Part shown: positions 1 through 36,835 of the stretch, piece after piece
How the letters are laid out: every line of letters begins with the position of its first letter
Numbering within the stretch: the first letter of the stretch is position 1
Virus record (IMG/VR): IMGVR_UViG_3300037070_003446
Location: 1-36,835 of that record
DNA: 36,835 nucleotides
Reading direction: 5' to 3' (one strand)
From: a virus
The notes under the pieces: model-generated
The model's database searches: none
What the model was told of the DNA's origin: nothing
The model's input: the letters and a program-made list of their open reading frames with translations, nothing else
Made by a program: the position numbers and the translations under genes

Positions 1-55
1 AGCCGATCAACTGCGGATGTGGCTGTACCTGAGGGACAAGTACGCGATTACATGA
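1..55 (+). CDS. 3' end of laminin-G-like tail protein (duplicate of 36707-36761)
   Basis: This is the last part of the reading frame seen complete at 36057-36761. It encodes the C-terminal residues ADQLRMWLYLRDKYAIT and a TGA stop at 53-55. It appears here only because the window starts inside the terminal overlap. It is not a separate gene. Confidence 0.9.
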   Translation, partial: ADQLRMWLYLRDKYAIT

Positions 56-126
56 GCAATGAAGAATGGACCCGCTACTCACCACCATCATAACAGGGGC
101 GATAGGCGGGATGTCTGTCACGGTAG
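1..126. repeat. Terminal direct repeat (copy of 36707-36832)
   Basis: The first 126 bases are identical to positions 36707-36832. After that the copies differ: the left copy continues GTAG-TGG-CCC and the right copy GTAG-CCC for its last three bases. The repeat covers the end of the laminin-G-like gene and the start of the next gene, so it joins two genes of one operon. The simplest reading is the overlap of a circular or circularly permuted genome, giving a unit of 36,706 bp. A true physical terminal repeat is less likely because the repeat cuts through coding sequence. Confidence 0.9.
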
Positions 127-425
127 TGGCCCTTGCCACATACATAGTGCGCCTCCATCAGCAGCGCATTGTGTGGTTAGAGGCGGCGCTGGAGAAGAGC
201 CAAACACAGACACAACAGGCACTCACAATCACGCAGGGTGAGTCGAGCATGACAAGCAAGCTAATGCACTACGTCGAAACCATGACAGCCAACCAGGACG
301 AGATGAAGAAGATGCTGAGGGCGATAGAGCGCAAGGTAGAAGAACTGGAAGGGGGCGACGAGAGGAAGGGTACTGATACAACTACTACTCGCACGAGGGC
401 GACTGGTGCAAGCGGGGGAAGGTAA
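66..425 (+). CDS. Small membrane protein with coiled coil, lysis-module candidate
   Basis: The 119-residue product begins with a hydrophobic segment (about residues 5-27) followed by a long charged helix rich in E, Q and K (about 28-98) that looks like a coiled coil, and a basic Thr/Arg-rich tail. One membrane anchor plus a coiled coil resembles XhlA-type or other hemolysin/holin accessory proteins, but no diagnostic motif was found, so the family is not assigned. The start is fixed: an in-frame stop lies at 60-62 just before ATG 66. It is the first gene after the laminin-G-like gene (stop at 55) and leads a run of membrane genes ending in the amidase and LLH-like holin. A partial second copy starts at 36772. 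Confidence 0.75.
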   Translation: MDPLLTTIITGAIGGMSVTVVALATYIVRLHQQRIVWLEAALEKSQTQTQQALTITQGESSMTSKLMHYVETMTANQDEMKKMLRAIERKVEELEGGDERKGTDTTTTRTRATGASGGR

Positions 426-438
426 GGGGCATATCATC

Positions 439-663
439 ATGTGGGTTTGGCTGTGCAAGATACTTGGGAAAGACCACGAGCACCGCATCGAGGACTTAGA
501 AACGAGGTCGCGGGGGGTGGACGCTGAGCTGGGGCTACTCCGACGGTGGCAAACCGAGCATGAGCGCAAGCTAAAGGAGTTTGACGCGGCTCGAATAGCG
601 AGGTTGACAGACAAAGAAGCGGCTCACGTCAGAGCCGGGGGAGGGCGTGTTGGGCATAGGTAA
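439..663 (+). CDS. Small protein with N-terminal hydrophobic stretch and helical region
   Basis: The 74-residue product begins MWVWLCKILG and continues as a charged helical stretch (about residues 12-55) with probable coiled-coil character. I chose ATG 439 over the upstream ATG 406 because 439 has an AAGGGG motif at proper distance and lies just after the previous gene's stop at 425. It sits between two membrane protein genes in the lysis/envelope module. The function is not recognised. Confidence 0.6.
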   Translation: MWVWLCKILGKDHEHRIEDLETRSRGVDAELGLLRRWQTEHERKLKEFDAARIARLTDKEAAHVRAGGGRVGHR

Positions 664-1084
664 CGCGAGTGTGTACGAGATAGGCATTGATTTAGTGCTG
701 CTGAGCGGCGTGGTGGTGAAGCTGTGGCTCCTGAGAGAATCGCACCTGGACGTAAAGGCGCTGACGAGGGCTGAGATGGTCAACGGCAAACGGAGCGAGA
801 TACGGGTGGAGCAGGTGAACGCGTGGGGCAAGCTGTTCGTGATAGGCATTCTGCTACTGCTGACAGGGTGGTACACGCTGGCTGTGCCTGAGCCGAGGGT
901 GCCTGAAGTAGCGAGGGCGCTGGTCATATCAGAAGCGATCTTTGCGGCTATTGTAGTGGCGCTTGTGGGGCCGGGGGTGTACGCGCTGGCACAGAGGCGC
1001 AAGCAGATGAAGCAGTACAGGGAGAAGCAAGCGGTGGGGTGGGACGGACAAGATAGGCGAATAAACAAGGAGAAACAACCATGA
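647..1084 (+). CDS. Three-helix membrane protein, lysis-module candidate
   Basis: The 145-residue product has three probable membrane helices at about residues 10-29, 65-83 and 90-112, with a charged loop between the first and second and a basic C-terminus. It begins with GTG at 647 behind a GGGGGAGGG-type ribosome site and overlaps the previous gene by 17 bases. Its stop overlaps the next start (ATG 1081), suggesting translational coupling. Holins with three helices are common, but a holin role is inferred only from topology and from the nearby amidase. Confidence 0.7.
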   Translation: MLGIGNASVYEIGIDLVLLSGVVVKLWLLRESHLDVKALTRAEMVNGKRSEIRVEQVNAWGKLFVIGILLLLTGWYTLAVPEPRVPEVARALVISEAIFAAIVVALVGPGVYALAQRRKQMKQYREKQAVGWDGQDRRINKEKQP

Positions 1085-1227
1085 CAACTCGATACATAGC
1101 ATCAAAGGTACTGTATGCGCTGGCGGCAATCTGCTTTCTGCTGGCGATATTCAGTGTATCAGTGGGCACAATCCCCCTCCTGACTATGGGGTGGCTGCTG
1201 CTGGCGATAGGCTTCCTGGTAGCATGA
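1081..1227 (+). CDS. Very small two-helix membrane protein, holin-like
   Basis: Direct translation gives a 48-residue protein beginning MTTRYIASKV. It has two hydrophobic helices (about residues 10-27 and 30-48) separated by a short VSVGT turn and almost no soluble part. The start overlaps the upstream stop by four bases, and its TGA overlaps the downstream ATG as ATGA (1224-1227). AAGGAG lies upstream of ATG 1081. The tight coupling on both sides supports it as a real gene. Size and topology fit a small class II holin or antiholin, which is inference. Confidence 0.65.
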   Translation: MTTRYIASKVLYALAAICFLLAIFSVSVGTIPLLTMGWLLLAIGFLVA

Positions 1228-1682
1228 GGCGCGCACTGTCAGGGCTGCTCCTGGGTATAGTGCTGCTTGCACCGAGCGCACCAGGAGCCGAGGCACACCC
1301 GCAAGGGATTCAAGTTCTCTACTATTCGCCTAATGTGATGGAGCGGGTAGCAGGCCGCCACATGAACCCTGCTTACGCGGGTAGGGGAGATTATGTGCCC
1401 ACACTACGCCTTACAAGAGCCGAGATGGGCGGGTGTCTCGTCGCGGTGAACTGGCAAAGCAGAGGATGGGTAGCCGCCAATGCTCGCCTTACAATCGACT
1501 TCTGGCACCCACGAGCGCAGAGGTGGATAAGGAAAGTGTGCAGGCCTGTCGATTGGCAGCAACGCAGGCACAGCACGGGCAACCGTCAACGCTTTGAACT
1601 GGATTTCGACACAGCCGTACAGGTGGGTGCATATCCATACAACACGATTGCTCGATTAGTGAGGGTGGATTGGGGGAAGTAA
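1224..1682 (+). CDS. Secreted protein with signal peptide, unknown family
   Basis: Using ATG 1224, which overlaps the previous stop as ATGA, the 152-residue product has a classical signal peptide: MRRALS, a hydrophobic core to about residue 18, and an AEA cleavage-like motif around residue 24. The upstream in-frame ATG 1191 would place twelve extra residues before the signal peptide and is unlikely. The mature part is basic and aromatic-rich with two cysteines (in GGCL and KVCR), and could be a small beta barrel. RlpA-like double-psi folds came to mind because of the YYSP start, but the match is too weak to claim. Its position before the amidase suggests an envelope role during lysis. It overlaps the amidase start by one base. 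Confidence 0.7.
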   Translation: MRRALSGLLLGIVLLAPSAPGAEAHPQGIQVLYYSPNVMERVAGRHMNPAYAGRGDYVPTLRLTRAEMGGCLVAVNWQSRGWVAANARLTIDFWHPRAQRWIRKVCRPVDWQQRRHSTGNRQRFELDFDTAVQVGAYPYNTIARLVRVDWGK

Positions 1683-2509
1683 TGGCGCTGACAAAGCAAG
1701 AAGCAGAGAAGCGGTTCGCGGATGGGTGCGAGAAGCTAGGGCTGGCACTCGAAGTCAACTATGTGAATAAGCAGAGCAATGTACCTGACGACCCGTTCAT
1801 TGGAGGTGCGCCAGCTACTCTGACAGTCCACGAGACAGCAAATCCCAATCCAGGCGCGGATGCTCGAATGCACCGTAACTTTGTAGCGAACGGGGGCGGC
1901 TCGTCTCTCGCTTCATTCTCTCTGTGCGTGGACTCTAGTCGCGCAGTAGTGATTGTGGACTTGACGAAGGCGACATACCACGCAGGGACGAGGCTGGGCA
2001 ACTACACGAGCGGCAGCGTGGAAACGTGTGTCAACTCGGATGGGAACTGGACAAAGACGAAGGACAACCTTGCCAAGCTAATAGCGGCGTGGCTGAACGT
2101 GTGGGGGCTGGGTGCGGCTGCGGTAGTGCAGCACAACGTGTGGTACGGCAAGAACTGCCCCTCGACTATCCGCAAAGAGGGAAGCTGGGCGGCTTTGCTG
2201 ACGAAGGCAGGTAGCTATCTGGAAACGCTGAAAGGCCCACAGCCTGAGCCTCCACCCGCTAACCAGACGGCGATAGAGGCATACCACGACACTACGGGGG
2301 GCTTTGCTCAGTACGGCAACCCTCTGGAGGTGGACGGGGCGGGGCGTGTCAAAGAGCGCACAATAGTGCTGCCTGACGTGCCGGGTGCGCCTTTTCAGGT
2401 TGCCTTCTATGAGAAGGGCGTGATTGTGTGGCGTAGCGATATGGGCGCGTCAAGGTACAACAGTGGGACGTGGCTGCTCAATACGCTAGTGAAGCACGGA
2501 GAGATTTGA
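1682..2509 (+). CDS. N-acetylmuramoyl-L-alanine amidase (endolysin)
   Basis: The 275-residue protein has an N-terminal amidase_2 domain (about residues 35-185). The expected zinc ligands are visible: His50 in TVHE, His151 in VQHNVWYGK, and Cys159 in NCPSTI. The His-to-Cys spacing of eight matches T7 lysozyme (H122/C130). These enzymes cut the bond between muramic acid and L-alanine in peptidoglycan. After a proline-rich linker (PQPEPPP, about 195-201), a C-terminal region of about 75 residues probably binds the cell wall. ATG 1682 is preferred to ATG 1670: it follows a GGGGGAAG site and overlaps the upstream stop by one base. No signal peptide is present, so export would need a holin. Confidence 0.92.
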   Translation: MALTKQEAEKRFADGCEKLGLALEVNYVNKQSNVPDDPFIGGAPATLTVHETANPNPGADARMHRNFVANGGGSSLASFSLCVDSSRAVVIVDLTKATYHAGTRLGNYTSGSVETCVNSDGNWTKTKDNLAKLIAAWLNVWGLGAAAVVQHNVWYGKNCPSTIRKEGSWAALLTKAGSYLETLKGPQPEPPPANQTAIEAYHDTTGGFAQYGNPLEVDGAGRVKERTIVLPDVPGAPFQVAFYEKGVIVWRSDMGASRYNSGTWLLNTLVKHGEI

Positions 2510-2510
2510 T

Positions 2511-2978
2511 ATGGGCAATGTAGATTGGGGCGAAGTTATCACCGAGCTTGTCAAAGTGCTGCTGCCTGTTGTGCTGATGTGGCTGGTCGGCGTGGTGGGT
2601 GTGCTTGTCACGAAGGTAACGCCGTGGGTAGTGGCGAAGGTAAGCGCCTCGCTGACGAGTGACCAGATAGCGCAAGTAAAGGCTCTGGCAGGTATCGCGG
2701 TGAACTACGCCGAACAGGTGTGGGCTAGACCGGATATACAGGACTTGTGGACTAGCAAGAAGAAGCTGGCTGAAGACTATGTAAACAAGGCGCTCGTGAC
2801 GCGAGGGATAAAGGTGACAGCGAAGGACATAGAGGCCATGATAGAGGCGGCTGTGTACTCGGAGCTGAACAAGGGGAAGGCATTGACGGTGCAGAGCAGC
2901 GAAGTGACGTTATCACCCGGCACGGTAGAGAGCGTGCCGGTGCAGCCGGTGATTGTAGTCGAGGAAGGGGGCGAATAA
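2511..2978 (+). CDS. Holin, LLH-family-like
   Basis: The 155-residue product has one strong N-terminal membrane segment (about residues 12-37) followed by an amphipathic helical region with conserved-looking AVNYAEQVW and KKLAEDYVNKAL stretches, and an acidic C-terminus. This layout matches the LLH (phage LL-H) holin family found mainly in phages of Gram-positive hosts. It directly follows the amidase. A holin would make the membrane lesion that lets the amidase out. The GGAGAG site lies upstream of ATG 2511, and the stop overlaps the next start (TAATG). Confidence 0.8.
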   Translation: MGNVDWGEVITELVKVLLPVVLMWLVGVVGVLVTKVTPWVVAKVSASLTSDQIAQVKALAGIAVNYAEQVWARPDIQDLWTSKKKLAEDYVNKALVTRGIKVTAKDIEAMIEAAVYSELNKGKALTVQSSEVTLSPGTVESVPVQPVIVVEEGGE

Positions 2979-3643
2979 TGGCAGACGTGCAAGCAAGCGT
3001 ATTGGTGCAAGAGCAAGGCGATACCTTCATCGATGTCCTGGGGGGTGTGGACGGGGCAGGCAATAGCTTTGTCGGCGTTGTCACCACCGGAAACGACAAC
3101 TACGTGATTGTGCGTCGCTACACACCCGCAGGGCAAGGGGCTGTAATAGCCAACGTGCTGCCTGCTCCTGGTGGCACGGAGGGATACAAGATAGACGCGG
3201 CGTACATGACACATAGCGGGGTGGATGTGATTGTGGACATGATCACGCATGACGCGACCTCCATAAAGCCGAGGGGCATACGTGTAGAGCGCGCGGTGAT
3301 CAGGGGTGTGTGGGTGCCTCGACTGCAAGAAGAGGAAGGCGGGGCGGGTGCGTTCGTTGGTAGTGGCTCAGGAGGTGGTGACGTGGAAGTAGACTATGAC
3401 CGGATAAAGAGCGACACGCAGGCGATTGTGGATGCTGCCGTCCACAGCATAAAGGGGCAGGACAATATCACGCTCAGGGTGGTGATAGACAATATTTCCG
3501 TCAAAGCGAAGAAGGGCGTTGAAGAATTGTTTGATGGGGGCAACGGCTCGGCTATCGTGTACCAACAGCTCACTAATACGAGTTTCACAGGCAGTAAGGG
3601 CGCGAACCATGCCACTATCAAGGATGAATTCCTGAAGCCGTAA
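2978..3643 (+). CDS. Hypothetical protein, two-part, beta-rich
   Basis: The 221-residue product has a beta-rich N-terminal half (to about residue 115), a Gly/Ser linker (GSGSGGG, about 128-134) and a second part that begins with a helical stretch and ends in NHATIKDEFLKP. No family is recognised. It is translationally coupled to the holin gene by a one-base overlap and is followed by a well-spaced ribosome site for the next gene. The linker suggests two domains, and a virion-surface role is possible given the neighbouring glycosidase and fibre genes. Confidence 0.75.
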   Translation: MADVQASVLVQEQGDTFIDVLGGVDGAGNSFVGVVTTGNDNYVIVRRYTPAGQGAVIANVLPAPGGTEGYKIDAAYMTHSGVDVIVDMITHDATSIKPRGIRVERAVIRGVWVPRLQEEEGGAGAFVGSGSGGGDVEVDYDRIKSDTQAIVDAAVHSIKGQDNITLRVVIDNISVKAKKGVEELFDGGNGSAIVYQQLTNTSFTGSKGANHATIKDEFLKP

Positions 3644-3654
3644 AGGAGGCAGCC

Positions 3655-3864
3655 ATGAACATACCCGAAGGCATAAGTAATAGGGATTTGGGCGACGAGA
3701 CACCCGACCAGGATGCCCCCATTGCTCCTGTAAGCCATTCTAACGCCTTTACTGCATGGACTGTGGGTAAGCGCGTCACTGAGGTTGTTGAGACTGACAC
3801 GGCTGTTCTGGAGTGGCACCCTAACGAAGAGGGCCATTCTCTTTCCGTGCCAGAGGAAGGCTAG
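3655..3864 (+). CDS. Small acidic hypothetical protein
   Basis: The 69-residue product is acidic and hydrophilic with no membrane segment, and no family is recognised. AAAGGAGG stands nine bases upstream of ATG 3655, an excellent ribosome site. The TAG stop shares its last base with the GTG start of the glycoside-hydrolase-like gene, so the pair is probably translationally coupled. Confidence 0.65.
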   Translation: MNIPEGISNRDLGDETPDQDAPIAPVSHSNAFTAWTVGKRVTEVVETDTAVLEWHPNEEGHSLSVPEEG

Positions 3865-4673
3865 TGTACTCAGCCGCTCATGCTCCTAACGCACCCTGGA
3901 CCCTGCTTGACTTCGTGCATTTCGGCATGGGCTATTTCCGTGCTGTAAAGCTCATGCCTTATCACAACCCCGAAGACGTGGCTATTCTGCGCTCCATAGG
4001 CTGTGAATACTTCCTCGTCCGGTTGCCTGACAGCGTAGCACCTGACGGGCGGTGGAAGGGGATGGTTGAATGGGCGAACGAGTGCGAGGACGTAATAGCT
4101 AAGTTCTCGCGGGTGGGGGTGAAGCGTTACCAACTCGACAATGAGCCTAATGTGGTATGGCCGGTGGCTAGTGCTGCCACCTGGCGATGGTTGACTAACG
4201 GGGTGCTTGAGAGACTGCGAAGATCGCCACGAGTGCCGAGTGATACGCTGTTAGGGCTGGCCCCGCTATCGTGGAATCCCGCGACGTGGCGAAGTGTAGA
4301 GGATGTGTGGATACCTGAGCAAAGGAAGCTACTCGACGCTCACCAGTTCGTGTGTGTTCACTCCTACTGGCAAGCCGCCAAGCACTACAACGATCCTTCC
4401 TTTGGGGGTAATGTCACCCACTGGCACGATGCGCTTCTACCCTCGAATAAGCCCTACGTGATAACCGAGTGGGCCTCGTCTGTGCATGAGACGGGGTTGC
4501 CACCTGAGCAGGTGGAGGCGTTGAGAGTGCAACAGTATCCACAGTGGTTGGAGTGGGTGGGGACTAAGCCCTATGTAGAGGCGGCGTTCTTGTTTATCCT
4601 GGGCGGCTCGAATGACTGGCAGGGATATTGGCCCACGAGGGGTGTGTTACACGCAATGAGTTGCAAAAGCTAA
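3864..4673 (+). CDS. Glycoside hydrolase-like TIM-barrel protein
   Basis: The 269-residue product looks like a clan GH-A glycosidase, a retaining (beta/alpha)8 barrel. The acid/base signature is LDNEPN with Glu94 and the nucleophile signature is VITEW with Glu202, in the right order and spacing. It starts with GTG 3864, one base over the upstream stop, and has no signal peptide. It lies between lysis genes and a tail-fibre gene, so it may be a virion-bound enzyme acting on a surface glycan. Action on peptidoglycan during lysis is the alternative. The substrate cannot be read from the sequence. Confidence 0.8.
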   Translation: MYSAAHAPNAPWTLLDFVHFGMGYFRAVKLMPYHNPEDVAILRSIGCEYFLVRLPDSVAPDGRWKGMVEWANECEDVIAKFSRVGVKRYQLDNEPNVVWPVASAATWRWLTNGVLERLRRSPRVPSDTLLGLAPLSWNPATWRSVEDVWIPEQRKLLDAHQFVCVHSYWQAAKHYNDPSFGGNVTHWHDALLPSNKPYVITEWASSVHETGLPPEQVEALRVQQYPQWLEWVGTKPYVEAAFLFILGGSNDWQGYWPTRGVLHAMSCKS

Positions 4674-4688
4674 GAGGAGACAGGAAGA

Positions 4689-5642
4689 ATGGCAAGAGCA
4701 CCAAGAAGCGCATACGAGTATCCGAACAATGCAACGGGGCTGCGTTCCCCGCAGGCGACGCTAGCATCCGGTATAAACCCTGACGGCACAGACTTTGCCC
4801 TGCCTGTAGAGATTGTATCGGGTGGGGGCGGTGGAGGTGCGAGCGGGCCTGTTGACGTGACAGACAGGGCAGAGCGATTGGTGGGGCATGTAGAGGTGGA
4901 TAACCTGCCCACAACGCAGTCCGTATCGGGAAGTGTTGCTGTATCCAACTTCCCAGCGTCTCAGGCGGTTACAGGTACAGTTGCACTTGATACGCCCACA
5001 CTAGCAGCGTTGGAAACTATAAACGTGGGGAACTTCCCAGGCACTCAACCTGTTAGCGGGACTGTCGCGGTGAATAACTTCCCGGCTACACAGCCTGTTA
5101 GTGGGTCGGTGTCTGTCAGCAACTTCCCAGGTACGCAGGCGGTTAGCGGTCCTCTCACTGACGCACAGTTGAGGGCGGCTGTATTGCCTGTCAAGCAACC
5201 GAAGGACACGGCACGCACCAATGTGGCTATCTATGCGGAGGCTGTGGCCGGGGCTACCTCTGAGGCTCTTATTACCACTACGCAATCGAAGGCATACGGC
5301 GCACCGACCACAGGCACATCCTACGGGGTGACAGCAGGAAAGACACTCCGCATAACGTCTATCACGATTGCATGGATAGCCACGACTACGACAGCCAATA
5401 CAACGCGCATCCGGCTCAGGGTAAATCCTGCGGGGGCTGCTATCGTGACCAGCCCGGTAGCATGGAGCATACGGGTGGCGTGGGAAAGTGCCACGTTTAT
5501 TGCGAATGAGGGAGAGACAGTGACGATCCCGCTACCTGACGGTATAGAAGTGCCTGGGGGCGGGGGATTGGCAGTTACGCATCAGGAAGCGGCTGCTAAC
5601 GGGACTGTGGATGTGGCTATTGCGGCGTTTGAATATTCCTAA
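4689..5642 (+). CDS. Tail fibre / surface protein with NFP repeats
   Basis: The 317-residue product has a Gly-rich linker (about residues 45-51) and then five copies of a roughly 14-residue unit of the form N-F-P-x-T-Q-x-V-S-G-x-V-x-V (about residues 76-155). One unit is separated by an insert containing TPTLAALE. The C-terminal 150 residues are beta- and Thr-rich. Such NFPATQ repeats are a known feature of phage tail and surface proteins and probably form a beta-fibrous stalk. GAGGAGACAGG lies upstream of ATG 4689. It is the last rightward late gene, and its end overlaps a convergent leftward gene by 26 bp. Confidence 0.8.
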   Translation: MARAPRSAYEYPNNATGLRSPQATLASGINPDGTDFALPVEIVSGGGGGGASGPVDVTDRAERLVGHVEVDNLPTTQSVSGSVAVSNFPASQAVTGTVALDTPTLAALETINVGNFPGTQPVSGTVAVNNFPATQPVSGSVSVSNFPGTQAVSGPLTDAQLRAAVLPVKQPKDTARTNVAIYAEAVAGATSEALITTTQSKAYGAPTTGTSYGVTAGKTLRITSITIAWIATTTTANTTRIRLRVNPAGAAIVTSPVAWSIRVAWESATFIANEGETVTIPLPDGIEVPGGGGLAVTHQEAAANGTVDVAIAAFEYS

Positions 5643-5910
5643 GCGCGTCGTATGCATCGAGGGGGCAATCTGGCGCATGAGCTGGGAAGCTGTGCCCGCG
5701 CCCCAGAAAGCACACAGGGCATTGTCCATTCGCCAGTTCAGAGGCAGGGCGGCGGAAGTAGGCTATGAGTTTTCTGGAAAGGCGTAGCTCGGCAAAGAGT
5801 GCGGGTAGTCTTTCTTTCAGTATATGTGGGATGTGTTGTGGCGCTAAGAGTTTCGGCAATCGCGCTTCTAACTCGTCCAAGTCCTTATCTGTCCCAGTCT
5901 GTGCGCTCAT
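5617..5910 (-). CDS. Small zinc-motif protein, leftward, possible lysogeny gene
   Basis: The 97-residue product has a helical N-terminal part and a C-terminal CPVC...H...H...DCPLDAYDAL motif that should bind zinc. The rightward early gene at 17808 ends in a related CFYC...H...DCPIQVAYAL pattern. A strong AGGAGGG site stands eight bases before ATG 5910, and a TATAAT with upstream TG (5934-5942) gives it its own promoter. Its 3' end overlaps the fibre gene by 26 bp in convergent orientation. An independent promoter at the edge of the late operon is typical of a moron expressed in the lysogen. The function is unknown. Confidence 0.7.
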   Translation of the reverse strand: MSAQTGTDKDLDELEARLPKLLAPQHIPHILKERLPALFAELRLSRKLIAYFRRPASELANGQCPVCFLGRGHSFPAHAPDCPLDAYDALRNIQTPQ

Positions 5911-5933
5911 GCTGTGCTACCCTCCTGTTACAA

Positions 5934-5942
5934 GGCATTATA
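5934..5942 (-). promoter_or_regulatory. Extended -10 promoter for the leftward zinc-motif gene
   Basis: On the minus strand the sequence is TTTGGTATAAT: a perfect -10 hexamer (5942-5937) with a TG extension at 5945-5943. No good -35 is seen. Transcription would start near 5930, about 20 nt upstream of ATG 5910, leaving room for the AGGAGGG ribosome site. The feature span is approximate. Confidence 0.6.
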
Positions 5943-5949
5943 CCAAACG

Positions 5950-5987
5950 AAAAGGCAGCTTGTTATCACAAGAGTTGACAAACTGCC
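5950..5987 (-). terminator. Intrinsic terminator after the tRNA-like gene
   Basis: On the minus strand GGCAGTTTGT (5987-5978) pairs with ACAAGCTGCC (5963-5954) with one G-T pair and a 14-nt loop, followed by TTTT (5953-5950). It lies ten bases beyond the 3' end of the tRNA-like gene, so that gene looks like a self-contained transcription unit. It could also act as an operator upstream of the 5942 promoter. Confidence 0.6.
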
Positions 5988-5996
5988 TAATCGTTA

Positions 5997-6074
5997 GGGG
6001 CAGGGGAGAATCGAACTCCCATCCTGTTACTCGTTCTGCACTTTCACTGCACGACCAATCATGCTACTTGCCCC
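5997..6074 (-). tRNA. tRNA-like gene, anticodon uncertain (GAA Phe or GCA Cys)
   Basis: Read leftward, the element has an acceptor stem GGGGCA/TGCCCC, a perfect T-arm (GGGAG, loop TTCGATT, CTCCC) and a D-loop with GG in ATTGGTC. The best anticodon stem (GTGCA/TGCAG) presents the loop GTGAAAG, with U33 and anticodon GAA (6045-6043). This reading leaves a short D-arm and a 15-nt variable region. Spacing from the 5' end would fit GCA better, but then the anticodon stem does not pair. CCA is not encoded and the discriminator base would be T. It may be a divergent phage tRNA, a tRNA-like RNA, or an attachment-site relic. It has its own promoter and terminator. Confidence 0.5.
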
Positions 6075-6080
6075 ACAGAA

Positions 6081-6089
6081 ATTATACCA
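6081..6089 (-). promoter_or_regulatory. Extended -10 promoter of the tRNA-like gene
   Basis: The minus strand reads GTGGTATAAT, with TATAAT at 6086-6081 and the TG extension at 6089-6087. Seven bases downstream is G6074, the first base of the predicted acceptor stem. Transcription may therefore start at the mature 5' end, giving a leader-free RNA. Confidence 0.65.
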
Positions 6090-6306
6090 CAATCTTATGT
6101 TGCCTAATCTGTAGCCAGTGACACAAACAATCCAGGCACAATCCTCAGTCCACAATCTCTACGCCTCAACGAGTTAGACAGGAAATAGCCCATAAAGTAA
6201 AGGATAAATAGCCTGTTCTGATAACCCGTATATCGCCGCAAGGTGTAATTTCGTGCCTAAAATAGCCCTCTTTCTATGAAAATGTAGCCATAAGTGTAGC
6301 CAAACA
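6087..6306. other. Non-coding region with repeated TGTAGCCA words, possible attP region
   Basis: No convincing gene lies between the tRNA-like unit and the HNH promoter. The stretch is AT-richer than its surroundings and contains TGTAGCCA three times (6110-6117, 6283-6290, 6295-6302), the last two 12 bp apart. Direct repeats of this size near a tyrosine integrase gene can be arm-type integrase sites, and a tRNA-like sequence next to them is a common attachment core. Both points are inference, and no host sequence is available to define the core. Confidence 0.35.
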
Positions 6307-6315
6307 TGGTATAAT
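6307..6315 (+). promoter_or_regulatory. Extended -10 promoter before HNH gene
   Basis: TGGTATAAT, a consensus -10 at 6310-6315 with TG extension at 6307-6308, predicts a start near 6322. The same nine-base word occurs in the two leftward promoters at 5942 and 6089. No convincing -35 is seen. The RNA would carry a 63-nt leader with a strong hairpin before the ribosome site at 6372. Confidence 0.6.
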
Positions 6316-6327
6316 AGGCATATGAAA

Positions 6328-6352
6328 CCGGGCGGCGCGGTAACGCCCCCGG
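6328..6352 (+). promoter_or_regulatory. GC-rich leader hairpin before HNH gene
   Basis: CCGGG (6328-6332) pairs with CCCGG (6348-6352) and GGCG (6334-6337) with CGCC (6344-6347), leaving one bulged C and the loop CGGTAA. The nine-pair hairpin lies 20 nt upstream of GGAGG (6372-6376). It is markedly more GC-rich than its surroundings. It could stabilise the RNA or control translation. I could not match it to a known riboswitch or ribozyme class. Confidence 0.45.
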
Positions 6353-6384
6353 CGCGGCCAAACCCTTTAGTGGAGGATTTGACA

Positions 6385-6921
6385 ATGGAGATTATACAAC
6401 TCGCCTTTGACTTTAACAACCCCGTCGAAACAAAGTTCTGGGCGAAGGTAGACAAGGTTTCTAGTCCTCATGGCTGTTGGTTGTGGACTGGTAACAAGCC
6501 TAAGGGATATGGTCTATTCAGAGTTAAGGGGCGGACGCTTATGGCGCACCGCTTCTCGTGGTCCCTTGTGCATGGCCCTATTCCAAAGGGACTAAATGTG
6601 TGCCATGACTGCCCCGGCGGTGATAACCCTTCGTGTGTCAATCATGCTCACTTGTGGCTCGGTACTCCAAAAGAAAATACTCAGGATATGCTCCGTAAGG
6701 GCAGGGCTGCAACAGGTGAGCGAAGCGGTCCATACTTGTCACGTGAGCGCCGATACGGTGAAGGCAACTCCCAGGCACGTCTAACTGAGGCTCAGGTGCG
6801 GGAGATCAGACAGAGGTATGCGAATGGTGAAAGGCAAGGTGATATTGCGCGGGACTATCCCGTTTGCAAAGTTACCATCAATGTCATAGTCAACCGTCAG
6901 CGTTGGAAGCATCTCGAATAG
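6385..6921 (+). CDS. HNH endonuclease with C-terminal HTH (homing type)
   Basis: The 178-residue product has the HNH_3-type core: GCWLWTG near residue 30, AHRFSW, then CHDCPGGDNPSCVNHAHLWLGT with the catalytic His and zinc-binding Cys residues. A C-terminal helix-turn-helix (RLTEAQVREIRQRY) presumably recognises DNA. Free-standing enzymes like this are usually homing endonucleases that copy themselves into phage genomes. ATG 6385 follows GGAGG at eight bases and is preferred to ATG 6322, which falls at the predicted transcription start. It sits between the putative attachment region and the convergent integrase gene and is probably a mobile insertion. It is related in layout to the gene at 9394. 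Confidence 0.88.
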   Translation: MEIIQLAFDFNNPVETKFWAKVDKVSSPHGCWLWTGNKPKGYGLFRVKGRTLMAHRFSWSLVHGPIPKGLNVCHDCPGGDNPSCVNHAHLWLGTPKENTQDMLRKGRAATGERSGPYLSRERRYGEGNSQARLTEAQVREIRQRYANGERQGDIARDYPVCKVTINVIVNRQRWKHLE

Positions 6922-6943
6922 TCTATCGCCCAGTTTATACACA

Positions 6944-6970
6944 AAAGCCGCTCCCGAAAGAACGGCCTTT
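6944..6970. terminator. Weak bidirectional terminator between HNH and integrase
   Basis: AAAGCCG (6944-6950) can pair with CGGCCTTT (6963-6970) apart from one bulged C, with a 12-nt loop. T runs follow on both strands. It lies between the convergent HNH and integrase genes, where a two-way terminator is expected. The stem is short, so confidence is limited. Confidence 0.4.
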
Positions 6971-7009
6971 GCGTTGAACTTGAATACGCAATCATTATAC
7001 CGCACCTTG

Positions 7010-8146
7010 TCAAGCATACATAGTCGCCAGAATATCCACAGCCTGCTCCTCCAGAACGGGTAGGAGATGTGCATAGGATTGCAGCGTAGTAGTTATATTG
7101 GCATGGCCTAAAATGCGAGAGACTACGTGTACCTGGATGCCACCAGCGAGCATCAAAGTTGCTGCGGTGTGTCGGGTATCATGGAATCTTATCCGAGGCA
7201 GCCCCGCCCTCTTTAGCACTACCGCGAAATACAACAGGATGTGCTCTCGGTTGATAGGCGCTCCATACTTCGTAGTGAACACATAGCCCGTATCTTTCCA
7301 CTTTACCTCTTCAGCCACATGCTCCCAATACTGCATGTCACGCCTCATGCGAAGGGCGGTGACTATCTGAGGTGTGAGGCGTAGGGTGCGATTAGAGGCG
7401 CTTGTCTTTACCTCAACCCGTACCTGTTTGCCCTCAATACGCTGGAGAGAGCCGCTAACCTGCATGGTGGCTTTGTCCAGGTCTACATCCTGCCAGCGCA
7501 GAGCCAGCAGTTCACCCTTCCTCAAACCGAGCGTCAAGGCTATCAGGTAGAGAGCATAGAACCTGTCTTCCCGCACAGCGTCAAGCAGAGCGCGCGCCTG
7601 CTCCTGGTCGAGGCAATGCATTTCGGTTCGTGGCACGCGGATACCGCCTGCTAACCGCCCCACGTTGCGGGGGATGTAGCCACGCTGCACGGCTGCCTCA
7701 AGGCACATTATGATTGTCACTCTGTATTGCTTGACTGTGGCAGGTGCTAGTCCCTTCTTGAGTTCGCTGGCTTGAAACCGCTCTATATCTTCGGCTGTAA
7801 GGCTCTGTAAGGGCACATGGCCTAATGAGGGAAGGATGTGCTTATGCACCCACACTGAGCGGTTAGCGAACGTTGTGGGCTTTACGCGGGGTTGTACGGT
7901 GTGGACGAACCAATGCTCAAGGAACTGCCCGAATGTCTGCTTATCCGTGCGCTGTTCTAGTGTGCCGGTGCGGTGTTGTTCTTGAGCGGCGCGTAGCTTG
8001 TCACGCACGGCTGCCTTCGTCTTAGCGTAAAGGACTTTGCGCCTGCGTTTGCCGTTAGCGTCGGTGTAGGAGAGAGACGCCACAAAGAGGCCATCAGACG
8101 CGCGTTGAAAAATGCTCCCATCTCCTGGAGATCGTCTCTTCGTCAC
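7010..8146 (-). CDS. int: Tyrosine-type site-specific integrase
   Basis: The 378-residue product is a full-length phage integrase. It has an N-terminal arm-binding-like domain (about residues 1-60), a SAM-like core-binding domain (about 70-160) and a C-terminal catalytic domain. The catalytic residues are visible: Arg209 in GLRKGE, Lys257 in VEVKTSA, His322 and Arg325 in HDTRH, His348 in LGHAN, and the nucleophile Tyr358. It would recombine attP with attB to establish lysogeny. It starts with GTG 8146, two bases after the stop of the upstream membrane protein gene, without a clear ribosome site, so translation is probably coupled. The gene is transcribed with the repressor and should be expressed in lysogens. 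Confidence 0.96.
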   Translation of the reverse strand: MTKRRSPGDGSIFQRASDGLFVASLSYTDANGKRRRKVLYAKTKAAVRDKLRAAQEQHRTGTLEQRTDKQTFGQFLEHWFVHTVQPRVKPTTFANRSVWVHKHILPSLGHVPLQSLTAEDIERFQASELKKGLAPATVKQYRVTIIMCLEAAVQRGYIPRNVGRLAGGIRVPRTEMHCLDQEQARALLDAVREDRFYALYLIALTLGLRKGELLALRWQDVDLDKATMQVSGSLQRIEGKQVRVEVKTSASNRTLRLTPQIVTALRMRRDMQYWEHVAEEVKWKDTGYVFTTKYGAPINREHILLYFAVVLKRAGLPRIRFHDTRHTAATLMLAGGIQVHVVSRILGHANITTTLQSYAHLLPVLEEQAVDILATMYA

Positions 8147-8148
8147 GG

Positions 8149-8655
8149 CTACTTCAGCACGAACGAAGCCGCGTCAAGCTCTATGGGGCAGTAGGTGAGA
8201 GCACAATTCACTTGCTTTATGAGGCCCGATACCGCTATTGCTTGCCCCTTGCTAATCTTCAGCGCGTCGTCTTTAGACACGTCCAACTTTACGTCGAAGG
8301 CATAGCCGGGGATAGGGTCTGCGGTGTCTACAGTGATCGTGTAGAGGTCGCTGAGGGGCTTCTGGTCTACGTTCTGGACTGTGCCCGGCCAGTCGGCTAT
8401 CTTCTTGCCCTTCAAGTCGGCGGCGTAGGCATCCCACTGAGCATCCGTCAGCGCCTTCTTTTGGGCGGCTATCGCTGCAAGTGCGGGAGCTGGGCCTGTA
8501 GCCACAGTAGCGGACTTCCCCCCACCTGACACGGCGTAGATAGTCCCGCCCACAATGGCTATCAGAACGACTATCCCCAGGATGGGGAGACAGCCTATGC
8601 GCCGCTTACGTTCTACGTAGACAACCTTCTCTTTAGTTGGTTTTCCATCTCCCAC
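8149..8655 (-). CDS. Membrane-anchored OB-fold-like protein, possible superinfection exclusion
   Basis: The 168-residue product has a basic N-terminus (KRKRR-type patch near residue 17), one membrane helix (about 21-44), an Ala-rich linker, and a C-terminal domain of about 90 residues. Its strands (KKIADWPGTVQNV, LYTITVDTADP, KGQAIAVSGLIKQV) resemble tRNA_anti-like OB folds. Two cysteines (NCALTYC) lie near the end. Lying between repressor and integrase, it should be made in the lysogen. Membrane proteins at this position often block superinfection, which is inference from context. It starts with GTG 8655 behind GGGAGGG. Confidence 0.75.
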   Translation of the reverse strand: MGDGKPTKEKVVYVERKRRIGCLPILGIVVLIAIVGGTIYAVSGGGKSATVATGPAPALAAIAAQKKALTDAQWDAYAADLKGKKIADWPGTVQNVDQKPLSDLYTITVDTADPIPGYAFDVKLDVSKDDALKISKGQAIAVSGLIKQVNCALTYCPIELDAASFVLK

Positions 8656-8670
8656 AGTCGCACCCTCCCA

Positions 8671-9045
8671 CTAGCCTAGTTTCGTCTCAATGTCCAATAG
8701 CTTTGCCAGTCGCACGAGCATTGCCTGGTCACTCTTGGGCAGGTTCGCCACGACTTCGGCGAAGGCTTCCGCGTCGCCTGCTTTGAAGTGTCTTGCAAAG
8801 CGTTGCCAGAGTTCGGCATGGTAGTTAGTGACCTCTTCTACTCCAGTCGGTGCTAGCTCTGTAATAGCCACACCCAGAGCATCGGCCAGCTTGCGCCGGT
8901 TCTCTAGCTTGGGTACGCGCTTTCCCGCTTCTATCAGGCTGATATAGCCACTATCGAAGCCTGCCTTTTCCGCTAACTGGCCCTGCGACCAGCCACGCGC
9001 CTCCCTCAATTCCTTCACACGTTCCGCAAGCGTAGCCCCTACCAT
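8671..9045 (-). CDS. cI-like lysogenic repressor (XRE HTH)
   Basis: The 124-residue product begins with an XRE helix-turn-helix: RVKELREARGWSQGQLAEKAG, then DSGYISLIEAGKRVPKLENRRKLADALGV. A helical C-terminal region may mediate dimerisation. There is no LexA-type peptidase domain, so induction would not use RecA self-cleavage. I chose ATG 9045 because TTGCAA (9081-9076), a 16-bp spacer and TATATT (9059-9054) place the transcript start within two bases of it. That gives a leaderless mRNA like lambda cI from PRM. A TTG at 9063 would lie inside the promoter. It diverges from the Cro-like gene across an operator region. Confidence 0.88.
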   Translation of the reverse strand: MVGATLAERVKELREARGWSQGQLAEKAGFDSGYISLIEAGKRVPKLENRRKLADALGVAITELAPTGVEEVTNYHAELWQRFARHFKAGDAEAFAEVVANLPKSDQAMLVRLAKLLDIETKLG

Positions 9046-9053
9046 GTAAGTAG

Positions 9054-9081
9054 AATATAACAATTGTTAGCTCCCTTGCAA
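9054..9081 (-). promoter_or_regulatory. Repressor promoter (PRM-like)
   Basis: Minus-strand -35 TTGCAA (9081-9076), 16-bp spacer, -10 TATATT (9059-9054). The predicted start is near 9047-9046, at the repressor ATG 9045. A perfect 12-bp palindrome lies between the two hexamers, so the repressor or the Cro-like protein could switch this promoter directly. Confidence 0.65.
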
Positions 9082-9148
9082 TAGGAAGTGAGGAATTGGT
9101 CATAAATAGGGGTTGACAAATGTTAGGAGTGGTGCTATCATACGTTAG
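9057..9148. promoter_or_regulatory. Operator region with three related sites
   Basis: Three 14-bp sites share a TTGTTAG-like right half: ATAACAATTGTTAG (9057-9070, containing a perfect 12-bp palindrome), TTGACAAATGTTAG (9113-9126, overlapping the rightward -35) and CTATCATACGTTAG (9135-9148, overlapping the rightward -10). The last two are exactly 22 bp apart. Divergent promoters with a graded site set between a repressor and a Cro-like gene is the lambda-type genetic switch layout. Confidence 0.65.
9113..9141 (+). promoter_or_regulatory. Main rightward early promoter (PR-like)
   Basis: Perfect -35 TTGACA (9113-9118), 17-bp spacer, -10 TATCAT (9136-9141). It lies upstream of the Cro-like gene, and both hexamers are overlapped by operator-like sites. 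It probably drives the early operon from 9158 onward. Confidence 0.85.
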
Positions 9149-9157
9149 GAGGTTGAG

Positions 9158-9391
9158 ATGACATTACTTGAACAGCTAATCGAACTACAAAAGAGTAACG
9201 GGTTGAGTAACAAGGCATTCGCTAAGTTACTCGGCATCTCTGACGCTCAGTGGATATTCACAAAACAAGGTAAGCGCAAAATCCGATATGAAACCCTTAG
9301 CGGCGCTCTTCAGGCATTCCCCCACAACGAGCCTTTGAAAGCTGCTGTGCTTGAGTACCTTAGCTCGTCCCAGACTGTGGCGGTGGCCTAG
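9158..9391 (+). CDS. Cro-like small HTH protein
   Basis: The 77-residue product has a helix-turn-helix region (LSNKAFAKLLGISDAQWIFTKQGKRKI, about residues 16-42) of XRE/Cro type. It is the first gene downstream of the strong rightward promoter, with TTAGGAGG before ATG 9158. The position opposite a cI-like repressor suggests the lytic regulator that shuts off the repressor promoter. The HTH assignment is by pattern and the Cro role by context. Confidence 0.75.
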   Translation: MTLLEQLIELQKSNGLSNKAFAKLLGISDAQWIFTKQGKRKIRYETLSGALQAFPHNEPLKAAVLEYLSSSQTVAVA

Positions 9392-9393
9392 CC

Positions 9394-10020
9394 ATGTTAG
9401 CCCACTCCCTCGATGACTTGACAGAAGACCAGATTGCTAAATTCTGGTCACTCGTCGACAAGAATGGCCCCCTCTGGAATGGCACTCCCTGTTGGCTCTG
9501 GACTGGTGGGAAGCAGAGTGCTGGTTACGGAACGTATAGGCAGCGTTTGGTTCATAGACGCGCCTATACGCTACTTCGTGGCGCAATCCACAGGGCACTC
9601 AAGTTAGACCACCTTTGCCGAAGACCGATTTGCTGCAATCCTGACCACCTAGAACCTGTTACGCACGCTGAGAACCTACGGCGCGGGAACGGCGCACACA
9701 TCATCAAAACTGGACGTTGCCATCGTGGGCATGAGGTCACTGGTAAGAACGCCTATATAAGCCGGAAAGGGAATGTCCAATGTCGGAAGTGTCATGCTGA
9801 CTATCAAAACGCTCGATATCACGCTGTTAGACGCGCAGCCGGTATTGCTCCTGGATTTCCTTCTGGTAGTTCAAGGACAAACTCAAAACTCAAAGAAGTC
9901 GACATCCCCATTATTAGGCAATCAACTCTATCACTTCGCAAGCTTGGTGCGATGTTTGGTGTTAGCGGACAAACGATAAAGGACATCAAGGTTCGCAGAG
10001 TTTGGAAACACATCCCATGA
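9394..10020 (+). CDS. HNH endonuclease with zinc region and C-terminal HTH
   Basis: The 208-residue product has the same entry motif as the 6385 enzyme (PCWLWTGGKQSAGYGTY), followed by the HNH core HRRAYTLLRGAI, LDHLCRRPICCNPDHLEPVT. A second cysteine cluster (GRCHRGHEV, QCRKCHADYQNARY) resembles phage HNH/zinc-ribbon proteins. The C-terminal HTH (IIRQSTLSLRKLGAMFGVSGQTIKDI) is about residues 173-200. It follows the Cro-like gene by two bases and is probably a homing endonuclease. The layout implies descent from the same family as 6385. Confidence 0.88.
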   Translation: MLAHSLDDLTEDQIAKFWSLVDKNGPLWNGTPCWLWTGGKQSAGYGTYRQRLVHRRAYTLLRGAIHRALKLDHLCRRPICCNPDHLEPVTHAENLRRGNGAHIIKTGRCHRGHEVTGKNAYISRKGNVQCRKCHADYQNARYHAVRRAAGIAPGFPSGSSRTNSKLKEVDIPIIRQSTLSLRKLGAMFGVSGQTIKDIKVRRVWKHIP

Positions 10021-10060
10021 CAAGCAAGCGCCAGCATGATGCTGAGAATGAGGAATAGCC

Positions 10061-10300
10061 ATGAGAGCAGCGCAACCCGGCCCCATAACCCCAGCCCGCA
10101 AAGCCCTGCGTGTGAAAGAAGCCGCCCAGGTGCTAGGCACGTCTCCTGCCTCGGTGTGGAAGCTCATATACAGCCCTGAGAGCGACTTCCCCAGTCTCAA
10201 AATCAACAGCACAGTAGTGATACCTGTAAAGGCGCTTGACGAGTGGATAGAGAGGCACACAAGGCCCAATGGGCAGGAGAGAGGAGAAGCGACGGCATGA
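10061..10300 (+). CDS. Excisionase-like DNA-binding protein (HTH_17 type)
   Basis: The 79-residue product has a MerR-like winged-helix pattern: LRVKEAAQVLGTSPASVWKLI, then FPSLKINSTVVIPVKALDEWIERH. This is the usual form of phage excisionases and other HTH_17 proteins. In the early operon of a phage with a tyrosine integrase, an Xis role directing excision is the best guess. GAGGAATAGCC lies upstream of ATG 10061. The TGA overlaps the next ATG as ATGA. Confidence 0.75.
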   Translation: MRAAQPGPITPARKALRVKEAAQVLGTSPASVWKLIYSPESDFPSLKINSTVVIPVKALDEWIERHTRPNGQERGEATA

Positions 10301-10761
10301 GCAAGCTATCTTCTTTCGAGCGTTGTGAGCGAGCAACGGCCATGAGGCGGATGTACGCTCATAAGGATGTGACGCTGGGCTACGTTGCTGCCAAGTTCCA
10401 AGTTAGCACGACCTACGCTCATAGGGTTATGCGGAATGAACTTGTCACTGACCCGCAATATGACCCTCGAATGACCAGGAAAATATTTCCCAATATCAAG
10501 CGCAAATTGGACGATGCACGGGCCGACAAGATACGGAGCCAGTATCTAGCGGGCATGACTTTGCGTGAATTATCAGAAAAGCATGGTCTGACTACAACCG
10601 CCTTGAACCGGATCGTCCTGAACGAAACATATTTCGATCCCACTTACACCCCACCTTCCCCTGAGCAGCGCCGAGCCATGCGTAACGAGCGCATTAGCCG
10701 GGGCCAACTCGCCCATTACCGAAAGGACAAGAGCAATGCCACAGACAACCACAACCGCTAA
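10297..10761 (+). CDS. Protein with two tandem HTH motifs
   Basis: The 154-residue product starts at ATG 10297, overlapping the upstream stop as ATGA. The longer frame from 10243 would run through the previous gene. It holds two helix-turn-helix-like stretches: VTLGYVAAKFQVSTTYAHRV (about residues 28-47) and MTLRELSEKHGLTTTALNRI (about 88-107), each followed by a similar N-E-x-x-x-x-D-P-x-Y segment. This internal duplication resembles the DNA-recognition tails of the HNH enzymes nearby, but there is no nuclease core. It may be a regulator or the isolated recognition part of a former homing enzyme. Confidence 0.7.
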   Translation: MSKLSSFERCERATAMRRMYAHKDVTLGYVAAKFQVSTTYAHRVMRNELVTDPQYDPRMTRKIFPNIKRKLDDARADKIRSQYLAGMTLRELSEKHGLTTTALNRIVLNETYFDPTYTPPSPEQRRAMRNERISRGQLAHYRKDKSNATDNHNR

Positions 10762-11077
10762 AGCCCCCGTACGGCTCTGGTGCAAGAAGATTGCAGAGCG
10801 CACGTATCAGATAGAGTGCAGGAGCCGTCAGCACGCTTACCACACTGTCATCCAGTCTCTCAGCACTTCTAAATGGATTTGTGACCGTGATTGCTGGGCC
10901 TTCTCCAGGACGTACACCTGTCCCCATATCGAGCGCGTAGTTGAGGAGTTGCGGCGAGGCAAGGCCCTCATAACGTCTGTGTCGGGTGGGGAACTCTTCT
11001 CTGGAGACGAAGGCGACACAGCCCCCAGCAAGCCCAAACAGGGCATAACCCTCGAAAGTCTGTTCAAAGACGCATAA
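10736..11077 (+). CDS. SWIM-like zinc-finger protein
   Basis: The 113-residue product contains Cys49, Cys53, Cys62 and His64 in WICDRDCWAFSRTYTCPHI, followed by a helix. This is close to the SWIM zinc finger (C-x-C, a gap, C-x-H), although the first pair is spaced C-x3-C. SWIM domains bind DNA or protein. The C-terminal 35 residues are probably disordered and end in ITLESLFKDA. It overlaps the previous gene by 26 bases and its function is unknown. Confidence 0.7.
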   Translation: MPQTTTTAKAPVRLWCKKIAERTYQIECRSRQHAYHTVIQSLSTSKWICDRDCWAFSRTYTCPHIERVVEELRRGKALITSVSGGELFSGDEGDTAPSKPKQGITLESLFKDA

Positions 11078-11095
11078 CGATAGCATTACATCCAT

Positions 11096-11119
11096 GCACT
11101 CAGTATAGAGTGCTTTCTT
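11096..11119 (+). terminator. Possible weak intrinsic terminator
   Basis: GCACTC (11096-11101) pairs with GAGTGC (11108-11113) around the loop AGTATA, followed by TTTCTT. It lies in the 43-bp gap after the SWIM-like gene. The six-pair stem is short, so it may only attenuate early transcription. Confidence 0.4.
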
Positions 11120-11171
11120 CATGGTCCAAAAATATACTTGCCGGTCGCGGGGCAGGGAAAGGAGAAAGGCA

Positions 11172-11471
11172 TTGAAACCGATAGATGAAGCACCTCAGCA
11201 GGCTATCGAACTCCGCGAAGCCCTGACCGCACACTTCATGCGGGACGGCAAGCTAGACACCTGCGAGATTGAAATACTGGAAGAGGCGCAAAGCCTGTAC
11301 CTGCTTACTGAGCTTGCACACGCCCGTTACCGCGTGGGGATACGAGTGCTGGGCGGTGGGGCGGTAGATAACACGATTATGGCAGGCATACACGATCTGC
11401 TAAGGGTATGCGAAGAGCAGAGAGGCACGGAAAAGCCCTGCGCGGAAGGACATCCACGCAGGGCACGGTAG
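11172..11471 (+). CDS. Helical hypothetical protein
   Basis: The 99-residue product (from TTG 11172) is mostly helical and acidic in its first half (PIDEAPQQAIELREALTAHF), with no recognised domain. TTG 11172 follows AAAGGAG at good distance. The alternative ATG 11121 adds 17 basic residues but has no ribosome site and begins two bases after a possible terminator. Either start is possible. It belongs to a run of small early genes typical of host-takeover or regulatory functions. Confidence 0.6.
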   Translation: MKPIDEAPQQAIELREALTAHFMRDGKLDTCEIEILEEAQSLYLLTELAHARYRVGIRVLGGGAVDNTIMAGIHDLLRVCEEQRGTEKPCAEGHPRRAR

Positions 11472-11519
11472 CCAACTTACGAGGGCTGACAAGCCAAGTA
11501 TACCACGAAAGGAACCGAA

Positions 11520-11750
11520 ATGAACAAGGAACGAAGGGCAGAACTACAGAAAGCGGCGGACCTCCTGAGCGAGGCAAAGGACTTGATTCAACTCGCCTCG
11601 GAGGACGAGCGCGACTATTACGACAACATGCCCGAAGCGTTGCAAGGCGGCGATAAGGGCACGAGGGCGGATGAAGTCGCCTCAGAACTTGAGGACATAG
11701 CCAGCGAGATAGACGACCTTATGAACCGCGTTTCCGACGCTCAAGATTAG
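11520..11750 (+). CDS. Small acidic coiled-coil protein
   Basis: The 76-residue product is helical and acidic, with the stretch DYYDNMPEALQGGDKGTRAD between two helices. I recall this pattern from a small uncharacterised family common in phages and other mobile elements, but no function is known. GAAAGGAACC lies before ATG 11520. The next gene follows after ten bases containing its own ribosome site. Confidence 0.75.
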   Translation: MNKERRAELQKAADLLSEAKDLIQLASEDERDYYDNMPEALQGGDKGTRADEVASELEDIASEIDDLMNRVSDAQD

Positions 11751-11760
11751 GAGGCGACTA

Positions 11761-11982
11761 ATGGCATCCGTGAATGACGACGACCTCAACCAACCACGCC
11801 CTATCAAGCCTCAATCCCGCCTGTTGGACCGTCTCTTACAGGAGCGCATTGACGCCCGCCTTGACTTGCTGGCTTGGGCCCGTGAGGCGCGAAGGCTGCA
11901 CACAGAGGAAGGGCTGGCAGAGGCAGAGAAACGGGGGGAGATCGTGAGATTTAGGGGACGAGAGAGGGGGAACTGGGAATGA
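11761..11982 (+). CDS. Small charged helical protein
   Basis: The 73-residue product is rich in Arg and Glu and predicted helical from about residue 17 to 60, with no recognised family. TTAGGAGG stands before ATG 11761. Its TGA overlaps the next ATG as ATGA at 11979-11982, implying coupled translation. Confidence 0.7.
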   Translation: MASVNDDDLNQPRPIKPQSRLLDRLLQERIDARLDLLAWAREARRLHTEEGLAEAEKRGEIVRFRGRERGNWE

Positions 11983-12209
11983 ATTGCACTAACTGTGGCA
12001 AGCAATTCAAGAAAGGCGATAAAGCCATTCTTACGGGCTGGTCACCAATCTACTTCTTTGGTGACGATAGCTATACGTTCGGTGACGCCCACGATGGCGA
12101 CGACAAATACTTCTGTCCAGAACACGCACCGGGCGACATGAAACGCGCCTACGCAGGCATAACGCACATAACAGGGGCCGCAAGGCTGGGCAGCGAAGGA
12201 GGGAAGTAA
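11979..12209 (+). CDS. Small zinc-binding protein (CxxC)
   Basis: The 76-residue product begins with MNCTNCGKQFKKGD, a zinc-knuckle CxxC, and has a second likely ligand pair in YFCPEHAP (about residues 45-52). Aromatic residues surround the first motif. Coupled to both neighbours by overlapping start and stop codons. Such single-finger early proteins often bind host proteins, but no partner can be inferred. Confidence 0.75.
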   Translation: MNCTNCGKQFKKGDKAILTGWSPIYFFGDDSYTFGDAHDGDDKYFCPEHAPGDMKRAYAGITHITGAARLGSEGGK

Positions 12210-12418
12210 TGCGGAGTACCTGCCCCGACTGTAAAGGGTTGCTGCAATGGGTGAATGAGGATACAGGCTCTCGTCACCGAGTGTGGTACTGCCGACGAGC
12301 GATTGAAGTGCAAATGTGGAACCCTGTACTGCGGCGACACTATATGCCCGAAGGCGACCCGCACGCGCGCGTCAAGCGGTGGACGGAAAGCGAGTTAGTG
12401 CAGGCAGGGGAGGAGTAA
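12209..12418 (+). CDS. Small zinc-ribbon-like protein
   Basis: The 69-residue product starts MRSTCPDCKGLLQW and has one later cysteine in VWYCRRA, giving a CxxC plus C pattern of a partial zinc ribbon. It overlaps the upstream stop by one base (TAATG at 12207). It is the last of a compact cluster of small early genes; the next gene follows after 78 bases. Confidence 0.7.
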   Translation: MRSTCPDCKGLLQWVNEDTGSRHRVWYCRRAIEVQMWNPVLRRHYMPEGDPHARVKRWTESELVQAGEE

Positions 12419-12496
12419 CAGAGGCACTAAGGCGCTCTGAGGGGCGCTGGCAGGCAATCAATAACTAACCAAACACGACAAAGGAGAGACACGACA

Positions 12497-13141
12497 ATGG
12501 TAACGCTAATTGCAACAGAAACAGAGGGCGAAGTCCTGGAGCCTGGTATCTATCGCGTCAGGCTCGAAAAGGTAGAAGAGAAGGCAGGCACGAAGATGGT
12601 AGAGAACCCGGACGGCACCAGCCACAGCGAGCCGTCAATCTACCTGCGGTGGACGTTCCCCGTGATTGAAGACGGATTTGAGGATGCTTTCCCGCTACGA
12701 GCCAACAGTAGCACAGCCTTCGGGCCTAACGCTAAGGCGAGGGGCTGGGCAGAGGCATTGCTGGGCAGGAACCTCAACCCTAACGAGCCTTGCGACTTTG
12801 ACGAGCAGCTAATCGGGTGCGAGTGCATGGCAACCGTCAAGATCAAGCAGGTGGGCGAGAAGACATACAACGAAATTGAGAGCCTTGCCCCTATCCGCAA
12901 GGGCAAGAAGGCAGCCCCACAGAACGGTACGGGCGATCCTGAGCAAGTGCTAGGCAGGTTAGAACAGGCTATCAAGCAATCGGGCCTGACTGCACCGGAA
13001 GTCCTGAGAGAATGGCACTCACTCGGTTTCAAGGGGCGCAAGCGAACCGACCTTACCCCCCAGGAACTCATGCAAGCCGCTACGTACTTTGAAGGACTGG
13101 AAGTCCCACCAACTGAGCCTGAACAGGATTTACCCTTCTGA
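12497..13141 (+). CDS. Probable single-stranded DNA-binding protein
   Basis: The 214-residue product has an N-terminal beta-rich domain (about residues 1-130; GIYRVRLEKVEE, SIYLRWTFPVIED, CMATVKIKQVGEKTYNEIESL) like the OB/DUF669-type proteins of phage replication modules. A helical region follows, then an acidic tail ending EPEQDLPF. That tail mimics the acidic tip (DDDIPF) of bacterial SSB, which docks replication and recombination proteins. Position upstream of the primase-helicase agrees. The function is inferred from fold pattern and tail. AAAGGAGAG precedes ATG 12497, and a strong hairpin follows the stop. Confidence 0.65.
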   Translation: MVTLIATETEGEVLEPGIYRVRLEKVEEKAGTKMVENPDGTSHSEPSIYLRWTFPVIEDGFEDAFPLRANSSTAFGPNAKARGWAEALLGRNLNPNEPCDFDEQLIGCECMATVKIKQVGEKTYNEIESLAPIRKGKKAAPQNGTGDPEQVLGRLEQAIKQSGLTAPEVLREWHSLGFKGRKRTDLTPQELMQAATYFEGLEVPPTEPEQDLPF

Positions 13142-13154
13142 CCAGACCAACAGC

Positions 13155-13208
13155 AGCCCCCACTCCCCCGCTTATCGGCTCGTGCCGGTGGGCGGGGGAG
13201 TGGGGGCT
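13155..13208. repeat. Perfect 17-bp inverted repeat hairpin without T tract
   Basis: The arm AGCCCCCACTCCCCCGC (13155-13171) is exactly complementary to 13192-13208. The 20-nt spacer holds a second stem (CGGC/GCCG with loop TCGT), so the whole element folds into an almost continuous rod. There is no T run after it, which argues against a classical terminator. It lies 14 bases after the SSB-like stop and just before the methyltransferase gene. It may stabilise the upstream mRNA, reduce read-through, or be extruded as a cruciform. Confidence 0.85.
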
Positions 13209-13269
13209 TGAAACACCAATGCACCACCCACACCCTGACAACGCAGGCTCGTTCGTGATAGGACACACC

Positions 13270-13923
13270 ATGATTGACATAGACCTCAGAAACCAGGACG
13301 TAAGCGACATGCTGGCAAGCCTGCCTGATGGCTGTGCGCCTCTGGTACATGCTGACCCGCCCTGGGATTATGAGAACTGGTCAGACACCAAGAACGGGGC
13401 AGCACGCGCCTATTACGACGGCCTGACTATGGAGGAGATTGCAGCACACATGAACGTAGCGTATCGGATAGCCGCTCCTGATAGCTACCTCGTGGTGTGG
13501 TGTACGTGGCCGAAGCTCATTGAGTGGGCGAGCTATAACGCGCAACTCGGAAAGTGGGTGCATATCACGGGAGCGAGTTGGCACAAGTCTAACGGGCTAG
13601 GCGTGGGCTTCCATGTTCGTGGTGATAGTGAGCCAATCCTGATTTACCGCAAGGGGCATCCTTTGCCACTCACGCACTTTAGCAACAGTTGGAAGACGGC
13701 GCGTATCGGGCATTCAGAGAAGCCACAAACGATACTGCGCGACGTTGTAGAGTGGGCCGTGCCCGTTGGTGGGCTGGTCGTGGACTTGTACGCAGGGGCA
13801 TCCGCTTCCCTCGCCATAGCGTGCCGCAGTTTGGGCAGGCAGTACGTAGGGGCAGAGATTGACGCGGCTCGACACGCTACTGCTTTGTTACGTTTGTCAC
13901 AACAGGAAATGGTGTTCGTATGA
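13270..13923 (+). CDS. DNA adenine methyltransferase, MT-A70-like
   Basis: The 217-residue product carries the N6-adenine catalytic motif DPPW at residues 29-32 and, near the C-terminus, the AdoMet-binding motif VVDLYAGASASLAIACRSLG followed by YVGAEID. A conserved HSEKPQTILRDVV helix precedes it. The DPPW-first order matches beta-class/MT-A70-like enzymes. No restriction enzyme gene is adjacent, so it is an orphan enzyme probably protecting phage DNA or marking it for regulation. ATG 13270 is preferred because the following sequence matches a typical family start and AGGA precedes it. ATG 13219 is the alternative. Confidence 0.88.
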   Translation: MIDIDLRNQDVSDMLASLPDGCAPLVHADPPWDYENWSDTKNGAARAYYDGLTMEEIAAHMNVAYRIAAPDSYLVVWCTWPKLIEWASYNAQLGKWVHITGASWHKSNGLGVGFHVRGDSEPILIYRKGHPLPLTHFSNSWKTARIGHSEKPQTILRDVVEWAVPVGGLVVDLYAGASASLAIACRSLGRQYVGAEIDAARHATALLRLSQQEMVFV

Positions 13924-14087
13924 GTAACAAACCATGCAGCCTGTGTGGAGGCCCGTTACTCGGAAAGCCCATGTATGACGACGGCTGCCATAACAACCTG
14001 GAGACTTGCATAACGCACCTCAAGAAGCGAATAGCCGAGCTGGAGAAGCAACTGGCAAAGAAGGGCAGCATAGCACCACCCCGCTAG
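13920..14087 (+). CDS. Small zinc-finger plus coiled-coil protein
   Basis: Direct translation gives 55 residues starting MSNKPCSLCGGPLL. A CxxC knuckle (residues 6-9) and two further cysteines (23 and 30) form a likely zinc site, followed by a basic coiled coil THLKKRIAELEKQLAKK. ATG overlaps the methyltransferase TGA as ATGA, so the two are translationally coupled. Function unknown. A DNA- or protein-binding accessory is plausible. Confidence 0.7.
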   Translation: MSNKPCSLCGGPLLGKPMYDDGCHNNLETCITHLKKRIAELEKQLAKKGSIAPPR

Positions 14088-14113
14088 TGCTTGTGGGGCA
14101 TGAGGAGAGCGAA

Positions 14114-14374
14114 ATGAACGAAGCAAAGGTAAAGGCACTACTCCGAGATGTTATGGAGCTATGCCTGAGTATCACAGACTACAGCCGATACTTGGAAGAT
14201 AAGCGTTTCTACACGCCAGAAGACGAGCTAGAGCATCATCATGCCAAGCTTGACGACTGGAAGGCAGTCGCGCAGGACATACAGAACACGATGGGCGAGG
14301 CAGATATATACCCAGGCGTGTTTGACGACTTCCACGACGATGTGGTGAAGGAAATACTAGCAGAGGGAAAGTAG
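14114..14374 (+). CDS. Acidic helical hypothetical protein
   Basis: The 86-residue product is acidic and helical with aromatic residues (SRYLEDKRFYTPEDELEHHHAKLDDW). ATG 14114 follows AGGAGAG; the longer frame from 14006 overlaps the zinc-finger gene and is unlikely. No family is recognised. It is followed by a 259-bp region with unusual RNA-like structure. Confidence 0.65.
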   Translation: MNEAKVKALLRDVMELCLSITDYSRYLEDKRFYTPEDELEHHHAKLDDWKAVAQDIQNTMGEADIYPGVFDDFHDDVVKEILAEGK

Positions 14375-14418
14375 CCACGCTAGACCTGACAGCCTGAAGC
14401 ATGAGGAGTGAGCGCGAT

Positions 14419-14622
14419 ATGCACGAGGGGTGCAACCAATGTGTAAAAGGCAGGAGTATTACAGGGGGATGTGGTAACATGATTCTGTCTAGGGGAACAG
14501 GAGACGCGCGGCTTGCGCGGAATATCACAAATCAATATAATCAGATGTCGCACTCACCGTGCGTCTGGCCCTGTTTCCCTAGACAAGAAGCAATCCAGAC
14601 AAGCGGTGAGTGTGGCGTTTAA
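14419..14622 (+). CDS. Doubtful small Cys-rich frame inside structured region
   Basis: A frame of 67 codons starts MHEGCNQCVKGRSITGGCGN, with three cysteines that could form a zinc knuckle, and AGGAG lies ten bases before ATG 14419. The remainder has low-quality composition and coincides with two large inverted repeats, which suggests the region works as RNA or DNA structure rather than as protein. Included for completeness with low confidence. Confidence 0.2.
   Translation: MHEGCNQCVKGRSITGGCGNMILSRGTGDARLARNITNQYNQMSHSPCVWPCFPRQEAIQTSGECGV
14486..14612. promoter_or_regulatory. Two mutually exclusive hairpins upstream of HNH gene
   Basis: Hairpin A: 14486-14511 pairs with 14557-14585 (16 positions with one G-T, then ten with one G-T, separated by a three-base bulge) around a 45-nt loop. 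Hairpin B: CACTCACCG (14551-14559) pairs with CGGTGAGTG (14604-14612), and GTCTGG (14563-14568) with CCAGAC (14595-14600). Both use 14557-14568, so they cannot form together. Such a layout is typical of attenuators or riboswitch-like RNA switches. The next gene starts at 14634. A replication or recombination structure is an alternative. Confidence 0.6.
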
Positions 14623-14633
14623 GGGGTCGGACG

Positions 14634-15125
14634 ATGTTATTCAACGAGGCAAATATTCCACAAGCTATTCCAATGCGCGCTCCATGCGCAGCGTGTGGCT
14701 GCAATGAAGGCTATGTAACCGAGCGCAATGGGCAGGATGTCGTGCGCTGTAGCCGGTGTCACGGCTGGGCATACAATCAGCCGAAATCGGAGTCGGGCAA
14801 ACCGCAAAGGTCGGTCAGGACTCGCCCCGAAATCAGCCCTTCTCAAAAGGCGCGGATATTGGAGCGAGATAACGGCACTTGCGTGATCTGTCACTGTGAC
14901 GATAAGCCGCTTCATGTGGGGCACTTCCTGTCAGTGAATGACGCTAAGGAAGTGGGTGCAACCGAGGATGAGATATACGACGATGAGAACCTGGCTGCCA
15001 TGTGCGAAGAATGCAACCTGGGGCAGAGTAAGAGGTCGGTATCGTTGCGCCTCGTCTTTCATATCCTGCGAGCGCGGATAAAGCGTAAGCAGGACCGAAG
15101 GGAGGCGCGCAATGGGTGGGAGTAG
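14634..15125 (+). CDS. HNH nuclease with N-terminal zinc ribbon
   Basis: The 163-residue product has an N-terminal CAACGC and RCSRCHGW zinc ribbon (about residues 18-45) and a classic HNH nuclease: ARILERDNGTCVICHCDDKPLHVGHFL, then ENLAAMCEECNLGQSKR. The arrangement is of the McrA/HNH type and unrelated in layout to the two HNH_3 enzymes. It may be a homing enzyme, a recombination nuclease, or a packaging-linked HNH acting with the terminase. ATG 14634 follows AAGGGG. The ATG at 14610 would start within the flanking RNA structure. It overlaps the primase start by 14 bases. Confidence 0.85.
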   Translation: MLFNEANIPQAIPMRAPCAACGCNEGYVTERNGQDVVRCSRCHGWAYNQPKSESGKPQRSVRTRPEISPSQKARILERDNGTCVICHCDDKPLHVGHFLSVNDAKEVGATEDEIYDDENLAAMCEECNLGQSKRSVSLRLVFHILRARIKRKQDRREARNGWE

Positions 15126-17415
15126 CCACGCACAGAACTTTCCTTCACCCCTCGTGACACAGCCCAAGTGGATTGTTTGGAAGTACGAGAATAAGCCGGG
15201 GCAGCCAAAGCCGACGAAAGTACCTTACGCGCCAAACGCAAAGGGACACGTCAAGGCGGCATCCGACGATCCCTCTACCTGGACTACCCTTAGCGTAGCT
15301 CGCACCGTTGCAGCCTCGAATGGCTTTGACGGGCTGGGCTACGTTATGACGGTGGACGACGGCATTGTATTTATAGACCTGGACGGCTGCCGGGATAAGG
15401 AAACGAGTGCAATCGCGCAGTGGGGACAGGAGATTATTGACGAAATCAACTCCTACACCGAGCTATCGCCTTCGGGCTGCGGTGTGCATATCTTCGCGTA
15501 CGGCGCTGTACCTGAGAATAAAGGGCGCAAGCGTGGTGGTGTGGAGATGTACGCGACGGGGCGCTATGCCACTATGACAGGGCAGCACGTACCAGGCACA
15601 CCTAAAACGATAGAACACCGAGAGGATGAGTTAGCAGCGTTGCACCTGCGAGTGTTTGGCGCTCAGGAACCGGAAAGGCCACATATCCCGCAAGGTGGGA
15701 CCGGTAATCTATCGGATGAGGATATTGTCAGGATTGCGGGGCGGGCTGCGAATAGCGCGAAGTTCAAACGGCTATGGTCGGGGAACACGTCCGGCTATGC
15801 GTCACGCTCTGAGGCTGATATGGCACTCCTTGATATACTCGCCTTCTATACCAGTGACAACGGCCAGCTTGACCGCCTGATGTATCAGAGTGGCAGCGAG
15901 CGGTGGGAAGGGCTGCCGCGGGGTACTCGTAAACATGACATAGAAAAGGCTGTGAGAGGGACTGGCGCGCGCTTTGGTGACAACAGGCGCAACAGGCAGG
16001 GAACTAAGGAAGGGCAACCTCCACCGAGCGCAGAGCTTGATAGCCGGATAGACATCCTGAAAGACGCTCCCCTTTCTGATACGGGTAATGCTGAGTGTTT
16101 AGAACACCTTTTCGGTGGTGACTTTCGCTTTGACCATACGCGCCGAAAGTGGCTTGTGTGGGCAGGAGCGCACTGGCAAGTTGACGAGGATGGGCGGGTA
16201 GAACGTGCTGCAATCGAAGTTATAAGGGAGCGCAAAATAGCGGCTCTTTCGCTTGTGGATACCGAGCGCCAGCGCAAGATGATAAGTTACCTGATCGGCG
16301 CTGAGAACGCCTCCAAGCAAAGGGGCTTGCTTACGCAGGCATCCGTGCTGCGCTCCTTTGCTACCACGATTGCACGCTTCGATATTGAGCATGGTGTGGC
16401 CGGTGCGCCTAATGGCCTACTGGACTTGAATGCGGGGCTACTCTATGAACCGAGCAAGGACGACCTGATAACTATGTGCCTCGGAACACCCGTCAACCTG
16501 GAGGCATCCTGCTCTCGCTGGCGACGGTTCCTAAATGAAGTGTTCGCAGACGACCAGGAGCTTATAGCATTCATTCAGCGCGCGATAGGCTACTCACTGA
16601 CCGGCGACACCTCAGAGCAAGTTATGTTCTTGTGTCACGGCTCAGGGGCGAACGGGAAAAGCGTATTTCTGGAGACACTGGGGCTGGTGCTCGGTGACTA
16701 CAGCGCAGGCACGCCTTTCGCGACCTTTGATGCTGACCGGCGCAACGAGTCGACTAACGACCTGGCCGCGCTAAAGGGTAAGCGGTTTGTGACGGTGATC
16801 GAGTCGGACGAGGATCGGCGACTAGCCGAGGCGCGCGTCAAAGCTGTGACAGGGCAGGACCGGATAACGTGCCGATTCCTTTACGGCGAGTTCTTTACCT
16901 ATGAGCCGACATTTAAGCTATGGATGGCTATGAACCATAAGCCCATTATCCGGGGCACGGATCGGGGTATCTGGCGACGTATAAAGCTGATCCCGTTTAC
17001 TCAGAACTTTGAGGGGCGTGCTGAGGATAAAAACCTCAAAAGTGAGCTGAAAGGGGAATTATCAGGCATCCTCAATTGGATTTTGGAAGGGCTGCAAGCA
17101 TGGCAAAAGAACGGATTAGGGAGTGCAAAGGTAGTCGAGGCTGCGACCGAAGAATACCGCAAGGAGTCGGACATCCTGGGGCAATGGTTCAGCGATTGCG
17201 CGGCCTCGTCGCCCGGCAGTTTCACCACCGCATCAGAGGCATTCGACTCATTCCGCAACTGGTGTAAGAGCTTCGGTTTCAAGGAACCGACGCAGACCGG
17301 ATTTGCTCGAAGTCTGGTAGAACATGGCTATGAAAGGGGGACGGAGCGCAACAAAAGAGGTTATAAGGGCTTTATTCTGGTCGTGCCGGATGTGGATTTG
17401 GGGAAAACTTCGTGA
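15112..17415 (+). CDS. Primase-helicase (prim-pol plus SF3/D5-type helicase)
   Basis: The 767-residue product has an N-terminal prim-pol-type primase (about residues 10-175): IDLDGC (metal site, about 87) and SPSGCGVHIF. A linker helical region follows (SEADMALLDILAFY). The C-terminal half is a superfamily 3 helicase of the P4/D5 type: Walker A GSGANGKS (about 510), then VIESDEDRRL and the arginine-finger region NHKPIIRGTDRGIWRRIKLIPF. It would prime and unwind the phage origin. GGGAGG lies before ATG 15112. Iteron-like repeats begin 16 bases after its stop. Confidence 0.95.
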   Translation: MGGSSHAQNFPSPLVTQPKWIVWKYENKPGQPKPTKVPYAPNAKGHVKAASDDPSTWTTLSVARTVAASNGFDGLGYVMTVDDGIVFIDLDGCRDKETSAIAQWGQEIIDEINSYTELSPSGCGVHIFAYGAVPENKGRKRGGVEMYATGRYATMTGQHVPGTPKTIEHREDELAALHLRVFGAQEPERPHIPQGGTGNLSDEDIVRIAGRAANSAKFKRLWSGNTSGYASRSEADMALLDILAFYTSDNGQLDRLMYQSGSERWEGLPRGTRKHDIEKAVRGTGARFGDNRRNRQGTKEGQPPPSAELDSRIDILKDAPLSDTGNAECLEHLFGGDFRFDHTRRKWLVWAGAHWQVDEDGRVERAAIEVIRERKIAALSLVDTERQRKMISYLIGAENASKQRGLLTQASVLRSFATTIARFDIEHGVAGAPNGLLDLNAGLLYEPSKDDLITMCLGTPVNLEASCSRWRRFLNEVFADDQELIAFIQRAIGYSLTGDTSEQVMFLCHGSGANGKSVFLETLGLVLGDYSAGTPFATFDADRRNESTNDLAALKGKRFVTVIESDEDRRLAEARVKAVTGQDRITCRFLYGEFFTYEPTFKLWMAMNHKPIIRGTDRGIWRRIKLIPFTQNFEGRAEDKNLKSELKGELSGILNWILEGLQAWQKNGLGSAKVVEAATEEYRKESDILGQWFSDCAASSPGSFTTASEAFDSFRNWCKSFGFKEPTQTGFARSLVEHGYERGTERNKRGYKGFILVVPDVDLGKTS

Positions 17416-17431
17416 AAATCCAAGAAAATCA

Positions 17432-17553
17432 ATACAGGTTTGATACAGGTTTCGTGCGTAAAATACAGGTTGAGGTTCTGTACAGTAAAGTCCCTCATGC
17501 GCACGCATAATTACCATTTTACCCCAAAAACATGTAAACCTGTATACCTGTAT
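17432..17553. repeat. Iteron-like ATACAGGT repeats, possible replication origin
   Basis: ATACAGGTT occurs directly at 17432, 17443 and 17463 (11 and 20 bp apart) and inverted as ACCTGTAT at 17538-17545 and 17546-17553 (8 bp apart). A CTGTACAG palindrome lies at 17478-17485. The region is AT-rich and non-coding, directly downstream of the primase-helicase gene. Clustered direct and inverted repeats next to a replicative helicase gene are typical of origins, though a regulator operator is possible. Confidence 0.6.
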
Positions 17554-17556
17554 ATT

Positions 17557-17661
17557 ATGGGAAATAGTAGAAGTAAGTCCAAAAGAGAGAACCAAACACA
17601 GCGCCAGGACAAGACGGCGGGCAAGACAAGCTGGAAAGGGGTAGACAGTGAGCAAAGTTAG
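17557..17661 (+). CDS. Very small basic protein, doubtful
   Basis: ATG 17557 opens 34 codons (MGNSRSKSKRENQTQRQDKT and onward), highly basic and polar. There is no clear ribosome site. It overlaps the next small frame by 14 bases. Probably short coding or noise between the iterons and the next genes. Confidence 0.25.
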   Translation: MGNSRSKSKRENQTQRQDKTAGKTSWKGVDSEQS

Positions 17662-17770
17662 ACGAGGAAAGTTATGGCGGTGCAACTACGATAACAGGGC
17701 GCTCATGCCTCTGTACGTGGTTCAGTGGGGCGATGAGTACCAAACGTGTAAGCGTGTTAGACCAGCATAG
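17648..17770 (+). CDS. Small hypothetical protein (40 aa)
   Basis: GTG 17648, behind AAAGGGG, opens 40 codons: MSKVRRGKLWRCNYDNRALM, then PLYVVQWGDEYQTCKRVRPA. The composition is protein-like, with two cysteines and compact beta-type residues. It lies between the iteron region and the zinc-motif gene at 17808. Function unknown. Confidence 0.45.
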   Translation: MSKVRRGKLWRCNYDNRALMPLYVVQWGDEYQTCKRVRPA

Positions 17771-17807
17771 CCCCACAGCGCACGGACACACACACAGGAG
17801 GGTTGAT

Positions 17808-18101
17808 ATGGACGAAGACAGTTATTATGGCTTTTACAAACCTATTTACGACAGGATGGTGCAAGCAGAGGAGCGCATAGCAAGCCTGGAAGCCGCCTTG
17901 AGGCCGTTCGCTGATGAGTGGGCAATATCCGTCAATGACGAGGCAGGAACTTGGGAATGTTTTTACTGTGCTTACCCATCACCAGACAAGAAGAAAAAGT
18001 GCCAGTCGCATTATGACGACTGCCCTATTCAGGTAGCCTACGCCCTACTCAACCCCGCCGAGCAACAGGCGGCGGGTGAGGGTGAAGGGGTGTCGGAATG
18101 A
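17808..18101 (+). CDS. Coiled-coil protein with C-terminal zinc motif
   Basis: The 97-residue product has a helical coiled coil (MVQAEERIASLEAALRPFADEW, about residues 17-38) followed by WECFYC...C..HYDDCPIQVAYALLNP, a likely zinc site (about 49-82). The same CxxC/H/DCP-and-helix ending is seen in the leftward gene at 5617. AGGAGGG precedes ATG 17808 at ideal distance; the frame upstream to 17733 is excluded. The stop overlaps the next start as ATGA. Confidence 0.75.
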   Translation: MDEDSYYGFYKPIYDRMVQAEERIASLEAALRPFADEWAISVNDEAGTWECFYCAYPSPDKKKKCQSHYDDCPIQVAYALLNPAEQQAAGEGEGVSE

Positions 18102-18301
18102 GCGAGGCTGTTGGAACCGCCACATTTGCTATCAGAAATGGGTGGGAAGAGGAAGTAGCGAGATGGTTAGAATCAGAGCCGCAAGGCTGCATAACCTCGG
18201 TACGGTGGACGAGATATACCTGGGAGGATAAAGAGGAAGTTGTGACGTTCTGGTACTTCCTTGCTGATAAAGAGCAACAGGAGGCAACCAACAATGAGTG
18301 A
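18098..18301 (+). CDS. Small Trp-rich hypothetical protein
   Basis: The 67-residue product is acidic and unusually Trp-rich (W at GW, RW, VRW, YTW, FWYF), with probable beta strands. It is coupled to its upstream gene by ATGA and overlaps the next start by eight bases. The family is not recognised. Confidence 0.7.
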   Translation: MSEAVGTATFAIRNGWEEEVARWLESEPQGCITSVRWTRYTWEDKEEVVTFWYFLADKEQQEATNNE

Positions 18302-18611
18302 GCAAGAGAGTGTGGGCGCGGAGCTTATGAGTGAGGCAGAGATAGTGGACGTTCTGAGCGGGTGGACAACTGACAGCCAACTACCGTTAGGCGAGGCAAG
18401 GTCGGGACTGCTTTGCATGTGGTCGTATGAAATCCCTAAACTGGCAAACCTGATACGCAACCTCCAAACAAAGCTCCGAGAGGCGCAGGGGGAGCGGGAT
18501 GCTTTGCGTGAAGAAATGGCCATGCGTGAGGAGTTTCAGGAACGCTATACAACGCAATGGCTTGCTAACATGGCAATGAGTAAACGAACTCCGCAGGAAA
18601 CCAAAGAGTAG
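18294..18611 (+). CDS. Coiled-coil hypothetical protein
   Basis: The 105-residue product has a coiled coil (LANLIRNLQTKLREAQGERD, about residues 50-69, continuing to about 85). ATG 18294 follows AGGAGG at eleven bases. The upstream ATG 18261 would lie inside the preceding gene. No catalytic motif is seen. Confidence 0.7.
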   Translation: MSEQESVGAELMSEAEIVDVLSGWTTDSQLPLGEARSGLLCMWSYEIPKLANLIRNLQTKLREAQGERDALREEMAMREEFQERYTTQWLANMAMSKRTPQETKE

Positions 18612-18660
18612 CCAACCCACCCCGCTCTCACCGCAAGAGGGCATGAAAGGAGATTGAATT

Positions 18661-18993
18661 GTGAATAAACCAACAGTAGTGTGTTTGTGTGGCTCTACGC
18701 GCTTCTATGACGAGTTCCAACGGGCGAACTATCAAGAGACTATGGCAGGCAAGATAGTCCTGTCTGTGGGCTTCTACGCTGGCTCTCCTGGCGAGATGGT
18801 GAAGGTTCACGGAGAGGGTGTGGGTATTACACCAGCCGACAAGGAAATGCTTGACGAACTTCACAAGCGCAAGATAGACATGGCGGACGAAGTGCTGATA
18901 CTCAACAAGGGCGGCTATATAGGCTCGTCTACTCAGAGTGAACTTGATTATGCCCGTGCTCATGGCAAGCGTGTCAGATTCCTAGAGAACTAA
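18661..18993 (+). CDS. Nucleoside 2-deoxyribosyltransferase-like protein
   Basis: The 110-residue product starts VVCLCGSTRF and ends with ADEVLILNKGGYIGSSTQSELDYARAHGKRVRFLE. This is the Rossmann-like signature of the nucleoside 2-deoxyribosyltransferase/DUF4406 superfamily: CGSTRF, then GxxGxSTxxEL with the catalytic-type Glu (about 94) and a final strand. Such proteins handle nucleosides or nucleotides, here perhaps to supply or modify precursors for phage DNA. GTG start behind AAGGAGAT. Confidence 0.85.
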   Translation: MNKPTVVCLCGSTRFYDEFQRANYQETMAGKIVLSVGFYAGSPGEMVKVHGEGVGITPADKEMLDELHKRKIDMADEVLILNKGGYIGSSTQSELDYARAHGKRVRFLEN

Positions 18994-19049
18994 TGCCCCT
19001 CTCCCTAACCCCCCGCGAACTGGCAGCCCTGCAAAGCTATGCGCCCTAA
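18993..19049 (+). CDS. Tiny linking frame, possible leader peptide
   Basis: ATG 18993 overlaps the upstream TAA by one base and encodes MPLSLTPRELAALQSYAP. Its stop (19047-19049) lies inside the next gene, which starts at 19039. A ribosome leaving the previous gene could translate this and reach the nuclease start, so it may serve as a coupling leader. It may equally be chance. Confidence 0.25.
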   Translation: MPLSLTPRELAALQSYAP

Positions 19050-19344
19050 ACGAGTTGATTCTAATCACCGCGAAATAGCAACTGCGCTTAGACAATGCGG
19101 CGCGGTAGTTCTGGATACGCACTCAACGCCTGGATTGTTGGATCTGCTCGTCTATTTTCGAGGGAACGCCACCCTGATAGAAATCAAAGACGGTGCCAAA
19201 TCAAGGTCACGAAAGAAGCTAACCCCGGCAGAGGTGGACACGATAGCTCAGATACTCGCAGTAGGTGGACGGGTTGCGGTCGTGGAAAGTGTGGACGAGG
19301 CGTTGCAAGCTATAGGGATAGGACTTCATCCTACAATGCCCTGA
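19039..19344 (+). CDS. VRR-NUC nuclease
   Basis: The 101-residue product matches the small VRR-NUC family: PGLLDLLVYF, then TLIEIKDGAKSRSRKKLTPAE, giving the PD-(D/E)xK pattern (Asp about 35, Glu-x-Lys about 48-50), and a final ALQAIG helix. These stand-alone enzymes occur widely in phage replication modules and cut branched DNA, probably resolving recombination intermediates. There is no clear ribosome site, so translation may be coupled to the short frame at 18993. Confidence 0.88.
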   Translation: MRPKRVDSNHREIATALRQCGAVVLDTHSTPGLLDLLVYFRGNATLIEIKDGAKSRSRKKLTPAEVDTIAQILAVGGRVAVVESVDEALQAIGIGLHPTMP

Positions 19345-19476
19345 GAGACCCGCCCCACTCATGAGAAACCGCCGTTAGGGGGTCAGGATGATAGAGAGTA
19401 CAGGGGTCGTGCCTACGGGGTGAAAAATAGGCAGTTTATAACAAGTTGGGGCGACATATCACACATTGAGGCATGA

Positions 19477-19704
19477 ATGGCAGACGAAAGGAGTAGCGAG
19501 TTGGAGACTACCCTTAAGCAGATCGCCGGGGATAGACAGGCCGACCCCGTAGATAGGGCTATCGCAGAACACATCCTGGCTATGCTGCCCGAAATCCACG
19601 CTATACACCGTAAGGGGTATGGGGAACTGCGCGTCACTTTCATAGACCGCGTGGTGTTTCAGGTGGAAGAAACGCACAAGAGGCGAGTACCGAAAGCCAG
19701 TTGA
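19477..19704 (+). CDS. Small hypothetical protein before the late promoter
   Basis: The 75-residue product has a helical N-terminal half and a strand-rich end (ELRVTFIDRVVFQVEE). No family is recognised. It follows a 132-bp gap in which I see no other feature. Its last codons overlap the -35 of the late promoter. Last gene of the early region. Confidence 0.65.
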   Translation: MADERSSELETTLKQIAGDRQADPVDRAIAEHILAMLPEIHAIHRKGYGELRVTFIDRVVFQVEETHKRRVPKAS

Positions 19705-19728
19705 CATCCCCAAAAAGTATGCTATAGT
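19701..19728 (+). promoter_or_regulatory. Probable late promoter
   Basis: Perfect -35 TTGACA (19701-19706), 16-bp spacer, -10 TATAGT (19723-19728). Predicted start near 19735, followed by an intrinsic terminator at 19770-19811 before the terminase gene. It is well placed to transcribe the whole structural operon. Confidence 0.75.
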
Positions 19729-19769
19729 TGACGTAACAAGCAAATAGCAACGACTGACTGAGAACCAGA

Positions 19770-19811
19770 GGTCACACGAACTCACCACAGCGTGAGGGGT
19801 GTGGCCTTTTT
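19770..19811 (+). terminator. Intrinsic terminator in the late-operon leader
   Basis: GGTCACAC (19770-19777) pairs with GTGTGGCC (19799-19806) with one G-T pair, CTCAC (19781-19785) pairs with GTGAG (19792-19796), and TTTTT follows (19807-19811). It lies between the late promoter and the terminase start, so transcription must be antiterminated or only partly blocked here. Confidence 0.8.
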
Positions 19812-19824
19812 GCATTTCCACCAT

Positions 19825-20274
19825 ATGAGCGAAAGCAAGACTAGTGAAAAGCGAATAGAGGCTGTAGACCGCCAACAAGCCGCCCTCGAATTGCGACGGG
19901 ATGGCTTAGGCTTTGCTGAGATAGCAGCACGGCTCGGCTATGGTGGGCCGAGCGGCGCATACAAAGCCGTTATGGCTGGCCTCCACAAAACGCTCAGAGA
20001 ACCTGCCGCCGAACTCCGTAACCTTGAACTAACGCGCCTTGACGATATGCTAAAGGCTACATGGGGTGCAGCCCAAAGAGGCGTACCGCAGGCTGTAGAC
20101 CGCGTACTCAAGATCATGGAACGTCGCGCTAAGTACCTCGGCCTGGATGCCCCTGCTACCGTGAATATCAATATCAGGCAGGAAGCAACACGCATGGCCG
20201 AAGACTACGACCTAGACCCTGACGAACTCATAGCCGAAGCAGAGCGTATCGTTATGGAGTATCCTGTTGGCTAG
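19825..20274 (+). CDS. terS: Terminase small subunit
   Basis: The 149-residue product has an N-terminal helix-turn-helix (ALELRRDGLGFAEIAARLGYGGPSGAYKAV, about residues 20-50) and a helical oligomerisation region, then a DLDPDELIAEAERIV tail. It precedes the large terminase subunit with overlap, the usual arrangement. It would recognise the packaging site. ATG 19825 is in the short stretch after the terminator; the frame from 19792 would begin within the terminator. No Shine-Dalgarno is visible. Assigned by HTH plus context. Confidence 0.8.
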   Translation: MSESKTSEKRIEAVDRQQAALELRRDGLGFAEIAARLGYGGPSGAYKAVMAGLHKTLREPAAELRNLELTRLDDMLKATWGAAQRGVPQAVDRVLKIMERRAKYLGLDAPATVNINIRQEATRMAEDYDLDPDELIAEAERIVMEYPVG

Positions 20275-21655
20275 TCTATCACCGGCTGCTGTTCGTGCTG
20301 CGCTGCCCCTTGCGGTATTGCGTCTCAAGTATCGCCCTGTCGCGCCCCCACCCCTCAAGCCCATCCTACGCGGTGCGGCTGCTGACTTGTGGGATAGCAC
20401 CGATCATGAGTGCGTGATAGCAGGCCCATCCGAGACGGGCAAAACCTACGCAGCCCTCCACAAGCTGCACAACCTCATGCTGACGCACAAAGGCGCTCAG
20501 GCCGCTATCGTCCGCAAGACGTACCAGTCTATGCACGGCTCGGTCCTCCAGACATACAGGCGCATACTCGGTAAAGACACTAACGTGCATTCCTTCGGTG
20601 GGGAAAAGCCTGAATGGTTTGACTACCCCAACGGCAGCCGCGTGTTTGTAGGCGGTATGGACAACCCTCAAAAGGTACTCAGTTCAGAGCGTGATTTTAT
20701 CTTCGTCAACCAGGCAGAAGAGCTTGACCTGGGGGACTGGGAAACGCTTACCACTCGCTGCACAGGTCGAGGTGGGGTAGCACCCTTCTCTCAGATATTC
20801 GGAGATTGCAACCCCGGCCCCTCAACTCACTGGATACTCAACCGCCCCTCTCTGCGTGTGCTCTATTCCCACCACGAAGATAACCCCACGCTGTTTGACG
20901 AGGGGGGGCAGATCACCGAGCAAGGCGAACGTACACTGGCGGTACTTGACGCATTGACAGGCACACGTTACCAACGCCTGCGGCTGGGACTATGGGTAGG
21001 GGCTGAAGGACTGGTATACGAGAAATGGAACCGCGAAACTCACCTGAAGAGCGAGAGTGAACTAACAGAGTGGGGCATCCTGACAGCAGAAGGCAAGCCC
21101 GATCACGCTAACCTGAAGGGCGTGTACGGCGGGGTAGACTGGGGCTTTACCAACCCTGGCATTCTCGCTGTGTGGGCTGTGGACCGTGATAGCCGTCTTT
21201 ATCTACTGCGTGAATGGTACATGACAGGCAAGACGATAGACTGGTGGATAGAACGTGGAAAAGAGATGCGCGATACGTGGGGCATTACTCGCTTTGTGTG
21301 CGACCCTGCCGAGCCCGCATACATCCGTCAGTTCAATCAAGCACACCTTCCCTCAATGGGCGGTAAGAACGACATAGCACCAGGCGTACAATCCATGCAA
21401 AGCCGCCTCCGTGTCAAGCCGGATGGTCGTGCGCGACTGTATGTGCTGCGTAACTCCCTGATAGAGCGTGACCCCGTTCGTGATGCAAAGCACCTACCAT
21501 GCGGCTTTGTCGAGGAGATAGAGGGCTATGTGTGGGCTAAGAGTAGCGAAGGATCGGCTGAGAAGGAAGTACCTGTAAAGCTGAACGACCACTCGCTTGA
21601 CCAGGCCCGCTATGTGTCAATGCACGTAGATAGAGGCGGAGGCATGGTAGCATAA
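20267..21655 (+). CDS. terL: Terminase large subunit
   Basis: The 462-residue product has Walker A GPSETGKT (residues 53-60), a Walker B-like DFIFVNQAEELD, and a nuclease domain with VDWGFTNPG, FVCDPAEPAYI and NDHSLDQARY carrying the acidic metal ligands. It pumps DNA into the head and cuts it. It starts with TTG 20267, overlapping the small subunit, and its stop overlaps the portal ATG. Headful versus cohesive-end packaging cannot be decided from this sequence alone. Confidence 0.95.
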   Translation: MASLSPAAVRAALPLAVLRLKYRPVAPPPLKPILRGAAADLWDSTDHECVIAGPSETGKTYAALHKLHNLMLTHKGAQAAIVRKTYQSMHGSVLQTYRRILGKDTNVHSFGGEKPEWFDYPNGSRVFVGGMDNPQKVLSSERDFIFVNQAEELDLGDWETLTTRCTGRGGVAPFSQIFGDCNPGPSTHWILNRPSLRVLYSHHEDNPTLFDEGGQITEQGERTLAVLDALTGTRYQRLRLGLWVGAEGLVYEKWNRETHLKSESELTEWGILTAEGKPDHANLKGVYGGVDWGFTNPGILAVWAVDRDSRLYLLREWYMTGKTIDWWIERGKEMRDTWGITRFVCDPAEPAYIRQFNQAHLPSMGGKNDIAPGVQSMQSRLRVKPDGRARLYVLRNSLIERDPVRDAKHLPCGFVEEIEGYVWAKSSEGSAEKEVPVKLNDHSLDQARYVSMHVDRGGGMVA

Positions 21656-23088
21656 TGGCAAGCACAGCCCTGACAACCCGCAACGTCACGCCCTCCCGTT
21701 CTGTAGTGCAGCGCGTGAAAGACGCTGTAAAGAACTTCCTCTACGGTAACGGCAACTCATACTGGCTGGGCGATAACTACACCTCCTATGCAGGCTGGGG
21801 CTCATACGGCACGACTGTAGACTACACCGTCGAGGCGGGGGACCTAGCACAGAACGCCATAATCATGACGTGCATTCAGTCCATCATGCGCGCCTTCCCT
21901 GAAGCCCCCATGAAGGTGATGAGGCAGAGTGCAGCCGGTAGCGAAGTAGTGCCTGACCACCCCCTCACCAAACTGCTCAAGAAGCCCAACGAATACTTTT
22001 CAGGCCGTCTCCTCTGGCAAGCCACAGTCTACAGCCTCAACCTGGACGGCAACGCATACTGGATAAAGGTGCGAGGCGGTGGGGGGCAAGTGGTTGAGTT
22101 GTGGTACGAACCTCACTTCACGATACGCTGCCGGTGGCCCTCGTCGGGGGAGGAGTTCATAAGCCACTACGAAGTCAAGCGGGGCAGTTCGTGGTATCGG
22201 GTTGAGAAGGAAGACGTTGTACACTTCAGGTTCGGTATCAACCCCAGCAACATCCGCGAAGGTATCAGCCCCCTAGCCAGCGCACTCCGAGAAGTGTGGA
22301 CAGACAACGAAGCCGCCAGGTACTCTGCTTCCATGCTGCGTAACATGGGCATACCGGGCGTGGTGATAGCCCCCAAAGAGCAAGGTGTGATAGCCGATGC
22401 GGAACAAGTCAAGAACCTGTTCATGCAGAAGTTCAGCGGGGACCGTCGAGGCGAGCCGCTTGTGCTGACTGACGCGGTGTCAGTGGACATCCTTTCCTTC
22501 AGTCCTGAGCAAATGAACCTTGTCGGCTTACGCCGCATACCGGAAGAGCGCATACCGGCTCTGCTGTCATGGCCTGCTGTGGTAGCGGGGTTAGGGGCTG
22601 GGCTTGACCGTAGCACATACAACAACATGGACGAAGCGAGGCAGCAAGCATATGAGCAAAACATCATCCCCACACAGATGGTACTCAGTGACGACCTTGG
22701 CACTCAGCTCCTCCCCGACTTCGGCGACCCTGACAGTGAGACAGTGGTATTCGACCTATCTCAAGTACGTGTGTTACAGGACGATCAAGCAAAGCTATAC
22801 GCCCGCCTCTCGCAAGGATACGATAGCGGGTGGATAAAGCGAAGTGAAGCACGCACCGCAACCGGCTGGCCTGTCGAACCGGATGATGAGACATACAAGG
22901 TGGCCCCTGTTGCTACCACAGCGCCCATGCTGCCCCTGAAAGCTTTACCGAGCGGTGTGCAGTACAAGAGTGTCAAAGCAAGCACAGAGAGGCGCAGGAC
23001 GGCTATAGAGCGCAGGATGGAGCGGGAGATAGCGGCGATACTGGCAAGGGACTATGAGGCGGTAGCGGCGAGAGTGGGGGCTGCATAA
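21655..23088 (+). CDS. Portal protein (HK97 family)
   Basis: The 477-residue product has the HK97-type portal layout: NAIIMTCIQSIMRAFPEAPMKV, PNEYFSGRLLWQATVYSLNLDGNAYW, the DVVHFRFGINPSNIREGISPL segment, and the C-terminal helix region with DEARQQAYEQNIIPTQ. It forms the dodecameric ring at the head vertex through which DNA enters. It overlaps both neighbours by one base (TAATG), in the order terminase-portal-protease-capsid apart from three small inserted genes. Confidence 0.95.
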   Translation: MASTALTTRNVTPSRSVVQRVKDAVKNFLYGNGNSYWLGDNYTSYAGWGSYGTTVDYTVEAGDLAQNAIIMTCIQSIMRAFPEAPMKVMRQSAAGSEVVPDHPLTKLLKKPNEYFSGRLLWQATVYSLNLDGNAYWIKVRGGGGQVVELWYEPHFTIRCRWPSSGEEFISHYEVKRGSSWYRVEKEDVVHFRFGINPSNIREGISPLASALREVWTDNEAARYSASMLRNMGIPGVVIAPKEQGVIADAEQVKNLFMQKFSGDRRGEPLVLTDAVSVDILSFSPEQMNLVGLRRIPEERIPALLSWPAVVAGLGAGLDRSTYNNMDEARQQAYEQNIIPTQMVLSDDLGTQLLPDFGDPDSETVVFDLSQVRVLQDDQAKLYARLSQGYDSGWIKRSEARTATGWPVEPDDETYKVAPVATTAPMLPLKALPSGVQYKSVKASTERRRTAIERRMEREIAAILARDYEAVAARVGAA

Positions 23089-23261
23089 TGGACATACGCG
23101 AAGTGATAACAAGAATGCGTGAGTATGGAACTGCTATTCCGTCCTTTGTCGTTGTCCATCCCGACACTTACGAGGAAATAAGAAAAGCATGGCGCTACGG
23201 TTATGGACGACGAATGATGAAGCTTGCAAGGTCGCGTTATAGAAGGATAGCGAGCGCGTAG
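23088..23261 (+). CDS. Small basic protein (57 aa)
   Basis: Direct translation gives MDIREVITRMREYGTAIPSF, then VVVHPDTYEEIRKAWRYGYG and a basic tail RRMMKLARSRYRRIASA. ATG overlaps the portal stop (TAATG), so it is translationally coupled. The pattern VVVHPDTYEEIRK is protein-like and resembles short phage proteins between portal and protease. Function unknown. Confidence 0.65.
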   Translation: MDIREVITRMREYGTAIPSFVVVHPDTYEEIRKAWRYGYGRRMMKLARSRYRRIASA

Positions 23262-23271
23262 GGATTGTGGT

Positions 23272-23415
23272 ATGATGTCAGCAACAGAGGTCAAGCTAGA
23301 CGTATACAGATGCTCGCAATGCGGGCGTATCATAGCCAAGTGTGACCTGAAGGCAGGCAGCACAGTGGAAATTAAGTGCAAATGCGGGGCGATGAATACG
23401 GTGCAAGTCAGGTAA
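23272..23415 (+). CDS. Com-like zinc-finger protein
   Basis: The 47-residue product has two CxxC/CxC pairs: YRCSQCGRIIAKCD and EIKCKCGAMNTVQ. This is the Mu Com / Com-like family of small zinc fingers; Mu Com binds mRNA to activate translation of the mom modification gene. Here the frame sits between portal and protease, with no modification gene next to it. An ATG pair at 23272 and 23275 makes the start ambiguous, and no strong ribosome site is seen. Confidence 0.75.
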   Translation: MMSATEVKLDVYRCSQCGRIIAKCDLKAGSTVEIKCKCGAMNTVQVR

Positions 23416-23418
23416 GCT

Positions 23419-23691
23419 ATGAACGGTGCAACGCCAAAAGAGAAGACGGGCAGGCTTGAGAAGTACGCCGGGTACTTCATCGTTGTAGCGGGCTTTGACC
23501 TCAACGACGAGGAGTTGGTGCGAGCTAACCAGGTTTGGCTTATGCGTGATGCAGAGCGATATTTTATAGACCGCAACCCGGGCAAAGCAGTATGGGGTAC
23601 AAAGGTGGAGCAGTTTGAAGAGCGTCGGTCAGCAATTGACCCTAACCAATGCTCAATCTTCTACGAAATATCACTCATAGTCGAAGAATAA
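23419..23691 (+). CDS. Hypothetical protein (90 aa)
   Basis: The 90-residue product is mixed alpha/beta (YAGYFIVVAGFDL, ANQVWLMRDAERYFI, FYEISLIVEE), with no recognised family. It starts at ATG 23419, three bases after the Com-like stop. It is the last of three small genes inserted between portal and protease, and is followed by an intrinsic terminator. Confidence 0.7.
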   Translation: MNGATPKEKTGRLEKYAGYFIVVAGFDLNDEELVRANQVWLMRDAERYFIDRNPGKAVWGTKVEQFEERRSAIDPNQCSIFYEISLIVEE

Positions 23692-23723
23692 CATCAGCAA
23701 TAACTGAATAGCAAGGTCCACGA

Positions 23724-23770
23724 GGCCCAATGAAGGTGCTAGACACCCCGACATTGGGCCTTTTTGTTTT
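23724..23770 (+). terminator. Intrinsic terminator between portal cluster and protease
   Basis: GGCCCAATG (23724-23732) pairs perfectly with CATTGGGCC (23752-23760) around a 19-nt loop, followed by TTTTTGTTTT. It lies inside the late operon, upstream of the protease and capsid genes. It would reduce or gate expression unless antiterminated, like the terminator at 19770-19811. Confidence 0.85.
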
Positions 23771-23789
23771 GCCCAAAGGGAGACAAGGA

Positions 23790-24551
23790 ATGGACCGCAA
23801 AGAAAGCATACAAGCGCAACTGAAGGTAAGCAAGGATAGCGAGTTCGGACAACTTACCGGCTACGCTTCCACCTTCGATAACTTCGACAGGGTAAACGAG
23901 CGAGTAGTCAAAGGCGCGTTTGCTAAGACGCTGCCTGTATTTCGCAAGAACGGCTTTATCTCTGTGGGCCACGATTGGGAAATGCTGCCTATCGCCACAC
24001 TGACGGAAGCGGTGGAAGACGGGCACGGCTTGCTTATTACAGCCGACTTTCACTCCACCCCCTTCGCCCAGGAAGCCCGCACGATAGCACAGGAGCGCAT
24101 AGACAGGGGCAAGAGTGTATCGCTGTCTATCGGCTACGAAGTCAAAGACGACGAATATGTGGACGAGGGCCGCCTCTTGAAAGAGCTTGAACTCTTTGAG
24201 GTGAGCCTCGTCAACGTGCCCGCAAATCCCCTCGCAACGGTTACGGGTGTCAAGAGCCTGCTGGAAACCAGCATGAGCATTGACAACCACTCTGACGTGG
24301 TGGAAGCCGCCATACAGGGCTATGTAAAGCGCCTGGGGAACTACCAGGGGGCGAGGGTGAAAGAGGGGCGGGTGCTCAGTGGCGCCAACCGCACAAAGCT
24401 ATCCAACCTGCACGAGTCCTTAGCGGACGTGATGGCAGCGATTGAGGAGCTACTACAGGCGACAGAGCCGAAAGCCAACGCAGACGAAGTGAGAAAAGCA
24501 TTAGCGCAATGGCTGGTCTATCAGGCCAGACGACAAGGAGTGAGAATCTAA
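23790..24551 (+). CDS. Prohead maturation protease (HK97 family)
   Basis: The 253-residue product has the U35-type protease core: TGYASTFDNFDRVNERVVKGAF, GHDW with His61, and KSVSLSIGYEV with Ser111 as likely nucleophile, then ELFEVSLVNVPANP. It removes scaffold segments during head maturation. The C-terminal region after about residue 170 is helical and probably cut off. ATG 23790 follows AAGGA; the upstream ATG 23730 lies inside the terminator stem. The stop overlaps the capsid gene (TAATG). Confidence 0.93.
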   Translation: MDRKESIQAQLKVSKDSEFGQLTGYASTFDNFDRVNERVVKGAFAKTLPVFRKNGFISVGHDWEMLPIATLTEAVEDGHGLLITADFHSTPFAQEARTIAQERIDRGKSVSLSIGYEVKDDEYVDEGRLLKELELFEVSLVNVPANPLATVTGVKSLLETSMSIDNHSDVVEAAIQGYVKRLGNYQGARVKEGRVLSGANRTKLSNLHESLADVMAAIEELLQATEPKANADEVRKALAQWLVYQARRQGVRI

Positions 24552-25774
24552 TGGGCAAGCTAGAAGAACTGCAAGGCAAGCTAGACGCGAGAACGCGCGC
24601 AGTTGCCGAAATATATGAGCGCAAGCCTGACATGAACTGGACAGCCGAGGAGCTAAAGGACTTCCAGGCGGGACAGGTAGAGCTTGCGGCTATCAACGAC
24701 GAACTATCCCCCTTGCTTGAAGCTAAGGCGCAGGCAGAGAACATGAAGCGGCAGGCAGAGCGCAATGCACAGCCTGTACGCAAGATACCTTTCCAGGGCA
24801 GCGATAGCACGCCTTCTGAGGAGGGGCAATCCGTACAGAGCAAATCCCTTGGTGAGATGTACACCGATCACGTGATGTTCAAGACGATGCATAAAGTACC
24901 GGGCGCAAGGTTCGCGGTTGAACTACCCGATGTGACGATGAAGACCCTTATGACCACAGCAGCCGGTCTAGCGCCTGCCAACCCGCGCACAGCGAAGATC
25001 GTCCTCAGCGCACAGCGTCGGCCCGTCGTGGCCGACCTGATACCTCAGGACAACACGAGCGAAACCGCTATCAAGTACATGGAGGAAACGACGTTCACCA
25101 ACAATGCCGCCTTCGTGGGTGAAGGACTCGTAAAGGGCGAGGCGGCGTTGGCATTCACAGAGCGCACGGCGCTGGTGGAAATGCTGGCTGTGTGGCTGCC
25201 TGTCACGGTGCAGCAGCTATCCTCAGTGGACGGTATGCAAGCCCTGATAAACAACCGCCTCACGCTTATGCTCGAACTCAAGGAAGAGGATGGCTTGCTG
25301 AACGGCAACGGCACGACCCCCCAGCTCAACGGCTTCTACAACGCGGTAACACAGACACAGGCGAAGGGGGCCGACGCTACACCCACCGCCATATACAAAG
25401 CGATCACAAAGGTCCGCGTCAACGGCATGGCAGAGCCTACGGGCATTGTCCTCCACCCTAACGACTGGCAGGACATTGTGACGCTGCAAGACCTCAACGG
25501 CAACTACATCTTCGGCAACCCCTTCCAGGGCGAGGCAGGCTCTCAGATTTGGGGTAAGCCGGTTGTGGCTACAGTAGCAGCCACAGAAGGCACAGGACTG
25601 CTAGGCGACTTCCAGCTCTACTCCCACATCTCCCGCAAGATGGGCATTCGCATTGACGTGAGCGACAGCCACGATACCTACTTCATCTACAACAAACTGG
25701 CGATCAGGGCTGAAGAGCAACTGAGCCTGGAAATCTACCGCATTCTTGCGTTCTGCGAGGTGACGGGTATCTAG
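24551..25774 (+). CDS. Major capsid protein (HK97 fold)
   Basis: The 407-residue product has an N-terminal coiled-coil delta/scaffold region (to about residue 75), then an HK97-type capsid core: AKIVLSAQRRPVVADLIPQDN, ATSETAIKYMEETTFTNNAA-like E-loop segment, LLNGNGTTPQLNGFYN, GIVLHPNDWQDI, and a final strand RAEEQLSLEIYRILAF. It assembles the icosahedral head. ATG 24551 overlaps the protease stop by one base; the 24509 ATG lies inside the protease gene. Confidence 0.95.
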   Translation: MGKLEELQGKLDARTRAVAEIYERKPDMNWTAEELKDFQAGQVELAAINDELSPLLEAKAQAENMKRQAERNAQPVRKIPFQGSDSTPSEEGQSVQSKSLGEMYTDHVMFKTMHKVPGARFAVELPDVTMKTLMTTAAGLAPANPRTAKIVLSAQRRPVVADLIPQDNTSETAIKYMEETTFTNNAAFVGEGLVKGEAALAFTERTALVEMLAVWLPVTVQQLSSVDGMQALINNRLTLMLELKEEDGLLNGNGTTPQLNGFYNAVTQTQAKGADATPTAIYKAITKVRVNGMAEPTGIVLHPNDWQDIVTLQDLNGNYIFGNPFQGEAGSQIWGKPVVATVAATEGTGLLGDFQLYSHISRKMGIRIDVSDSHDTYFIYNKLAIRAEEQLSLEIYRILAFCEVTGI

Positions 25775-25786
25775 CCTACTTCGGTA

Positions 25787-25847
25787 GGTGGGGGCAGGGG
25801 TGGGGTTATACGGAGTCTCCTTCCTTCCTCACCCCTCGGCACCCACC
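25787..25847. repeat. GC-rich imperfect hairpin after the capsid gene
   Basis: GGTGGG (25787-25792) pairs with CCCACC (25842-25847) and AGGGGTG (25796-25802) with CACCCCT (25830-25836), around a 27-nt loop. A smaller CCTAC-TTCG-GTAGG tetraloop hairpin (25775-25788) overlaps the left arm. No T tract follows. It sits directly after the capsid stop and may protect the capsid mRNA or damp read-through into the next gene. Confidence 0.65.
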
Positions 25848-25873
25848 CACTAACGGAAAGGAGAAACACGGAA

Positions 25874-26404
25874 ATGCCAATCATAGAACGCGGAAATCTA
25901 ATCGTGTCAGGCGCGGGCGGCGCGCCCCTTACGAACGCAGGAGCGCCGGGCGCAGGCACTAACGAAGTGCAGACGCTCACTATCGGAGGCACGCCGACAG
26001 CGGGCACATTCAAGCTGGGGATAGGCACGATTGAGGCGTCTATCACATGGAGTGCAGTCAACGCTACTCTGCTGGCTGCTATCAATACGGCGCTGGATGC
26101 CAAGTTCGGTACGGCTTCAATCGTGGCGACAGACAGCACCCTCACGGCGGGTATAGGCGACTTGCTGCTGACCTTCTCAGGGAATGAGTATGCGAAGACA
26201 GCGCAGCCGCTAATGACCGTCACCAACTCGCTGACAGGCACGGTGCCCACCCTGGCGATAGCCGAGACAACGGCAGGCGTAAGCGCCACACCGTACAGGG
26301 TAGCTAAGGGCGCGTTGGTTACAGACGTGACCAACGCGATCCTGTACATCAACACGGGAACAGCCTACGCCCCGACGTGGACGAAGGTCGGCGCACAGAC
26401 ATAA
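25874..26404 (+). CDS. Head decoration-like protein
   Basis: The 176-residue product is beta- and Thr/Ala-rich, with the segment EVQTLTIGGTPTAGTFKLGI and a C-terminal ILYINTGTAYAPTWTKVG strand pattern. Such proteins following the capsid gene are usually head decoration or fibre proteins. No enzyme motif is seen. AAAGGAG precedes ATG 25874. Assignment rests on composition and position. Confidence 0.65.
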   Translation: MPIIERGNLIVSGAGGAPLTNAGAPGAGTNEVQTLTIGGTPTAGTFKLGIGTIEASITWSAVNATLLAAINTALDAKFGTASIVATDSTLTAGIGDLLLTFSGNEYAKTAQPLMTVTNSLTGTVPTLAIAETTAGVSATPYRVAKGALVTDVTNAILYINTGTAYAPTWTKVGAQT

Positions 26405-26448
26405 CGGCTGCAACAACCACAACCACACAGACAAGGAGACACACAGAA

Positions 26449-26736
26449 ATGGGAAAGATTGAGTACACGACCCCGATTGAAAAGCCGGAAGAGCCATACA
26501 ACGTAGGTGAGGTGGTAAACGTCACCAACCCTATCGAGGCACCTGACGAAGAGCCTGTTATCTACTACTCCGACCAGCCGGGTGCAGGGCCAGAGGATGA
26601 GCCGGTGGAAGATGACGAGGAAGACGACATAAACGACCCGACCATCCCGCCTGACGAAGAGGGCAACGGCGGAAAGGCTATGAAGGCTGCCCCGTCAAAC
26701 AAAGCAATCAGCAGCAAGGCAGAGCAAACCAAGTAG
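26449..26736 (+). CDS. Acidic low-complexity protein
   Basis: The 95-residue product is strongly acidic and Pro-rich (EPVEDDEEDDINDPTIPPDEE) and probably disordered, with a Lys/Ser-rich C-terminus. ATG 26449 follows AAGGAGAC. The upstream ATG 26377 lies within the previous gene. Function unknown; possibly a head-associated factor. Confidence 0.65.
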   Translation: MGKIEYTTPIEKPEEPYNVGEVVNVTNPIEAPDEEPVIYYSDQPGAGPEDEPVEDDEEDDINDPTIPPDEEGNGGKAMKAAPSNKAISSKAEQTK

Positions 26737-27264
26737 GTGTCTGCTCTTGACGCTGTCAATGGTTACGACTGGGAAGGCTCAGCCGACGAATTGGAGAAGC
26801 TGATGAGAAAATACTATCCTCAGCTTCTCCAGTTGTCCTACGAGGCGGTAGGCATTGACTTCGACCTGACTAACCCTCGTGTGCAAGACAAGATAGACAC
26901 GCTGGCCAAGAAGGTACGCAACGTACCGGAAACCACAAGAGACAGCATACGGGGCTGGGTAAAGGCAGGTACGCAGTTAGGTTGGTCCCCCGAGCAGATA
27001 GCGAGGCGGATCAGAGAAGACGGCGAGGTGATAAGCAAATCACGAGCAACCACGATCGCGCGCACCGAGTCGGCAGTGGCGTATCAAGGCGGGACGGTAC
27101 TCGCTTACAGAGACGCAGGTGTTGAGAAGGTGCGAGTACTTGACGGTGACGAAGACGCGGAGTGTGCAGAGGCAGACGGGCAGGTGTGGACACTTGACGA
27201 GGCAGAAGCTAACCCGATTGCGCACCCGAACTGCACCAGAGCTTTCACGGCGGTAATCGAATGA
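26737..27264 (+). CDS. Minor head protein (Mu F / SPP1 gp7-like)
   Basis: The 175-residue product ends with the family's signature: RATTIARTESAVAYQGGTVLAYRDAG, then VRVLDGDEDAECAEADGQVW and NPIAHPNCTRAF. The Cys and His residues of this C-terminal domain are intact. Family members (Mu gpF, SPP1 gp7) associate with the portal and assist head morphogenesis. The N-terminal helical region is shorter than in full-length gp7, so this is a compact version. GTG start directly after the upstream stop. Confidence 0.85.
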   Translation: MSALDAVNGYDWEGSADELEKLMRKYYPQLLQLSYEAVGIDFDLTNPRVQDKIDTLAKKVRNVPETTRDSIRGWVKAGTQLGWSPEQIARRIREDGEVISKSRATTIARTESAVAYQGGTVLAYRDAGVEKVRVLDGDEDAECAEADGQVWTLDEAEANPIAHPNCTRAFTAVIE

Positions 27265-27866
27265 CAGCATATCTAACAATCGCTGAGTTTCGGATGCACG
27301 TAGACAAAGTGGCTACAGGTGCGACGGCTGATGCCTTGATAACAGACTGCATAGCGTCAGCAACAGACGAAGTAGACACATACCTCGGCTTCTCGTTCGC
27401 CGCATACCCAGGCAGCGCCTCGGATGCCCTTGCATACGGGGGCGGCACACCCATCCTCTATCTACCCCCACACCAACAGGGGAGTGTAACGACCATAACC
27501 CCTGAGGGCGGCACAGCCATAGACGATACGACCTGGACTGAACAGGCAGACGGCTCTATCTATCTTGACGCCGCATACCGGCCCTACCCGCAACCCTACG
27601 CCTCCATGAGGTACAGCGCGGGGTGGGGCTTCTACAGGTACACGGTGGCGGCCAAGTGGGGCTATGGACCTGTACCTGCGGCAATAAAGCAAGTTACACG
27701 AGAAGTAGCCACTAACATCTTCCGAGCGCGGGACAAGGGATTATACACGGACGTGATCGGGGTAGAGGGTGGGGGCGCTATTCGATACATAGGCGGCTTC
27801 ACTAATCAGCAGCGAGAGATATTGAACAAGACCAAGAGCCGCTACAACGTGAGGATATTCGCGTGA
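27261..27866 (+). CDS. Head-tail connector (gp6-like adaptor)
   Basis: The 201-residue product starts with a helix pair (TIAEFRMHVDK, ALITDCIASATDEVDTYLGF) and ends with VAAKWGYGPVPAAIKQVTREVATNIF, the usual pattern of HK97 gp6/phage connector adaptors that form a ring under the portal. The middle beta part is Pro/Gly-rich. It overlaps the minor head gene by four bases (ATGA) and the next gene by four. Confidence 0.85.
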   Translation: MTAYLTIAEFRMHVDKVATGATADALITDCIASATDEVDTYLGFSFAAYPGSASDALAYGGGTPILYLPPHQQGSVTTITPEGGTAIDDTTWTEQADGSIYLDAAYRPYPQPYASMRYSAGWGFYRYTVAAKWGYGPVPAAIKQVTREVATNIFRARDKGLYTDVIGVEGGGAIRYIGGFTNQQREILNKTKSRYNVRIFA

Positions 27867-28219
27867 AGCCAGCCGCTTTTGAGCAGAAGATGCACCTGGC
27901 AGCCGACGCGGTGCGGGATGCTCACACTCTCTTGCAGCGTATTGCGCTAAAGGTGGAGGGGACTAGCAAAGTCAACGCGCCTGTAAAGAGAGGCTTGCTT
28001 AGACGCTCAGTGAACAGCAGAGCGACAGCGCACGCAGCAATCATAGGCGCAACTGCCAACTACGCTGAACCTGTACACGAGGGGCATAAGACAAGAGGCG
28101 GCACATTCGTAGCAGGGCGGCCATTCATCAGAACTGCGATAGAGCAGGAGCGCGGTTGGATTGAAGACGAAGCGGCTCGGTTCGGCCAGAAAGTGTTTGC
28201 AAAGGTAGCGGGAGGATGA
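27863..28219 (+). CDS. HK97 gp10-like head-tail joining protein
   Basis: The 118-residue product has the gp10 family motif: NAPVKRGLLRRSV, then ATANYAEPVHEGHKTRGGTFVAGRPFIRTAI. It is a tail/neck component needed for head-tail joining. GTG start, overlapping the connector gene by four bases and the next gene by four. Confidence 0.88.
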   Translation: MKPAAFEQKMHLAADAVRDAHTLLQRIALKVEGTSKVNAPVKRGLLRRSVNSRATAHAAIIGATANYAEPVHEGHKTRGGTFVAGRPFIRTAIEQERGWIEDEAARFGQKVFAKVAGG

Positions 28220-28641
28220 GCTATACGACGGTTGTAGCGGGGCTGGTTGAGAGGCTGGTAACGGTGTCAGGCTTGAACGCTAACAGAGTGCTTGACTATG
28301 AGCCGACGAGCATACAGGACACGCCCACAGTCTACATGATATTGGACGACGCGACACGCACACAGAGCGGACAGGTAACGGCATTCACATACAGGGTAAG
28401 GGCGAGGCTGTGTATCAAGTGGCAGGACAACGAGTTCGCAGAAGAAGAAATGGCGACATACGTGAACAGCATACCGGCAGCGATAGACGCTAATCCTCAA
28501 CTGGCCGGCAGGATACAGGGGGGGATAGCACAGGTAGTGGAATTATTGGGTGAATACATATCAATCGGCGGGACACTTTACCGGGTAATGAACTTCTTTA
28601 TCGAAGTGAAAGAAAAGGCAGGATGGCAGAGCGGTATCTAG
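28216..28641 (+). CDS. Tail terminator-like protein
   Basis: The 141-residue product is alpha/beta (TVVAGLVERLVTVSGLNANRV, PTVYMILDDATRTQSG, TYRVRARLCIKWQDNEFAEEEMATYVNSIPAAIDANPQL). Size and order after gp10-like match tail terminator/head-closure proteins of siphoviruses. Sequence motifs alone would not prove it. Confidence 0.65.
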   Translation: MSYTTVVAGLVERLVTVSGLNANRVLDYEPTSIQDTPTVYMILDDATRTQSGQVTAFTYRVRARLCIKWQDNEFAEEEMATYVNSIPAAIDANPQLAGRIQGGIAQVVELLGEYISIGGTLYRVMNFFIEVKEKAGWQSGI

Positions 28642-28653
28642 GAGGAGGGAACA

Positions 28654-28869
28654 GTGAGCGACAAGATTGTACGCAAGTATCTAAAAGCTAAGAACCCAAA
28701 GGAAGCGCATTTCCCCGGTGTGGGACTACGCGATTTGACCCAATCTGATTGGGCCAGCATACCGAAAAGCATCCGCAAGGATGTTGACGCTTCGGGCTTC
28801 TACGAGGTTGTCTCTGAGGAGCCGGATAACAAGCCTGAGCCTGCACAGGGCGAAGGGAAGGAGAAATAA
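28654..28869 (+). CDS. Small hypothetical protein before tail tube
   Basis: The 71-residue product is hydrophilic; IVRKYLKAKN, FPGVGLRDLTQSDW and SIRKDVDASGFYEVV resemble short phage proteins found just before the tail tube gene. It ends in an acidic Lys-rich tail. GTG start behind GGAGGAGGG. Function unknown. Confidence 0.75.
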   Translation: MSDKIVRKYLKAKNPKEAHFPGVGLRDLTQSDWASIPKSIRKDVDASGFYEVVSEEPDNKPEPAQGEGKEK

Positions 28870-28872
28870 GCG

Positions 28873-29889
28873 ATGGCACTTCAGGAAGTCAAGTTCGAGA
28901 GCCTTAGCGCGGCTCTGGAGAGTACCAGGGGCACACTGATAACACCGCCTACGCGCCGCTTGAATCTTGCAGGGACTATGACACCCATGCAGGAGCTTTA
29001 TCGCCCTCCTGACCAACTTGGCACGCTGGAAGAGTTCTATCGTAGCGTGCCTGTTCGTCAGTGGGGAGAGATAGAAGCGAGCGGTGCGGTGGATGTGACT
29101 GCTATGCCCTTCATTCTCGAGATGCTGGTGAAGGGTGGGGTAACGCCTACAACGCCCACGAACGGCGTGCTGACGCGACTGTGGACTTACGTGCCTACAA
29201 TCACGGCGGACAACCTGAAGTCTGGAACCTTCTACTGGGGCGATAACGTCAACGCACTTCTCTGGCAAGGGAAGTACGGGATGCTCGATACAGCAGAGTT
29301 TACAGCCGATGCTTCGGGCACAGACGGCGTGCTAATAGACCTTGCGGGCCACACGCAATGGCCGACGCATCTAGGTGCTAATCCCACGCTGCCCGCAATC
29401 GTGGTTGGGCCTGCGCTTATTCCTGCTGCTATGCAGTTGTGGATGGACACGTCCTCAGCGATAGGCACGACTGCCATAACGGGGCGATTAGTAAGTGCGA
29501 GTATCAGTATACCGACAAAAGTGACATACAAGTTCGTGGCGACGGGGCCAGGCGGCTCTATCACTTACGACCACATAGGACGCGATGTGAGGCACATAGA
29601 AGCCAAGCTAAAGTTTGAGCTTGCCGACGCTACACAGTGGGACTTGTTCGTAGCCCACACGACCTGCAAGACGCGGGTGCGGTTCAACGGCGACTTGATA
29701 GAAAGTGTAACCCCCGATTACTACAACTACCTCCAGTTCGACGTTTACGGGCCAATGAGCGAGCCGTCCTGGGGCGACCTCGAGGGCACAAACAGAACGG
29801 TAGAGTTTACGGTGATGAGCGAATACAACAGCACGTTAGGCGCATCGTGGGCAGCCTACGTACAGAACACACTAACCGCCCTCCCATAG
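28873..29889 (+). CDS. Major tail tube protein
   Basis: The 338-residue beta-rich product begins LQEVKFESLSAALESTRGTL and contains RQWGEIEASGAVDVTAMPFILEMLVKGG, a pattern shared by large siphovirus tail tube proteins, and it lies between the tail terminator and tail chaperone genes. It polymerises into the tail tube around the tape measure. AAGGAG precedes ATG 28873, and a 14-bp hairpin follows the stop. Confidence 0.8.
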   Translation: MALQEVKFESLSAALESTRGTLITPPTRRLNLAGTMTPMQELYRPPDQLGTLEEFYRSVPVRQWGEIEASGAVDVTAMPFILEMLVKGGVTPTTPTNGVLTRLWTYVPTITADNLKSGTFYWGDNVNALLWQGKYGMLDTAEFTADASGTDGVLIDLAGHTQWPTHLGANPTLPAIVVGPALIPAAMQLWMDTSSAIGTTAITGRLVSASISIPTKVTYKFVATGPGGSITYDHIGRDVRHIEAKLKFELADATQWDLFVAHTTCKTRVRFNGDLIESVTPDYYNYLQFDVYGPMSEPSWGDLEGTNRTVEFTVMSEYNSTLGASWAAYVQNTLTALP

Positions 29890-29911
29890 TCAAGGTGGGA
29901 GAGGCACAAGT

Positions 29912-29947
29912 CAGGGGCGGGGTGGCTCGATAACCGCCTCGCCCCTG
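29912..29947. repeat. 14-bp GC-rich hairpin after tail tube gene
   Basis: CAGGGGCGGGGTGG (29912-29925) pairs at all 14 positions (two G-T) with CCGCCTCGCCCCTG (29934-29947), with loop CTCGATAA. No T tract follows. Placed between the stop of the tube gene and the chaperone ribosome site, it may stabilise the tube mRNA or reduce chaperone expression. Confidence 0.8.
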
Positions 29948-29967
29948 CTTAGTAGAAAGGACAGGCA

Positions 29968-30459
29968 ATGAGCATATTCGTATCAAAGGAACCTGTAGCC
30001 GTGACGGTAGACGGTGTGAACACAATCTACATCCGCCCCAAGATGGGCTATGGGATAGAGCAGAAGGTGATAGGCGAGGCCACCAAGTTCAGCCAGGGGG
30101 AGAGCAGGCAAAAGCAGACGGTGGAGGTAAACATAGGCGCATACAACATGGCGCTCCTGACTAACAACGTGATGAGTTGGACAGGGCCTGACTTCATGGA
30201 CCCGGCCACTCGCAAAGTTATCCCCTGCACACCTGAGAACATCGCGCTATTGGACGATGAAGACCCGCTAGTGGAAAAGGTGCTGGGAGAGATAGCCGAG
30301 CGCAACAGGAGCAAGAAGGGAGAGGCGAAGGCAGAGCAGAACGGGAACGGACATGCGCTGATAGAGGGGGAACTGGTGACGGTTGCCGGTGAAGGTGCTA
30401 AAGAGGAAGCAAGCCCAAACCTCGTGAGCGGTGGAAGCGCAAGCTTGCAGGAGAGCTAA
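29968..30459 (+). CDS. Tail assembly chaperone (gpG-like)
   Basis: The 163-residue product has a compact N-terminal domain (to about residue 115) and a charged, low-complexity C-terminus. It lies between the tail tube and tape measure, as in lambda gpG. Within its end a CCCAAAC slippery heptamer (30414-30420) in the correct phase lets a fraction of ribosomes shift to -1 and make a longer gpGT-like fusion of about 241 residues. Ordinary termination is at 30459. GAAAGGACAGG precedes ATG 29968. Confidence 0.85.
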   Translation: MSIFVSKEPVAVTVDGVNTIYIRPKMGYGIEQKVIGEATKFSQGESRQKQTVEVNIGAYNMALLTNNVMSWTGPDFMDPATRKVIPCTPENIALLDDEDPLVEKVLGEIAERNRSKKGEAKAEQNGNGHALIEGELVTVAGEGAKEEASPNLVSGGSASLQES

Positions 30460-30692
30460 AGGACGAGGCGGCAGGCGAGTATGACCTGTACATCGTGCTG
30501 ATAGAGCGTTACCACTGGAGCTTAGAACAGGTAGCACAGATAGACGAAGCGGACCCCGACTTCATGGCAGAGCTTCAAGGCTTTATCGGGGGACAGGATG
30601 ACTACCGAGAGAAGGCAGACAAGGACCGCAAGCAGAGGGCAGACGCAGACGAGAAGGCGGCAGCACTCAGGCGCAAAGTGACAGGGAAATAG
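30402..30692 (+). CDS. Downstream -1 frame of tail chaperone (gpT-like part)
   Basis: This frame is open from 30402 after a stop at 30399-30401 and reads PRERWKRKLAGELKDEAAGE, YDLYIVLIERYHWSLEQVAQ, with continuous protein-like sequence well before the GTG at 30495. It is therefore likely made as a fusion, joining at about 30420 after a -1 slip, rather than from its own start. The product would bind the tape measure and tube during assembly. The C-terminal 30 residues are highly charged and helical. Confidence 0.8.
   Translation, partial: RGSKPKPRERWKRKLAGELKDEAAGEYDLYIVLIERYHWSLEQVAQIDEADPDFMAELQGFIGGQDDYREKADKDRKQRADADEKAAALRRKVTGK
30414..30420 (+). promoter_or_regulatory. Programmed -1 ribosomal frameshift site
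   Basis: CCCAAAC matches the X-XXY-YYZ rule exactly in the phase of the 29968 frame (AGC CCA AAC becomes CCC AAA after slipping). The next frame is open on both sides of the site. The position between tube and tape-measure genes is where lambda and many siphoviruses frameshift. No strong downstream stem is obvious. Confidence 0.85.
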
Positions 30693-30701
30693 AGGGATAG
30701 C

Positions 30702-33068
30702 ATGGCAAGCAAAGCAGCCGTAGAGTTAGTGGTCGAACTGGACGACAAAGCCAGCAAGGGGATGGACAACATCGCCAAGAAAGGCGGCGGCCTCGGTAGC
30801 TTGTTTGGAGGGCTCCCCGACCCTATCGGCTTGGTCACGGGGGGGATAGTGGCGCTTGGTGGGGGGCTGCTACTGGCGGGGAAAGCGGCGGCTGAGGAAG
30901 AGGTAGGAATGAACCGCCTCCAGCAGACGCTAAAGAACTCGGTGAAGGGGTATGACGAAGCGACGGCGGGTGTTGAGGACTATATTGCCAAACAAACCAA
31001 GCTCGCCTTTGCAGATGACCAGTTACGCGACTCGCTAAACTTCCTTGTCAGTCAGACGGGCGACCTGAAAGAAGCTCAGGAGCTACAAGCAACAGCAATG
31101 GACCTGGCGCGTGCTAAGGGCATTACGCTGGAACAGGCGACACGGGCTGTGGGGAAGGTGGACAACGAAAGCATCGGTATCCTCGGCAAGCTAGGTATCG
31201 CGATTACAGAGAACATGACGAAGGAAGAGGCGTTGACTGCTATCAGGGCAGTATCGGCGGGGCAGGCAGAGCTTTACGCTAACAGCGCAGCCGGTTCTAT
31301 GGAGCGGCTTCAGAACACGTTCGGCGACGTGGTAGAAGACATAGGCGGGCAGATACTCCCCATGCTAACGGCGGCGCTTGCGGGGGTTGCCGAGTTCATG
31401 TCGTCACCAGGCTTTCAGGCAGGCTTTGAAGCTGTAGCTGATGTGGTGGGGAATGTGTTGGTCGGCGCATGGAACGCGCTCAGTGGCGTTGTCACGGCGG
31501 TATGGCCTACCATTCAGGCGGTGTTTACGTACCTGACCAGTCCTGAAGTGATAGCTACAATCACGGCTATTGCTATGGCGCTGGGGGATACGCTAAAGGG
31601 TGCGTGGGACTTTCTTTCCAGTGCGGCTCGTGATGCCTGGAACAACGTTCTTGAACCTATCTGGAAATGGTTCAGCTCGACAGACGTGCAGAAGACCATA
31701 GGCGAGATAGCTAAAGGCCTGGGCACGGTCCTGAAAGTAGCATGGGACACGCTCGGAGATGTTGTGAAGGGTGTTTGGGACGGCATCCTGAAGCCAATAT
31801 GGGATTGGTTCTCATCAACAGACGTGCAGAAGACAATAGGGGAGATTGCCGATGCGCTGGGCAAGATACTGAAGACAGCCTGGGACGTGCTGAGTGAAGC
31901 GGTGAAGATCGCGTGGAACAACGTACTGCTGCCTATCTGGAACTGGTTCACCAGTGAGACGGTATCGGGAATAATCGGCACGATTGCCGCAGTTCTAGGC
32001 ACAACGCTAAAGACTGCATGGGATGTCCTTTCGACTGCGGCGAGCATCGCCTGGAACGGGGTATTGAAGCCTATATGGGACTTCTTTACCTCTGACCCTG
32101 TCTCAGGTGTGATAGGCACAATTGCAAGTGCGATAGGTACAACCCTGAAGACAGCCTGGGATGTCCTCTCCACAGCAGCAAAGGCAGCATGGGACTTTGT
32201 ACTCAAGCCTATCTGGGATTTCTTTACGAGTGAGACGGTATCCGGCTTTATAGGCACAATAGCCAATGCGCTCGGTGTCATATTGGGTGGGGCGTGGGAT
32301 GTACTCAAGCTAGCAGCCACAACTGCGTGGGGTCTGCTGAAAGGTATTTGGGACTTCATCACCGGCTCATTCGGCAAGGTAGGGGAAGCCATAAGTGGCG
32401 TAGCAAACATTTTCAAGAACATTCTAGGCGGGGCCTTCGATGCTGTGTTCACGGCGGCTAAAGCGGCGTGGGACCTCCTGAAAGGTGTGTGGGACTTCTT
32501 TACCGGGGGCGGGCATGATGACGTAGGTTCCGGGATGGATGAACTCAGAGGGCCGATGAAGGCCCTAGAAGACCAGTTCCGCGACCTGGGCGCAATGGCA
32601 TCCAAAGTAGCGGGGCAGATTGCTCAAGGTCTGCAAGGGATTATTAACGATGTAAACAACGCATCGAAAGCCATTGGCAATATGCCCAAAGCACCCACAG
32701 GTGGCGGTGGAGGCGGGGGCGGAGGCGGGGGCGGGGGAGGTACAGGGGGAGACGGGCGCACCGAACATGAAAGCGGCAGAGCATACGGCGGCCTCGTCTT
32801 AGGTGGCATGCCCTACATAGTCGGGGAGCGCGGGCCTGAGCTATTCATGCCAGGACGAACAGGCACTATAATCCCTAACCATCGCCTACGGGGGAACGCG
32901 GGAATAATGCCCATAGACGAGGGCGGGGGCAGGGGCACTAAAGGCAACTGGACTATAAACGTATACGCAGGTATAGGCACGGACGGCAGGCACGTTGGCC
33001 GCACGGTGGTAGACGTGCTGAACGAGGAGTTAGGGTTGGACCGCAGGGCTACTTCGTGGGCTACGTGA
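30702..33068 (+). CDS. Tape measure protein
   Basis: The 788-residue product, the second-longest in the genome after the tail-tip protein, starts with a coiled-coil/hydrophobic region and a typical early segment (LRDSLNFLVSQTGDLKEAQELQATAMDLARA). From about residue 295 it has five copies of a 46-residue repeat of the form AWDVLS...AWN.VLKPIWDWF....V...IGTIA.ALG..LK and two weaker half units (to about 605). A poly-Gly run (about 668-681) and the GERGPELFMPGRTGTIIPNH end are characteristic. It sets tail length. At about 0.15 nm per residue a tail near 118 nm is suggested, as inference only. Confidence 0.93.
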   Translation: MASKAAVELVVELDDKASKGMDNIAKKGGGLGSLFGGLPDPIGLVTGGIVALGGGLLLAGKAAAEEEVGMNRLQQTLKNSVKGYDEATAGVEDYIAKQTKLAFADDQLRDSLNFLVSQTGDLKEAQELQATAMDLARAKGITLEQATRAVGKVDNESIGILGKLGIAITENMTKEEALTAIRAVSAGQAELYANSAAGSMERLQNTFGDVVEDIGGQILPMLTAALAGVAEFMSSPGFQAGFEAVADVVGNVLVGAWNALSGVVTAVWPTIQAVFTYLTSPEVIATITAIAMALGDTLKGAWDFLSSAARDAWNNVLEPIWKWFSSTDVQKTIGEIAKGLGTVLKVAWDTLGDVVKGVWDGILKPIWDWFSSTDVQKTIGEIADALGKILKTAWDVLSEAVKIAWNNVLLPIWNWFTSETVSGIIGTIAAVLGTTLKTAWDVLSTAASIAWNGVLKPIWDFFTSDPVSGVIGTIASAIGTTLKTAWDVLSTAAKAAWDFVLKPIWDFFTSETVSGFIGTIANALGVILGGAWDVLKLAATTAWGLLKGIWDFITGSFGKVGEAISGVANIFKNILGGAFDAVFTAAKAAWDLLKGVWDFFTGGGHDDVGSGMDELRGPMKALEDQFRDLGAMASKVAGQIAQGLQGIINDVNNASKAIGNMPKAPTGGGGGGGGGGGGGGTGGDGRTEHESGRAYGGLVLGGMPYIVGERGPELFMPGRTGTIIPNHRLRGNAGIMPIDEGGGRGTKGNWTINVYAGIGTDGRHVGRTVVDVLNEELGLDRRATSWAT

Positions 33069-33069
33069 T

Positions 33070-35703
33070 ATGACACAGCCTCTATTCTTTGTTGACGGCA
33101 TAGACCGCACTACCATGCTGAAGGGGGTGTCGGGTGTGACACCCACCGGCCCCGGCTCTATAGGTCGCGCTGACTTCTTTCTGGACAAAGACGCGGGCGG
33201 GGTGGACATAGAGAACATGCAGCGCGTCCAGTGGTACTTCCCCCACACAGGCACGTCAGGCGTGAGAGCTAACGGGCGTGTGTTTGACGGGCTGATAGTC
33301 AACCGCGAAACCTCGGCACGAGGGGCTACGAAGCTTTGGCGGTTGACATGCTCTGACATGAACCTGGCGCTTGACTTCATAGTGCGGGATGCCGCTCCTG
33401 CTTTCGCGCTGTCCATATCGTCTGATAGCTTTGCCGACCAGATAGCGTTCGCTGTACAGGCGGTGCAGGAGAATAACTACGGGGCTGTCGCGCTGCCCAT
33501 TGACGCTACGAACTATGTAGCCAACCTGTACACAGGCGCGATGCCTGCCGTCACGTACCCGGCAGGCAAGAGCTTGCGGTGGTACATTCAGCAGATATGT
33601 AATGCGGCTGTCCTGCTAGATACGGCGCTTCGCCCCCGTTTCTTCATGGGCATGAGCACGACTTTCGGCATAGGGGATGTGTTCGGCAATCCTGTGCTGC
33701 ACATCTATGATGCTGCTCTGGAACCTGCGGGTTCATACACCTTTGACGAGGCGAGCATCATTGATGACACCTTTAGACGGGTGACTGAAAGCACGAGGAT
33801 GGTACAGAGGCGGCAGGCTATCTATGGGGAAGGGTTTGTAGCCGTGTATGAGGAGGCGGCATCCGGCAGCACTTACCCTAACCCCTTCATCAATCACGGT
33901 CTATCGGGGAATAAGGGCTTTTTTATGGCTGTGCCTGTGGAGGACCGAGACAGCCTCAACCTTACCGACGCAACCGCCAAACTGACACGGCAAATACAGA
34001 GTGTGGCGTACCCTCGTGAGACTATCTATTTTACAGCCTCGGACGAGAGCGACATAGTAAAGCCTGGGGACGTGCTGGATATATCGTGGGCTTTAGAGGG
34101 CATGGCGAACGCTATCAAACGGGGGGCAGCCGTGCAGTACACCTTTGAGCCTCCTGACAAACTGGTGACGAGTGTACAGGCTTCCCAGCGCAGGCTCAAG
34201 ATGTATGAGGATGGGGACGACGAGATACTGGAAGCGCCCACAGAGGGCGACATTATACCGCCCGGCCCTCCTACAAGCGTAGCTGTGGACGTGGGGGTGT
34301 ACGACCCGACTGTGAACATGGCTCGGCATAGAGTGACGTGGGCTGTACCTCCTGAGAGCGACCTGGCAGGCTTCTACATTTTCACTCAGCAAGGGGCGTT
34401 CTACTCACAGGTGAGACTAGACACCCCGGCTATCGCGGCTGCGGATATTATGCTGTACTCGGGTGTGCCTTACTCGATCTTCATGCAGGCTTACGACACC
34501 CACAATAACTTCAGTGAGCCTTCCAACGTGGTAACGGGTACGGCTGCTGAGCCTGACCCTTCCAACACGCTGTATAACCCAGGCTTCGAGATACGCTCAG
34601 GATACAACCTGACGCTGCCGGATGGGTGGCTGGTGACGCTGGGCGGTGGGGGCACGGTAGCACTCAGCACTACGTCACCACATGGGGGTGTGCGTAGGGT
34701 AGAGTTCAACTGTACGTCAGGTGTGGGTGGTACAAGCGCCTCGATAAAGAGCAGGTATGTGCAGGCTCGTGCTTCTACACCCCACAGGATAAGAGTGTGG
34801 GCTAAAGGCTCGGCAGCGGGGAGTGTGCTTACCTTGAAAGTCCACTGGTACAGTGCGGCGTTAGCGTTGATAAGCACGACCACAATCCTCTCAAATCAGG
34901 CTATCACGACTGCATACAACCAGTACGGGGGCACTCCTATAGCCCCTGCCAACACGGTTGGTATGAAGGTGGAAGTGGCGCACCTCGTGGCCGGTAGCAC
35001 GGCGGTTATGCACGTTGACGATGTGGAGGCGATAGTCAACCCGCCTACTGACACGCTGTATAACGGCTCGTTTGAGATAAGCACGCCCAATCCCACTATA
35101 CCTGACGGCTGGCTGATAGTGGGGGCAGCAACGGGCATTCTTTCGGATGCTTTGGTGCGTGACGGCAATCTGGCATACAAAGTGGCTGTACCTGCGAGTG
35201 GTGCGTCGCTGACGACGACATCCACACCCTTCCATGTGATACCGGGCAATCGCTACATGGTGCGCTATTCAATCGCGTGGGATGCTTCATACCTGAACGG
35301 CACAGACATAAACCTCATATGGCTTGACGCGACAGGGGCGACAGTATCCACCACGTTAGTAGCTAACGAGTTCGGCGCTGCTCAGGTTGCTTACCTTGAC
35401 AGAGAGAAGGGGCCACACGCCGCACCCTCGACAGCAGCCTCGGCGGTTATCCAGTTCGTCAATAACGTGGGGGTAGGTACAGCCGTCAATGTGTACCTGG
35501 ATGCGGTTGGTGTGGTGCCTGACATCCAGGGTGGATATGTGCAGATACAGGAAGTAGCAGCGCCTTCTACACCCGCAACGGGGCGCGCCTTTATCTACGT
35601 CAAGACGGACGGCCATATCTACATCAAGAACGCGGCAGGCACCGAAACACAGCTTGACGAGATAACCGGGAGCGACATCCTGGCTACGCAGGTATTCAGG
35701 TAG
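33070..35703 (+). CDS. Tail tip protein with FnIII-like and carbohydrate-binding-like domains
   Basis: The 877-residue product has an N-terminal tail-tip/baseplate hub-like part (to about residue 395; FFVDGIDRTTMLKG, KSLRWYIQQICNAAV, PGDVLDISW), an FnIII-like domain (about 395-495; HRVTWAVPPESDLAGFYIF and ...SNVVTG), and two related beta-sandwich modules, each starting LYNPGFE or LYNGSFE with PDGWL (about 498-657 and 658-815), like CBM_4_9 glycan-binding modules. The C-terminus ends with ATGRAFIYVKTDGHIYIKNA, common in tail fibres. It probably contacts host surface glycans. It follows the tape measure after one base. Confidence 0.85.
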   Translation: MTQPLFFVDGIDRTTMLKGVSGVTPTGPGSIGRADFFLDKDAGGVDIENMQRVQWYFPHTGTSGVRANGRVFDGLIVNRETSARGATKLWRLTCSDMNLALDFIVRDAAPAFALSISSDSFADQIAFAVQAVQENNYGAVALPIDATNYVANLYTGAMPAVTYPAGKSLRWYIQQICNAAVLLDTALRPRFFMGMSTTFGIGDVFGNPVLHIYDAALEPAGSYTFDEASIIDDTFRRVTESTRMVQRRQAIYGEGFVAVYEEAASGSTYPNPFINHGLSGNKGFFMAVPVEDRDSLNLTDATAKLTRQIQSVAYPRETIYFTASDESDIVKPGDVLDISWALEGMANAIKRGAAVQYTFEPPDKLVTSVQASQRRLKMYEDGDDEILEAPTEGDIIPPGPPTSVAVDVGVYDPTVNMARHRVTWAVPPESDLAGFYIFTQQGAFYSQVRLDTPAIAAADIMLYSGVPYSIFMQAYDTHNNFSEPSNVVTGTAAEPDPSNTLYNPGFEIRSGYNLTLPDGWLVTLGGGGTVALSTTSPHGGVRRVEFNCTSGVGGTSASIKSRYVQARASTPHRIRVWAKGSAAGSVLTLKVHWYSAALALISTTTILSNQAITTAYNQYGGTPIAPANTVGMKVEVAHLVAGSTAVMHVDDVEAIVNPPTDTLYNGSFEISTPNPTIPDGWLIVGAATGILSDALVRDGNLAYKVAVPASGASLTTTSTPFHVIPGNRYMVRYSIAWDASYLNGTDINLIWLDATGATVSTTLVANEFGAAQVAYLDREKGPHAAPSTAASAVIQFVNNVGVGTAVNVYLDAVGVVPDIQGGYVQIQEVAAPSTPATGRAFIYVKTDGHIYIKNAAGTETQLDEITGSDILATQVFR

Positions 35704-35712
35704 AGGAGTGAC

Positions 35713-36057
35713 ATGGCGACATACACCAAAGTCAAACTATCAGGCAGCACGGACGGCAAAGCTATCAAGGTTGCTGCCACCGCGTCTGCCGGTGACACCA
35801 TCCACACGGCTCATGCTACTGCCCTGGATGAGATATGGATATATGCATACAACGGGCACACAACCACTGTGGAATTGACGCTGCAAGTAGGGGGGACTAC
35901 TTCACCCGATAACGATATAAAGGTAACACTGGCCTCGAAGACAGGGCATATCCTCGTGCTTGCGGGGCTGATACTCACGAATAGCCTGGTACTGAAAGCC
36001 TATGCAGCGACTACCAACGTGGTAACGCTTCAGGGCTTTGTGAACAGGATTACCTAA
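35713..36057 (+). CDS. Small beta-rich structural protein
   Basis: The 114-residue product is Thr- and Val-rich with alternating strands (TKVKLSGSTDGKAIKVAATA, EIWIYAYNGHTTTVELTLQVGG). It looks like a small phage tail/surface protein with an Ig-like or sandwich fold. GAGGAG precedes ATG 35713, and its stop overlaps the laminin-G-like gene (TAATG). Function unknown. Confidence 0.75.
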   Translation: MATYTKVKLSGSTDGKAIKVAATASAGDTIHTAHATALDEIWIYAYNGHTTTVELTLQVGGTTSPDNDIKVTLASKTGHILVLAGLILTNSLVLKAYAATTNVVTLQGFVNRIT

Positions 36058-36761
36058 TGCCCCCATACGAACGCACACGCACACCAGGCTCCATAGACAC
36101 CGCAATCGTGGCTTCGGTGCAACTCCCTCTCGCGCTGCCTAATTGTCAGGGTTGGTATGAGGCGCATTCTATCTCGGGCCTTGCGGATAACACAGCCGTT
36201 ACCTCGTGGCCTGACTTATCAGGCAACGGTGCGAACTTTGGGCAACTCACAGCCGGAGCTAAACCGAAGTACCGCACAGCCAGGCAGAACGGCTACTCAG
36301 GGATGGAGTTTGACGCGACTGACGACACCATGACAGGCACGCTCGCACTTTCCACAAGCACCTACTCAATCTACATAGTGTACGCCTCCAACGCAGGAGC
36401 AGGGGGTGGGCACCGTGTCTTACAAGGAGCGTCTAACAACTGGCTGATAGGGCCATATAACGGCTCTTTCAACTTCTACAATGGCGGCTTTATCACAGGC
36501 CCCACCTCGTCAGCAGGCTTGTATAAGTGTCAGCATGTGGTAGCGGACGGCTCAGGCGCGGAGATGTTCATCAACAATGCCAGCCAGGGCACGAACGGCA
36601 ACACGACAGCCCCCGGCACTGTGGTGTTAGGCCCGGGGGGTGCGTTCGGAGAGATTGCAGACAGCACGGTGCTTGAGTGGGCGGCTTACTCGAGCAAGCA
36701 CAGCACAGCCGATCAACTGCGGATGTGGCTGTACCTGAGGGACAAGTACGCGATTACATGA
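36057..36761 (+). CDS. Laminin-G / concanavalin-like tail protein
   Basis: The 234-residue product shows the LamG-like jelly-roll pattern: WYEAHSISGLADNTAVTSWPDLSGNG, MEFDATDDTMTG, STYSIYIVY, INNASQGTNGN and VLEWAAYSSKHSTADQLRMWLYLRDKY. These domains, frequent in tail and adhesion proteins, bind glycans or other surface molecules. It overlaps the preceding gene by one base and reaches the junction of the circular map; its last 55 bases are repeated at 1-55. Confidence 0.82.
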   Translation: MPPYERTRTPGSIDTAIVASVQLPLALPNCQGWYEAHSISGLADNTAVTSWPDLSGNGANFGQLTAGAKPKYRTARQNGYSGMEFDATDDTMTGTLALSTSTYSIYIVYASNAGAGGGHRVLQGASNNWLIGPYNGSFNFYNGGFITGPTSSAGLYKCQHVVADGSGAEMFINNASQGTNGNTTAPGTVVLGPGGAFGEIADSTVLEWAAYSSKHSTADQLRMWLYLRDKYAIT

Positions 36762-36832
36762 GCAATGAAGAATGGACCCGCTACTCACCACCATCATAAC
36801 AGGGGCGATAGGCGGGATGTCTGTCACGGTAG
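36707..36832. repeat. Terminal direct repeat (copy of 1-126)
   Basis: Right-hand copy of the 126-bp terminal repeat. Beyond it only three bases remain (CCC instead of TGG), so divergence there rests on very little sequence and may be an end-of-contig error. Confidence 0.9.
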
Positions 36833-36835
36833 CCC
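36772..36835 (+). CDS. 5' fragment of the membrane/coiled-coil gene (duplicate of 66 on)
   Basis: Begins MDPLLTTIITGAIGGMSVTV like the gene at 66-425 and runs off the window end. It confirms that the gene order continues in a circle from the laminin-G-like gene into the lysis module. Confidence 0.88.
   Translation, partial: MDPLLTTIITGAIGGMSVTVA

Follow-up and report, generated by a model that had tools for sequence, protein, structure and literature searches.

The window, by which is meant the whole stretch of DNA analysed (36,835 nt; IMG/VR virus record IMGVR_UViG_3300037070_003446, positions 1 to 36,835), carries a phage genome. Self-comparison revealed that the first 126 bases of the record are repeated exactly at 36707-36832, implying that the genome is circularly complete at about 36.7 kb, and its gene content (terminase, endolysin, holin, tyrosine integrase, repressor-type HTH, primase and two HNH proteins) points to a temperate phage. 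A 54-bp imperfect palindrome (85%) was also detected by self-BLAST at 13155-13208. On the minus strand lie the gene for the repressor-type HTH protein (8671-9063), the tyrosine integrase (7010-8146; Pfam PF00589 at 9e-28, phrog_1), a 79-nt tRNA-like RNA (5996-6074) whose 5' end is 936 bp from the integrase stop, and a 97-aa gene (5910-5617) led by the Shine-Dalgarno (SD) sequence AGGAGG and an ATG. An HNH endonuclease gene (6322-6921; PF13392, phrog_1872) lies between the integrase and the tRNA-like RNA on the plus strand.

The tRNA-like RNA, delimited by the Rfam tRNA model (RF00005), folding and pattern scans, reads GGGGCAAGTAGCATGATTGGTCGTGCAGTGAAAGTGCAGAACGAGTAACAGGATGGGAGTTCGATTCTCCCCTGCCCCT from G6074 and is composed of an acceptor stem, a D-arm, a 27-nt middle, a T-arm and a discriminator T (T5996), with no encoded CCA. 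Seven base pairs form the acceptor (G6074-A6069 with T6002-C5997, plus G6067-C6003), leaving A6068 bulged, and T8 and A9 (6066-6065) stand just ahead of the D-stem. In the Rfam alignment the D-arm is GCAT-GATTGGTC-GTGC (6049-6064, minus strand), in which the 4-bp stem (6064-6061 with 6052-6049, GCAT/GTGC) has A12-U23 where the usual GCTC/GAGC has U12-A23, and the loop GATTGGTC keeps G18 and G19. The T-arm, GGGAG-TTCGATT-CTCCC (6020-6004, minus strand), is perfect, as had been predicted, and is the only match in the window at up to three mismatches; its loop retains TTC, and the bases of the elbow are kept. A15 and U48 may form a Levitt pair, while the U8-A14 contact is lost (position 14 is G) and A21 is replaced by C.

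The 27-nt middle (6022-6048, minus strand), defined by folding and a stem scan, stands in place of the anticodon arm, and the scan of 6048-6022 found no way to pair a stem of 4 or 5 bp around a 7-base loop. The interval from the D-stem to U48 is 27 bases; a standard tRNA has 22 there, five fewer. The original prediction had placed the anomaly in a short D-arm and a long variable region; the D-arm is in fact a normal 4-bp one, and the fault lies in this middle without an anticodon stem.

An extended -10 promoter, TGTGGTATAAT (6091-6081, minus strand), was recognised upstream from its sequence. It is a full extended -10 element followed by a spacer of six bases (TTCTGT) and then by G6074, and this spacing, usual for a transcription start, places the predicted +1 on the first base of the acceptor, with T at -1. 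No match to a -35 element was found upstream of TGTGGTATAAT. The motif TGGTATAAT occurs three times in the window (at 5937 and 6081 on the minus strand and at 6307 on the plus strand) against 0.15 expected; one copy (5937-5945, minus strand) precedes the AGGAGG and ATG of the 97-aa gene, and the plus-strand copy (6307-6315) precedes the HNH gene, so the motif appears to be used as a promoter by this phage. With the latter copy, transcription would begin on the A of the HNH frame's first ATG (6322; motif to ATG, 6307-6322), and a better, SD-led start at 6385 would leave a 63-nt GC-rich leader. By our own arithmetic, one of three such -10 elements would come to lie within a base of the right position by chance with a probability of about 1e-4. 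A TATAAT-like box at the same spacing precedes only 4 of 416 viral tRNAs, with no peak at that spacing.

Downstream, folding predicts an intrinsic terminator (5945-5988, minus strand) consisting of an 11-bp hairpin (5988-5953; -16.4 kcal/mol, z -4.0) followed by TTTCGTTT. A simple terminator scan did not list this hairpin, its loop being longer than the scan allows. At the level of sequence, the original observation of a self-contained tRNA-like unit is borne out on the minus strand: promoter, tRNA upper half and terminator lie in register, the -10 spacing predicts a start on G6074, and a terminator hairpin does follow the 3' end, although it begins 8 bases past the discriminator and not ten. 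Two further resemblances were observed near the element. The ribosome-site region of the 97-aa gene (5917-5931, GTAACAGGAGGGTAG) matches the middle and T-stem of the tRNA-like RNA (6016-6030, GTAACAGGATGGGAG) at 13 of 15 positions, and a pair of direct repeats around the element (5984-5997 and 6101-6114) was set aside as no better than eight other repeat families in 1.5 kb.

Dedicated tRNA models support the resemblance in part. Searched over 191 nt, RF00005 scores the element at 28.2 bits (E 3e-4), just below its gathering cut-off of 29; a search of the full 36,835 nt at E 10, which applies stricter filters, does not report the element. Among the traits of the family, acceptor and T-arm pairing with a TTCRA loop is present, and a 5-bp anticodon arm with a 7-nt loop is absent. 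ARAGORN called neither a tRNA nor a tmRNA at the element, and Rfam found no tmRNA there; an 11-codon frame inside it (MIGRAVKVQNE) was weighed as a possible tmRNA-like tag and rejected. The element does not have the fold and tag frame of a tmRNA. Relatives were sought by exact 24-mer in the viral and GTDB contigs searched, by blastn against phages, through the neighbouring 97-aa protein and through the records of terminase relatives, and none was found. The fold, which was to stand or fall with tRNA models and homologues, is therefore backed by Rfam just under its cut-off, but neither by ARAGORN nor by a homologue in the collections searched. As far as anatomy goes, these sequence features give good support to a non-decoding RNA of tRNA origin that has its own promoter and terminator, and its transcription probably begins directly at the first mature base, as predicted from the promoter spacing.

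Related shapes occur in other phages. A terminase relative (G013, 46% identity) carries a tRNA-like element with acceptor, D-arm and T-arm and no anticodon arm (L079, also L133, at about 1468-1524); the same genome has a second odd tRNA-like (L020, about 13847-13952), roughly 106 nt long, whose middle is strange and which is directly followed by a terminator-like hairpin. Two shortened-tRNA patterns matched 53 and 36 viral contigs, and filtering for at least 6 of 7 acceptor pairs and at least 4 of 5 T-stem pairs left 59 distinct armless sequences (L121-L173 and L208-L243), 46 of which have 7-11 nt replacing the arm. When 35 of the 59 were aligned, 97.9% of pairs proved intact and covariation scored 0.84, compared with 0.19 for shuffled controls, the signal being strong in the acceptor and T-stem. 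This shows a real fold, although differing parent tRNAs may be the source of the covariation, and the D- and T-loops are fixed by the search patterns, which demand them intact. A model of these elements (R1, 58 positions) covers only 6042-5996 of the window element, at 17.2 bits and not end to end, so that the element shares the trait of the set (upper half kept, anticodon arm absent) without being a sequence member of it. The same model also matches ordinary tRNAs, which renders genome counts made with it meaningless. A scan of 398 Bacillota genomes with the armless pattern found no match; for want of a per-base rate on viral contigs, no enrichment in phages is claimed from this. In several armless elements (for example L128 and L167) an ATG follows within a few bases of the 3' end, and L128 and L130 are set apart by a compensatory swap, A-U to U-A, at the first acceptor pair. 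A literature search covering few subscription papers returned nothing on anticodon-less phage tRNA-likes.

One armless element, GGTTCTTTAGCTCAGTTGGTAGCTAACCGTTCGGTCGCTGGTTCGAGTCCAGCAAGAACC, recurs almost in full, with identities of 96.7-100%, in 36 phage records of GenBank, including Lactococcus phages bIL309, bIL286, TP712, P335, ul36, CAP and D2544; some phages are entered twice, and six of the 36 records are titled 'Bacteriophage sp.'. It is unannotated and nearly invariant across these records, and lies in bIL309 at L265:1503-1563 (also L266, L268 and L271-L278). In a flank comparison that left out ul36, proPhi1 and D6890, whose D-arm or loop departs from the word used in the search, the element is identical in most phages and nearly so in the others, while many pairs of flanks align at no more than 50-70%, which suggests that an armless form can be kept. 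Five relatives have a 74-nt form, annotated in D6890 as tRNA-Met, where a full tRNA occupies the site. Where neighbours are annotated, the Lactococcus element sits between the lysin and the repressor or integrase, a placement much like that in the window.

The reading that we tentatively favour, with decay close behind, is that the window RNA is a tRNA mimic under selection. It draws on a promoter whose spacing places the predicted start exactly on the first base of the acceptor, an arrangement rare among the 416 viral tRNAs, on the terminator just beyond the 3' end, and on the retention of all upper-half pairs, including A12-U23 and A15-U48, together with G18, G19 and the TTC of the T-loop, while the anticodon stem is wholly absent. 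Further weight comes from the tRNA-likes of other phages that lost only the anticodon arm, one of them in the terminase relative, and from the Lactococcus element, conserved despite divergent flanks in a similar gene neighbourhood. Counting against it are the lack of a homologue in the collections searched, the failure of R1 to align end to end, the possible origin of the armless covariation in parent tRNAs, and G14, C21 and the acceptor bulge, which also fit decay.

That the element is instead a decaying phage tRNA, now functionless, is only somewhat less probable: a tRNA with its own promoter and terminator would have had its anticodon arm destroyed by a single indel or replacement. The bulged A6068, the lost U8-A14 contact, the sub-threshold Rfam score and the missing homologue all suit such a history. 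So does a streptococcal phage element (L223), which is armless where Streptococcus phage Javan565 has a normal tRNA-Phe and which indicates that arms are lost from normal tRNAs by deletion. The intact upper-half pairs, promoter and terminator are harder to reconcile with it, and the middle is 5 nt longer than normal rather than shorter.

An origin in site-specific integration appears improbable, although partial tRNA genes created by integration are well known (PMC9897764), for which reason it is retained as a rival: the element would then be either the phage attachment site (attP) or what is left of an integration event in a host tRNA gene. A tyrosine integrase lies 936 bp away, and integrase relatives, none more than 41% identical to the window integrase, adjoin tRNA genes in nine cases (L002, L089-L094, L096 and L099). 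In those nine the tRNA is encoded on the strand opposite the integrase, roughly 110-450 bp beyond where the integrase match ends; the other relatives show no tRNA in the DNA examined next to the integrase. The window element does not share the placement of a tRNA-type attP (opposite strand, within about 450 bp of the integrase end), being on the same strand and past the HNH gene, and no plus-strand T-arm was found near the window integrase. Its T-arm and acceptor match Chloroflexota tRNAs at 92-96% over 24-25 nt, but no exact 24-mer is shared with the GTDB contigs searched, and a 3' fragment would suffice for attachment, leaving a 5' half with its own promoter unneeded. Judged by strand and distance, the tRNA-like RNA is thus probably not attP. 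The T-arm matches in Chloroflexota are the ends of ordinary tRNA-Arg, tRNA-Leu and tmRNA and so name no host.

A working tRNA of odd form is still less probable. It would use an alternative hairpin, TGCA-GTGAAAG-TGCA (6051-6037), which displays a Phe anticodon as U33-GAA-A37, leaves the D-arm open and creates a variable region of 16 nt. This fold is marginally the minimum-energy one (-26.3 kcal/mol against -25.6 with the regular D-stem), the two being of about equal stability; however, the hairpin takes up half of the D-stem and so competes with it, its 4-bp stem has mismatches at both flanks, and ARAGORN makes no call. The original view that the RNA may be a mimic rather than a normal tRNA is supported in so far as a mimic is at least as likely as a working tRNA. 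Chance resemblance is very improbable: a loose scan (acceptor of at least 6 pairs, D-arm with GG, perfect T-arm) gives about 0.09 matches per shuffled window (0.087 strand-hits) against one in the window, and mostly true tRNAs in 975 kb of related viral DNA, and the coincidence of such a cloverleaf with a promoter and terminator in exact register, at an Rfam E of 3e-4 in 191 nt, makes accident very hard to credit.

Should the mimic reading hold, RNA polymerase would start at or near G6074 from the extended -10 promoter and stop at the hairpin terminator about 120-130 bases on. The RNA would fold into the upper half of a tRNA, with the acceptor stacked on the T-arm and putative D-loop/T-loop contacts at the elbow; decoding would be impossible for want of an anticodon arm. 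The mimic may then show the surface of a tRNA to a host factor whose recognition depends on the acceptor or elbow. That the window RNA belongs functionally to an unrecognised, recurrent phage class of armless upper-half mimics, here born with a mature 5' end and independent of RNase P, is a bolder extension that we consider rather unlikely. Phage tRNAs are usually explained by codon supply and, more lately, by replacement of host tRNAs cut by defence systems. A different role would have to be sought for non-decoding RNAs with an acceptor and elbow, for instance as ligands of a nuclease, a synthetase, the CCA-adding enzyme or a defence sensor; such RNAs escape tRNA finders in which an anticodon arm is required. 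The element of the Lactococcus P335 group makes the idea testable in well-handled laboratory phages.

Among known systems, the tRNA-like domain of tmRNA is a tRNA upper half without an anticodon arm, as is the window element; unlike tmRNA, the latter has no tag frame ending in LAA, draws no tmRNA call from ARAGORN or Rfam, and has a D-arm that is a paired stem. Phage-encoded tRNAs, which include the anti-defence tRNAs of T5-like phages (PMC11555353), are likewise small phage RNA genes with acceptor, D- and T-arms, but the window element lacks the anticodon arm and anticodon and carries a promoter of its own, from which transcription is predicted to start at the first mature base. In this last respect it resembles the 5'-leaderless tRNAs of Nanoarchaeum equitans (PMC10941002), although those are archaeal, full and experimentally shown, whereas the start in the window is predicted from spacing. 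The armless viral set likewise keeps the acceptor, D- and T-arms and has lost the anticodon arm; most of its members have a 7-11 nt linker and a total length of 56-61 nt, compared with 27 nt and 79 nt in the window element.

Follow-up and report, generated by a model that had tools for sequence, protein, structure and literature searches.

In trp-type attenuators, alternative 1:2 and 2:3 pairings give a central strand two competing partners 5' of the regulated genes. Phage translational operators include pseudoknotted mRNA leaders, such as that of T4 gene 32, and IscB is accompanied by a structured RNA, named HEARO or omega RNA. Structure between cistrons is also found in T7 early RNA, which undergoes RNase III processing there, and, at the DNA level, attC sites carry the RYYYAAC/GTTRRRY core. 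The origin of plasmid pRN1 is a 100-nt stem-loop and its replication protein combines an archaeo-eukaryotic primase with an SF3 helicase; by prediction, phage BIP-1 has a large stem-loop beside such a primase/helicase gene, and in both cases the stem-loop is positioned 3' of the gene (PMC4234260).

The window analysed here is the entire IMG/VR record IMGVR_UViG_3300037070_003446, 36,835 bases long; its ends carry a 126-base direct repeat, so that it probably represents a complete phage genome. The phage is temperate and encodes a tyrosine integrase plus a repressor at 7010-9063, on the - strand. From 9158 on, after this block, the genes run in the + direction, and the run also holds the portal, protease, major head and tape-measure genes; the element studied here should therefore be transcribed in the + sense, and from gene order we infer that it lies within an early (replication) operon on the + strand (Table 1). 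No promoter-like or terminator-like site was found at the element on the + strand, and the element would thus be a passage point within the operon; likewise, no terminator-like site was found on the + strand between 13000 and 15200, and no T run follows either hairpin in the sequence. Elsewhere in the genome, tandem repeats of roughly 138 bp (46 aa), in which tryptophans are conserved, occur within the tape-measure gene (31635-32504). The gene at 19792-20274, immediately 5' of the large terminase gene, has a match (E 1.8e-29) to phrog_645, a family that carries the label RNase E; its location makes a small terminase the likelier identity, and the PHROG label is possibly mistaken.

Table 1. Coordinates of the features at and around the element (window numbering).
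Feature	Position	Strand	Description
Methyltransferase gene	start 13219	+	
Gap	14375-14633	+	259 nt, from gene 14114-14374 to the HNH start codon; holds the whole element
Weak 67-aa ORF	14419-14622	+	spans the element; stop abuts the HNH Shine-Dalgarno stretch; possibly no gene
Segment 1	14486-14511	+	5' arm of hairpin A: outer 14486-14501, inner 14502-14511
Mini-hairpin CGCGC-GGCTT-GCGCG	14505-14519	+	available if segment 1 is outside A
Segment 2	14543-14568	+	5' strand of hairpin B; within it, 14557-14566 doubles as 3' strand of the A inner half
Hairpin A outer half, 3' strand	14570-14585	+	begins 1 nt past segment 2
Segment 3	14595-14620	+	3' strand of hairpin B; ends immediately before the Shine-Dalgarno stretch
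HNH Shine-Dalgarno-like AAGGGG	14621-14626	+	from sequence and leader comparison; ATG at 14634
Phage HNH endonuclease gene	14634-15125	+	phrog_144, E 1.4e-8; N-terminal zinc-finger-like cysteines
P4-family primase-helicase gene	15112-17415	+	D5_N, NrS-1 polymerase-like HBD, TIGR01613
Large terminase gene	20267	+	

Hairpin A was recovered exactly as the initial annotation had described it, with 26 pairs between 14486-14511 and 14557-14585. They divide into an outer half of 16 pairs, one of them G-U (14486-14501 with 14570-14585), and an inner half of 10 pairs, again including one G-U (14502-14511 with 14557-14566); a bulge of 3 nt lies at 14567-14569. Hairpin B is present too, and its size had been understated at 9 + 6 pairs (14551-14568 with 14595-14612): in + RNA the stem joins 14543-14568 to 14595-14620 by about 24 pairs (18 bp, a 2x2 loop and 6 bp), extending outward via 14543-14550 with 14613-14620 and also through 14560-14603, and it encloses another small hairpin. 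Since the two hairpins overlap at 14557-14568 only, the mutual exclusivity claimed for them holds for nested hairpins, whereas the outer half of A is compatible with the whole of B; the 3' strand of that outer half starts just past segment 2, so the two can coexist in an H-type pseudoknot. Positions 14543-14556 of segment 2 lie in the loop of hairpin A and are a possible toehold. The mini-hairpin of segment 1 has a counterpart, CGCAC-TCACC-GTGCG, at 14549-14563; the two are inverted copies that differ at one pair, a double change (G-C vs A-T) seen in this single instance.

These pairings exceed those of shuffled sequence. A 181-nt fold of the + strand gave a z of -3.8, and none of 200 shuffles folded as well. 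When the 3' partner was shuffled 1000 times, none of the shuffles reached the duplex of A (-55 kcal/mol vs -27 +/- 4) or that of B (-41.7 vs -26.7 +/- 3.9 kcal/mol); folded alone, A and B gave -54 and -45 kcal/mol. The genome was also scanned for segments pairing strongly with both their upstream and their downstream neighbour, scored as triplets: on the + strand the three top positions, which overlap, are all at this site (-44.0, -42.7 and -40.3) and the next-best site is at 2299 (-40.2), a clear lead if not a huge one, while the sites of the - strand are weaker and located elsewhere. The free ensemble over 14375-14680 contains A at 0.86 and B at 0.14, and ensembles forced into A or into B lie 0.1-2.0 kcal/mol apart across six window choices; a random segment 3 would pair less stably by about 15 kcal/mol, so this near-equality is unlikely to arise by chance, and it is approximate, as nearest-neighbour models err by several kcal/mol at such size. 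Between 20 and 55 C the B-A difference is 0.7-1.5 kcal/mol, so that the balance shifts little, and RNA thermometer behaviour was not found over this range. The shared-strand alternative pairing first noticed at this site is thus real, has near-equal energies and ranks top on the + strand of the 36.8-kb genome.

Coexistence of B with the outer half of A would give a pseudoknot whose loops are 41, 1 and 9 nt long; a rough hand sum of stem energies and a standard pseudoknot penalty puts it near -66 kcal/mol, compared with -59 kcal/mol for A and -58 kcal/mol for B. Such an H-type pseudoknot, here with connecting loops of 1 and 9 nt, would be shared with operators of the T4 gene 32 type, and the locus resembles that system also in being a structured leader directly 5' of a nucleic-acid enzyme gene; the stems here, however, are far longer, there is no known binding protein, and the accessibility of the Shine-Dalgarno stretch is predicted to be unchanged.

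ORF 14419 is the only frame spanning the element. If it were a real gene for a small cysteine-containing protein, the structure would lie within coding sequence, and translating ribosomes would open the stems and re-initiate at 14634, coupling HNH translation to its own. It has a Shine-Dalgarno-like GAGGAG 10 nt before its ATG and a leader similar to that of gene 14114, its stop abuts the HNH Shine-Dalgarno stretch, and adjacent small genes also encode CxxC proteins. Its codon statistics, however, tell against such a gene: the coding score (-0.27 vs 0.26 +/- 0.12 for known genes) and the synonymous score (-0.136 vs 0.087 +/- 0.074) are about 3-4.5 sd under those of known genes, and in the phase model its value of -0.079 is lower than that of any of the 21 early genes tested, and the frames contrast little. 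It matched no protein family, and in phages, plasmids and IMG/VR no homologue appeared besides one identical contig. Judged by its sequence, ORF 14419 is probably not a gene and the coding alternative is improbable; the remark that the region has no convincing gene is supported. The leaders of gene 14114 (14098-14118) and of ORF 14419 (14399-14421) both have GCATGAGGAG and a similar stretch, as if duplicated.

As to whether the element acts as RNA or as DNA, the + strand out-folds the - strand as RNA (-66 vs -59) and likewise as DNA. Within the contiguous cores of the stems, the arms differ at seven pairs (14495, 14508, 14544, 14546, 14548, 14550 and 14560), every one of them G-U in + RNA; a strand-neutral extension of the stems gives 8 G-U to 4 A-C, which is non-significant. 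Being limited to pre-chosen cores, the G-U excess was dismissed as proof of RNA function and is taken as a hint; together with the better + folding, it lends mild support to an RNA role in the transcription sense. The wobble changes and indels that distinguish the arms make an inversion artefact of MDA or assembly unlikely. An attC or integron-like site, that is, an imperfect inverted repeat with bulges, was also discarded, the core of such sites being absent from the arms when inspected by eye.

Another reading places the role at the DNA level: the hairpins could be a cruciform, a single-strand initiation site, an operator or a recombination site for the primase-helicase or for another phage protein. 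Large stem-loops, predicted in the case of BIP-1, lie beside such genes in BIP-1 and pRN1 (PMC4234260); as at the pRN1 origin, the structure here is of about 100 nt and near a gene for an AEP primase and SF3 helicase, but it lies 5' rather than 3' of the gene, its folding prefers + strand RNA, and the 3' position is held by a separate iteron array. Indeed, the region directly 3' of the primase (17418-17560) is AT-rich (32% GC) and non-coding, and at 17432-17553 it carries a strong iteron array, five copies of ATACAGGT, three direct and two inverted, which was matched in none of 100 shuffles and, in a separate test, in none of 300. The highest 8-mer count is 5 in this flank vs 2 in the hairpin region, where no such repeat occurs and where the several short repeats adjoining the primase that mark the iteron origin of P4-type primase phages were not found. 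Relatives of the primase, mostly with 31-37% identity, were collected at 71 distinct loci: a significant repeated 8-mer is present within 400 nt 3' of the primase at 47 of them and on the 5' side at two, with up to 9 copies on the 3' side and a sequence that differs from phage to phage. This pattern suggests that the origin lies just 3' of the primase throughout the family, and 17432-17553 is most likely the replication origin of this phage. Given the location of the array, an origin at the hairpins, offered initially as an alternative, is unlikely, and a DNA-level element of any of the kinds listed is quite improbable. A possible likeness of GGGGAACAGG to P4 iterons was dropped.

The HNH protein (163 aa) is of the usual phage HNH type. 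In the NCBIfam IscB model the HNH part alone matches (E 6.8e-6, 25 vs 175 bits, far under the cut-off), and the protein has no match in Pfam, hence neither a RuvC domain nor the N-terminal domain of IscB was found. The locus therefore resembles HEARO/omega RNA in having a structured RNA directly 5' of a gene with a related HNH domain, but it differs in its protein and in its RNA: no adjacent IscB gene was found, and the HEARO covariance model gave no match even at E <= 5. With neither a Pfam match nor a HEARO RNA match, an RNA-guided system is unsupported. The whole window has no Rfam match at gathering score; at E <= 5 the sole matches were the microRNA models RF03992 and RF03777, far under their gathering scores and from non-bacterial families, and they were set aside. 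No riboswitch family or conserved ligand-binding core was matched in Rfam, and a ligand-binding riboswitch is unsupported.

The attenuator or riboswitch of the initial annotation survives in part. Alternative pairing, the lack of a convincing gene and the operon position directly before the HNH gene all stand, and the central strand with two competing partners 5' of the regulated genes is that of trp-type attenuators. In contrast to these, a terminator hairpin, a U-tract and a leader peptide with regulatory codons are absent, and the only ORF spans the whole element; the shared-strand exclusive pairing of a transcription attenuator was thus found and its intrinsic terminator hairpin was not, nor was any Rfam family. 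The Shine-Dalgarno stretch is predicted to be unpaired at 0.69 in A and 0.70 in B, so that sequestration of the ribosome binding site in one state only was not found, the classical attenuator or riboswitch output is unsupported, and the output step is conjecture. The contrast between the states lies in the 35 nt before the Shine-Dalgarno stretch, mostly single-stranded in A and locked in a stem in B; for this reason, control of ribosome loading on HNH was picked as the likeliest output.

A stem between cistrons may also serve RNase III-type processing or mRNA stability, with no need for switching, and cleavage would create a separate 5' end for the HNH-primase message. This is the main rival explanation, although a fairly unlikely one: each stem exceeds two helical turns and is intercistronic, and a second long intercistronic hairpin (13155-13208) precedes the methyltransferase gene in the same operon, but the complementarity of segment 3 to segment 2, equalled in 0/1000 shuffles, would be unexplained unless B were the processed stem. 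The hairpin at 13155-13208 is GC-rich, with 25-nt arms (88% complementary) and a 4-nt loop, and is the most stable local hairpin genome-wide; its 3' arm contains the likely Shine-Dalgarno region of the methyltransferase gene and no T run follows it.

Searches for homologues by DNA, by arm sequence and by the ORF 14419, HNH, primase, terminase, 12497 and 14114 genes gave one identical contig for this region. This sole relative, IMGVR_UViG_3300037119_003639, comes from a metagenome; it begins at 14551, inside the element, and is identical over the overlap, with one difference at the far end. Its start within the element could perhaps reflect structure that impeded sequencing or assembly. The other 12 matches to the arm pattern were rejected as unrelated sequence lacking the partner arm, and long hairpins 5' of the primase in distant phages provided no counterparts, those examined being high-GC, coding or terminator-like. 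The single known population, with no variation, and the fact that segments 1, 2 and 3 resemble inverted copies of one unit would suit an old inverted duplication, with the three segments as diverged copies and no present function. Such a relic is nevertheless quite improbable: 259 nt is a long gap in a compact phage operon, and decay should show no preference, yet both pairings are near-perfect in + RNA.

The explanation that we tentatively favour, without regarding it as established, is a cis-acting mRNA structure of the early operon that sets expression of HNH and, via the gene overlap, of the primase-helicase. Its observed or computed parts are the two competing pairings with their energies, the rarity of such pairings in this genome, the position and the overlap of 14 nt between the two genes. 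Segment 2 would pair with the upstream segment 1, giving A, or with the downstream segment 3, giving B alone or B with the outer half of A as a pseudoknot. A would form first, since its 3' strand is transcribed earlier than segment 3; this segment would then enter at 14543-14556, in the loop of A, and displace the inner half. With A formed, the roughly 35 nt that lead up to the Shine-Dalgarno stretch (14586-14620) would be single-stranded and ribosomes would load, while in state B a long stem ending at that stretch would lower translation of HNH and primase, the control being relayed to the latter by the overlap. The scheme presumes an RNA that is actually made and populates both states, an effect in this direction and some factor that shifts the balance.

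An RNA switch at the element is thus plausible, if unproven. The stricter version of it, a true bistable switch in which the downstream strand invades A via the loop toehold, forms a competing hairpin or a long pseudoknot and so sets the output of nuclease and primase with neither a terminator nor Shine-Dalgarno sequestration, is unlikely as a whole. The most fitting description of the element is an orphan mRNA structure, bistable or pseudoknotted, that precedes the HNH and primase genes. The short iterons that immediately follow the primase gene mark the likely origin across a large phage primase family, a side result that may be of wider use. No Rfam family exists for a position like that of the hairpins; if real, they would constitute a compact and testable phage mRNA in which two near-equal folds time the nuclease and the primase.
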